From NCBI GenBank assembly GCA_009694265.1, contig SHVM01000016.1:1-36865 (forward strand): a stretch of 36,865 nucleotides of DNA, written 5' to 3'. Numbering within the stretch: the stretch's first letter is position 1; every line of letters begins with the position of its first letter. The DNA is from Pseudolabrys sp. Lineage in GTDB: Bacteria > Pseudomonadota > Alphaproteobacteria > Rhizobiales > Xanthobacteraceae. This document shows positions 1 to 36,865 of the stretch, in pieces. The translations under genes were made by a program, and so were the position numbers. The notes under the pieces are model-generated. The model made no database searches and had not been told where the DNA came from. It saw only the letters and a program-made list of their open reading frames with translations.

Positions 1-93
1 CTTGAACGCGAAAACGAACTCCTCAGGCGCCTGGTCGCAAACCTCGCGCTTGCCAACCAACAACTCAAAGACCAGGCTGGCAAAGAGGATTAG
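1..93 (+). CDS. C-terminal tail of a transposase OrfA-like coiled-coil protein (partial)
   Basis: The open frame enters from the left edge and ends at TAG 91-93, leaving 30 residues. They form a leucine-heptad helix (start LERENELLRRLV, later LANQQLKDQ). This resembles the leucine-zipper end of IS3-family OrfA proteins, but so short a tail could belong to any coiled-coil protein. No OrfB frame follows. Instead, a broken chromate-transporter gene begins within about 60 bases, so the junction may mark an old insertion. The start and the rest of the gene lie outside the window. Confidence 0.4.
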   Translation, partial: LERENELLRRLVANLALANQQLKDQAGKED

Positions 94-149
94 CAATCGG
101 CCTTGCGACTAACATTGCAGGTGGACCACTTAGTGGGGGCTGGCCAGTG

Positions 150-312
150 GTCGCCAAGATGGCGGCGCCGCTGTTCATCAAGCGCTGGAACTCAGGTCCG
201 GTGATTGCGATCTTGGCTTTATATCGGCGTCGCCATCATGCATTGGCCGCTTCCTTTAGTGTTCGTGGTGCTGGCGCCGGTCAGCGTGGCCTTCGCGTGG
301 TTTAAGCGATGA
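150..312 (+). pseudogene. Remnant of the first chromate transporter subunit (CHR domain), truncated and frameshifted
   Basis: Two frames joined near base 225 read like the end of a CHR-family membrane protein. The first part (from about 150) contains APLFIKRWNSGPVIAILALY. The second (from about 222) continues IGVAIMHWPLPLVFVVLAPV and ends SVAFAWFKR before TGA 310-312. That stop overlaps the ATG of the next gene in an ATGA arrangement, as expected of paired short-chain ChrA subunits. The 5' two thirds of the gene are missing and a small shift separates the two frames, so this is a broken first subunit. The assignment is inferred from hydrophobic pattern and position. Confidence 0.55.
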
Positions 313-836
313 ACGACTCGCCGCTGCTCACGCTCGCCGGTTATTTCGCGCTGCTGTCGCTGTTCGCGGTCGGCGGCGCCAATGCAGCGATCCCGGAAAT
401 GCACCGCATCGCGGTCGACGTGATGCATTGGATGAGCGACCGGCAGTTCGCCGACATGTTCGCGATCGCCCAGGTGTCGCCGGGACCCAACATCATCATC
501 GTCACCTTGATTGGCTATCACGTCGCCGGCTTCCCGGGCGCGGCGGTGGCAACCGCCGCGATGTGCGGGCCGACCTGCCTGGTGGCGTTTTTCGTCGCGC
601 GGGTGTGGGGCCGTTTCAAGGACGCGCGTTGGCGGATCGCGATCCAGGCCGGCCTGGTTCCGGTCTCGCTCGGGCTGATCGCGGCCAGCGCCTTCGTGCT
701 GGCGCGCGCCGCCGACAACACTGTTTATGCCGGCGTTATTACCGCCATTACCGTCGCGGTGGCCTTCGCCACCCGCATGAACCCGCTGTGGATTTTCGCA
801 GCCGGCGGCATTCTGGGGTTGGCCGGCTGGCTGTAA
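309..836 (+). CDS. Chromate transporter family protein, second subunit (CHR domain)
   Basis: This is a 175-residue inner-membrane protein of the chromate ion transporter (CHR) family. Visible family signs are the N-terminal FAVGGANAAIPEM stretch (about residues 20-32), the conserved QVSPGPN motif near residues 56-62, and about five hydrophobic segments. At this length it is a short-chain form with one CHR domain, which normally pairs with a second short-chain subunit encoded just upstream. Here the partner is only a frameshifted remnant, so the pump may not work in this strain. Its ATG overlaps the stop of that remnant, which suggests former translational coupling. Family members export chromate or related oxyanions; the actual substrate cannot be read from the sequence. 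Confidence 0.92.
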   Translation: MNDSPLLTLAGYFALLSLFAVGGANAAIPEMHRIAVDVMHWMSDRQFADMFAIAQVSPGPNIIIVTLIGYHVAGFPGAAVATAAMCGPTCLVAFFVARVWGRFKDARWRIAIQAGLVPVSLGLIAASAFVLARAADNTVYAGVITAITVAVAFATRMNPLWIFAAGGILGLAGWL

Positions 837-936
837 CGGGGAAATTGCCCAACGTTCGCGCTTCCGGCGGGGGCAGATCGTGTGCTAGGGAACATGCCGG
901 GGGCCGGGATAATAAGAAGAGTGTTGAGGAGGGGAA

Positions 937-1470
937 ATGTCCGGTGAGGCCAAGCCCTCCCATAAGGGGGGCGGCTTTCAATTAAAGGTTCGCGGTCCGC
1001 GTGAGTTTTACGGCGGCCTGGCGCTGATCGCCTTGGCGATTATCGCGATCCTGGCCTCGAGCGAGTTGCCCGGCCAGCACGGCTTCGCCTTCGGACCAGG
1101 TACCGCCCCGCGCATGTTCGCGACCATGCTCGCCGTCGCCGGCGCGCTGGTGGTGCTGATGGGTCTTTTAATCGACGGGCCGCCGGTCGAAAGCTTCGCT
1201 ATCCGCGGTCCCTCCTATGTGCTGGTGGCGATCCTGCTGTTCGCCGGCATGATCCGCGGCATCGACCTGAACATGATCGGACTTCCCTTCAAGATACCGT
1301 CGCTCGGAATGGTGGTTTCCACCTTCACCGCCTTCATCATTTCGATCATGGGATCGAGCGAGATGCGCTGGGTGGAAAGCCTGATCGCCGCCATGGTGAT
1401 GACCGCGTTCTGCGTGGCACTGTTCGTCTATCTGCTCGGGCTTCCGTTCCAGCTTTGGCCAGCATTCTGA
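937..1470 (+). CDS. tctB: Tripartite tricarboxylate transporter small membrane subunit TctB
   Basis: This 177-residue protein has four hydrophobic segments (about residues 22-40, 60-82, 90-112 and 130-170) and a hydrophilic, lysine-rich N-terminus, which is the TctB architecture. The conserved FGPGTAPRMFATMLA region (about residues 49-63) is typical of the family. TctB is the small membrane partner of TctA in secondary, binding-protein-dependent uptake of citrate-like carboxylates. A GAGGGG ribosome-binding site lies just before the ATG. The gene ends 15 bases before tctA, so the two are almost certainly cotranscribed. No binding-protein (tctC) gene lies beside them in this window. Confidence 0.93.
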   Translation: MSGEAKPSHKGGGFQLKVRGPREFYGGLALIALAIIAILASSELPGQHGFAFGPGTAPRMFATMLAVAGALVVLMGLLIDGPPVESFAIRGPSYVLVAILLFAGMIRGIDLNMIGLPFKIPSLGMVVSTFTAFIISIMGSSEMRWVESLIAAMVMTAFCVALFVYLLGLPFQLWPAF

Positions 1471-1485
1471 TCGGATCGCATCACC

Positions 1486-3000
1486 TTGACTGACCTTCTC
1501 GCCAATCTCGCGCTCGGCTTCTCGGTCGCCGCCAATCCCTACAATATCGGCTTCTGCCTGCTCGGCACGCTGGTCGGCACGCTGGTCGGCGTGCTGCCGG
1601 GCATCGGCACCGTGGCGACGGTCGCCATGCTGCTGCCGATCACATTTGGATTACCTCCGATCGGCGCGCTCATCATGCTCGCCGGCATTTATTACGGCGC
1701 GCAATATGGCGGCTCGACCACCTCGATCCTGGTCAATATTCCAGGCGAGGCGACATCGGTGGTGACGTGTCTCGACGGCCATCAAATGGCGCGGCAGGGC
1801 CGCGCCGGCGCCGCGCTGTCGATCTCGGCTATCGGTTCGTTCTTCGCCGGCTGTGTTGCCACCGTGCTGGTGGCGGCGCTGGGTGTCCCGCTCACTTCAT
1901 TGGCGCTGTTGTTCGGGCCGGCGGAATATTTTTCGCTGATGGTGCTCGGACTTATTTTCGCGGTGGTGCTGGCGAAGGGCTCGGTGCTCAAGGCCATTGC
2001 CATGATCCTCATGGGTCTGTTGCTGTCGATGGTGGGCTCGGATCTGGAGACCGGCGCCGGCCGCATGACCTTCGATATCCCGGAGCTCTCCGACGGCATC
2101 GGCTTCACCAATGTGGCGATGGGCTTGTTCGGATTCGCCGAGATCATCCGCAACCTGGAAATGTCGCAGGAAAGCCGCAACATCGTGAATGCCAAGATTT
2201 CCGGCCTGATGCCGACGCGGCAGGATCTGATCGATTCCTCCGGCGCGATCGTGCGCGGCACCATTCTTGGCTCCATCCTCGGCATTCTGCCCGGCGGCGG
2301 CGCGGTGGTGGCCTCGTTTGCCGCCTACACGTTCGAGAAGCGCGTCTCGAAACATCCCGAGCGCTTCGGCCGCGGCGCCATCCAGGGCGTGGCGGCGCCG
2401 GAAAGCGCCAACAATGCAGCGGCGCAAACCTCGTTCATTCCGCTGCTCACGCTTGGCATTCCGCCCAATGCGGTGATGGCGCTGATGGTCGGCGCCATGA
2501 CCATCCACGGCATCGTGCCGGGTCCGCAGGTGATGACCAAACAGCCCGAACTGTTCTGGGGCATGATCGCCTCGATGTGGCTCGGCAATTTGATGCTGGT
2601 CATCATCAATTTGCCGCTGGTCGGCGTGTGGGTGACCTTGCTGCGGGTGCCGTACCGGCTGCTGTATCCCTCAATCATCGTGTTCTGTTGCATCGGCATC
2701 TACTCGATCAACAACTCGCCGACTGACGTGGTGATCGCGGCGATCTTCGGCCTGGTTGGCTATTGGCTGGTCAAGCACGACTTCGAGCCGGCGCCGCTGG
2801 TGCTGGCCTTCGTACTCGGGCCGCTGATGGAGGAGAACCTGCGGCGCGCCATGCTGATCGCGCGCGGCGACGTCACCGTGTTCGCGACCCGGCCGATCTC
2901 GGCCGGGCTGCTCGCGGTCGCGATACTCCTGCTGGTGCTGGCGGCCTTGCCGGCGATCCGCAAGCGGCGCGACGAGGTGTTCGTTGAGTCGAAAAACTGA
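1486..3000 (+). CDS. tctA: Tripartite tricarboxylate transporter large permease TctA
   Basis: This 504-residue polytopic permease has about twelve hydrophobic segments. The N-terminal half shows VGVLPGIGTVATVAMLLPIT (about residues 36-55), then YYGAQYGGSTTSILVNIPGE. The second half repeats the pattern with SILGILPGGGAVVASFAAY and ESANNAAAQTSFIPLLTLGIPP. These two glycine/proline-rich repeats define the TctA family. Translation apparently starts at TTG 1486, since the frame has no earlier ATG and the distance from tctB is right; the ribosome-binding site is weak. It should form the transport channel with TctB and depend on a periplasmic TctC receptor encoded elsewhere. The substrate, probably a di- or tricarboxylate, cannot be fixed. 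Confidence 0.95.
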   Translation: MTDLLANLALGFSVAANPYNIGFCLLGTLVGTLVGVLPGIGTVATVAMLLPITFGLPPIGALIMLAGIYYGAQYGGSTTSILVNIPGEATSVVTCLDGHQMARQGRAGAALSISAIGSFFAGCVATVLVAALGVPLTSLALLFGPAEYFSLMVLGLIFAVVLAKGSVLKAIAMILMGLLLSMVGSDLETGAGRMTFDIPELSDGIGFTNVAMGLFGFAEIIRNLEMSQESRNIVNAKISGLMPTRQDLIDSSGAIVRGTILGSILGILPGGGAVVASFAAYTFEKRVSKHPERFGRGAIQGVAAPESANNAAAQTSFIPLLTLGIPPNAVMALMVGAMTIHGIVPGPQVMTKQPELFWGMIASMWLGNLMLVIINLPLVGVWVTLLRVPYRLLYPSIIVFCCIGIYSINNSPTDVVIAAIFGLVGYWLVKHDFEPAPLVLAFVLGPLMEENLRRAMLIARGDVTVFATRPISAGLLAVAILLLVLAALPAIRKRRDEVFVESKN

Positions 3001-3123
3001 GAAGCCCGTCACCCCTTCCGCCAAAAACGGCTATAACATACTGATCTTATTTAAATAATTATTTCTGGTCGCGCTCTGCCCCCGTATCTGCCCACGACGG
3101 AGTAGAGGCGCATTTGTGACTCG

Positions 3124-3145
3124 TCCGGTGGCAATCCGGTGGCAA
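3124..3145. repeat. Two tandem copies of an 11-bp unit (TCCGGTGGCAA)
   Basis: The 11-base unit TCCGGTGGCAA occurs twice back to back within the roughly 255-base gap between tctA and the next small gene. I see no gene in the gap. The surrounding sequence is lower in GC than the flanking genes and may be accessory DNA. Confidence 0.6.
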
Positions 3146-3255
3146 TAATTTGCACGGCCGAATTCGAAATTGAATGAGATCTAGGCCCCAATAGCGGGCA
3201 CATTAGTACAAACCCTGACGATACGAAGCTAATCGAAAAAGTCGGTCTGGAGCCA

Positions 3256-3495
3256 ATGCTTAAACTCAAACCGATCAACCTCGCGAGCAAGCCAGCCGAC
3301 GACTACGAGGTCATCGACGAGGACCGAAACGTGATCGGTCGTATCTTGTGGGCTCACGTGGCGAACGGATTGCCTTGGTTTTGGTCGCTGTTTCGCGGAC
3401 ATGGACCGCAGCAGCCAACAGACAGAGGCTACGCGGCAACGCGCGAGGAAGCGATGGCCGCATTTAAGGCGTCGTGGGTGCAGCCCTCAAAATGA
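3256..3495 (+). CDS. Small conserved hypothetical protein (79 aa)
   Basis: A soluble 79-residue protein with no signal peptide or membrane segment. It starts at ATG 3256 behind a CTGGAG-like ribosome-binding site. The middle carries an aspartate/glutamate-rich stretch followed by VIGRILWAHVANGLPWFW, and the C-terminal part reads DRGYAATREEAMAAFKASW. That C-terminal pattern is one I associate with short orphan proteins common in Bradyrhizobium-type genomes, often in accessory regions; this is recollection, not a search. No function can be assigned. The lower GC of its surroundings fits acquired DNA. Confidence 0.7.
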   Translation: MLKLKPINLASKPADDYEVIDEDRNVIGRILWAHVANGLPWFWSLFRGHGPQQPTDRGYAATREEAMAAFKASWVQPSK

Positions 3496-3822
3496 ATTTC
3501 GCACTATTCGCTCTTGTCCAATAGCCGTAGCGAACTAGCCTGAAAATTACTTCCGATAGTTCTTTCGGAACCAAACGTTCTCTCTTCGCAGTGCAGAGTA
3601 ATCCCACGTTGAGTGAGCAATTTTCTTAGATACTTCCGAGTGAACGCGCCAAAATGACCAACGGGGCTGGCCGCCTACCACGGTCACACGCAGGTCAGGT
3701 CAATCGAAGGCGATGGTCATGACGTTTTCCCCCCGTGTGCTGGCGGACGGTAGCAAAAAGCGCGGATAAGCGCCTGCCGCGCGGTTGCCGGGCGGGGTAA
3801 ACTTCCCCATCTTGAGTCGTGG
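3496..3822. other. Gene-free stretch upstream of thyA
   Basis: About 330 bases with no convincing gene on either strand. It holds a small imperfect hairpin (TTCCGA...TCGGAA around 3550-3572) and a short sequence, TTGTCCAATAGC at about 3514, that recurs near 36653. It leads into the REP-like palindrome just before thyA. Confidence 0.5.
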
Positions 3823-3873
3823 GGCGCATGATCCCGAAAAGTGGGTACCGGTTTTCGGACAGGATCATGCGCC
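3823..3873. repeat. REP-like palindrome immediately upstream of thyA
   Basis: Perfect 12-base arms (GGCGCATGATCC at 3823-3834 and its complement at 3862-3873) enclose a second short stem (CGAAAA 3835-3840 with TTTTCG 3852-3857). The whole resembles the GCATGATCC...GGTTTTCGG palindromes scattered through Bradyrhizobium-type genomes. It ends 19 bases before the thyA start and could act as a hairpin in the 5' leader. Confidence 0.75.
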
Positions 3874-3892
3874 AAGCAAACTAGGTCGACCG

Positions 3893-4687
3893 ATGCGCCA
3901 ATATCTCGATCTGATGGAACTTATCCTCAAGCACGGCGTGGAAAAGCGCGACCGCACTGGCACCGGCACGCTCTCGGTGTTCGGCCATCAGATGCGGTTT
4001 GCGCTCGACGACGGCTTCCCGATGCTCACCACCAAGAAGCTGCACCTGAAGTCGATCGTGCATGAGCTGCTGTGGTTTCTGGCCGGCGACACCAACATCA
4101 AATATCTCAACGCGCACGGCGTGCGCATCTGGGACGAATGGGCCGACGAGCGCGGCGACCTCGGGCCGGTCTATGGCCAGCAGTGGCGCTCATGGCCCGC
4201 ACAGGACGGCAAGACCATCGACCAGATCGCCCATGTCATCGACATGATCCGGCGCAATCCGGATTCGCGGCGGCTGATCGTGACCGCCTGGAATCCGGCC
4301 GATGTCGACAAGATGGCGCTGCCGCCATGCCATTGCCTGTTCCAGTTCTATGTCGCGGACGGCAAGCTCTCATGCCAGCTCTACCAGCGCTCGGCCGATG
4401 TGTTTCTCGGCGTGCCGTTCAATATCGCGTCCTATGCGTTGCTCACGCTGATGGTGGCGCAGGTGACCGGCTTCAAGCCGGGCGAGTTCATCCACACGTT
4501 TGGTGACGCGCATCTTTATCTTAATCATCTGGAGCAGGCGAAGTTGCAATTGTCGCGCGCGCCCAAGCGCCTGTCCGCGATGCGGCTCAACCCGGCGGTG
4601 AAGGATATTTTCGGATTCCGTTTCGAGGATTTCGCGATCGAAGACTACGACCCGCATCCGCACATCAAAGCCCAAGTAGCAGTATGA
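3893..4687 (+). CDS. thyA: Thymidylate synthase
   Basis: Converts dUMP to dTMP in the cytoplasm using methylene-tetrahydrofolate as one-carbon donor and reductant, yielding dihydrofolate. The 264-residue product matches the length of E. coli ThyA and aligns with it essentially from end to end. Visible motifs are [17 protein letters not shown] near the N-terminus, the nucleophile in [20 protein letters not shown] (Cys146 in E. coli numbering), the phosphate-binding QRSADVFLG, and the C-terminal [15 protein letters not shown] chose ATG 3893 (protein starting MRQYLDLM) because it matches the family N-terminus. A longer frame from about 3785 would translate the REP-like palindrome and is not credible. 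folA follows 37 bases later, so the enzyme that recycles the dihydrofolate product is probably cotranscribed. Confidence 0.97.
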
Positions 4688-4724
4688 GCGGCGGTGTGAG
4701 CCCCCATATCCGCGCGGCGCAGTC

Positions 4725-5231
4725 ATGAAAATAGTCTTGGTCGCAGCCATCGGCGAAAACAACGTCATCGGCCATGAAGGCCAATTGCCGTGGAAGCTGA
4801 AGTCCGACCTGCAACATTTCCGCAAGGTGACGCTCAACCGGCCGGTGGTCATGGGGCGCAAGACGTATGAATCGATCGGCAAGCTGCTCAAGGACCGCAC
4901 CAATATCGTGCTCACGCGCGATCTCGGGCTGATCGCTCCCGGCTCGGTGCTGGCCACCAGCCTGGAGGCTGCGTTTGCATTTGCGCGCCAGGATGCTGCC
5001 AAGCGCGGCGCGGACGAGATCATGGTGATCGGCGGCAGCGATATCTTTGCAGCCGCCATGCCGCTGGCGGACCGGCTGGAGATCACCCAGGTGCATGCTT
5101 CGCCCAAAGGCGACGTCAAGTTTCCGCCGATCGATGCCGCGGTCTGGCAGGAAGTGGGCCGCGAGGCACATGCCGCCGGCGCGGACGACGACGCCGATTT
5201 CACCTATGTGACGTTTGAACGGAAGCGTTGA
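4725..5231 (+). CDS. folA: Dihydrofolate reductase
   Basis: A 168-residue cytoplasmic enzyme that reduces dihydrofolate to tetrahydrofolate with NADPH, regenerating the cofactor consumed by ThyA. It shows the usual order of DHFR elements: AAIGENNVIG (Met20-loop region), LPWKLKSDLQHFRKVT with the substrate-binding acidic residue in the first helix, VVMGRKTYESIG (NADPH binding), TNIVLTR, and VIGGSDIFAAAMPLADRLEITQVHA near residues 104-128. The gene follows thyA by 37 bases, a very common bacterial pairing. It ends at TGA 5229-5231, and a long gap before hflK suggests that the thyA-folA unit stops here. Confidence 0.96.
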   Translation: MKIVLVAAIGENNVIGHEGQLPWKLKSDLQHFRKVTLNRPVVMGRKTYESIGKLLKDRTNIVLTRDLGLIAPGSVLATSLEAAFAFARQDAAKRGADEIMVIGGSDIFAAAMPLADRLEITQVHASPKGDVKFPPIDAAVWQEVGREAHAAGADDDADFTYVTFERKR

Positions 5232-5363
5232 GACGTTTATATTTGCTCGGATGGGTGACCGAATTCGGTAATATGGCCGTCGGATATTTGAATGCGGGTT
5301 TTGATGTCGCGTTGAATTGGGGCGAGTTTATTTGCTCGACCGTCCCCGACCGGATTATCAGCC

Positions 5364-5603
5364 GTGCTGGTGCCGGTCTTGCCGCCGGTCGTCGTTTCAG
5401 TGACACAAACGGTGACACATACGGCGATGTTCAAGTTGGCGTTCGCGGTAGTCGTCATCGCGGGCGTGATCGGGCTGGTCGCCAATCAGTTCTGGCGGAG
5501 CGAAGAGGTAATGGCCGACGAGCGCAGAAAGATCAAAGCGGTCAAGGCGGGCAAAGCGGCCCAGGTGGTCAGAGCGGTCAAAGCCATAAAGGCGAAAAGC
5601 TGA
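5364..5603 (+). CDS. Possible small single-pass membrane protein (hypothetical, doubtful)
   Basis: The 510 bases between folA and hflK hold no recognisable gene. The best candidate is a 79-residue frame with one clear hydrophobic segment, MFKLAFAVVVIAGVIGLVAN, followed by a lysine/arginine-rich tail in which KAVKAGKA-like units recur. An internal ATG at 5427 would give a tighter 58-residue protein that starts at the membrane segment. There is no good ribosome-binding site at either start, and overlapping frames of similar length exist on both strands. I list it as a possibility only. Confidence 0.3.
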   Translation: MLVPVLPPVVVSVTQTVTHTAMFKLAFAVVVIAGVIGLVANQFWRSEEVMADERRKIKAVKAGKAAQVVRAVKAIKAKS

Positions 5604-5645
5604 GGCGCCATCGCCCGGCACCCGGCGCCGCGACATGAACGCGCG

Positions 5646-5674
5646 TTGTAACGCGGCCTTGTCTCCCCTATAAT
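5646..5674 (+). promoter_or_regulatory. Sigma-70-type promoter for hflK-hflC
   Basis: TTGTAA at 5646-5651 and a perfect TATAAT at 5669-5674 are separated by 17 bases. Transcription would start near 5681, about 60 bases before the hflK ATG. Confidence 0.7.
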
Positions 5675-5741
5675 CCCACCCAATATAGGCAAGATATAGT
5701 TTTGCCGGGCACTCAAAGTCCCGGCTCCGGGAGAGATTTCA

Positions 5742-6890
5742 ATGCCATGGAGTAATCAGGGCGGCGGCGGTGGCGGCGGTCCTTGGGGTTCAGGCTCAGG
5801 CGGTAAGGGCCCCTGGGGCTCCGGACCGCAGTCGGGTGGGCCCAAGCCGCCGGATCTGGAAGAAATGCTTCGCCGCGGCCAGGACAAATTGCGCAGCGTG
5901 CTGCCGGGCGGCAATCTTGGCGGCAAGGGTTTCGTGATCTTTGGGCTTGCGGCCATCGCGCTCTGGGGCTTCTCCGGCTTCTTCCGGGTCGGGCCGGACG
6001 AGCTCGGCGTCGTTCTGCGCTTCGGCCAGGAAGTGCGCGAGGTGCAACCCGGACTTAATTACCACCTGCCTTACCCGGTCGAGACCGTGCTCACGCCCAA
6101 GGCGCTGCGCGTCAACAAGATCGACATCGGCATGCGCGTGGTCGACGACGTCCGCCGCGGCACCACCACCCGCGACGTGCCGGAGGAAAGCCTGATGCTG
6201 ACCGGCGACGAGAACATCGTCGACGTCGATTTCTCGGTGTTGTGGAAGGTCAAGCCGACCGGCGTCGGCGAATATCTGTTCAATATTCAGAATCCGGAAG
6301 GCACGGTGAAGGCGGTGGCCGAAAGCGCCATGCGCGAAGTCGTCGGCCGCTCCGAAATCCAGCCGATCCTCACCGGTGCGCGCCAGACCATCGAAACCGC
6401 CGTGCAGGATCTGATGCAAAAGACGCTCGACAATTACGGCGCCGGCGTTGTCGTGCAGCAGGTGCAGTTGCAGAAGGTCGATCCGCCGGCGCAGGTGATC
6501 GACGCCTTCCGCGACGTGCAGGCCGCGCGCGCCGATCTCGAGCGCGCGGTCAACGAATCGCAAACCTATGCCAACCGCGTGGTGCCGGAAGCGCGCGGCC
6601 GCGTGGCGCAGATCACGCAGGCCGCCGAAGCCTACAAGTCGCAGACCGTGGCGGAAGCCACCGGCCAGACCTCGCGCTTCCTGAAGATCTACGAGCAGTA
6701 TCAGAAGGCGCCCGACGTCACCCGCCAGCGCATGTATCTGGAAACCATGGAGCGCGTGCTCGGTGGCGCCGACAAGATCATCATGGATTCAGGCCGCGAA
6801 GGCAGTGGCGGCGTGGTGCCCTATCTGCCGCTCAATGAACTGTCGAGGGCCCCGGCACCGCGCGCCCCGGCGGCGGGAGGCCGGCCATGA
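5742..6890 (+). CDS. hflK: FtsH protease modulator HflK (SPFH family)
   Basis: A 382-residue membrane protein that assembles with HflC into large cage-like complexes around the FtsH protease and restrains its digestion of membrane proteins. The N-terminal 35 residues are almost all glycine, proline, serine and tryptophan. One membrane segment (about residues 63-82, GFVIFGLAAIALWGFSGFF) leads into the SPFH/band-7 domain (about 83-260), which includes PDELGVVLRFGQ and the YHLPYPVETV stretch. A long charged helix rich in Ala, Glu and Arg (about 270-340) follows. The start is supported by GGGAGAG 8 bases upstream. The stop overlaps the hflC ATG by 4 bases, indicating coupled synthesis of the two partners. 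Confidence 0.96.
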   Translation: MPWSNQGGGGGGGPWGSGSGGKGPWGSGPQSGGPKPPDLEEMLRRGQDKLRSVLPGGNLGGKGFVIFGLAAIALWGFSGFFRVGPDELGVVLRFGQEVREVQPGLNYHLPYPVETVLTPKALRVNKIDIGMRVVDDVRRGTTTRDVPEESLMLTGDENIVDVDFSVLWKVKPTGVGEYLFNIQNPEGTVKAVAESAMREVVGRSEIQPILTGARQTIETAVQDLMQKTLDNYGAGVVVQQVQLQKVDPPAQVIDAFRDVQAARADLERAVNESQTYANRVVPEARGRVAQITQAAEAYKSQTVAEATGQTSRFLKIYEQYQKAPDVTRQRMYLETMERVLGGADKIIMDSGREGSGGVVPYLPLNELSRAPAPRAPAAGGRP

Positions 6891-7816
6891 AGCTCAATTT
6901 CATCGGCGGCGTCATCGCCGTTCTGGTCGTCGCGGCATTGATCGCCGGCTACTCGTCGCTGTTCACCATCTATCAAACCCATCAGGCGCTGGTGCTCCGC
7001 CTCGGACAGCCGCGCCCGCCGATCACCTCTCCCGGCCTGCATGTGAAGGCGCCGTTCATCGACACGGTGGTCTATATCGACCGGCGCATTCTCGATCTGG
7101 AAGCGCCGGCGCAGGAAGTCATCGCCTCCGATCAGAAGCGGCTGGTGGTCGATGCCTTTGCCCGCTACCGCATCAAAGATCCGCTGCGCTTCTACCAGAC
7201 GCTGGGCTCGCTGCAGGCCGCCAATTCGCAGCTCGCCATTCTGCTCAACTCGGCGCTGCGCCGCGTGCTGGGCGAGGCGACCTTCACCCATGTCGTGCGC
7301 GACCAGCGCGCCGAGTTGACGACGCGTATCCGCGAACTGGTCGATCACGAAGCGACCGCTTACGGCATCGTGGTGGTGGACGTGCGTATCCGGCGCGCCG
7401 ATTTGCCCGAGCAGAACAGCCAGGCGGTCTATCAGCGCATGCAGACCGAACGCCAGCGCGAGGCGGCGGAATTCCGCGCGCAAGGCGCCCAGCGCGCACA
7501 GGAAATTCGCTCGCGCGCCGACCGCGAGGTGACCGTGCTGGTCGCCGAAGCGACCTCGCAATCCGAGCAGATCCGCGGCGCCGGCGACGCCACCCGCAAC
7601 CAGATCTTTGCCGACGCGTTCAACAAGGATCCGGACTTCTTCGCCTTCTACCGTTCGATGCAGGCCTATGAGGCGAGCCTCAAGAGCAGCGACACGCGGC
7701 TCTTGCTCAAGCCCGACACCAACTTCTTCCGCTACTTCAACGACCCGTCCGGCCAGCCGCGTGCGAACCCAGCAGCTCCGGCCGCGCCATCCGCTCAAGC
7801 AGCGCCGGTCCGGTAG
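6887..7816 (+). CDS. hflC: FtsH protease modulator HflC (SPFH family)
   Basis: The 309-residue partner of HflK. A single N-terminal membrane segment (about residues 4-24, FIGGVIAVLVVAALIAGY) is followed by the SPFH domain. It includes VYQTHQALVLRLGQ-like residues, the conserved APFIDTVVYIDRRILDLEAP segment and VVVDVRIRRADLP. Next comes the long coiled-coil region with ERQREAAEFRAQGAQRAQEIR (about residues 185-205). The tail after the conserved YRSMQAYEASL is proline/alanine-rich. The gene overlaps hflK by 4 bases. DUF2065 and degP follow on the same strand, an order common in Alphaproteobacteria that groups inner-membrane and periplasmic proteolysis control. Confidence 0.96.
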   Translation: MKLNFIGGVIAVLVVAALIAGYSSLFTIYQTHQALVLRLGQPRPPITSPGLHVKAPFIDTVVYIDRRILDLEAPAQEVIASDQKRLVVDAFARYRIKDPLRFYQTLGSLQAANSQLAILLNSALRRVLGEATFTHVVRDQRAELTTRIRELVDHEATAYGIVVVDVRIRRADLPEQNSQAVYQRMQTERQREAAEFRAQGAQRAQEIRSRADREVTVLVAEATSQSEQIRGAGDATRNQIFADAFNKDPDFFAFYRSMQAYEASLKSSDTRLLLKPDTNFFRYFNDPSGQPRANPAAPAAPSAQAAPVR

Positions 7817-7839
7817 ATAGGCAAAAGAGCGCATACGGC

Positions 7840-8025
7840 ATGTCGGATTTCCTGGCCGCGCTCGGGCTGGTCTTCATGATCGAGGGCTTGGTCTTTGCCG
7901 CCTTTCCGGTCCAGGCCAAGCGGGCGATGGCAAGCGTGCTGGAAACGCCGGAAACGACCTTGCGCGCGATTGGGATCGGCTCGGCCATCATCGGGCTGGC
8001 TATGGTGTGGCTGGTGCGCAGTTAA
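7840..8025 (+). CDS. DUF2065 family small membrane protein
   Basis: This 61-residue protein has two hydrophobic segments (about residues 4-22 and 42-58) around a basic linker. It matches the DUF2065 pattern: AALGLVFMIEGLVFAAFP, then MASVLETPETTLRAIGIGSAIIG. DUF2065 proteins are usually found right after hflC, as here (23-base gap), so a link to the HflKC/FtsH complex is plausible but unproven. The product should sit in the inner membrane. Confidence 0.88.
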   Translation: MSDFLAALGLVFMIEGLVFAAFPVQAKRAMASVLETPETTLRAIGIGSAIIGLAMVWLVRS

Positions 8026-8038
8026 GCTGGATGGCACG

Positions 8039-8057
8039 CTAAAAGCGTCGCTTTTAG
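8039..8057. promoter_or_regulatory. Perfect 9-bp palindrome between DUF2065 and degP
   Basis: CTAAAAGCG and its exact complement are separated by a single T. It lies 14 bases after the DUF2065 stop and 95 bases before degP. With no T-run after it and almost no loop, a protein-binding operator fits better than a terminator, but neither is shown. Confidence 0.4.
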
Positions 8058-8151
8058 GGACGAATCGGCCCCTCATGGTGTTGATCCCGAGGCCCTTGAT
8101 TAGCCTTGAAGACGGCGGCACTGTCGAAGCCGACACAATTTCCCAGGAGAA

Positions 8152-9669
8152 ATGACGCCCATGGGCGTACAGTTCACTTCGCAAATGACGCCCTTTGGCC
8201 GCGCCAGCTTGGCAATGTTCGCGGCCGCCGCAATCGCTTGGCCGGCGCTGACCGGTCAGGCTTTGGCGCGCGGGCCGGAAAACATCGCCGATACGGCGGA
8301 AGCCGTGATCGACGCCGTCGTCAACATTTCGACCAAGCAGACGGTGGACATCAAAAACGGCGGTGGCGGCGCCATGCCGCAACTGCCGCCGGGTTCTCAG
8401 TTCGAGGAATTCTTTGAGGAGTTCTTCAAGAACCGGCGCGGGCAGGGCGGTCAAGGCGGGCAGGGCGGCACGCCGACGCCGCGCCGGGTCAATTCGCTCG
8501 GTTCCGGATTTATCATTGAAACATCCGGACTGGTGGTCACCAACAACCACGTCATCGCCGAGGCGGACGAGGTCAATGTTATTCTCAATGACGGCACCAC
8601 GCTGAAAGCCGAGGTTCTCGGCACGGACAAGAAAACCGATCTCGCGCTGTTGCGCGTCAAGCCGGTCAAGCCGCTCAAGGCGGTGAAGTTCGGCGACAGC
8701 GACAAGCTGCGGCTGGGCGAGTGGGTGATCGCGATCGGCAACCCGTTCAGCCTGGGCGGCACGGTGACCGCCGGCATCGTGTCGGCACGCAACCGCGACA
8801 TCAATTCCGGGCCGTATGACAATTACATCCAGACCGACGCCGCCATCAATCGCGGCAATTCGGGCGGGCCGCTGTTCAACCTCAATGGCGAAGTGATCGG
8901 CGTGAACACCGCGATCATCTCGCCGTCCCACGGCGGCTCGGTCGGCATCGGCTTCGCGGTGCCGTCGAAGACCGCGCTGGCGGTGATCGACCAGTTGCGC
9001 GAATTCAAGGAAGTGCGGCGCGGCTGGCTCGGCGTGCGCATCCAGCAAGTGACTGACGAGATCGCCGAAAGCCTGAGCATCAAGCCGCCGCGCGGCGCGC
9101 TGATCGCCGGCATCGACGACAAGGGACCGGCCAAGCCCGCCGGCATCGAGCCGGGCGACGTCGTCGTCAAGTTCGACGGCAAGGACATCAAGGAGATGCG
9201 CGATCTGCCAAAGATCGTCGCCGAGACGCCGGTCGGCAAAGACGTCGAGGTGCTGATCGTCCGCAAGGGCAAGGAAGAAAAGAAGACCGTCAAGCTCGGT
9301 CGTCTCGACGACGGCGAGAAGCAGGCCACGCTGACGCCTAAGAAGGACAGCCCGGAAGAAAAGACGGTGGTGAAGAAGGCGCTCGGCCTCGATCTCACCA
9401 ACCTCACTGACGAGCTGCGCAAGAAGCACAAGATCAAGGATAAAGTGAAGGGCGTGCTGATCACCGGCGTCGACGCGAATTCGCCGGCGGCCGAAAAGCA
9501 GCTGTTGCCCGGCATGGTGATCGCCGAGGTGCAGCAGCTGCCGGTGGCCAACGCCACCGAATTGCAGCAGCGCGTCGATAAGCTCAGGAAGGACGGCAAG
9601 AAGGCCGTTGTGCTGCTGGTGGTGACACCGGATGGCGATCCGAGCTTCGTGGCGCTGAGTTTGCAGTAG
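8152..9669 (+). CDS. Periplasmic serine protease of the DegP/Do (HtrA) family
   Basis: A 505-residue secreted protease/chaperone for misfolded envelope proteins. The N-terminus carries a signal peptide ending near GQALA (about residue 39). The trypsin-like domain holds the catalytic triad: His133 in VVTNNHVI, Asp163 in KTDLALLRV and Ser237 in RGNSGGPLF. Two PDZ domains follow (about 290-380 and 410-500), marked by GWLGVRIQQVTDEIAESL with GIEPGDVV, and by KGVLITGVDANSPAAEKQLLPGMVI. A glycine/glutamine-rich loop (about residues 98-106) sits where the LA loop is expected. Two PDZ domains make it a DegP/DegQ/MucD-type enzyme rather than DegS. It lies downstream of hflKC, and an AGGAGA ribosome-binding site supports the ATG at 8152. 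Confidence 0.95.
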   Translation: MTPMGVQFTSQMTPFGRASLAMFAAAAIAWPALTGQALARGPENIADTAEAVIDAVVNISTKQTVDIKNGGGGAMPQLPPGSQFEEFFEEFFKNRRGQGGQGGQGGTPTPRRVNSLGSGFIIETSGLVVTNNHVIAEADEVNVILNDGTTLKAEVLGTDKKTDLALLRVKPVKPLKAVKFGDSDKLRLGEWVIAIGNPFSLGGTVTAGIVSARNRDINSGPYDNYIQTDAAINRGNSGGPLFNLNGEVIGVNTAIISPSHGGSVGIGFAVPSKTALAVIDQLREFKEVRRGWLGVRIQQVTDEIAESLSIKPPRGALIAGIDDKGPAKPAGIEPGDVVVKFDGKDIKEMRDLPKIVAETPVGKDVEVLIVRKGKEEKKTVKLGRLDDGEKQATLTPKKDSPEEKTVVKKALGLDLTNLTDELRKKHKIKDKVKGVLITGVDANSPAAEKQLLPGMVIAEVQQLPVANATELQQRVDKLRKDGKKAVVLLVVTPDGDPSFVALSLQ

Positions 9670-9675
9670 CGCTTA

Positions 9676-9699
9676 CCTCTCCCCGTAAACGGGGAGAGG
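9676..9699. terminator. Palindrome between convergent degP and dedA genes
   Basis: Eleven-base arms, CCTCTCCCCGT and its exact complement, are separated by AA. The position between two convergent stop codons suits a bidirectional terminator, although a T-run is lacking. The CTCCCCGTAAACGGGGAG core also resembles a widespread rhizobial intergenic repeat. Confidence 0.55.
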
Positions 9700-9725
9700 G
9701 AGAAGAGCATGTTGCCCGCTTGGCG

Positions 9726-10343
9726 TCAGCTCCGCTCGACGGCGCGCTCGAGCTTTTTGCTCAAAATCCAGGAGAGGCCGAGGAATGCGACCAGCATCAC
9801 CAGGCCAATGCCCGACGAGGCGTCGCTCATGAGCTTCTCCGAGACCTGGCCGAAGGCATAGCCGGCCATGACGACCGCGCAGGACCACAGGCCGGCGGCA
9901 ACAAAATTGAGCGCCAGGAACGTGGACCAGGGCAGCCGCGACATCCCGTAGGCAAAGCCCGCGACGCCGCGGATGCCGTGCGGGTAGCGATGGAACAGGA
10001 TCATCAAGACGTAATGGCGGTCCGCCAGCCGGGCCGCGGTTTGCACGGTGCGTTCAAGCCGTGGAAAGCGCCTGAGCCAGCGCGTGCCAAAACGTCGTCC
10101 GATCCAGAAGCGGATGACATCGCCGGCGAAGCTGCCGAACCAGCAGACCGCGATGAGCGTGCCTAATTTCAGCGCACCCGAATGCGCGGCGTAGCCCGCG
10201 AACAGCGCAACCAGCAGGCTGTGCGAGGCCGCATAGGCGAACATGAAGCTGTAAGCCGCATCGCCGTGCTGTCGAATGAGTTCGAGGAACGAGGCGAGGT
10301 CGGTCGGAAACAGCAATGGGGACTCCCTCGACAGTATGATCAT
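9726..10343 (-). CDS. DedA family membrane protein
   Basis: A 205-residue inner-membrane protein of the DedA/VTT (SNARE-associated) family, whose members are tied to phospholipid scrambling and membrane homeostasis. Family landmarks are the GDVIRFWIGRRFGTRWLRRF region and HRYPHGIRGVAGFAYGMSRLPW (about residues 115-140), followed by two strong hydrophobic segments. I place the start at base 10343 (protein starting MIILSRESP) because GGGGA lies about 5 bases upstream. A start 26 codons earlier would add an implausible hydrophilic extension. The gene is convergent with degP. The transported lipid or ion cannot be told from the sequence. Confidence 0.88.
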   Translation of the reverse strand: MIILSRESPLLFPTDLASFLELIRQHGDAAYSFMFAYAASHSLLVALFAGYAAHSGALKLGTLIAVCWFGSFAGDVIRFWIGRRFGTRWLRRFPRLERTVQTAARLADRHYVLMILFHRYPHGIRGVAGFAYGMSRLPWSTFLALNFVAAGLWSCAVVMAGYAFGQVSEKLMSDASSGIGLVMLVAFLGLSWILSKKLERAVERS

Positions 10344-10702
10344 GACAGTTCCCCGGTGACCGGGGATCGGCGCGAATGCTACCACTCTAGCGGTTTGGAA
10401 GCCAAGAAGCGGCGCCGGCACGGCTTGCTGTCAATGAGCTTCCAAATTCGATTCCACGCGGAGCGCAGTCGTTCATCGCGCGCCATGACACTTATTTCTA
10501 ATAATTGGTCTCGTAAATTCACATTCCGGAACCTGCATCTCAGTCTTTGCGTCTAACCTGTCAAAATTCTGGAGAAGCCGATAATCTCATATGCCGAAAA
10601 GACTGGCGCGATGAACAGTCCAGCACGGCGGAGGAAAAAGCGCACCGCCGTGGGGGCGTTTCATCGGCGGCTGCATTGCAGAATTAAGAGGGGCGTAGAT
10701 TG
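10344..10702. other. Intergenic region between dedA and the TSUP gene, with one hairpin
   Basis: About 360 bases between divergent genes contain no convincing coding frame. A hairpin with 8-base arms (CACGGCGG at 10624-10631 and CCGCCGTG at 10645-10652) lies about 50 bases before the TSUP start and would fall in its 5' leader. Its role is unknown. Confidence 0.45.
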
Positions 10703-11452
10703 ATGACGACGGAATTCATGCTGCTGCTTGGAATAGGCCTTGCCGCACAATTGGTGGACGGCGCGCTTGGCATGGCCTACGGCGTGCTATCGAACGCCGC
10801 GCTGCTGGCCATTGGCCTGCCGCCGGCACAGGCGAGCGCGCTGGTTCATACCGCTGAAATCTTCACCACTGGCGCATCGGCGGCGTCGCACATCTATCAT
10901 CGCAACGTGGATTGGCGGATTGTGGCGCGCCTCGGCGTGACCGGCGTGCTGGGCGCTATCCTGGGTGCCTGGATACTGTCAAATATCGATGTCACCGCCG
11001 CACGCCGGTATGTCTACGGCTATTTGCTGCTCATGGGACTCTATATTCTCTGGAAATCGATGCGGATCGCGCTGGCGCCGCGAAAGCCCGCCGGCTGGAC
11101 CGCGCCGCTCGGATTTGTCGCAGGATTTCTCGACGCCAGCGGTGGCGGCGGCTGGGGACCGATGACGACCTCAACGCTCGTCGGTTCGGGGCATGCGCCG
11201 CGCCACACCGTGGGCTCGGTCAACACCACTGAATTCTTCGTGACTGTCGCAGCGGCCACCACATTCTTTGCGGAACTGGGCGCCTCGTCGCTGGACTACC
11301 TCATTCCACTCGTGCTTGGCGGAGTGCTGGCGGCGCCATTCGGCGGGTGGGCGGTCAAGCGCGTGCCGGCTCGGGGTCTGATGATCGCCGTGGGCCTGCT
11401 GATCGTGACGCTGTCTTTAGTGCAGATCTTCCGTGCATTCCGGTTCATCTAG
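10703..11452 (+). CDS. TSUP family permease (TauE/SafE type)
   Basis: A 249-residue protein with about eight hydrophobic segments, in the TSUP family (often annotated sulfite exporter TauE/SafE). The two internal repeats are visible: the N-terminal half has AAQLVDGALGMAYGVLS and HTAEIFTTGASAASHIYHRNV, and the C-terminal half has GFLDASGGGGWGPMTTSTL and GSVNTTEFFVTVAAATTFF. Members move sulfite, sulfoacetate or other small organic or sulfur anions; nothing nearby identifies the substrate. ATG 10703 follows AGAGGGG by about 8 bases; a TTG one codon upstream is an alternative. The gene is convergent with the DUF1015 gene. Confidence 0.92.
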   Translation: MTTEFMLLLGIGLAAQLVDGALGMAYGVLSNAALLAIGLPPAQASALVHTAEIFTTGASAASHIYHRNVDWRIVARLGVTGVLGAILGAWILSNIDVTAARRYVYGYLLLMGLYILWKSMRIALAPRKPAGWTAPLGFVAGFLDASGGGGWGPMTTSTLVGSGHAPRHTVGSVNTTEFFVTVAAATTFFAELGASSLDYLIPLVLGGVLAAPFGGWAVKRVPARGLMIAVGLLIVTLSLVQIFRAFRFI

Positions 11453-11551
11453 TCCGCATAACGTAGTGATCCGCTGCCGCAATGCCGCCAACTGGCAATG
11501 AGCGGACATTGACCGGTCGTCGCCCAGCAACCTCGATTGAGGAGGGGCGCC

Positions 11552-12769
11552 CTAATCGAGCACGTGATTGACCATGCCGTCGGCGAGCTTGGGCTCGAAC
11601 CAGGTGGACTTCGGCGGCATGATACCGCCGGCATCGGCCACCGCCATCAGATCGGCCATCTGCGTCGGATAAAGCGCGAAGGCCACCGCCATCTCGCCCG
11701 ATTTCACGCGCGCCTCAAGCCCGGTGAGCCCGCGCGCCCCCCCGATGAAATCGATGCGCTTGTCGGTGCGCGGGTCCTTGATGCCGAGCAGCGGCTCGAT
11801 CACGTTGCGCGTCAGCAGCGTGATCGGCAGCCGGCCGATCGGATCTTTGGGAACGAGATCGGGACGGATGCTCAGCCTGTACCAGCCGCCCGCCAGATAC
11901 ATACCAAAGTCCTGCGAGGACTGAGGCCGCACCGGCTCTTGGGACGCGGTCACCGTGAAGCGCTTGGCCAATTCGGCGAGCATCTGCTCCGCGCTGCGGC
12001 CGTTCAAATCCTTCACCACGCGATTATAGTCGAGGATGGTCATTTCGCGTTCGGGGAAAATCACTGACAGGAAATATTGGTGCGAGCCGTCCCCCTTGCG
12101 CGCGGCCGCGGCACGCGCGGCCGCCGCCGAGCGGTGATGGCCGTCGCCGATATAAATCGCCGGCAGGGCATCGAAGGCGCGGGTGAGCTTGTCGATCGTC
12201 GCGCTGTCTGCGATCACCCAGAGCTGATGGCGCACGCCGTCGTCGGCGGTGACATCGACTTCCGGCTTGCCCGCGGCGGCCTGCGCCAGCATGGCGTCGA
12301 TGGCAGGCTGCGCCGGATAGCCCATCATCACCGGACCGGTCTGGGCGTTGACTGCCTCGATCTGGTGGACGCGGTCGTCTTCTTTCACCGGCGTCGTCAA
12401 TTCGTGCTTACGGATGCGATTGGTCGCGTAGTCGGCCAGCGAGGCGACGCAGGCTAGGCCGGTCTGCGTGCGGCCGTGTCCGCTGAGGCGATAGACGTAA
12501 TAACTCGGCTTGGCGTCGCGCATCATCACGCCTTCGGCGACCATGCGCTTGAGGTTGTCGGCCGCCTTGGCGTAGACCGCTGGGTCGTGCGGGTCGATTG
12601 CCGGGTCGAGGTCGATCTCCGGCTTGGAAATGTGCAAAAAGCTAAACGGCTTGCCCTGGGCGCGGGTGCGCGCTTCGACGCTTGAGAGCACGTCATAGGG
12701 CGGCGCCAGCACCTCGGCGGCGCGTCCAGGCGCGGGACGAAGTGCGCGAAAGGGTTTAATGAGCGGCAA
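11552..12769 (-). CDS. DUF1015 family protein
   Basis: A 405-residue soluble protein of the DUF1015 family. Characteristic features are the N-terminal FRALRPAPGRAAEVLAPPYDVLS segment, RTQTGLACVASLADY, VHQIEAVNAQTGPV, and the signature AIYIGDGHHRSAAA about residues 196-209, whose Asp-His-His cluster looks like an active or metal site. Translation probably starts at TTG 12769 behind GGAGAG. There is no signal peptide. No partner enzyme sits beside it: it is convergent with the TSUP gene and divergent from miaA. The enzymatic role is not something I can assign from sequence. Confidence 0.88.
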   Translation of the reverse strand: MPLIKPFRALRPAPGRAAEVLAPPYDVLSSVEARTRAQGKPFSFLHISKPEIDLDPAIDPHDPAVYAKAADNLKRMVAEGVMMRDAKPSYYVYRLSGHGRTQTGLACVASLADYATNRIRKHELTTPVKEDDRVHQIEAVNAQTGPVMMGYPAQPAIDAMLAQAAAGKPEVDVTADDGVRHQLWVIADSATIDKLTRAFDALPAIYIGDGHHRSAAAARAAAARKGDGSHQYFLSVIFPEREMTILDYNRVVKDLNGRSAEQMLAELAKRFTVTASQEPVRPQSSQDFGMYLAGGWYRLSIRPDLVPKDPIGRLPITLLTRNVIEPLLGIKDPRTDKRIDFIGGARGLTGLEARVKSGEMAVAFALYPTQMADLMAVADAGGIMPPKSTWFEPKLADGMVNHVLD

Positions 12770-12840
12770 ATGGACTCTCCGGATTTATCAGTCATGCGCG
12801 GGCAACCGGGTCCGGCCGTTGGCCGGCCCGGCTGTAGACT

Positions 12841-12901
12841 TGACCCGCGCATCCATCTGCTTCTTTTGAGTAGAGATGGATTGCCGGGTCAAGCCCGGCA
12901 A
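12841..12901. repeat. Rhizobial intergenic palindromic repeat upstream of miaA
   Basis: A long imperfect inverted repeat pairs 12841-12858 with 12874-12891 (15 of 18 positions). A second overlapping palindrome (TTGCCGGG at 12881-12888, CCCGGCAA at 12894-12901) adjoins it. The GGATTGCCGGGTCAAGCCCGG core is one I know as a dispersed repeat in Bradyrhizobium and Rhodopseudomonas genomes. It ends 27 bases before miaA. Confidence 0.72.
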
Positions 12902-12928
12902 TGACAAGTTTGAGCGAATCGCAATTCC

Positions 12929-13849
12929 ATGACCAGGCCAACCGCCATCCTCATCGCCGGACCGACCGCCAGCGGCAAGTCGGCGCTGGCGCTTGAGCTG
13001 GCCGAAAAGCTCGGCGGCACCATCGTCAACGCCGATTCCATGCAGGTCTATCGCGATCTGCGCGTCATAACCGCGCGGCCGACGCCCGAGGAAGAGGCGC
13101 GCGTGCCGCACCGTCTCTATGGCCATGTCGATGCGGCCGAGAATTATTCGGCCGGGCGCTGGTGCCGCGATGTAGGCCACGTGCTGGCGGAAATCGCAGG
13201 CGAGGGCCGCGTGGCGATCCTGGCCGGCGGCACCGGTTTGTATTTCAAGGCGCTGACCTCGGGGCTGGCGGCGGTGCCGGCAACGCCGCCCGAAATCCGC
13301 GCCCAGGTGCGCGCCCGATTGCAGAGCGAGGGCGTGGCGCCGCTCTATGCCGAGTTGACGGAGCGCGATCCTTTAACCGCGCAACGGCTGATGCCGAACG
13401 ACCGCTCGCGCATTTGCCGCGCGCTGGAAGTGCTGCTGGCCACCGGGCGTTCGCTGTCGGATTGGCACCGCGACGGCATGCCGGCGCTGGTCGATCCGGC
13501 GCGCGCGGCGAAGGTTTTTCTCACATGTGAACGAAAAGAATTGGTGGCGCGCATCGATACGCGCTTTGCCGCCATGCTGGAGGCCAGCGCGCTCGAGGAG
13601 GTGAGGGCGCTTGAGGCGCGCCAGCTCGATCCGCTGCTGCCGGCCATGAAGGCGCATGGCGTGCCCTGGCTGATCCGGCATCTCAATGGCGAGATCTCGC
13701 TCGACGAGGTGTCAGCGGGCGCGCGCATGGACACCCGCCGCTACGCCAAGCGCCAGGTCACATGGTTTCGCAATCAGATGAAGGATTGGCCGTTTGCCGC
13801 GCCGGGGGAGGCGCAAAAAGTGCTCGAAAGCCAGCTTGCCGGGGTCTAA
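12929..13849 (+). CDS. miaA: tRNA dimethylallyltransferase
   Basis: A 306-residue cytoplasmic enzyme that adds a dimethylallyl group to A37 of tRNAs reading codons that begin with U. The P-loop GPTASGKS is at residues 11-18, followed by [16 protein letters not shown] (substrate recognition) and [18 protein letters not shown]. Next come [18 protein letters not shown] near residue 90, [13 protein letters not shown], and the C-terminal [12 protein letters not shown] that contacts tRNA. Length and motif order are normal for MiaA. It begins just after a palindromic repeat and is followed by the ilvB leader, which has its own promoter. Confidence 0.95.
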
Positions 13850-13875
13850 AGTGCCGTTACGCTTACAAATTGTGC

Positions 13876-13904
13876 TTGACCGGGGCTTTGGCCCCCATTA
13901 TAAA
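13876..13904 (+). promoter_or_regulatory. Promoter of the ilvB leader/ilvBN unit
   Basis: TTGACC at 13876-13881 and TATAAA at 13899-13904 are spaced by 17 bases, predicting a transcript start near 13911, 26 bases before the leader peptide ATG. The spacer contains a small inverted repeat (GGGGC 13882-13886, GCCCC 13891-13895) that could be an operator. Confidence 0.7.
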
Positions 13905-13936
13905 ACCACGCAACGAAAGTACGGTTGGACACAGTT

Positions 13937-13993
13937 ATGCGCAATATTATTACTATCGTCGTAGAGGTTCGGACGCGGCCGGGATCGCCCTGA
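13937..13993 (+). CDS. ilvB leader peptide (18 aa, Ile/Val-rich)
   Basis: An 18-codon frame, MRNIITIVVEVRTRPGSP, lies between the promoter and the intrinsic terminator ahead of ilvB. Seven consecutive codons (4 to 10) read Ile-Ile-Thr-Ile-Val-Val-Glu, with another Val next, so the ribosome would stall when charged tRNA-Ile or tRNA-Val is scarce. Those are the end products of the pathway that the downstream enzyme begins. This is the layout of a transcription attenuator. A 10-base stem (13967-13976 with 14013-14022) begins inside the leader coding region and could be blocked by a ribosome on the leader. The ribosome-binding site is weak, and I could not identify the exact antiterminator pairing. 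Confidence 0.82.
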   Translation: MRNIITIVVEVRTRPGSP

Positions 13994-14024
13994 GACGGGG
14001 CTTTCCAGGGTAGCGTCCGGACAT

Positions 14025-14045
14025 GGCCCTTCACGGGCCTTTTTT
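14025..14045 (+). terminator. Attenuator terminator upstream of ilvB
   Basis: GGCCC, loop TTCAC, GGGCC (14025-14039), then six T residues. It lies 31 bases after the leader peptide stop and 41 bases before the ilvB start, so transcription would end here unless the leader ribosome stalls. Confidence 0.85.
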
Positions 14046-14085
14046 ATTGGCTGAGACGAGAGCAGCAGAAGCAAGGACGACGACC

Positions 14086-15846
14086 ATGACAGAGGAAATG
14101 AGCGGCGCCGAAATGGTGATCAGGGCGCTCGCCGACCAGGGCGTGAAGCACCTGTTCGGTTATCCGGGCGGCGCGGTGCTGCCGATCTACGACGCCATCT
14201 TCGCGCAGGACAAAGTGCAGCACATTCTGGTGCGGCACGAGCAAGGCGCCGTGCACGCGGCGGAAGGCTATGCGCGCTCGACCGGCAAGGTCGGTTGCGT
14301 GCTGGTCACCTCCGGCCCCGGCGCCACCAATGCGGTGACCGGCCTCACCGACGCGCTGATGGATTCGATCCCGATCGTCTGCATCACCGGCCAAGTGCCC
14401 ACGCATCTGATCGGCAATGACGCGTTCCAGGAATGCGACACCGTCGGCATCACGCGGCCCTGCACCAAGCATAATTATCTGGTCAAGCGCATCGAGGACC
14501 TGCCGCGCGTGCTGCACGAAGCGTTCTACATCGCCTCGAGCGGCCGGCCGGGTCCGGTGGTGGTCGACATTCCGAAGGACATCCAGTTCGCCAAGGGCGT
14601 CTATTCCAAGCCGAAGGATTTTCCGCACACCGGCTACAAGCCCAAGCTCAAGGGCGACATCGACAAGATCAAGCAGGCGATCGAGCTGATGGCGCATGCC
14701 AAGCGTCCACTGTTTTACACCGGCGGCGGCGTGATCAATTCCGGCAAGCATGCCAGCGACCTGCTGCGCGAACTGGTGAAGCTCACCGGCTTCCCCGTGA
14801 CCTCGACGCTGATGGGGCTGGGCGCGTTTCCGGCCGCCGATCCGCAATGGATGGGCATGCTCGGCATGCACGGCACGCTGGAAGCCAATATGGCGATGCA
14901 CGATTGCGACGTGATGATCTGCATCGGCGCGCGCTTCGACGACCGCATCACCGGTCGGCTCGACGCGTTCTCGCCCGGCTCGAAGAAAATCCACGTCGAC
15001 ATCGACGCTTCCTCGATCAACAAGAACGTCAAGGTCGATGTCGGAATCGTCGGCGACTGCGCGCATGTGCTGGAAGACATGGTGCGGCTGTGGCGCTCCG
15101 GCGCCAAGCATCCCGACAAGAAGGCGCTCGGCGACTGGTGGAAGCAGATCGACAAGTGGCGCTCCCGCAAGTCGCTCGCCTATCGCCGTTCCAACGAGGT
15201 GATCAAGCCGCAATACGCCATCCAGCGGCTCTATGAGCTGACCAAGGACCGCGACACCTACATCACCACCGAAGTCGGCCAGCACCAGATGTGGGCAGCG
15301 CAGTTCTACAATTTCCAGGAACCGAACCGCTGGATGACGTCGGGCGGCCTCGGCACCATGGGCTATGGGTTGCCGGCCTCGGTCGGCGTGCAGCTCGCGC
15401 ATCCGAAATCGCTGGTGATCGACATCGCCGGCGAGGCCTCGGTGCTGATGACCATGCAGGAGATTTCCACCGCGGTGCAGTACCGGCTGCCGGTCAAGAT
15501 CTTCATTATCAACAACAAGTACATGGGCATGGTGCGGCAGTGGCAGGAACTGCTGCATGGCGGGCGCTATTCCGAGAGCTATTCGGAAGCGCTGCCGGAC
15601 TTCGTCAAGCTGGCCGAGGCCTATCACGCCCACGGCATCCGCTGCGAAAAGCCGGGCGATCTCGATCACGCGATCAAGGAAATGATCGACGTCGATAAGC
15701 CGGTGCTGTTCGACTGCGTGGTCGATCCGAAAGAGAACTGCTTCCCGATGATCCCGTCGGGACGCGCGCACAATGAAATGATCCTCGGCGACGCGGCTGA
15801 AAGTCTCGACAGCGCGATTACCGAAGCAGGCAAGGTGATGGTCTGA
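14086..15846 (+). CDS. ilvB: Acetolactate synthase large (catalytic) subunit
   Basis: A 586-residue ThDP-dependent enzyme making acetolactate or acetohydroxybutyrate from pyruvate and 2-ketobutyrate, the first common step to valine, leucine and isoleucine. The N-terminal domain has FGYPGGAVLPIYD and the catalytic Glu52 in VRHEQGAVHAAEGYAR. The FAD domain follows, and the C-terminal ThDP domain has TSGGLGTMGYGLPASVG and the metal/ThDP motif ending KIFIINN. In that motif the usual GDxS reads GEAS (Glu450). I use ATG 14086, preceded by AAGGA. The in-frame ATG at 14023 lies in the attenuator hairpin and cannot be the normal start. The stop overlaps the ilvN ATG by one base. Confidence 0.97.
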   Translation: MTEEMSGAEMVIRALADQGVKHLFGYPGGAVLPIYDAIFAQDKVQHILVRHEQGAVHAAEGYARSTGKVGCVLVTSGPGATNAVTGLTDALMDSIPIVCITGQVPTHLIGNDAFQECDTVGITRPCTKHNYLVKRIEDLPRVLHEAFYIASSGRPGPVVVDIPKDIQFAKGVYSKPKDFPHTGYKPKLKGDIDKIKQAIELMAHAKRPLFYTGGGVINSGKHASDLLRELVKLTGFPVTSTLMGLGAFPAADPQWMGMLGMHGTLEANMAMHDCDVMICIGARFDDRITGRLDAFSPGSKKIHVDIDASSINKNVKVDVGIVGDCAHVLEDMVRLWRSGAKHPDKKALGDWWKQIDKWRSRKSLAYRRSNEVIKPQYAIQRLYELTKDRDTYITTEVGQHQMWAAQFYNFQEPNRWMTSGGLGTMGYGLPASVGVQLAHPKSLVIDIAGEASVLMTMQEISTAVQYRLPVKIFIINNKYMGMVRQWQELLHGGRYSESYSEALPDFVKLAEAYHAHGIRCEKPGDLDHAIKEMIDVDKPVLFDCVVDPKENCFPMIPSGRAHNEMILGDAAESLDSAITEAGKVMV

Positions 15847-16391
15847 TGAACGCCCCCACGACAAGCCACTATCCGGCGGCGCCGACGGCGCAAAAGGCGG
15901 AGAGCCATACGCTCTCGGTGCTGGTCGACAACGAACCGGGCGTGCTGGCGCGCGTTATCGGCCTGTTTTCGGGCCGCGGCTACAATATCGAGTCGCTGAC
16001 GGTGTCGGAGACCGAACACGCCAAGCATTTGTCGCTTATTACCGTCGTCACAACAGGCACGCCGATGGTGATCGAGCAGATCAAGAACCAGCTCGACCGT
16101 CTCGTCCCCGTCCACCGTGTGGTGGACATGACGCTGAGCGGCCGCTCGATCGAGCGCGAACTCGCCATGGTCAAGGTGAAGGGCAAGGGCGACAGCCGGG
16201 TCGAGGCGCTACGGCTGGCGGATGCCTTCCGCGCGCGCGTGATCGACGCCACCACCGAGAGCTTCGTGTTCGAGATCACCGGCAAGAGCGACAAGATCGA
16301 GCAGTTCGTGGCGCTGATGCTGCCGCTCGGGCTGGTCGAGGTTTCGCGCACCGGCATCGCCGCCATCGCGCGCGGGCCGGAAGGGATGTGA
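15846..16391 (+). CDS. ilvN: Acetolactate synthase small (regulatory) subunit
   Basis: A 181-residue regulatory subunit that activates IlvB and gives it valine feedback inhibition. After a short alanine-rich N-terminus comes an ACT domain (about residues 20-95): TLSVLVDNEPGVLARVIGLF, GRGYNIESLTVSETE and MVIEQIKNQLDRLVPVHRV. The C-terminal domain (about 97-175) has ERELAMVKVKGKG and FEITGKSDKIEQFVALMLP. The length suits the larger IlvH-like forms. Its ATG overlaps the ilvB TGA (TGATG), so the two subunits are translationally coupled and share the leader-controlled transcript. Confidence 0.96.
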   Translation: MNAPTTSHYPAAPTAQKAESHTLSVLVDNEPGVLARVIGLFSGRGYNIESLTVSETEHAKHLSLITVVTTGTPMVIEQIKNQLDRLVPVHRVVDMTLSGRSIERELAMVKVKGKGDSRVEALRLADAFRARVIDATTESFVFEITGKSDKIEQFVALMLPLGLVEVSRTGIAAIARGPEGM

Positions 16392-16392
16392 G

Positions 16393-16623
16393 ATGGCGCT
16401 GACGATCCTGTCGATCCCGCTGATCTTCCTGGGCGCGTTTATCAAGGTCTATTCGGCGGAGGCCACGCACTGTCTTGCGATTAGTTTCGTCGGCAAGGGC
16501 AGTTTTTGCTTCGAGCAGGGCTCAGACATGCCGGAGCTGATCAAATACGGCTGCGTGCTGGCCGGTTTTGCGCTGCTCTATGCCGGGCGGCGGCAGATCA
16601 AGCGGGCGCGCGGGCTGGAATAG
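16393..16623 (+). CDS. Small two-helix membrane protein downstream of ilvN (hypothetical)
   Basis: A 76-residue protein with two hydrophobic segments (about residues 3-20 and 50-66) joined by a loop containing two cysteines (THCLAIS and SFCFEQG). It ends in a basic tail, RRQIKRARGLE. The ATG is 2 bases after the ilvN stop, so it is probably the third gene of the ilvBN transcript. No family is recognised. Position suggests cotranscription with acetolactate synthase, but a membrane location fits no known step of that pathway, so it may simply be a passenger. Confidence 0.65.
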   Translation: MALTILSIPLIFLGAFIKVYSAEATHCLAISFVGKGSFCFEQGSDMPELIKYGCVLAGFALLYAGRRQIKRARGLE

Positions 16624-16668
16624 CGGGGTTTTGTGTTTCGGTCTGCCGACGTGGATGATCGGGTTGCA

Positions 16669-16698
16669 TTGACATAGCGTACGGCCTGGCCGTACACT
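16669..16698 (+). promoter_or_regulatory. higBA promoter with embedded palindromic operator
   Basis: TTGACA (16669-16674) and TACACT (16693-16698) are spaced by 18 bases. The spacer and the start of the -10 element are occupied by a perfect palindrome, GTACGGCC-T-GGCCGTAC (16679-16695), a good binding site for the HigA dimer. Transcription would begin around 16704-16706, at or next to the higB ATG, so the message may be leaderless. Confidence 0.72.
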
Positions 16699-16703
16699 GC
16701 ATC

Positions 16704-16988
16704 ATGCGTATCGTCAGTTTCCGGCATAAGGACATTGAACGATTATGGCGGCGTGGCGAGGCGCGTGGTGTGGCGCGGCAATACGAGGCCAAGCTTCGCG
16801 CCATGTTGACGGTTCTCGAAGAAGCGGAAAATGTTTCGGAACTTGAAACGATCCCTGGCTGGCGGTTTCATCCTCTGAAAGGCGATCGAAGGGTCTTTTG
16901 GAGTTTGACCGTTACCCGTAATTACCGGCTCACGTTCCGGATCGAACGGTTGGTTGTGAGTGAAATAGATTTCGAGGACTACCACTAA
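16704..16988 (+). CDS. higB: Type II toxin HigB (RelE/ParE fold)
   Basis: A 94-residue basic protein of the HigB family, ribosome-dependent mRNA endonucleases that halt translation when unchecked. Family residues visible: FRHKDIERLW at the N-terminus, the middle helix pair ending VSELETIPGWRFHPLKGDRRVFWSLTV (about residues 45-72), then RNYRLTFRI and the C-terminal DFEDYH. The toxin gene precedes the antitoxin gene, the order typical of higBA. It has its own promoter and operator directly upstream. It sits between the ilvN cluster and ilvC, so it appears inserted into a biosynthetic neighbourhood. Confidence 0.92.
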   Translation: MRIVSFRHKDIERLWRRGEARGVARQYEAKLRAMLTVLEEAENVSELETIPGWRFHPLKGDRRVFWSLTVTRNYRLTFRIERLVVSEIDFEDYH

Positions 16989-16994
16989 GGACAA

Positions 16995-17294
16995 ATGGTG
17001 ATGTCGATGAAAAATCCATCTCATCCGGGCGAAGTGTTTTATTGGGGCATTCTCGAACCACTCGATATCAGCGTTGCGGAAGCCGCCCGGGCGCTGGGAA
17101 TCCGACGTGCGACCTTGTCTGCAATGGTCAATGGCCGGGCCGCCCTTTCGCCAGACTTGGCGCTCCGAATCGAAAAGGCGTTCGGGCCTAAGGTTGATTT
17201 GATGTTGCGTGTTCAGGCCGCGTATGACGTGGCCCAAGTGCGCAAGCATGCGAAGCGCATCAAGGTGAAACGCTTTGTCGCCAAGGCTGCCTAG
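16995..17294 (+). CDS. higA: Antitoxin HigA (helix-turn-helix)
   Basis: A 99-residue antitoxin and repressor that neutralises HigB and binds the operator before higB. It opens with the HigA hallmark NPSHPGEVFYWGILEPLDISVAEAARALG, and a helix-turn-helix spans about residues 27-60 (ISVAEAARALGIRRATLSAMVNGRAALSPDLALRIEKAFG). The tail is lysine-rich. It starts 6 bases after the higB stop at ATG 16995; ATGs two and four codons downstream (17001 and 17007) are alternatives. GGACAAATGG upstream gives a weak ribosome-binding site. The palindrome at 16679-16695 is its most likely target. Confidence 0.92.
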   Translation: MVMSMKNPSHPGEVFYWGILEPLDISVAEAARALGIRRATLSAMVNGRAALSPDLALRIEKAFGPKVDLMLRVQAAYDVAQVRKHAKRIKVKRFVAKAA

Positions 17295-17331
17295 ATGACA
17301 TGTCGTTTGGCGTGGGCTTGTCCTGACGGCT

Positions 17332-17337
17332 TATAAA
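17332..17337 (+). promoter_or_regulatory. Candidate -10 element for ilvC
   Basis: TATAAA lies 62 bases before the ilvC ATG, in the gap after higA. The best upstream match to a -35 (TTGGCG at 17307-17312) is poorly spaced at 19 bases. I see no leader peptide or terminator here, so ilvC seems not to share the attenuation found at ilvB. Confidence 0.35.
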
Positions 17338-17375
17338 ATCTAGAAGCAGCGCACCGAAGAACCAAGGCCGGCTGA

Positions 17376-18419
<1,044 letters not shown>

Positions 18420-18430
18420 GCTGTAGCGAC

Positions 18431-18523
18431 CTCATGGTGAGGAGCCGTGCGAAGCACGGCGTCTCGAACCATGGGGCCGCCGCATCGTTCGAGACGCCCG
18501 CTTCGCGGGCTCCTCAGGATGAG
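18431..18523. repeat. Large inverted repeat of the Bradyrhizobium GAGGAGCC...GGCTCCTC type
   Basis: The left arm (18431-18468) and right arm (18488-18523) are complementary over almost their full length. Both begin or end in CTCAT..TGAGGAGCC and GGCGTCTCGAA, and each arm has its own small hairpin (GTGCGAAGCAC, CGCTTCGCG). I recognise this as a dispersed intergenic element of Bradyrhizobium-type genomes. It lies between convergent ilvC and the transporter gene and could fold into a cruciform-like terminator. Confidence 0.8.
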
Positions 18524-18542
18524 GCCGAGAGAGGCTACGGAG

Positions 18543-20087
18543 TTACTTCTTTATTTGCTCCCCCAATCCCCGCGCTACCTCGTCGGTCGAGATACCGCCG
18601 CCGGCGCGCGCATTGGCGGCGCGCATCAGCGCGACCGGAATCGCGCCGATCAACGGCTTGAGCGCGGCGACCAGCGCCTCATCATGGGCGCGGTGCGGCG
18701 AGAGTAAAAGAATCGCGTCATAGGGCGGGATGGCGTTCCGGGGATCGTCCAGCACGGCGAGATCAAATTTGGCGATCTGGCCATCGCTGGTATAGGCCGA
18801 GATCACATCGACTTCGCCGTCGGCTACCGCTTTGTACATAAACTCGGGCTGCATCTGCCGCTGCGCGCGGAAGGCGAGCCCATAGACCTTGCCGATCGCC
18901 GCCCATTCGGGGCGCGCGAAGAATTCATAATCGCCGGCAATCGTCAGCTGCGGCGCATGCGCGGCCAAATCGGCGATGCTGCGGATGCCGAGCGCTTGCG
19001 CCTTCTTGCGCGACATCGCCAGCGCATACGCGTTCTCAAAACCAAGCCCGCCCAGCATGCGAATGCCGTGCGTGGTCTCCAGCCAGCGCGACAGTTCGCT
19101 CATCACTTCGGCGCGCGGCTTGACGTCGCCGCGGTGCATGCGGTTGGCCCAGAGCGTGCCGGAATAATCCACCGCGACATCGATCTCGTTTGACGCCAAG
19201 GCATCGAACAGCACATTCGAGCCGAGACCAGCCCGCCGCGACGCCGTGAGACCGGCCGCATTGAGCCGCTGCTCGATGAGCGCCGCCAGCACATATTGTT
19301 CGGTGAAGGTTTTGGCCCCGATGACATAAGTTGCCCGCATATGCGTGAGGCCGGGGATGAGCGCTGTCAGAGTCACCGCCACCAGGCCGAGTGCGCCGGC
19401 AGCGATCCGCATGCGGCTGCGGCCACTGACGCCGGTCTCGATCAAGCCCAGCAATTGATCGACGGTGAGCGCGAGCGCCGCGGCGGCGACGCAGCCGAAG
19501 GCCACGAACACCCAGTTTAGCGTCTGCAAGCCCGTGAAGATGTAATTGCCGAGGCTCTCTTGTCCGATCGGCGTGGCCAGCGTGGCGGTGCCGATCACCC
19601 AGACCGCGGAGGTGCGGATGCCGGCCATGATGATGGGCAGAGCGAGCGGCAGCTCGATATCGCGCAGCATCCGTCATGGCGTCACGCCGAAGATACGCGC
19701 GGCTTCGCGCAGGCGTTGATCGATGCCGTTGAGCCCGGTCACCGTGTTGCGCAGCACTGGCAGCATCGAATAGAGCGCCAGCGCCAGCACCGACGGCAGG
19801 AAGCCGAGCGCCGAAAAGCCCTTGCCGATAATGCGCTCGGACAGCGCAGATAGCGCCAGCAGCAGCGGATAGAACAGTGCCAGCAAAGCGAGGCCTGGGA
19901 TCGTCTGCACCACGCTGGCCGCACCCAGCAGGCTGGCGCGCAGCCACGGGCGGCGAATGCTGAGGATCGCGAGCGGTAAGCTGATGCCGAGCCCCAGGAC
20001 CAGCGCGGCGAGGCTCACCAGCACATGGCTTGCGAGGTAATCCGGCAGCCGCGCGAAGGCTTCGGTGAGACGAGCGTCGATCATCAT
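18543..20087 (-). pseudogene. Fused ABC permease / glycine-betaine-type binding protein (OpuCB-OpuCC like), interrupted by an in-frame TGA
   Basis: One reading frame encodes a permease domain fused to a substrate-binding domain, as in OpuBC-type osmoprotectant or EgtU-like importers. The permease part (start near 20087) includes SVVQTIPGLALLALFYPLL and YSMLPVLRNTVTGL, then IFGVTP followed by TGA at 19674-19676. The same frame resumes with RMLRDIELPLALPIIMAGIR, where family members have Trp (TGG) at the stop position. The binding domain (about 18543-19340) begins YVIGAKTFTEQYVLAALIEQ. One G-to-A change thus splits an otherwise intact gene of about 514 codons. A restart at 19670 would give a permease lacking its first helices. 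No ATPase gene for it lies nearby. Confidence 0.85.
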
Positions 20088-20209
20088 GATAGGCCGATGA
20101 TGGCATGCGGTCCGGCGCCACGGAACTCGCGTTTTCTGAACCAATATTCAGCCTATCTCTTTGGTTCGGATCGCAAAAATAGCGCGCCGCAGGCCATCGC
20201 CATCTTGAA

Positions 20210-20238
20210 ATGACAGTTCAATTACAGTCTTATGACAG
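20210..20238 (-). promoter_or_regulatory. Triple PHO box (PhoB-binding direct repeats)
   Basis: On the minus strand three 7-base units repeat at exact 11-base steps: CTGTCAT (20232-20238), CTGTAAT (20221-20227) and CTGTCAT (20210-20216). The spacers are AAGA and TGAA. This is the PHO box consensus bound by phosphorylated PhoB. The array lies between divergent genes, 123 bases from the transporter start at 20087 and 61 bases from the ATG at 20300. Its strand favours the transporter, while gene content favours the phosphatase-superfamily pair. Confidence 0.8.
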
Positions 20239-20299
20239 TGGGGCCGTGCGCTGGGTTAGCTAAAGCGCGCTCATTGCCGGGCATGGCCGTCCGCAGGTC

Positions 20300-22009
20300 A
20301 TGCTGTCCGTCGCGTCCGCACTGCTCAATCGTCTCGCGTTTTTCGAGGCGATTACCCGTCGTGACGCCGCAACCCTTGCCCTGATTGCGATCCTTCACCT
20401 CGCCGCGCTTGTCATCATGGCAACGACCGAATTCGGCATGGCGCCGAAGGCGATTTTTCTTTTCACCTGGGGCCTGCTGAATTTTTTCTGGCTTGCGGTG
20501 CTGCGGCGGCCGGCGATAGCGGCGGCGCTGTCGCTGGCGCTGATCATTGCGTTGATCCAGCTTTCGTTCTTCAAGTACGAAAAACTGATGATGACGATTA
20601 ATTTCGTCGACATGATGATTCTCGATCCCGATACGATTGCGTTCTTCCTGACCATCTATCCCGATCTCTTACAGAGAATAGTCATCGCGGCGCTTTTCGT
20701 AGTCCCGGCTCTGGCGCTGGTTTGGTGGTTCGATCCATTCCGAGTCCGGTTGCGCGCCGCGGCGGCGGGCAGTTCGTTCTGCCTCATCGGCGCCGTGGCG
20801 ATTTCGCTCGCGGCGCCTGTGCAGCCGCATGAAGCCTTCTACCCCGACGGGCACGTCTCGAAATTCATAAATTCGGGCGCCGACGCGATTCTGGAATTCG
20901 CCACGCGCGGTTATATGGAATCCGATGCGGGCGTTGCCGATAATTTCCAGCTCGCGGTTGCGGAATCCTGTCAACCGGTCGTCAAGCCGCCGCATATTAT
21001 TTTGATCCTTGACGAGTCGAGCTTCGATATCACCGCCGCGCCCGGCATCAAGGTTCCCGCCGGTTACGGCAGTCACTTCCGCTCGTTCGATGGCAAGACG
21101 CGATCGTTAATTGTCGAAGGCGCCGGCGGTCCGACCTGGTTTACCGAATACAGCGTTTTGACCGGCCTGTCCGCGCGTTCGTTTGGGCGCTTTGCTTATT
21201 TCGTCACCCGTATCGCCGTTGGCCGCGTCGAACGCGGTCTGCCACACGCGCTGAAGCGGTGCGGCTACCGGACTTTCACGCTCTATCCGGCGCGGGGAGC
21301 GTTCATGAGCGCGCGCGGGTTTCAGACGACCGCCGGCATCGAGAAGTTTTACGACGCCAAGGACATGGGCGCCAGCGGCATCGAGCCTGACTCGTTTTTC
21401 TATGACCAGACCGCGCGCGTGATCGAGCGCGAGCGCGCCAGCGGCCCGCTGTTTGTTTTCACGTATCTCACCGCCAATCATTTCCCGTGGAACTATAACT
21501 TTCGCCCGGATTTAACGCCGGACTGGCGCAATCTCGGCAACGCGCCTCACATTGAGGAATATCTGCGCCGGCAAAAGCTGAGCGAACGGGACTATGCCGC
21601 TTTTCTCGCCCGTCTGCGTCGCGACTTTCCGGCCGAATCGTTTCTGCTGGTGCGCTTCGGCGATCATCAGCCGGATTTCGCCGAGCGCATCATCGACCCG
21701 GCGTTCAGCGAACCGCAGATCGCGCGGCGCCTGCAAGCGTTCGATCCGCGCTATTTCACCACCTATTACGCAATCGACGCCGTCAATTTCAAACCGGCCG
21801 TCGTCTCATCGGCGCTCGGCACTCTGGAGGCTCCCTACCTGCCGCTGGTCATCCAGGAGGCCGCGGGCTTGCCGCTCGATCCGGCCTTTGCGGAGCAAAA
21901 GAGGATTCTCAATCGCTGCCAGGGACGGTTTTTCCTCTGCGGCAACGGCGTGGAGACGCGTCGGTTCAACCGGCTGCTGATCAACGCCGGCCTGATCAAG
22001 GGGCTGTAG
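20300..22009 (+). CDS. Membrane-anchored sulfatase/alkaline-phosphatase superfamily protein, LtaS-like (copy 1)
   Basis: A 569-residue protein with about five hydrophobic segments in the first 180 residues and a large periplasmic domain. The catalytic layout matches lipoteichoic-acid synthase and phosphoglycerol transferases. Glu239 in ILDESSFDI is a metal ligand, Thr279 in GGPTWFTEYS is the expected nucleophile, His394 lies in TANHFPWNY, and Asp455-His456 lie in VRFGDHQP. Expected activity is transfer or hydrolysis of a phospho- or sulfo-group on an envelope lipid or glycan. Candidates include phosphoglycerol transfer to periplasmic glucans (CgmB/OpgB-like), but the substrate is unknown. A PHO box array lies just upstream, suggesting phosphate control. 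It is followed after 4 bases by a same-length paralog. Confidence 0.85.
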   Translation: MLSVASALLNRLAFFEAITRRDAATLALIAILHLAALVIMATTEFGMAPKAIFLFTWGLLNFFWLAVLRRPAIAAALSLALIIALIQLSFFKYEKLMMTINFVDMMILDPDTIAFFLTIYPDLLQRIVIAALFVVPALALVWWFDPFRVRLRAAAAGSSFCLIGAVAISLAAPVQPHEAFYPDGHVSKFINSGADAILEFATRGYMESDAGVADNFQLAVAESCQPVVKPPHIILILDESSFDITAAPGIKVPAGYGSHFRSFDGKTRSLIVEGAGGPTWFTEYSVLTGLSARSFGRFAYFVTRIAVGRVERGLPHALKRCGYRTFTLYPARGAFMSARGFQTTAGIEKFYDAKDMGASGIEPDSFFYDQTARVIERERASGPLFVFTYLTANHFPWNYNFRPDLTPDWRNLGNAPHIEEYLRRQKLSERDYAAFLARLRRDFPAESFLLVRFGDHQPDFAERIIDPAFSEPQIARRLQAFDPRYFTTYYAIDAVNFKPAVVSSALGTLEAPYLPLVIQEAAGLPLDPAFAEQKRILNRCQGRFFLCGNGVETRRFNRLLINAGLIKGL

Positions 22010-22013
22010 CCCT

Positions 22014-23723
22014 ATGCGCGCCGCCGAACGAAGCCGGATATCCTGGTCCGCGCGTTTGGCCGCGGTGTTGGCGTCGCCGCGTGTGCCGATCGCCGCCATC
22101 GCGGCGCTGCATCTCGCCGCCGCGATCGCGCTCTATCGCACCGAGTACGGCTATTTTGCCGAAACTCTGGCGCTGCTGATCTGGGGCTTTCTGAATTTTG
22201 TTCTGCTGATGGTGCTGCGCCGTCCAGCGCTTTCGGCGACGGTGTCGCTGATGACGATCTCCGTCCTGATTGCGATGTCGCAATTCAAGTTCGGCATCAT
22301 GGAGATGACCGCGACATTTCTCGACGTACTGATCATCGACGCCGATATGCTGACGTTTCTGTTGGCGATTACTCCGGAGCTGCGCCTGGCGTTGCTGATC
22401 GGCGCGGCCGCGCTGATCCCGGTGACAGTGCTGCTCTGGCGGTTCGATCCGTTCCGGGTCCCGCCGCGCTGGTCGGCAACGGGAGCCGCGGTTTGCCTCA
22501 CCGGGGTGGTCGCCCTGTCGACTGCGGTTCCGGAACAGCCGTGGGAGCCGTTCGAGGGCGTCAATCACGTCTCGAATTTCACTCGCTCCGCGGTGTTGAC
22601 GCTTTCGGAACTGAGCGTGCATGGCTGGCTGGAATCGGCCAAGGCGGCGGGGCATCCGGTGCCGATGGTCGGCGAGCCGTGTCCGCCGGGGCCCAAGCGC
22701 CCGCACATCATCCTGCTGCTGGACGAGTCGAGTTTCGACATCACGGCGGCGCCGGGCATCAAGGTGCCGGATGGCTACCGCGACCATTTCCGCTCGTTCG
22801 ACGGCAAGGCGCGCTCGCTGGTGATGGAATCCACGGGCGGTCCGACCTGGTACGCCGAGTACAATGTGCTGACCGGGCTTTCGGTGCGCTCATACGGCCG
22901 CTTCATGTTCAATGTCACACGCATCGCCGCCGACCGCGTCGAGCGCGGCCTGCCGTTGGCGCTGAAACGCTGCGGCTACCGGACCTTCAGCCACTATCCA
23001 GCTTATGGCGCGTTTCTGAGCGCGCGACGGTTCCAGACCACGGCCGGCATCGACCAGTTTTTCGATCTCAAGGACATGGGCGCGCCGAACGACCTGCAGC
23101 CCGACAGCTTCTATTACGATTTTGCACGGCAGTTGATCGCGCGCGAACACGCTGCCGGTCCGCTGTTCGCATTCGTCTATGTCACGGTCAATCACTTCCC
23201 CTGGAACTGGCAGTTCCGTCCGGACCTGACCCCAGGCTGGACCGGAGCTGGCAATAGTACCGAGGTCGATGAATATATTCGCCGCCAGACCATGAGCGTG
23301 CGCGACTATGCGGACTTCTTGGCACGATTGAAGACGGATTTTCCCGGCGAGGCGTTTCTGGTGGCGCGGTTCGGCGACCACCAGCCGGCGCTATCGTCGA
23401 AAATCCTGGAGCCGGGTCTCGATCCGAAGGGGCGCGCATCGCGGATCATGAACTACGATGCCCGCTACTTCGCCACCTATTATGCCATCGACACGGTGAA
23501 TTTCGCGGCCGTCGATCTTTCCTCCGCGCTCGATACGCTCGACGCGCCCTACCTCCCGCTGGTGATCCAGGAGGCGGCCGGCGTGCCGCTCGATGCGTCT
23601 TTCGCCGAACAGAAGAAAATTCTGAACCGCTGCCACGGGCTGTTCTATCTCTGCGCCGGCGGCGCCGAGGCGCGGCGCTTCAACCGGCTGCTGATCGAAG
23701 CCGGGCTGATCAAGGGGCTTTAG
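22014..23723 (+). CDS. Membrane-anchored sulfatase/alkaline-phosphatase superfamily protein, LtaS-like (copy 2)
   Basis: A paralog of the preceding gene, also 569 residues, with the same five-helix N-terminus and periplasmic catalytic domain. The key residues are kept at matching positions: Glu238 in LLDESSFDI, Thr278 in GGPTWYAEYN, a histidine in VNHFPWNW and Asp455-His456 in ARFGDHQP. The two proteins run colinearly from end to end and share the ending RRFNRLLI.AGLIKGL, so they arose by tandem duplication. They have diverged in the membrane part and around residues 180-235. The ATG is 4 bases after the first gene's stop, so they form one transcript. Both active sites look intact, so they may act on different substrates or form a heterodimer. 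Confidence 0.85.
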   Translation: MRAAERSRISWSARLAAVLASPRVPIAAIAALHLAAAIALYRTEYGYFAETLALLIWGFLNFVLLMVLRRPALSATVSLMTISVLIAMSQFKFGIMEMTATFLDVLIIDADMLTFLLAITPELRLALLIGAAALIPVTVLLWRFDPFRVPPRWSATGAAVCLTGVVALSTAVPEQPWEPFEGVNHVSNFTRSAVLTLSELSVHGWLESAKAAGHPVPMVGEPCPPGPKRPHIILLLDESSFDITAAPGIKVPDGYRDHFRSFDGKARSLVMESTGGPTWYAEYNVLTGLSVRSYGRFMFNVTRIAADRVERGLPLALKRCGYRTFSHYPAYGAFLSARRFQTTAGIDQFFDLKDMGAPNDLQPDSFYYDFARQLIAREHAAGPLFAFVYVTVNHFPWNWQFRPDLTPGWTGAGNSTEVDEYIRRQTMSVRDYADFLARLKTDFPGEAFLVARFGDHQPALSSKILEPGLDPKGRASRIMNYDARYFATYYAIDTVNFAAVDLSSALDTLDAPYLPLVIQEAAGVPLDASFAEQKKILNRCHGLFYLCAGGAEARRFNRLLIEAGLIKGL

Positions 23724-23789
23724 GGCGGCGGGCTTTGCAAGCCGGTACGGCCCGGCTAGTTTCTAAAAAGACATCGAGAAGGGGAACGC

Positions 23790-24629
23790 ATGGCGGACGG
23801 CGCGACAGCGGCCGCGCGGCGGACGGCGCAGGCAGCAGCCGTCGCGCTTGACCGGGTCTCGGTCGCATTCCGGCTGGCCAACGGCAGCCTTTATACCGCG
23901 GTCGAGCGCGCCACGCTCAATGTCGCCGACGGCGAATTCGTCGCCATTGTGGGGCCGACCGGCTGCGGCAAATCCACGCTGCTCAATATTGCTGCCGGGC
24001 TGATGCCGCCGTCGGCGGGCCGCGTCGATATTTTTGGGGAGCCGCTCAACGCGCTCAACCGCCAGGCCGGTTACTTGTTTCAAGCCGACGCGCTGTTTCC
24101 CTGGAAGACCGCGCTGGAGAACGTCGCCATCGGGCTTGAGACCGCCGGTACGCCTTCGGGCGAGGCGCGCGAACGCGCCCAGGCCTGGCTGACGCGCGTC
24201 GGCTTAGGCTCGTTCGGCGATCGTTACCCGCACATGCTCTCGGGCGGCCAGCGCAAGCGCGTGGGGCTGGCACAGGTACTGATCCGCGATCCGAAAATCC
24301 TGCTGATGGACGAGCCGTTCGGTCCGCTCGATGCGCAGACCCGCCAGATCATGGGCAATCTGCTGCTCGATCTGTGGAGCGCCGACCGCAAGGCGGTGCT
24401 GTTCATCACGCACGATCTGGAGGAGGCGATCGCGCTTTCCGACCGCGTCGTCATCATGTCGGCGGGGCCCGCTGCGCGCATCATCGGCGACTGGCGGGTG
24501 AAGATCGCGCGCCCGCGCGATATTTCCGAGGTCAAGCTCGACGCCAAGTTCCATGAGTTGCACCGCGAAATCTGGCACACGCTCAAGGCCGAGGTGATCA
24601 AGGGCTATGAGCAGACGGAGGGTGGGTGA
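23790..24629 (+). CDS. ABC importer ATPase, NitT/TauT type (SsuB/NrtD-like)
   Basis: A 279-residue ATPase energising an importer for a nitrate-, sulfonate- or aromatic-like anion. Walker A is GPTGCGKST (about residues 55-63), and the Q-loop is YLFQADALFPWKTALENV. The ABC signature is LSGGQRKRVGLAQ, Walker B is ILLMDEP and the H-loop is FITHDLEEA. The ATG at 23790 follows GAAGGGGAAC. Its stop overlaps the start of the permease gene by one base, so the two are coupled. The substrate is not evident: the family is broad and the binding protein gene lies three genes downstream. Confidence 0.94.
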   Translation: MADGATAAARRTAQAAAVALDRVSVAFRLANGSLYTAVERATLNVADGEFVAIVGPTGCGKSTLLNIAAGLMPPSAGRVDIFGEPLNALNRQAGYLFQADALFPWKTALENVAIGLETAGTPSGEARERAQAWLTRVGLGSFGDRYPHMLSGGQRKRVGLAQVLIRDPKILLMDEPFGPLDAQTRQIMGNLLLDLWSADRKAVLFITHDLEEAIALSDRVVIMSAGPAARIIGDWRVKIARPRDISEVKLDAKFHELHREIWHTLKAEVIKGYEQTEGG

Positions 24630-25417
24630 TGCCGCGCGCGCAGCTCATCGTATTGCAGGCGCTGGTCGCAGTCGTCTCCATCGCGCTCTGGTACGCGCTC
24701 ACAACCTTTCCGGTGTTTGGCCGGCCGCTGCTGCCGCCGTTCTTCTTTTCCAATCCGGTGGAAGTGGCGCAGCAGATCGTCGCTTGGTTTGTCTCCGGCG
24801 TGATCTGGAAGCACCTCTGGGTAACATTGATCGAAGCGGTGCTGGCCTTTGTGATCGGATCGACCGGTGGCGTGCTGGTCGGCTTCTGGTTCGCGCGCCA
24901 GCCGCGCACCGCCGCGGTGTTCGATCCCTATGTGAAGATGGTCAATGCGCTGCCGCGCGTGGTGCTGGCGCCGATCTTCACGCTCTGGCTGGGCTTGGGG
25001 ATTTGGTCGAAGGTGGCGCTTGGCGTCACGCTCGTCTTCTTCATCGTGTTCTTCAACGTCTATCAGGGCGTCAAGGAAGTCAGCCCGACGGTGCTGGCCA
25101 ATGCGCGCATGCTGGGCATGAGCGAGCGGCAATTGATGCGCCACGTCTATTGGCCGTCGGCGCTGTCCTGGATGTTTTCATCGCTGCACACTTCGGTCGG
25201 CTTTGCCGTGGTCGGCGCGGTGGTGGGCGAATATCTAGGCTCGGCGGCGGGTTTGGGCTATCTGATCCAGCAGGCCGAGGGCGTGTTCGACGTGGCCGGC
25301 GTGTTCGCCGGCATGTTCGTGCTGGCGGCCTTTGTGATCGCGATCGATACGATTGTTACGATGGTCGAAAAACGCCTGCTGGTCTGGCGGCCGCTGGCGA
25401 GCGATAACAGGCCGTGA
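24629..25417 (+). CDS. ABC importer permease, NitT/TauT type (SsuC-like)
   Basis: A 262-residue inner-membrane permease with about six hydrophobic segments. The EAA loop that docks on the ATPase reads LANARMLGMSERQLMRHVYWPSALSWMF (about residues 156-183). Earlier, VNALPRVVLAPIFTLWLGLG is the typical proline-rich stretch. I choose ATG 24629, which overlaps the upstream TGA as TGATG; a GTG one codon before is possible. It should pair with the ATPase before it and the secreted binding protein encoded at 26313. Confidence 0.93.
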   Translation: MPRAQLIVLQALVAVVSIALWYALTTFPVFGRPLLPPFFFSNPVEVAQQIVAWFVSGVIWKHLWVTLIEAVLAFVIGSTGGVLVGFWFARQPRTAAVFDPYVKMVNALPRVVLAPIFTLWLGLGIWSKVALGVTLVFFIVFFNVYQGVKEVSPTVLANARMLGMSERQLMRHVYWPSALSWMFSSLHTSVGFAVVGAVVGEYLGSAAGLGYLIQQAEGVFDVAGVFAGMFVLAAFVIAIDTIVTMVEKRLLVWRPLASDNRP

Positions 25418-25443
25418 CGAATATCGGTTCCGGGGGATGATGC

Positions 25444-26211
25444 ATGCCGCGATTGGCTGGGAAAGTGGCTTTCATTACGGGTGGCGGCGGCGGCATCGGC
25501 CGGGCCACCGCCGAAAGATTCGCCGAAGAGGGCGCCAAGGTCGTGATCGCCGAAATCGATGATGCGCGCGGCAAGGCCGCCGCGGAGTCAGCGCGCGCGC
25601 ACGGCAAGAATTCCGATGGCGACGCTCACTTCGTGCATTGCGACGTGCGCGAGAGAACAAGTGTCGAAGCCGCGATCGCAGAGACGGTCAAGCGCTTTGG
25701 CAAGCTCACCATCCTGCACAACAATGCCGGCGGTTCCACGCCGCAAGACGGTCCGGTCACAGAGGTGTCGGAAGACGAGTTCTGGCGCGTGATCAAGCTC
25801 GACCTGTACGGCACGTTTCTCTGCTCCAAGGTCGGAATTCCCGCGATCATCAAATCGGGTGGCGGTTGCGTCATCAATATGACGTCGACGCTGGCGCTCA
25901 ATGCCGTGCCGGGGCGCGATTGCTACACCGCCGCGAAAGGCGCCATCGCCTCGATGACGCGTTCCATGGCGGTGGAATATGCGCCGCACAAAATCCGCGT
26001 CAACGCAATCGCGCCCTCGGTCACGCTGACCGATCGGGTCAAGAAGTTGATGGAGGGATCCAAGGACATTGAGAAACTGGCCTCGACCCATTTGCTCGGG
26101 CTTGGACTTCCGATCCACATGGCCAACATGGCGGTCTATCTGGCATCGGACGAGGCGGAGATCACGACCGGCCAAATCATGGTGGTCGATAGCGGCTCAA
26201 CGATCTGGTAG
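25444..26211 (+). CDS. Short-chain dehydrogenase/reductase (SDR)
   Basis: A 255-residue NAD(P)-dependent oxidoreductase of the classical SDR family. The cofactor motif is ITGGGGGIGRA (about residues 11-21), an acidic residue after VVIAEIDDA suggests NAD preference, and HNNAGG marks the core strand. The catalytic set is Ser in NMTSTLALN with Tyr and Lys in YTAAKGA. The C-terminus ends with TTGQIMVVDSGSTIW. It sits between the permease and binding-protein genes of an ABC importer, 26 bases after the permease. It therefore probably oxidises or reduces the imported compound or a product of it, an alcohol or ketone; the identity cannot be read. Confidence 0.92.
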   Translation: MPRLAGKVAFITGGGGGIGRATAERFAEEGAKVVIAEIDDARGKAAAESARAHGKNSDGDAHFVHCDVRERTSVEAAIAETVKRFGKLTILHNNAGGSTPQDGPVTEVSEDEFWRVIKLDLYGTFLCSKVGIPAIIKSGGGCVINMTSTLALNAVPGRDCYTAAKGAIASMTRSMAVEYAPHKIRVNAIAPSVTLTDRVKKLMEGSKDIEKLASTHLLGLGLPIHMANMAVYLASDEAEITTGQIMVVDSGSTIW

Positions 26212-26312
26212 CCGGCGGCCGGCATCGAGGCCCTAGTCAGGCCGCGCGTGCTGGCCTATCGTTGGTGCCGAATTGGCCTGCTAAAAGGCCTCGCAATTCA
26301 AGGGAGGAATTC

Positions 26313-27335
26313 ATGTCAGCGATGATCCGGCGGCTCGTTACCACGCTCGCGGCGCTCGTGCTCTCAAGCGGGCTCGCGCTCGCGCAATCGAAAGTCACGC
26401 TCGCCATCGGCGGCGCCTCGTGCCTGTGCTATCTGCCCACTATGCTGGCCAAGCAGCTCGGCGAATTCGACAAGGCCGGCATCAATGTCGAGGTGGTCGA
26501 TTTCAAGGGCGGCTCGCAAGCCCTGCAAGCCGTCATGGGCGGCAGCGCCGACGTGGTCTCCGGCTATTTCGATCACTGCGTCAATCTCGCCGCCAAGGGA
26601 CAACATTTGCAGTCCTTCGTGGTCTATGACCGCTATCCCGGCTTCGCGCTGGTGGTGTCGCCCAAACACACCGCCGAAATTAATTCGATCAAGGATCTCG
26701 CCAACAAAAAAGTCGGCGTCAGCGCGCCCGGCTCCTCCACCGACTTCTTCCTGAAATACATGCTGAGCAAGAACGGCGTCGATCCCAACTCGGTCGGCGT
26801 GATCGGCGTCGGCTTAGGGGCCACCGCGATCGCCGCCATGGAGCAGGGCCAGATCGATGCCGCCATCATGCTCGATCCAGCGGTCACGCTGCTGCAAGGC
26901 AAGAACAAGGATCTCAAGATTCTCAGCGACACCCGCACCCAGAAGGACACGATCGCCGTGTTCGGCGGCGAATATCCGGGTGGCGCGCTTTATACCAAGG
27001 CCGATTGGATCGCGTCGCACGAGAAGGAAGTTCAGGGTATGACGAATGCGATCGTCGCCACGCTGAAATGGATTCACTCGCATACGCCGGAGGAGATCGC
27101 CGACAAGATGCCGCCGGAATTGGTCGGCAAGGACAAGGCGCTCTACATCGCCGCGCTCAAGAACACTCTGCCGATGTATTCGGAAACCGGCCGCATGGAC
27201 CCGAAGGGCGCCACCGCGGTGCTCGCCGTGTTCGCGCAGTCCTCGCCGGAGGTGGCCAAGGCCAATATCGACCTGTCGAAGACCTACACCAACAAATATG
27301 TTGACGCGGCCAACAAGAAGTTGGGGATGAAGTAG
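26313..27335 (+). CDS. ABC importer periplasmic substrate-binding protein (NMT1/SsuA-like)
   Basis: A 340-residue secreted receptor. The N-terminus is a signal peptide (LVTTLAALVLSSGLALA, cleavage before QSKV, about residue 25). The mature protein shows the NMT1/SsuA fold: KVTLAIGGASCLCYLPTML at the start with a Cys-Leu-Cys in the ligand cleft region, GGSQALQAVMGGSADVVSG, ANKKVGVSAPGSSTDFFLKY and AAIMLDPAVT. I use ATG 26313 because GGAGG lies 6 bases upstream; an earlier in-frame start at 26262 would spoil the signal peptide. It belongs with the ATPase and permease at 23790-25417. A strong hairpin after the stop closes the operon. Confidence 0.93.
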   Translation: MSAMIRRLVTTLAALVLSSGLALAQSKVTLAIGGASCLCYLPTMLAKQLGEFDKAGINVEVVDFKGGSQALQAVMGGSADVVSGYFDHCVNLAAKGQHLQSFVVYDRYPGFALVVSPKHTAEINSIKDLANKKVGVSAPGSSTDFFLKYMLSKNGVDPNSVGVIGVGLGATAIAAMEQGQIDAAIMLDPAVTLLQGKNKDLKILSDTRTQKDTIAVFGGEYPGGALYTKADWIASHEKEVQGMTNAIVATLKWIHSHTPEEIADKMPPELVGKDKALYIAALKNTLPMYSETGRMDPKGATAVLAVFAQSSPEVAKANIDLSKTYTNKYVDAANKKLGMK

Positions 27336-27367
27336 TTCCCCACTGAGCGTAAATTTCTAAGACGGTC

Positions 27368-27394
27368 ACACGGCGGGGGATTTTCCCGCCGTGT
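27368..27394 (+). terminator. Terminator hairpin of the ABC importer operon
   Basis: A perfect 10-base stem, ACACGGCGGG with CCCGCCGTGT, and a 7-base loop, 32 bases after the binding-protein stop. The following bases are only moderately T-rich. Confidence 0.72.
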
Positions 27395-27428
27395 CTGTTA
27401 TTGTCGGCGTCATGAACCGCCGCTCTCG

Positions 27429-28118
27429 GTGTATCCCGTCGAGCGGCTGGATCTTGGTTTCGAGCCCAAGGTCTGGGCCTTCGCAACCGAACGGCGGCCT
27501 GAGATCAATGCCTATTTCGCAAAATTGCAACAAGAGAAGCCGGCCATATGGAACGGCCGCGTGCTGCTGCTGCACCGCCAGGCGATCGCGGAGGGTGTGT
27601 TCCGCGGCGCCTATCTGGAAACCGATTATGCGAGCTTTACCGCCTGGCGTGCTTGGGGCGCGCCGGCGACCGGCGTGCATGATTGTTTCGGCGCGGCAGC
27701 GATAGCGACCGCCGACGGCGCGTTTCTGCTCGGCTGCATGGGTGCGCATACGCTTAATGCCGGGCGCATTTATTTTCCGTCCGGCACGCCCGATCCTGGC
27801 GACATCGTGGACGGCAAAGTCGATCTCGATTTCAGCGTAAGTCGCGAGCTCAAGGAGGAAACCGGGCTCGACGCGGCCGAATTCACCGCCGCGCCGGGAT
27901 GGGTGACCGTCGTCGATGGCCAACTGATTGTGCAGATCAAAGTATTGCGGTCCGGCCAGAGCGCCGACACATTACGCGCGCGCGTGCTCGAACATCTTGC
28001 CAGAGAGGCGCAGCCGGAACTCGCCGGCATTTGCATCGTGCGCGGACCCGCCGATTTCGATCCCGCGATGCCGCGCTTCGTTACGGCGTTCCTGGCGCAA
28101 CGCTTTGCCGGCGGGTAG
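27429..28118 (+). CDS. NUDIX-type hydrolase with a non-canonical box
   Basis: A 229-residue protein with a C-terminal NUDIX domain. The core RELKEETGL is present at residues 139-147, following FPSGTPDPGD. The upstream part of the box is irregular: the glycine is one residue too far away, and the usual glutamate eight residues before the Arg is Val131, with Asp132 and Asp134 nearby. NUDIX enzymes cleave nucleoside diphosphates linked to another group. Because the metal-binding Glu pair is intact, activity is possible, but substrate and function are unknown. The start appears to be GTG 27429; an ATG at 27412 is out of frame, so a small 5' deletion is an alternative. It lies just after the importer terminator, 33 bases before ppk2. 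Confidence 0.8.
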   Translation: MYPVERLDLGFEPKVWAFATERRPEINAYFAKLQQEKPAIWNGRVLLLHRQAIAEGVFRGAYLETDYASFTAWRAWGAPATGVHDCFGAAAIATADGAFLLGCMGAHTLNAGRIYFPSGTPDPGDIVDGKVDLDFSVSRELKEETGLDAAEFTAAPGWVTVVDGQLIVQIKVLRSGQSADTLRARVLEHLAREAQPELAGICIVRGPADFDPAMPRFVTAFLAQRFAGG

Positions 28119-28151
28119 TGTGACAACGATACGCCGCGCCATAGAGGTATT

Positions 28152-29020
28152 ATGAAACTCGACTCTATCGCCAAGCGCTTTCGCATCGACAAGCCGGACA
28201 AGTTCCGGCTGTCCGATCACGATCCGGCCGAGTGCTGCGGGCTCACCATCGACAAGAGCGACGCCAAGACGATGCTCGCGCAAGGCATCGAGCGGCTGAG
28301 CGCCTTGCAGGAGCGGCTCTACGCGGACGGCCGCTGGTCGGTGCTGATCGTGCTGCAGGCGATGGACGCCGCCGGCAAGGACGGCGTCATCAAGCACGTG
28401 TTGAGCGGAATTAATCCGCAAGGCGTCGAGGTGAATTCCTTCAAGCAGCCGAGCGAGGAGGAACTGGCGCATGATTTCCTCTGGCGCATCGGCATCTTCA
28501 ACCGCTCGCATTACGAGGAAGTGCTGACCGTGCGCGTTCATCCGGAATACCTCGCGCGCCAGGAGCTGCCGAAGGTTCTCGTTGGCAATGATATCTGGCG
28601 CCAGCGCTGCAAGGACATTCGGGCCTTCGAGCGCCATCTCGCCCGCAACGGCACGCTGATCCTGAAATTCTTCCTCAATGTGTCGCGTGACGAGCAGCGC
28701 AAGCGCTTTCTTGAGCGCATCGACGAGCCGGCCAAGCGCTGGAAATTATCCATGGGCGACATCGCCGATCGCAAGCTTTGGCCCAAATACATGATCGCCT
28801 ATGACGAGGCGATCCGGCAGACCAGCAGGCCAGCAGGCCAGAAGCGCCCTGGTTCGTGGTGCCGGCTGATAACAAATGGTTCACGCGGCTGGTGGTGGCG
28901 GGGGCGATCGTGCAGGCGCTGGAATCGCTCAAGCTCGAATTTCCCAAGGTCGGAGGCAAGGCGCGCAAGGAATTGCACAAAGCGCGCAAGGCTCTGCTGG
29001 CCGAACGTGCTGGCCGCTGA
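28152..29020 (+). pseudogene. ppk2: Polyphosphate kinase 2, frameshifted by an 8-bp tandem duplication
   Basis: The frame from ATG 28152 (GAGGT ribosome-binding site) encodes a PPK2-family enzyme, which transfers phosphate between polyphosphate and nucleotides. Walker A MDAAGKDG is at residues 71-78, followed by NPQGVEVNSFKQPS, FNRSHYEEVLTVRVHPE and RCKDIRAFERHL. At 28822-28837 the unit CCAGCAGG occurs twice in tandem and shifts the frame after about residue 224. Removing one copy restores SRPEAPWFVVPADNKWFTRLVVAGAI and a normal C-terminus ending at TGA 29018-29020, 286 residues in all. As it stands, translation runs in the wrong frame to 29051, losing the conserved APWFVVPADNKWF segment. Confidence 0.88.
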
Positions 29021-29132
29021 GCCCTTGCGCGGCTGCAGGCCAATCCGCTAAAAGAGCCGCCAAGCTGGGGTTAAGACGGATTTAAAGCATTTCCGCCACC
29101 CTGGCGGTCGAAAACGAGGACTACCGAGGCAA

Positions 29133-29237
29133 ATGTCGACGCGGCAGACCATCTGCGCGATCGGACGGGCGGCCGTAAGGCCTGCGCCCGCGGCCTCCCT
29201 CATTCTGGGAACGCTCCTTCTCCTTATCCGCCCCTGA
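29133..29237 (+). CDS. leuA leader peptide (34 aa, Leu-rich end)
   Basis: A 34-codon frame behind GAGG ends in ASLILGTLLLLIRP, with four consecutive leucine codons near the stop and six leucine codons within ten. It lies 102 bases before leuA, the first committed enzyme of leucine synthesis, so ribosome stalling on scarce Leu-tRNA could control leuA. Downstream, two mutually exclusive pairings are visible: GCGCCG with CGGCGC (29302-29316), and ATGCGCC (29253-29259) with GGCGCAT (29312-29318). The first hairpin lacks a clear T-run, so whether control is by termination or by access to the leuA ribosome-binding site is open. Confidence 0.75.
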   Translation: MSTRQTICAIGRAAVRPAPAASLILGTLLLLIRP

Positions 29238-29301
29238 GGGCCGGCTGGGCCTATGCGCCTTGGCACTCGGGGGATGACGGCAAGAGACAGCACCCCTTAG
29301 A

Positions 29302-29316
29302 GCGCCGTAACGGCGC
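29302..29316 (+). promoter_or_regulatory. Hairpin between the leu leader and leuA, with a competing pairing
   Basis: GCGCCG-TAA-CGGCGC lies 9 bases before the AAGGA of leuA. Its right arm can pair instead with ATGCGCC at 29253-29259, just after the leader peptide stop, which is a switch-like arrangement. Confidence 0.5.
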
Positions 29317-29339
29317 ATTCGACGAGAAGGACTAACCCC

Positions 29340-30917
29340 ATGACCACCCCGACCCAGTCCGACAAGGACCGCGTCGTCATCTTCGACACGACGTTGCGCG
29401 ACGGCGAGCAGTGTCCTGGCGCGACCATGACCCATGAAGAAAAGCTCGCGGTCGCCGAGCTGCTCGACGACATGGGCGTCGACATCATCGAGGCCGGCTT
29501 CCCGATTGCTTCGGAAGGCGACTTCGCCGCCGTCAACGAGATCGCCAAGCGTTCGAAGAATGCCGTCATCTGCGGTCTTTCGCGCGCATCGCCGAAGGAC
29601 ATCGACCGCTGCGCCGAAGCGATCAAGCCGGCCAAGCGCAAGCGCATCCACACATTCCTGTCGACCTCGCCGGTGCACATGAAGTGGAAGCTCCAGAAGG
29701 AGCCGCACGAGGTCTATGAGATGGTGATCGGCCAGGTCACCCGCGCGCGCAGCCATACCGACGACGTGGAATGGTCGGCCGAGGACGCCACCCGCACCGA
29801 GCACGATTTCCTCTGCCGCTGCGTGGAAGCCGCCATCAATGCCGGCGCCACCACCATCAATATTCCCGACACCGTCGGCTATACGGTGCCGGAGGAATAT
29901 TTCGCGCTGTTCGATATGGTGCGCCAGCGCGTGCCCAATTCCGACAGAGCGGTTTTCTCGACCCATTGTCACAACGATCTCGGCATGGCGGTGGCCAATT
30001 CTCTCGCCGGCGTGAAGGCGGGCGCGCGCCAGATCGAATGCACCGTCAACGGCATCGGCGAGCGCGCCGGCAATGCCGCGCTCGAGGAAATCGTGATGGC
30101 GATGAAGGTGCGCAACGACGTGCTGCCGTACTGGACGAACGTCAACGGCACCATGCTCACGCGCGCGTCGAAGCTCGTGTCAGCCGCGACCTCGTTCCCG
30201 GTGCAGTACAACAAGGCGATCGTCGGCCGTAACGCCTTCGCGCATGAAAGCGGCATCCATCAGGACGGCATGCTCAAGAATGCGCAGACCTATGAGATCA
30301 TGACGCCGGATTCGGTCGGCGTGAAACAGACATCGCTGGTCATGGGCAAGCATTCCGGACGTCATGCATTTGTGCACAAGCTGGAAGAGCTCGGCTATCA
30401 GTTGGCCGCCAATCAGCTCGAGGACGCCTTCGTGCGTTTCAAGGCGCTGGCCGACAAGAAAAAGCAGATCTACGACGAGGACATCGAAGCCTTGGTGGAC
30501 GAGGAGATCGCGCATGCGCACGACCGCATCAAGGTGCTGTCGTTGACCGTGATCGCCGGCACCATGGGCCCGCAATCGGCCACGCTCACCCTCGACATCG
30601 AAGGCCAGCACATCACCACGCAAACGACCGGCAACGGTCCGGTCGACGCCATCTTCAAGGCGATCCGCGAACTGGTGCCGCACGAGGCCAAGCTCGAACT
30701 CTACCAGGTGCATGCGGTGACCGAGGGCACCGACGCGCAGGCGGAGGTCTCGGTGCGGCTGTCGGAGCAGGGCCGTTCATACACCGCCAAGGGCGCCGAT
30801 CCCGATACGCTGGTGGCGTCCGCCAAGGCCTATCTCGGCGCGCTCAACAAGCTGACCAGCAAACACAATCGCGTGCCGGGCGTCGAGAACCGGATTCACT
30901 CCACCGACGTGGGGTGA
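29340..30917 (+). CDS. leuA: 2-isopropylmalate synthase
   Basis: The 525-residue enzyme condenses 2-ketoisovalerate with acetyl-CoA, the committed step to leucine. The TIM-barrel domain begins with IFDTTLRDGEQCPGA (metal-binding Asp16). It contains the metal-binding pair in THCHNDLGMA (His209 and His211), TVNGIGERAGNAALEE, and ESGIHQDGMLKN in the linker. The C-terminal regulatory domain (about residues 395-520), which binds leucine for feedback inhibition, includes GNGPVDAIFKAIRELV and VSVRLSEQGRSYTAKGAD. Length and order match type LeuA1. It is preceded by a Leu-rich leader peptide and an AAGGA ribosome-binding site. Confidence 0.97.
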   Translation: MTTPTQSDKDRVVIFDTTLRDGEQCPGATMTHEEKLAVAELLDDMGVDIIEAGFPIASEGDFAAVNEIAKRSKNAVICGLSRASPKDIDRCAEAIKPAKRKRIHTFLSTSPVHMKWKLQKEPHEVYEMVIGQVTRARSHTDDVEWSAEDATRTEHDFLCRCVEAAINAGATTINIPDTVGYTVPEEYFALFDMVRQRVPNSDRAVFSTHCHNDLGMAVANSLAGVKAGARQIECTVNGIGERAGNAALEEIVMAMKVRNDVLPYWTNVNGTMLTRASKLVSAATSFPVQYNKAIVGRNAFAHESGIHQDGMLKNAQTYEIMTPDSVGVKQTSLVMGKHSGRHAFVHKLEELGYQLAANQLEDAFVRFKALADKKKQIYDEDIEALVDEEIAHAHDRIKVLSLTVIAGTMGPQSATLTLDIEGQHITTQTTGNGPVDAIFKAIRELVPHEAKLELYQVHAVTEGTDAQAEVSVRLSEQGRSYTAKGADPDTLVASAKAYLGALNKLTSKHNRVPGVENRIHSTDVG

Positions 30918-30986
30918 GCCGCTCGCCGGGGCAATCGAATTGAGGTTTGATACCGGTACCCGGCGACAGCCACCGGGCGCCGGCCT

Positions 30987-33005
30987 TTACACCTCGCGCT
31001 TTGCTTCCGCCGCGAGCCGGTTAAGGTCGACGGACGTATCCGCCGGACCTTCCTCCTCGCGGATAATGCCTCCCTTGGGCGAGGCAATTTTAGCGTGGCG
31101 CCAGACACCGAGGATGAGCAACGGCAACACGGCCATGACCGTATATTTCACCAATGTGTCGTTGGGGTGGAACATGGTCACCAGCGATACCGCCGCCGTG
31201 AGCACGCGGTATCCGATGTCGAGGGCCATGTTGTCGGAAAATCTTCCGAACATCGCATAGGCGATGCCGCAGGTGCTGGCGGCGACCAGGAAGGTGTCGA
31301 TGATCTGCAGCCAGCCGGGATTTATCACCATGTCCGAGCGCGTGAAGATGGCGAAGGTCATCAGCGTGATCGGCAGACAGATTTTCAGCGCCTCCCACAT
31401 GGTTCGCATGAACGACGCTTCGGCGATGCGCGCCGATATTGCCGCGGTGAGCGAGGTTGGCGGCGACAACTCACCCCAGACCGAGAGCAGGAACACGAAG
31501 AAATGCGCCACCCAGGGGTTGATGCCAAGTTCACGCAGCGGGCCGACGATAACCACCGCGCCGATGATGTAGGTCGCGGTCGGCGGCAGGCCGGCGCCGA
31601 CCAGCCAGCCGAAGATATAGGCCATGCCGATCATGGCCATGATGTTCCACGAACCGAGATCGAGCAGCATGGCGCCCATCCGGTTGATGAAGCCGGTGAC
31701 GGTGAACAGCCCGATCATGATGCCGAGCGTCGCCAGCAGCAGCGTCAGGTAGGATGTCATGTCGGCGTGGGTTTCGATGGTGAGCCGGATATTCTTGAGC
31801 AGCGATTCCTTGGAGACCTCCGGGTCCTTCAACACGTATTTAAAGAACAGGAAGGCCGCGAGCAGCAGCGCAAACATGGTCCCCGCGGTATAAACCGCCG
31901 CCAGCATCTCGCCCACGCCGCGCACGCCCATCAGGAAGATCAGATAAGCGACGGAGAGGAAGAAGATCGACGTTTTGACCGTCTCGTAGGGCAGCACCTT
32001 CGGCGCCTCGATCGAGTCGTTGGGCAGCAACCGGACGCAGAGAAGATAGACGGCGAGCGCGAGCGATACGTAATAGACAAAGGCGAGCGCAAAGCCGCGC
32101 GCCACCACGTCCCAGTACGGCACGCCAAGAAAGTCCGCCATCAGGAAGGCGCCGACGCCCATCATCGGCGGCATGATCAGGCCTCCCATCGACGCCGCGG
32201 TCTCAACCGCGGCTGCGAAGTGTCCCGGAAAGCCGTAACGCTTCATCAGCGGAATCGTGATGCTGCCGACCACCACCGCGTTGGCCGAACCGCTGCCGCT
32301 GATCATGCCGATCGACAGCGAGCCGAGCACTGCCGTCTGCGGAATCATTTGCCGATTGCGTCCGGCGAGCCGCCGCATGACGTTAATCATCGCGCTTTGC
32401 GCGCCGAAGCCTTGCGCCGCCGCCGCCAGCAGCAGGAAGGGCGCGATCAGCGTCAGCGCGATCTGGCCGTAGAGTCCGTAGATGCCGGTCGAAAACTCGA
32501 CCGTGCTTGACGTCACCACGCGATAGAACGTGGTCCCCGGATGCCAAAAGAAATCGAGCGGGCTCAAATATCCATACAGCGTGTAGGCGACCATGACGAT
32601 ATTGACCCAAAACAGAACGGGATGGGCGAGCCGCGTCATCTCCATTACCAGCAGGAAAACGAGCAGGCCGACGATGAAGTCCTTGGTCGTGAAGGAGCCC
32701 TGCCGGTAGATCGTGAGCTCTTCAAATTCATAAAAGAAATGGAAGAAAGCGAAAGCGCAGATACCGATATAGATGGTGACGAGCATGTGGTTCACCATCG
32801 GCGGCAGTCCCTTGTAGAGATAGCCGTCCCGGTACACGAACAGGATTTGCAGGGTCAGCGCGAGTGACATGACGCGCGAAACGAGTTCCTGGCCGCCGCC
32901 GATACCGGTGTAGAAGAACCAGATCAGCCAGACGAACTGGATCGTGGCGAGGATCAGAATCAGGTTGTTGAGCGTGATTTGGCCCTTGAGCCAGTCCTTT
33001 GTCAT
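30987..33005 (-). CDS. TRAP transporter fused permease, TAXI family (4TM/12TM fusion)
   Basis: A 672-residue inner-membrane protein in which the small (4TM) and large (12TM, DctM-like) TRAP subunits are fused, the form used with TAXI receptors. Hydrophobic segments run throughout. Family stretches include VFYRDGYLYKG-like residues early, SIGMISGSGSANAVVVGSITIP, AAVETAASMGGLIMPPMMGVGAFLMADFLG, and WLVGAGLPPTATYIIGAV later. I start it at ATG 33005 (MTKDWLKGQITL); an upstream frame of 46 residues is basic and implausible. It lies 199 bases downstream of its receptor gene on the same strand. TRAP systems use an ion gradient to import organic acids; the ligand is unknown. Confidence 0.93.
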   Translation of the reverse strand: MTKDWLKGQITLNNLILILATIQFVWLIWFFYTGIGGGQELVSRVMSLALTLQILFVYRDGYLYKGLPPMVNHMLVTIYIGICAFAFFHFFYEFEELTIYRQGSFTTKDFIVGLLVFLLVMEMTRLAHPVLFWVNIVMVAYTLYGYLSPLDFFWHPGTTFYRVVTSSTVEFSTGIYGLYGQIALTLIAPFLLLAAAAQGFGAQSAMINVMRRLAGRNRQMIPQTAVLGSLSIGMISGSGSANAVVVGSITIPLMKRYGFPGHFAAAVETAASMGGLIMPPMMGVGAFLMADFLGVPYWDVVARGFALAFVYYVSLALAVYLLCVRLLPNDSIEAPKVLPYETVKTSIFFLSVAYLIFLMGVRGVGEMLAAVYTAGTMFALLLAAFLFFKYVLKDPEVSKESLLKNIRLTIETHADMTSYLTLLLATLGIMIGLFTVTGFINRMGAMLLDLGSWNIMAMIGMAYIFGWLVGAGLPPTATYIIGAVVIVGPLRELGINPWVAHFFVFLLSVWGELSPPTSLTAAISARIAEASFMRTMWEALKICLPITLMTFAIFTRSDMVINPGWLQIIDTFLVAASTCGIAYAMFGRFSDNMALDIGYRVLTAAVSLVTMFHPNDTLVKYTVMAVLPLLILGVWRHAKIASPKGGIIREEEGPADTSVDLNRLAAEAKREV

Positions 33006-33152
33006 ACGATGTTCCCACTTCAATCTTACAATGCACTGGCGAAGCTTTTGCTTCGTTCTTAATTTTTGACAATGCCGCATGCGTCCGCGCCAATCCCACA
33101 TTGGCAATTTGGGCAATTTGCGCGCGCTACGATCAGGCTGCATAAGAAACGA

Positions 33153-33184
33153 GCGGGGACATGCGTTCTCCGCAATATCCCCGC
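33153..33184 (-). repeat. Stem between TAXI receptor and permease genes
   Basis: GCGGGGA (33153-33159) and TCCCCGC (33178-33184) flank an 18-base loop in the gap between receptor and permease. Such intercistronic stems can protect the 3' end of the more abundant receptor message, but no T-run follows. Confidence 0.35.
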
Positions 33185-33204
33185 CCGGCGCGTCGTCTTT
33201 GCGA

Positions 33205-34254
33205 TCAGCTGCTGCTGCCGATCTTCCATTTGTCGTTCCAGGCCTTGTGTTCCTTCAGGAACTTGGCCAGTCCCGGATGCACCGGCATTTGCGGGTTGGC
33301 GTTGATGCCCTGCACCTGCATGCCGATGAAGTCCTTCGCCATTGGCGTGAAGCCCGCATCGAGTTTCACAAGGTCGTCCTTCTTGTTGTAGAACGCCTTG
33401 ACCATCGTGTAGACGACGGCTTCCGATATATCGAGCCGTGCGTTGTAGCCGAACAGGATTGACACGCCTTTCAGCGTCTTGGGACCGACATCCTTGCTGA
33501 AGGCGCCTTTCGGATCGACATCGACGACCGCGAGGCCGGCGGCCTTCAGTTTCTCGATTTCGTCCGGGCACGGATTGATGACCTTGATGTCCATTTGTAT
33601 CTCGGTCTCTTTCCAATACGGCGCCAGCGATTTGCCGGCGGTCGTATAGGTGGTCGAGCCGACGACGGTGCCGGCCTGTAGTGCGTCGGAATTCGACTTG
33701 GTATCGATCTGGACGTGCTTGAAGTCGTAGCCGAGCGCCTTGAAACTGCGCTGCATATTCAACCAGTTCATGAAGCCGGCGGTGCTGAAGAACACCGGCT
33801 TGCCGCTGAAGTCTTTCCAGCACTTGAACTTGTCGGCATCCTTGGCCGACGTGGCCATCATCGACTCCATCGGATAGGAGTACCAGCTGTGCGCGATCTC
33901 CGGCTTGGTAGGCTTGTAGTCCTTGAAGCCGCCTGAGCGCTCATGGAACTGGGTCATGCCGACGTCGGCCGTATAGGCGATCTCGCCCTCGCCATTCATC
34001 ACCGCCTTCATGGCGACGGTGGGCGACGTATACGGCTGCACGGTGATCGTGTATTCGCCGCCGAGCGCTTGCTCGAGGATCTTCGCCATCTGGGCCGCGA
34101 TCGTGTAGCCGTAAGTACCCACGGCCGAGGTCGTCCACCGGATCGACTTGCGCTCCTGTGCATCCGCGGGCTGCATCGCGGCAGCCGTGAATGCCGTGGC
34201 CAAGGCAGCGGCAATGACAGTTGCCGTTGTGCCTTTGCTGAATTTAAACATCAT
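33205..34254 (-). CDS. TAXI family TRAP transporter solute receptor
   Basis: A 349-residue periplasmic binding protein. The signal peptide spans about residues 1-32 and ends near MQPADA before QERKSIRW. The mature protein has the TAXI-family pattern: SAVGTYGYTIAAQMAKILEQ at its start, YTSPTVAMKAVMNGEGEIAYT, and later WKDFSGKPVFFSTAGFMNWL. A GGGAGG ribosome-binding site lies 6 bases before ATG 34254; ATG 34251 is an alternative. It is the first gene of the minus-strand pair with the fused permease. TAXI receptors bind organic acids or glutamate-like ligands in studied cases; the specificity here is not evident. Confidence 0.93.
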   Translation of the reverse strand: MMFKFSKGTTATVIAAALATAFTAAAMQPADAQERKSIRWTTSAVGTYGYTIAAQMAKILEQALGGEYTITVQPYTSPTVAMKAVMNGEGEIAYTADVGMTQFHERSGGFKDYKPTKPEIAHSWYSYPMESMMATSAKDADKFKCWKDFSGKPVFFSTAGFMNWLNMQRSFKALGYDFKHVQIDTKSNSDALQAGTVVGSTTYTTAGKSLAPYWKETEIQMDIKVINPCPDEIEKLKAAGLAVVDVDPKGAFSKDVGPKTLKGVSILFGYNARLDISEAVVYTMVKAFYNKKDDLVKLDAGFTPMAKDFIGMQVQGINANPQMPVHPGLAKFLKEHKAWNDKWKIGSSS

Positions 34255-34828
34255 GTAATCCTCCCAGTAATCGCTGCGCGAGCCTAGCGCATTAACTTGC
34301 TTGCCGCAGCGACATGAAGTTTCTAAATTGAAGCCTGCACCCGATCGGGGAACGTGGTCCCTCGCTCAGTTCAGCGGACCCATATTTCATTGCGCCATAA
34401 GCATTTGTTCCCCGGCCCGGTGGTCCTGTCAACGGACCGATGGCCCTAGCGGTGCGGCTGTACGGAATTGGCGGTTTTAAGGGTTTTTGGAACGGCTTTA
34501 GCCATGGGACCGCATGGTGCCGCCGGGCCGGGCGGGCCGGGATTTGCCCTCAAAATAGCCATGCCTTTTAGCGGTCCGGCGCACCCGTCCGTCACGGCTG
34601 GTTTAGGCATCGGCCTGATGCATCGCGGGTTTGTGATGACGCTGAACATGCAGGCCGGACTTGTCGCTCTGGCTGCCGCGCATTCCGGGAATGCTCAATG
34701 TATTTTTATTGCGATGAACAAACGTAAATGAAGATTGCATCTCGGTAATCTCTGTCCAAACTTTAACTTGATAAGGCAACGCGGCGTTCTTCTATTAAGC
34801 CCATCAGAAATGCTCATTGGAGGATGCC
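34255..34828. other. Gene-free divergent region between the TAXI receptor and the LTxxQ protein
   Basis: About 570 bases with short frames on both strands (for example 34468-34731 and its complement) that are proline/glycine-rich and lack ribosome-binding sites or recognisable sequence. I see only a weak hairpin (GGTCC...GGACC near 34421-34437). It presumably holds the two divergent promoters, which I cannot place confidently. Confidence 0.5.
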
Positions 34829-35362
34829 ATGTGGAAATCAGTTCTGGCCGGCACGACCGCGCTTGCGATCGCCGGCACTTCGCTTGTCTACGCGCAGCAG
34901 GGCCCGGCTGGACCCGACCGCGCGCAACGCTGGAAGCCGAGCGCGGCGGATATCAGCGCGTTCGGTGATGCACGCATCGCCGCGGTTCATGCGGGTTTGA
35001 AACTCACCGCCGAGCAGGAAAAGAATTGGTCGGCGGTGGAAAGCGCGCTGCGCGATCTCGCCAAGCAGCGATCCGAGCGCTATGCCGCCCGCGCCAGCGC
35101 AAACCGTCCGGCTGACGCGATCGAGCGGATGGCTTTGCGCGCCGAGGTGATGACGCAGCGCGGCGCTGCGCTCAAGAAACTCGCGGATGCGGCCGTACCG
35201 CTCTACAAGAGCCTGGACGAGGGACAGAAGAATCGCTTCACCATGCTCGCTCGACTGGGCGGACGCGACGGCGCCGAGCGCGGTTCCCGCGGTCACGGCG
35301 GAATGGGCGGCTGGCAGCATCGCGGCCCGCGCGGGTCCGAGCGCGGCCCGCAGCCGCAGTAA
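34829..35362 (+). CDS. Periplasmic LTxxQ-motif (Spy/CpxP-like) protein
   Basis: A 177-residue secreted protein. Its signal peptide (VLAGTTALAIAGTSLVYA, cleavage about residue 22) is followed by a helical region with the family motif LTAEQ at residues 59-63 and a second degenerate copy, SLDEGQKNRF, near residues 128-137. The C-terminal 35 residues are glycine/arginine-rich. Spy/CpxP relatives are ATP-independent envelope chaperones or stress sensors, which is the likely role here. ATG 34829 is chosen because GGAGG precedes it and it opens the signal peptide. A strong terminator follows. Confidence 0.85.
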   Translation: MWKSVLAGTTALAIAGTSLVYAQQGPAGPDRAQRWKPSAADISAFGDARIAAVHAGLKLTAEQEKNWSAVESALRDLAKQRSERYAARASANRPADAIERMALRAEVMTQRGAALKKLADAAVPLYKSLDEGQKNRFTMLARLGGRDGAERGSRGHGGMGGWQHRGPRGSERGPQPQ

Positions 35363-35424
35363 GTTGCAGTGAAAGCGGGAAGTGGCTGGCGCGGTCTCCC
35401 TGACGCTTCAAGCCGCCTCGCAAG

Positions 35425-35452
35425 AAGCCGCCGGGTTCGCCCGGCGGCTTTT
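35425..35452 (+). terminator. Intrinsic terminator after the LTxxQ gene
   Basis: A perfect 11-base stem, AAGCCGCCGGG with its complement, closes a TTCG tetraloop and runs into TTTT. It lies 63 bases after the stop codon. Confidence 0.9.
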
Positions 35453-35553
35453 CCATTTGCGCAGCTGGGCTTTAGGGCTTGCGCGGCTGGACAGTCCGGC
35501 ATCCCTTTGCTAAGCGAACCTCGCTGGGCGGTGCTTCCCGCCGACGGCAATCC

Positions 35554-35629
<76 letters not shown>

Positions 35630-35768
35630 TTGATTTTGCTTACATTTTCTAGGATTTTGGCGGTAAAAATAATGGCGTTATTTGCCCCCGGTAAGCATTG
35701 GGTAAGCAAGAAGCGCTTTTCGCGATCACCCCAGCACGCGGGTGTGTAACAGGCGTGTTGCCCCCGGT

Positions 35769-35805
35769 GACCATCGGCAACACGCGCGCGAGCGGCGTGG
35801 GCTGA
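35769..35805 (+). pseudogene. N-terminal fragment of a small orphan protein family
   Basis: From GTG 35769 the frame reads VTIGNTRASGVG and then stops (TGA 35805-35807). The same beginning, MTLGNMRAN, opens the broken gene at 36411, and the DNA is similar over about 27 bases. This is therefore a second, severely truncated copy. A tandem pair of GGTAAGCA units at 35690-35708 lies nearby. Confidence 0.5.
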
Positions 35806-35816
35806 GATAAACGATA

Positions 35817-36023
35817 ATGGCAACCCGGCATCACCGCATCAGTGAATTCGACCAAGGCTCGCCGCCTTCGGATCAGCCGCTCGAGCTTCTCTGCGAGGAC
35901 CACAGTGGGACTTATCTGCTGCCGTATCTCTGCCATTGGAGTGACGGCGTGTGGTGCAATTCGACCATCGGAACCGCTATCGCAGGTAAGGTCATCGGAT
36001 GGCGGTTTGCTCCGCCAGTATGA
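35817..36023 (+). CDS. Small conserved hypothetical protein (68 aa)
   Basis: A 68-residue soluble protein beginning MATRHHRISEFDQGSPP and continuing ELLCEDHSGTYLLPYLCHWSDGVWCN, with three cysteines and a histidine that could bind metal. I recall close variants of this sequence among orphan proteins of Bradyrhizobium-type genomes, but no function is known to me. There is no strong ribosome-binding site. It follows the truncated fragment at 35769 and lies in the low-density strip after tRNA-Lys. Confidence 0.62.
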   Translation: MATRHHRISEFDQGSPPSDQPLELLCEDHSGTYLLPYLCHWSDGVWCNSTIGTAIAGKVIGWRFAPPV

Positions 36024-36097
36024 GAGCGAAGGTCACATAACATTTCTAATGGCCGCTCGTTGGGGATAGACGGACGTCGACCTATCGACGTGATACT

Positions 36098-36403
36098 GTG
36101 AAATCCCGCCAAAACGGAGCAATTGCATTGCCGCTACAGCAAGGCGAGGTCAAGGGATACGACTTCAATCGGTCGGTCGTTGAGTTCACGATGCTCAATC
36201 AGGACAAAGTAATTCTGTGCGCGATCAGCACCGCAGCGATGGACGATCTCGAAGGCAGGCGTGACGTGAAACCAGATCAGCGGGTAGAACAGTTCATGCG
36301 GCTGCGCGAAGTGATTGAAGAGCGAGCATCGCGTAAATTCTTCGAAGAGCAGGCCCAGTCCGACCGCCCCATTTTGCTGCGAGCCAACGATTTTTCTAAA
36401 TAA
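36098..36403 (+). CDS. DUF1488-like small protein
   Basis: A 101-residue soluble protein, apparently started at GTG 36098. The pattern VVEFTMLNQDKVILCAISTAAMDDLEG, then FMRLREVIEERASRKFFEEQ and a final ILLRANDF, resembles DUF1488-type proteins common in Rhizobiales. Such proteins have no established role. The gene stands alone between an orphan gene and a pseudogene 8 bases downstream. The assignment rests on my reading of the pattern. Confidence 0.68.
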   Translation: MKSRQNGAIALPLQQGEVKGYDFNRSVVEFTMLNQDKVILCAISTAAMDDLEGRRDVKPDQRVEQFMRLREVIEERASRKFFEEQAQSDRPILLRANDFSK

Positions 36404-36410
36404 TCCACCT

Positions 36411-36642
36411 ATGACCCTCGGCAACATGCGCGCGAACGCTTGATGTCCGGTGCCTCGCGCAGGGTTGCCATCACTACCGTGTCCTTGACGTGAGCGCCTA
36501 TCCCGACGAAGTGCCGGTGCCGTCATTTAGCCCGAGGCTGCGGTGCGAGGTCTGCGGGCATCTAGGCGCAGACGTACGGCCCAATTGGAATGAGATGAAT
36601 AAGCGGCTGCCGATCGCCCAGTCGAGCAGCGTCGCTCCCTAA
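36411..36642 (+). pseudogene. Frameshifted small zinc-finger-like orphan protein
   Basis: From ATG 36411 the frame reads MTLGNMRANA and stops at 36441. One frame over, from 36439 to TAA 36640-36642, the sequence continues LDVRCLAQGCHHYRVLDVSA, then VPVPSFSPRLRCEVCGHLGA and DVRPNWNE. Joined, they match a Bradyrhizobium-type orphan family that I recall as beginning MTLGNMRAxGVRSL, with a C-x4-C-H-H and C-x2-C arrangement suggesting a zinc ribbon. A few codons after RAN are missing, which causes the shift. Confidence 0.65.
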
Positions 36643-36670
36643 TGTCCGCTATTGTCCAATAGCGACCAAA

Positions 36671-36728
36671 TTGCTGCGGTGCCGCGATTGTCCGCTAAGT
36701 GCCATTAACGACCAACGCACCGCAGCAA
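36671..36728. repeat. 12-bp inverted repeat in the accessory strip
   Basis: TTGCTGCGGTGC (36671-36682) and its exact complement (36717-36728) enclose a 34-base loop that contains TTGTCCGCTAAGTGCC. A nearby GCTATT-GTCC-AATAGC mini-palindrome at 36648-36663 adds to the structure. I recognise this as part of a repeat seen beside small orphan genes in Bradyrhizobium-type genomes. Confidence 0.65.
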
Positions 36729-36732
36729 AAAG

Positions 36733-36774
36733 CTATTCGATCACCTCGTCGGCGCGGATGAGCAGCGTGGTGGT
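36733..36774 (-). pseudogene. Last codons of an ABC substrate-binding protein (TrpX-like), fragment
   Basis: On the minus strand the frame ends TTLLIRADEVIE followed by a stop. This resembles the conserved ending (TLLARADEVIE) of tryptophan/tyrosine-type ABC substrate-binding proteins that are very abundant in Bradyrhizobium. Nothing recognisable precedes it, so only the tail of the gene remains. The match is short and the call tentative. Confidence 0.45.
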
Positions 36775-36814
36775 CTGTATTAATTTTGCGAATGCCGGTC
36801 GGTTTCATAAACAA

Positions 36815-36840
36815 AAAGCCCGGCTCGAAGGCCGGGCTTT
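36815..36840. terminator. Hairpin terminator near the right edge
   Basis: A perfect 10-base stem, AAAGCCCGGC and GCCGGGCTTT, with a 6-base loop. The A and T ends make it usable in both directions. Confidence 0.75.
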
Positions 36841-36865
36841 GAGCGAGCAGCAGTTCGCTCGTTAG

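Follow-up and report, generated by a model that had tools for sequence, protein, structure and literature searches.

A putative PhoB-type triple array over the predicted promoter of an LtaS-like gene in Pseudolabrys sp. and related genera

An array of three tandem PHO-box-type units stands between a transporter gene and two genes coding for LtaS-like enzymes in a draft MAG of Pseudolabrys sp. (GCA_009694265.1, contig SHVM01000016.1), and its position raises the question of which flanking genes it serves and whether a regulator bound there would activate or repress them. The initial annotation of this region, made from the 36,865-nucleotide stretch that was analysed (the window), had described three minus-strand units at exact 11-base intervals, two perfect and one with a single mismatch. 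This description was confirmed exactly: from 20238 to 20210, the minus strand reads CTGTCAT-AAGA-CTGTAAT-TGAA-CTGTCAT. The gene setting that it had reported also stood, with a pair of 569-aa LtaS-like proteins on one side and, on the other, a transporter frame broken by an in-frame TGA at 19674-19676. The coordinates of these features, and of those proposed below, are collected in Table 1.

Table 1. Features of the array region (window coordinates).
Feature	Position	Strand	Basis or remark
Triple PHO-box-type array	20210..20238	minus	Sequence, conservation in orthologues, matrix from pst-locus boxes
Array unit CTGTCAT	20232-20238	minus	
Array unit CTGTAAT	20221-20227	minus	
Array unit CTGTCAT	20210-20216	minus	
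Candidate -35, TTGAAA	20205..20210	+	Best sigma70-like pair, 17-nt spacer; 4.5% of shuffles score as high
Candidate -10, TCTTAT, within the array	20228..20233	+	Sigma70-like scan
Alternative candidate -10, TACAGT, in the middle unit	20223..20228	+	Register of other genera; TAC invariant in 21/21 arrays
G-rich block, GGGGCCGTGCGCTGGG	20240..20255	+	Just downstream of the array; alignment
LtaS-like gene A, 569 aa	20300..22009	+	PF00884; conserved E239, T279, D455-H456
LtaS-like gene B, 569 aa, tandem paralogue	22014..23723	+	4 nt downstream of gene A
Glycine betaine/choline-type ABC permease and binding-protein fusion	18543..20087	minus	Neighbour, outside the element

Rarity and motif of the array

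The full triple, allowing up to three mismatches, occurs once in its own genome (2,494,857 bases in 119 contigs, 91% complete), and the reversed-pattern control gave no match. Pairs of units at the same tolerance are unremarkable in the window, with four matches vs. 1.9 expected, a count reached by 17 of 100 shuffles. Ten other two-unit CTGTCAT sites with one or two mismatches were observed in this genome (e.g., G000:C28:5852-5869). A search for perfect TGTCA triples in the 29 array-bearing genomes returned one match, near a winged-helix-like ORF, vs. one match of the control. Across the genus, a looser triple search found matches in 7 of the 43 genomes: four are arrays at LtaS-like genes, two lie beside phosphonate-transporter genes (G033 and G004) and one is elsewhere in G002. 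The triple arrays beside the phosphonate transporter (L048:5023-5051 and L049:5023-5051) carry two mismatches; PhnD and PhnE are confirmed in G033, and the genes of G004 were assigned by resemblance.

The claim that the motif is of the PhoB type was upheld by comparison with the Pho promoters of the genus itself. Ten pst-phoB loci were fetched from other genomes of the genus, two of which end before the box region. A matrix was built from both half-sites of the eight boxes, which were assigned to pst by position (PstS was found by family search in L059, with PF12849 support in L062). Among the 296,834 29-mers scored, drawn from the window and six loci of which two are training loci of the matrix, the window array ranks first and its orthologues in G024 and G034 rank second and third. 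Like the pst-phoB boxes (CTGTCAT-N4-YTGTCAT), the array consists of tandem 7-bp units with an 11-bp period and a TGTCA core, which is TGTAA in the middle unit. In other genera the motif drifts to units such as ACGTAGT and CGGTCAA, and several units there score poorly on the pst matrix. From these similarities, we infer that the array is a PhoB-type operator and that PhoB is its binder.

A different response regulator of the OmpR/PhoB family might bind instead, in which case the element would still be an operator of the LtaS-like genes. Direct repeats spaced by 11 bp are common in this family, and the motif drift in other genera would suit such a regulator, as would the gene content of the MAG itself, where other response-regulator matches were found and neither PhoB nor PstB was recovered above the curated cut-off. 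The TGTCA core, however, and the position of the window-clade arrays as the best match to the pst-box matrix argue for PhoB, and we regard a different binder as unlikely, although deserving of some weight.

PhoB is present in 35 of the 43 genus genomes, including the array carriers G024 and G063, while the array carrier G034 is without it. In relatives, a gene that we take to be GcrA-like lies near phoB in at least five of the ten fetched loci. This gene is missing from our MAG (G000) and from five of the seven other genomes in which PhoB is absent or weak, G034 included; in G029, one of the two such genomes that have it, the gene lies at a contig end. Because this neighbour of phoB is missing too, an assembly gap, rather than loss, is the likely reason for the missing PhoB of our MAG.

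Association of the array with the LtaS-like gene

The transporter gene was found in 21 of the 43 genus genomes, and the array lies upstream of only four of these genes (G024, G063, G034 and the window). The same four loci, and none of the other 17, have an LtaS-like gene in their flanks, searched by tblastn up to 1.5 kb. In a Hyphomicrobiales MAG contig (L002), the LtaS-like pair follows an ilvC-like gene and the array is kept, and no transporter was detected by tblastn within 10.5 kb. The array and the LtaS-like gene of L105 (G406) likewise follow an ilvC-like gene, and in the window such a gene lies beyond the transporter.

Matches to the LtaS-like protein at E <= 1e-80 were obtained in 16 of 397 genomes of the order, the own genome included. 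Arrays were recovered at 19 of the 27 LtaS-like genes whose upstream DNA was examined (L098 by a looser pattern only). Three of the eight genes devoid of an array (L106, L109 and L110) are the second gene of a tandem pair. Four others (L006-L009) have near-identical upstream DNA and belong to a group that follows a creatininase-like ORF, as confirmed in G023 and judged by position in G030 and G002. The last, L107, is not behind another copy and yet is without an array, which makes it the sole unexplained miss among the 27. The remote homologue L010 (32% identity) has no site. In G023, the array-less homologue behind the creatininase-like gene (L040:8591-13000) lies near PhnM, PhnN and PhnF genes.

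The exact pattern TTG-N8-TGAC-N7-TTAC-N7-TGAC was matched 22 times, in 19 of the 198 family genomes, vs. once for the reversed control, and all 22 matches immediately precede an LtaS-like gene on the strand of the match; ten are arrays already counted and 12 are new. It has no match among the 11 genomes of the window genus in this set, the own genome included, because the TTG of the window clade sits 5 nt closer. In addition, orthologous intergenic regions compared across relatives retain the array; loss of the repeats there, which the initial annotation had named as speaking against its proposal, was not seen. A chance or inert motif would be compatible with the frequency of unit pairs in the window and with the inertness of many PhoB sites inside E. 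coli genes (excerpt of PMC10294691), but it is scarcely credible given the conservation across six genus labels and the occurrence of all exact matches at the same gene.

The neighbour upstream of the array is co-directional with the LtaS-like gene in 17 of 21 loci, as judged from the top-ranked GC3-weighted ORF (uncertain in L094 and L101), and divergent only in the four loci where the transporter is that neighbour. In 6 of the 16 loci from other genera (L092, L095, L097, L100, L103 and L105), the transporter is convergent, 3' of the LtaS-like gene and away from the array. The two genes are thus neighbours across genera in varying arrangements, and a functional link between them, for example through choline or betaine headgroups, is conceivable.

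These comparisons bear on the suggestion of the initial annotation that the array might drive the transporter that it faces. As a canonical PhoB activation site for this divergent betaine/choline transporter, the array would read in the right direction and lie about 120 nt upstream of the start of the gene. Nevertheless, the array tracks the LtaS-like gene in loci with and without the transporter: it is absent from all 17 transporter genes with no LtaS-like neighbour in the fetched flanks, it is kept in L002, and the transporters of other genera, if near, stand beyond the 3' end of the LtaS-like gene. A pst-like -10 is also missing at the canonical distance in the window (see below). The array was therefore rejected as a transporter promoter, and its use as an activation site for that gene is very improbable. 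On sequence grounds, four lines of evidence agree in assigning the array to the LtaS-like gene at 20300 instead of the transporter. The decay of the transporter has no visible link to the array: the copies in G024 and G063 are free of stops, a stop is present in G065 and in a fragment in G061, and the copy in G034 is split beside an ambiguous base.

Both LtaS-like proteins of the window contain PF00884, the domain being related to LtaS/GacH. When ten relatives were combined into a profile, it matched six sequences of solved structure (1.3e-7 to 2.3e-4, among them 4uop at 1.3e-7, 5wcx at 1.3e-6 and 2w5q at 7.1e-6), which bear the names lipoteichoic acid primase, GacH/phosphoglycerol transferase and lipoteichoic acid synthase. 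In the alignment with GacH, E239, T279 (Ser in 7 of the 10 aligned sequences) and D455-H456 coincide with catalytic places, and we take Glu, Thr/Ser and Asp-His to have catalytic roles in LtaS-type enzymes. The likeness of the window proteins to the LtaS/LtaP/GacH phosphoglycerol transferases thus consists of profile matches and conserved catalytic-site residues, although the overall similarity is remote. The enzyme would accordingly be a phosphoglycerol transferase, and transfer to a periplasmic glucan is our guess. An AlphaFold2 model of protein A, computed from four sequences, had a mean pLDDT of 47 and was left unused. Gene B is presumably on the same transcript as gene A. The pair is followed in the window by a taurine/sulfonate/nitrate-type ABC transporter (23790-27335; similar ORFs in G024) and by a PPK2-type polyphosphate kinase gene above the family cut-off (28152-29051; similar ORF in the G024 neighbourhood).

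Orientation of the array and the predicted promoter

In every one of the 33 arrays (21 together with the 12 from the exact pattern), the TGTCA tracts run antisense to the LtaS-like gene; the searches covered both strands, except for L098, which was placed by a pattern run on one strand. Promoter-like pairs were sought with a generic sigma70 scan, using E. coli-like weights that were entered by hand. For all 16 sequences from other genera, the best plus-strand pair is TTGNNN-17-TACNNT, which places the -10 at array position 13; L092 has TACAAA there. Four of the five window-clade sequences give TTGNNN-17-TCTTAT, or TTTGAT in the case of L002, and their -10 falls at position 18; in the fifth, L005, the pair of this type scores 6.7 vs. 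6.8 for the best plus-strand pair. A TTG occupies the candidate -35 place in all five window-clade sequences. The -35/-10 register therefore differs between the window clade and the other genera.

The best plus pair outscores the best minus pair in 19 of 21 sequences, the exceptions being L093 (minus 8.6 vs. 5.0) and L004 (6.8 vs. 6.7). Measured against 200 mononucleotide shuffles of the same 189 bases for each sequence, the best plus pair ranks within the top 5% for 12 of the 21 sequences and the best minus pair for 1 of 21; in the other nine, the plus pair falls outside the top 5% of these simple shuffles. This conserved promoter-like sequence would be the promoter of the LtaS-like gene.

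In an ungapped register of 129 columns, all 13 invariant columns are inside the array (TGAC, T, TAC, T, TGAC), although the arrays were placed by their best fit to TGAC/TNAC/TGAC within the final 400 nt, a procedure that itself makes these letters look more invariant. Mean column identity reaches 0.84 in the array and drops to 0.53 and 0.55 on its two sides. Every one of the 21 arrays has TAC in place of TGAC in its middle unit, a departure from TGTCA that makes one half-site weak. In the 16 sequences from other genera, this TAC coincides with the predicted -10. Across the aligned sequences, then, the single mismatch of the initial annotation is a conserved feature.

The G-rich block downstream of the array (GGGGCCGTGCGCTGGG) varies hardly at all among the five window-clade sequences and was not seen in the other genera compared. 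A hairpin just downstream of the array, suspected by eye, was dropped, as RNAalifold on 21 sequences returned no consensus pairs. An inverted repeat, CATGGCC...GG(C/T)CATG, surrounds the start codon of the LtaS-like gene in the window (~20283-20303) and in L039, and it might hide the ribosome-binding site.

The layout differs from that of the pst-phoB boxes of the genus, which are on the phoB strand with the -10 located 8 nt downstream in 8 of the 8 loci where the region is present (TATAAA, CATAGA or TATATT, read by eye). The array, in contrast, is antisense, has three units and lies over the promoter. A matrix made from those eight -10s gives them scores of 6.3 to 10.1. At 6-10 nt past the 21 arrays, the best score on the minus strand is 1.9 (AATGAA, 6/21; window -3.3), and on the plus strand it is -1.8. 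The canonical PhoB-activated layout of a sense box followed about 8 nt downstream by a -10 is therefore not found at the LtaS-like arrays, and the array was rejected as a canonical activation site.

These observations also qualify the expectation that PhoB simply drives the LtaS-like genes. PhoB could activate them in phosphate starvation from the antisense array, through an unusual geometry, with the enzyme stripping phosphatidylglycerol headgroups in lipid remodelling. The link of the array to the LtaS-like gene and the PhoB-type motif are consistent with such activation, as is a homologue of the enzyme that lacks the array and is located in G023 next to genes for C-P lyase (PhnM, PhnN and PhnF above the cut-off). 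It is nevertheless distinctly improbable: all 33 arrays are antisense, the plus strand offers no pst-like -10 at the right distance (-1.8 vs. 6.3 to 10.1), the likely -10 is covered by the array, and the pst boxes of the genus use a sense layout. As the antisense arrays lie over the likely core promoter, repression fits better than activation.

A possible repressor site and its significance

We lean toward repression, with only modest confidence: 20205-20238 would constitute both promoter and operator of the LtaS-like gene, occluded by PhoB in phosphate starvation. The same element probably also serves gene B. RNA polymerase would start a plus-strand transcript from a sigma70-type promoter, with the -10 and the greater part of the spacer embedded in the three antisense tandem PhoB-type half-sites. 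When phosphate runs short, phosphorylated PhoB would occupy all three half-sites and, as the array would cover the spacer, the -10 and the start site, it should block RNA polymerase. Such a block would save glycerophosphate derived from phospholipids, which the LtaS-like enzyme would otherwise transfer to an acceptor in the periplasm. Both the repression by the binder and its phosphate-saving purpose are inferences from sequence, drawn for the most part from draft genomes.

Known cases offer partial parallels. A dual role of PhoB, set by where its site lies, has been described (excerpt of PMC10294691), and in E. coli phoB, a tested case, two antisense half-sites around the -10 repress at high levels of phosphorylated PhoB (excerpt of PMC6194859). 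The LtaS-like arrays resemble this auto-repression site at the sequence level, with antisense tandem half-sites overlapping the predicted -10, and blocking of RNA polymerase has been proposed for the E. coli site in the same excerpt. They also differ from it: the E. coli site consists of two weak half-sites with a 1-bp overlap in a promoter with an additional, activating box (excerpt of PMC6194859), whereas the LtaS-like array has three half-sites at an exact 11-bp period, another target gene and cross-genus conservation.

In Bacillus subtilis, PhoP represses the teichoic-acid genes tagAB/tagDEF (Liu et al., 1998, as cited in an excerpt of PMC4415409), so that genes for a phosphate-rich envelope polymer are shut by the phosphate-starvation regulator, much as we suggest here. 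This analogy is our own, since the Bacillus case concerns a Gram-positive PhoP and wall teichoic acid, and the present one an alphaproteobacterial LtaS-like gene with TGTCA boxes. Among the titles and abstract openings searched, no description of PhoB control of LtaS-type or phosphoglycerol transferase genes was found.

Extended to the whole family, the proposal would be that phosphorylated PhoB shuts off an LtaS-type glycerophosphate transferase through three antisense half-sites merged with the core promoter, one of them serving as its -10. We put this forward tentatively, at somewhat less than an even chance, and it is with the same reserve that the family-wide shut-off may be seen as a Gram-negative counterpart of the way in which Bacillus saves phosphate by switching off teichoic-acid genes. 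PHO boxes have usually been interpreted as sites of activation. If the proposal is true, a family-wide antisense array fused with a core promoter would allow PhoB to be tested cleanly in the role of a dedicated repressor. The signature given above is a further outcome, and its exact matches in the 198 genomes all mark an LtaS-like gene. The LtaS-like enzyme of alphaproteobacteria, so far unstudied, would, if the proposal holds, be tied to the phosphorus economy of these bacteria.
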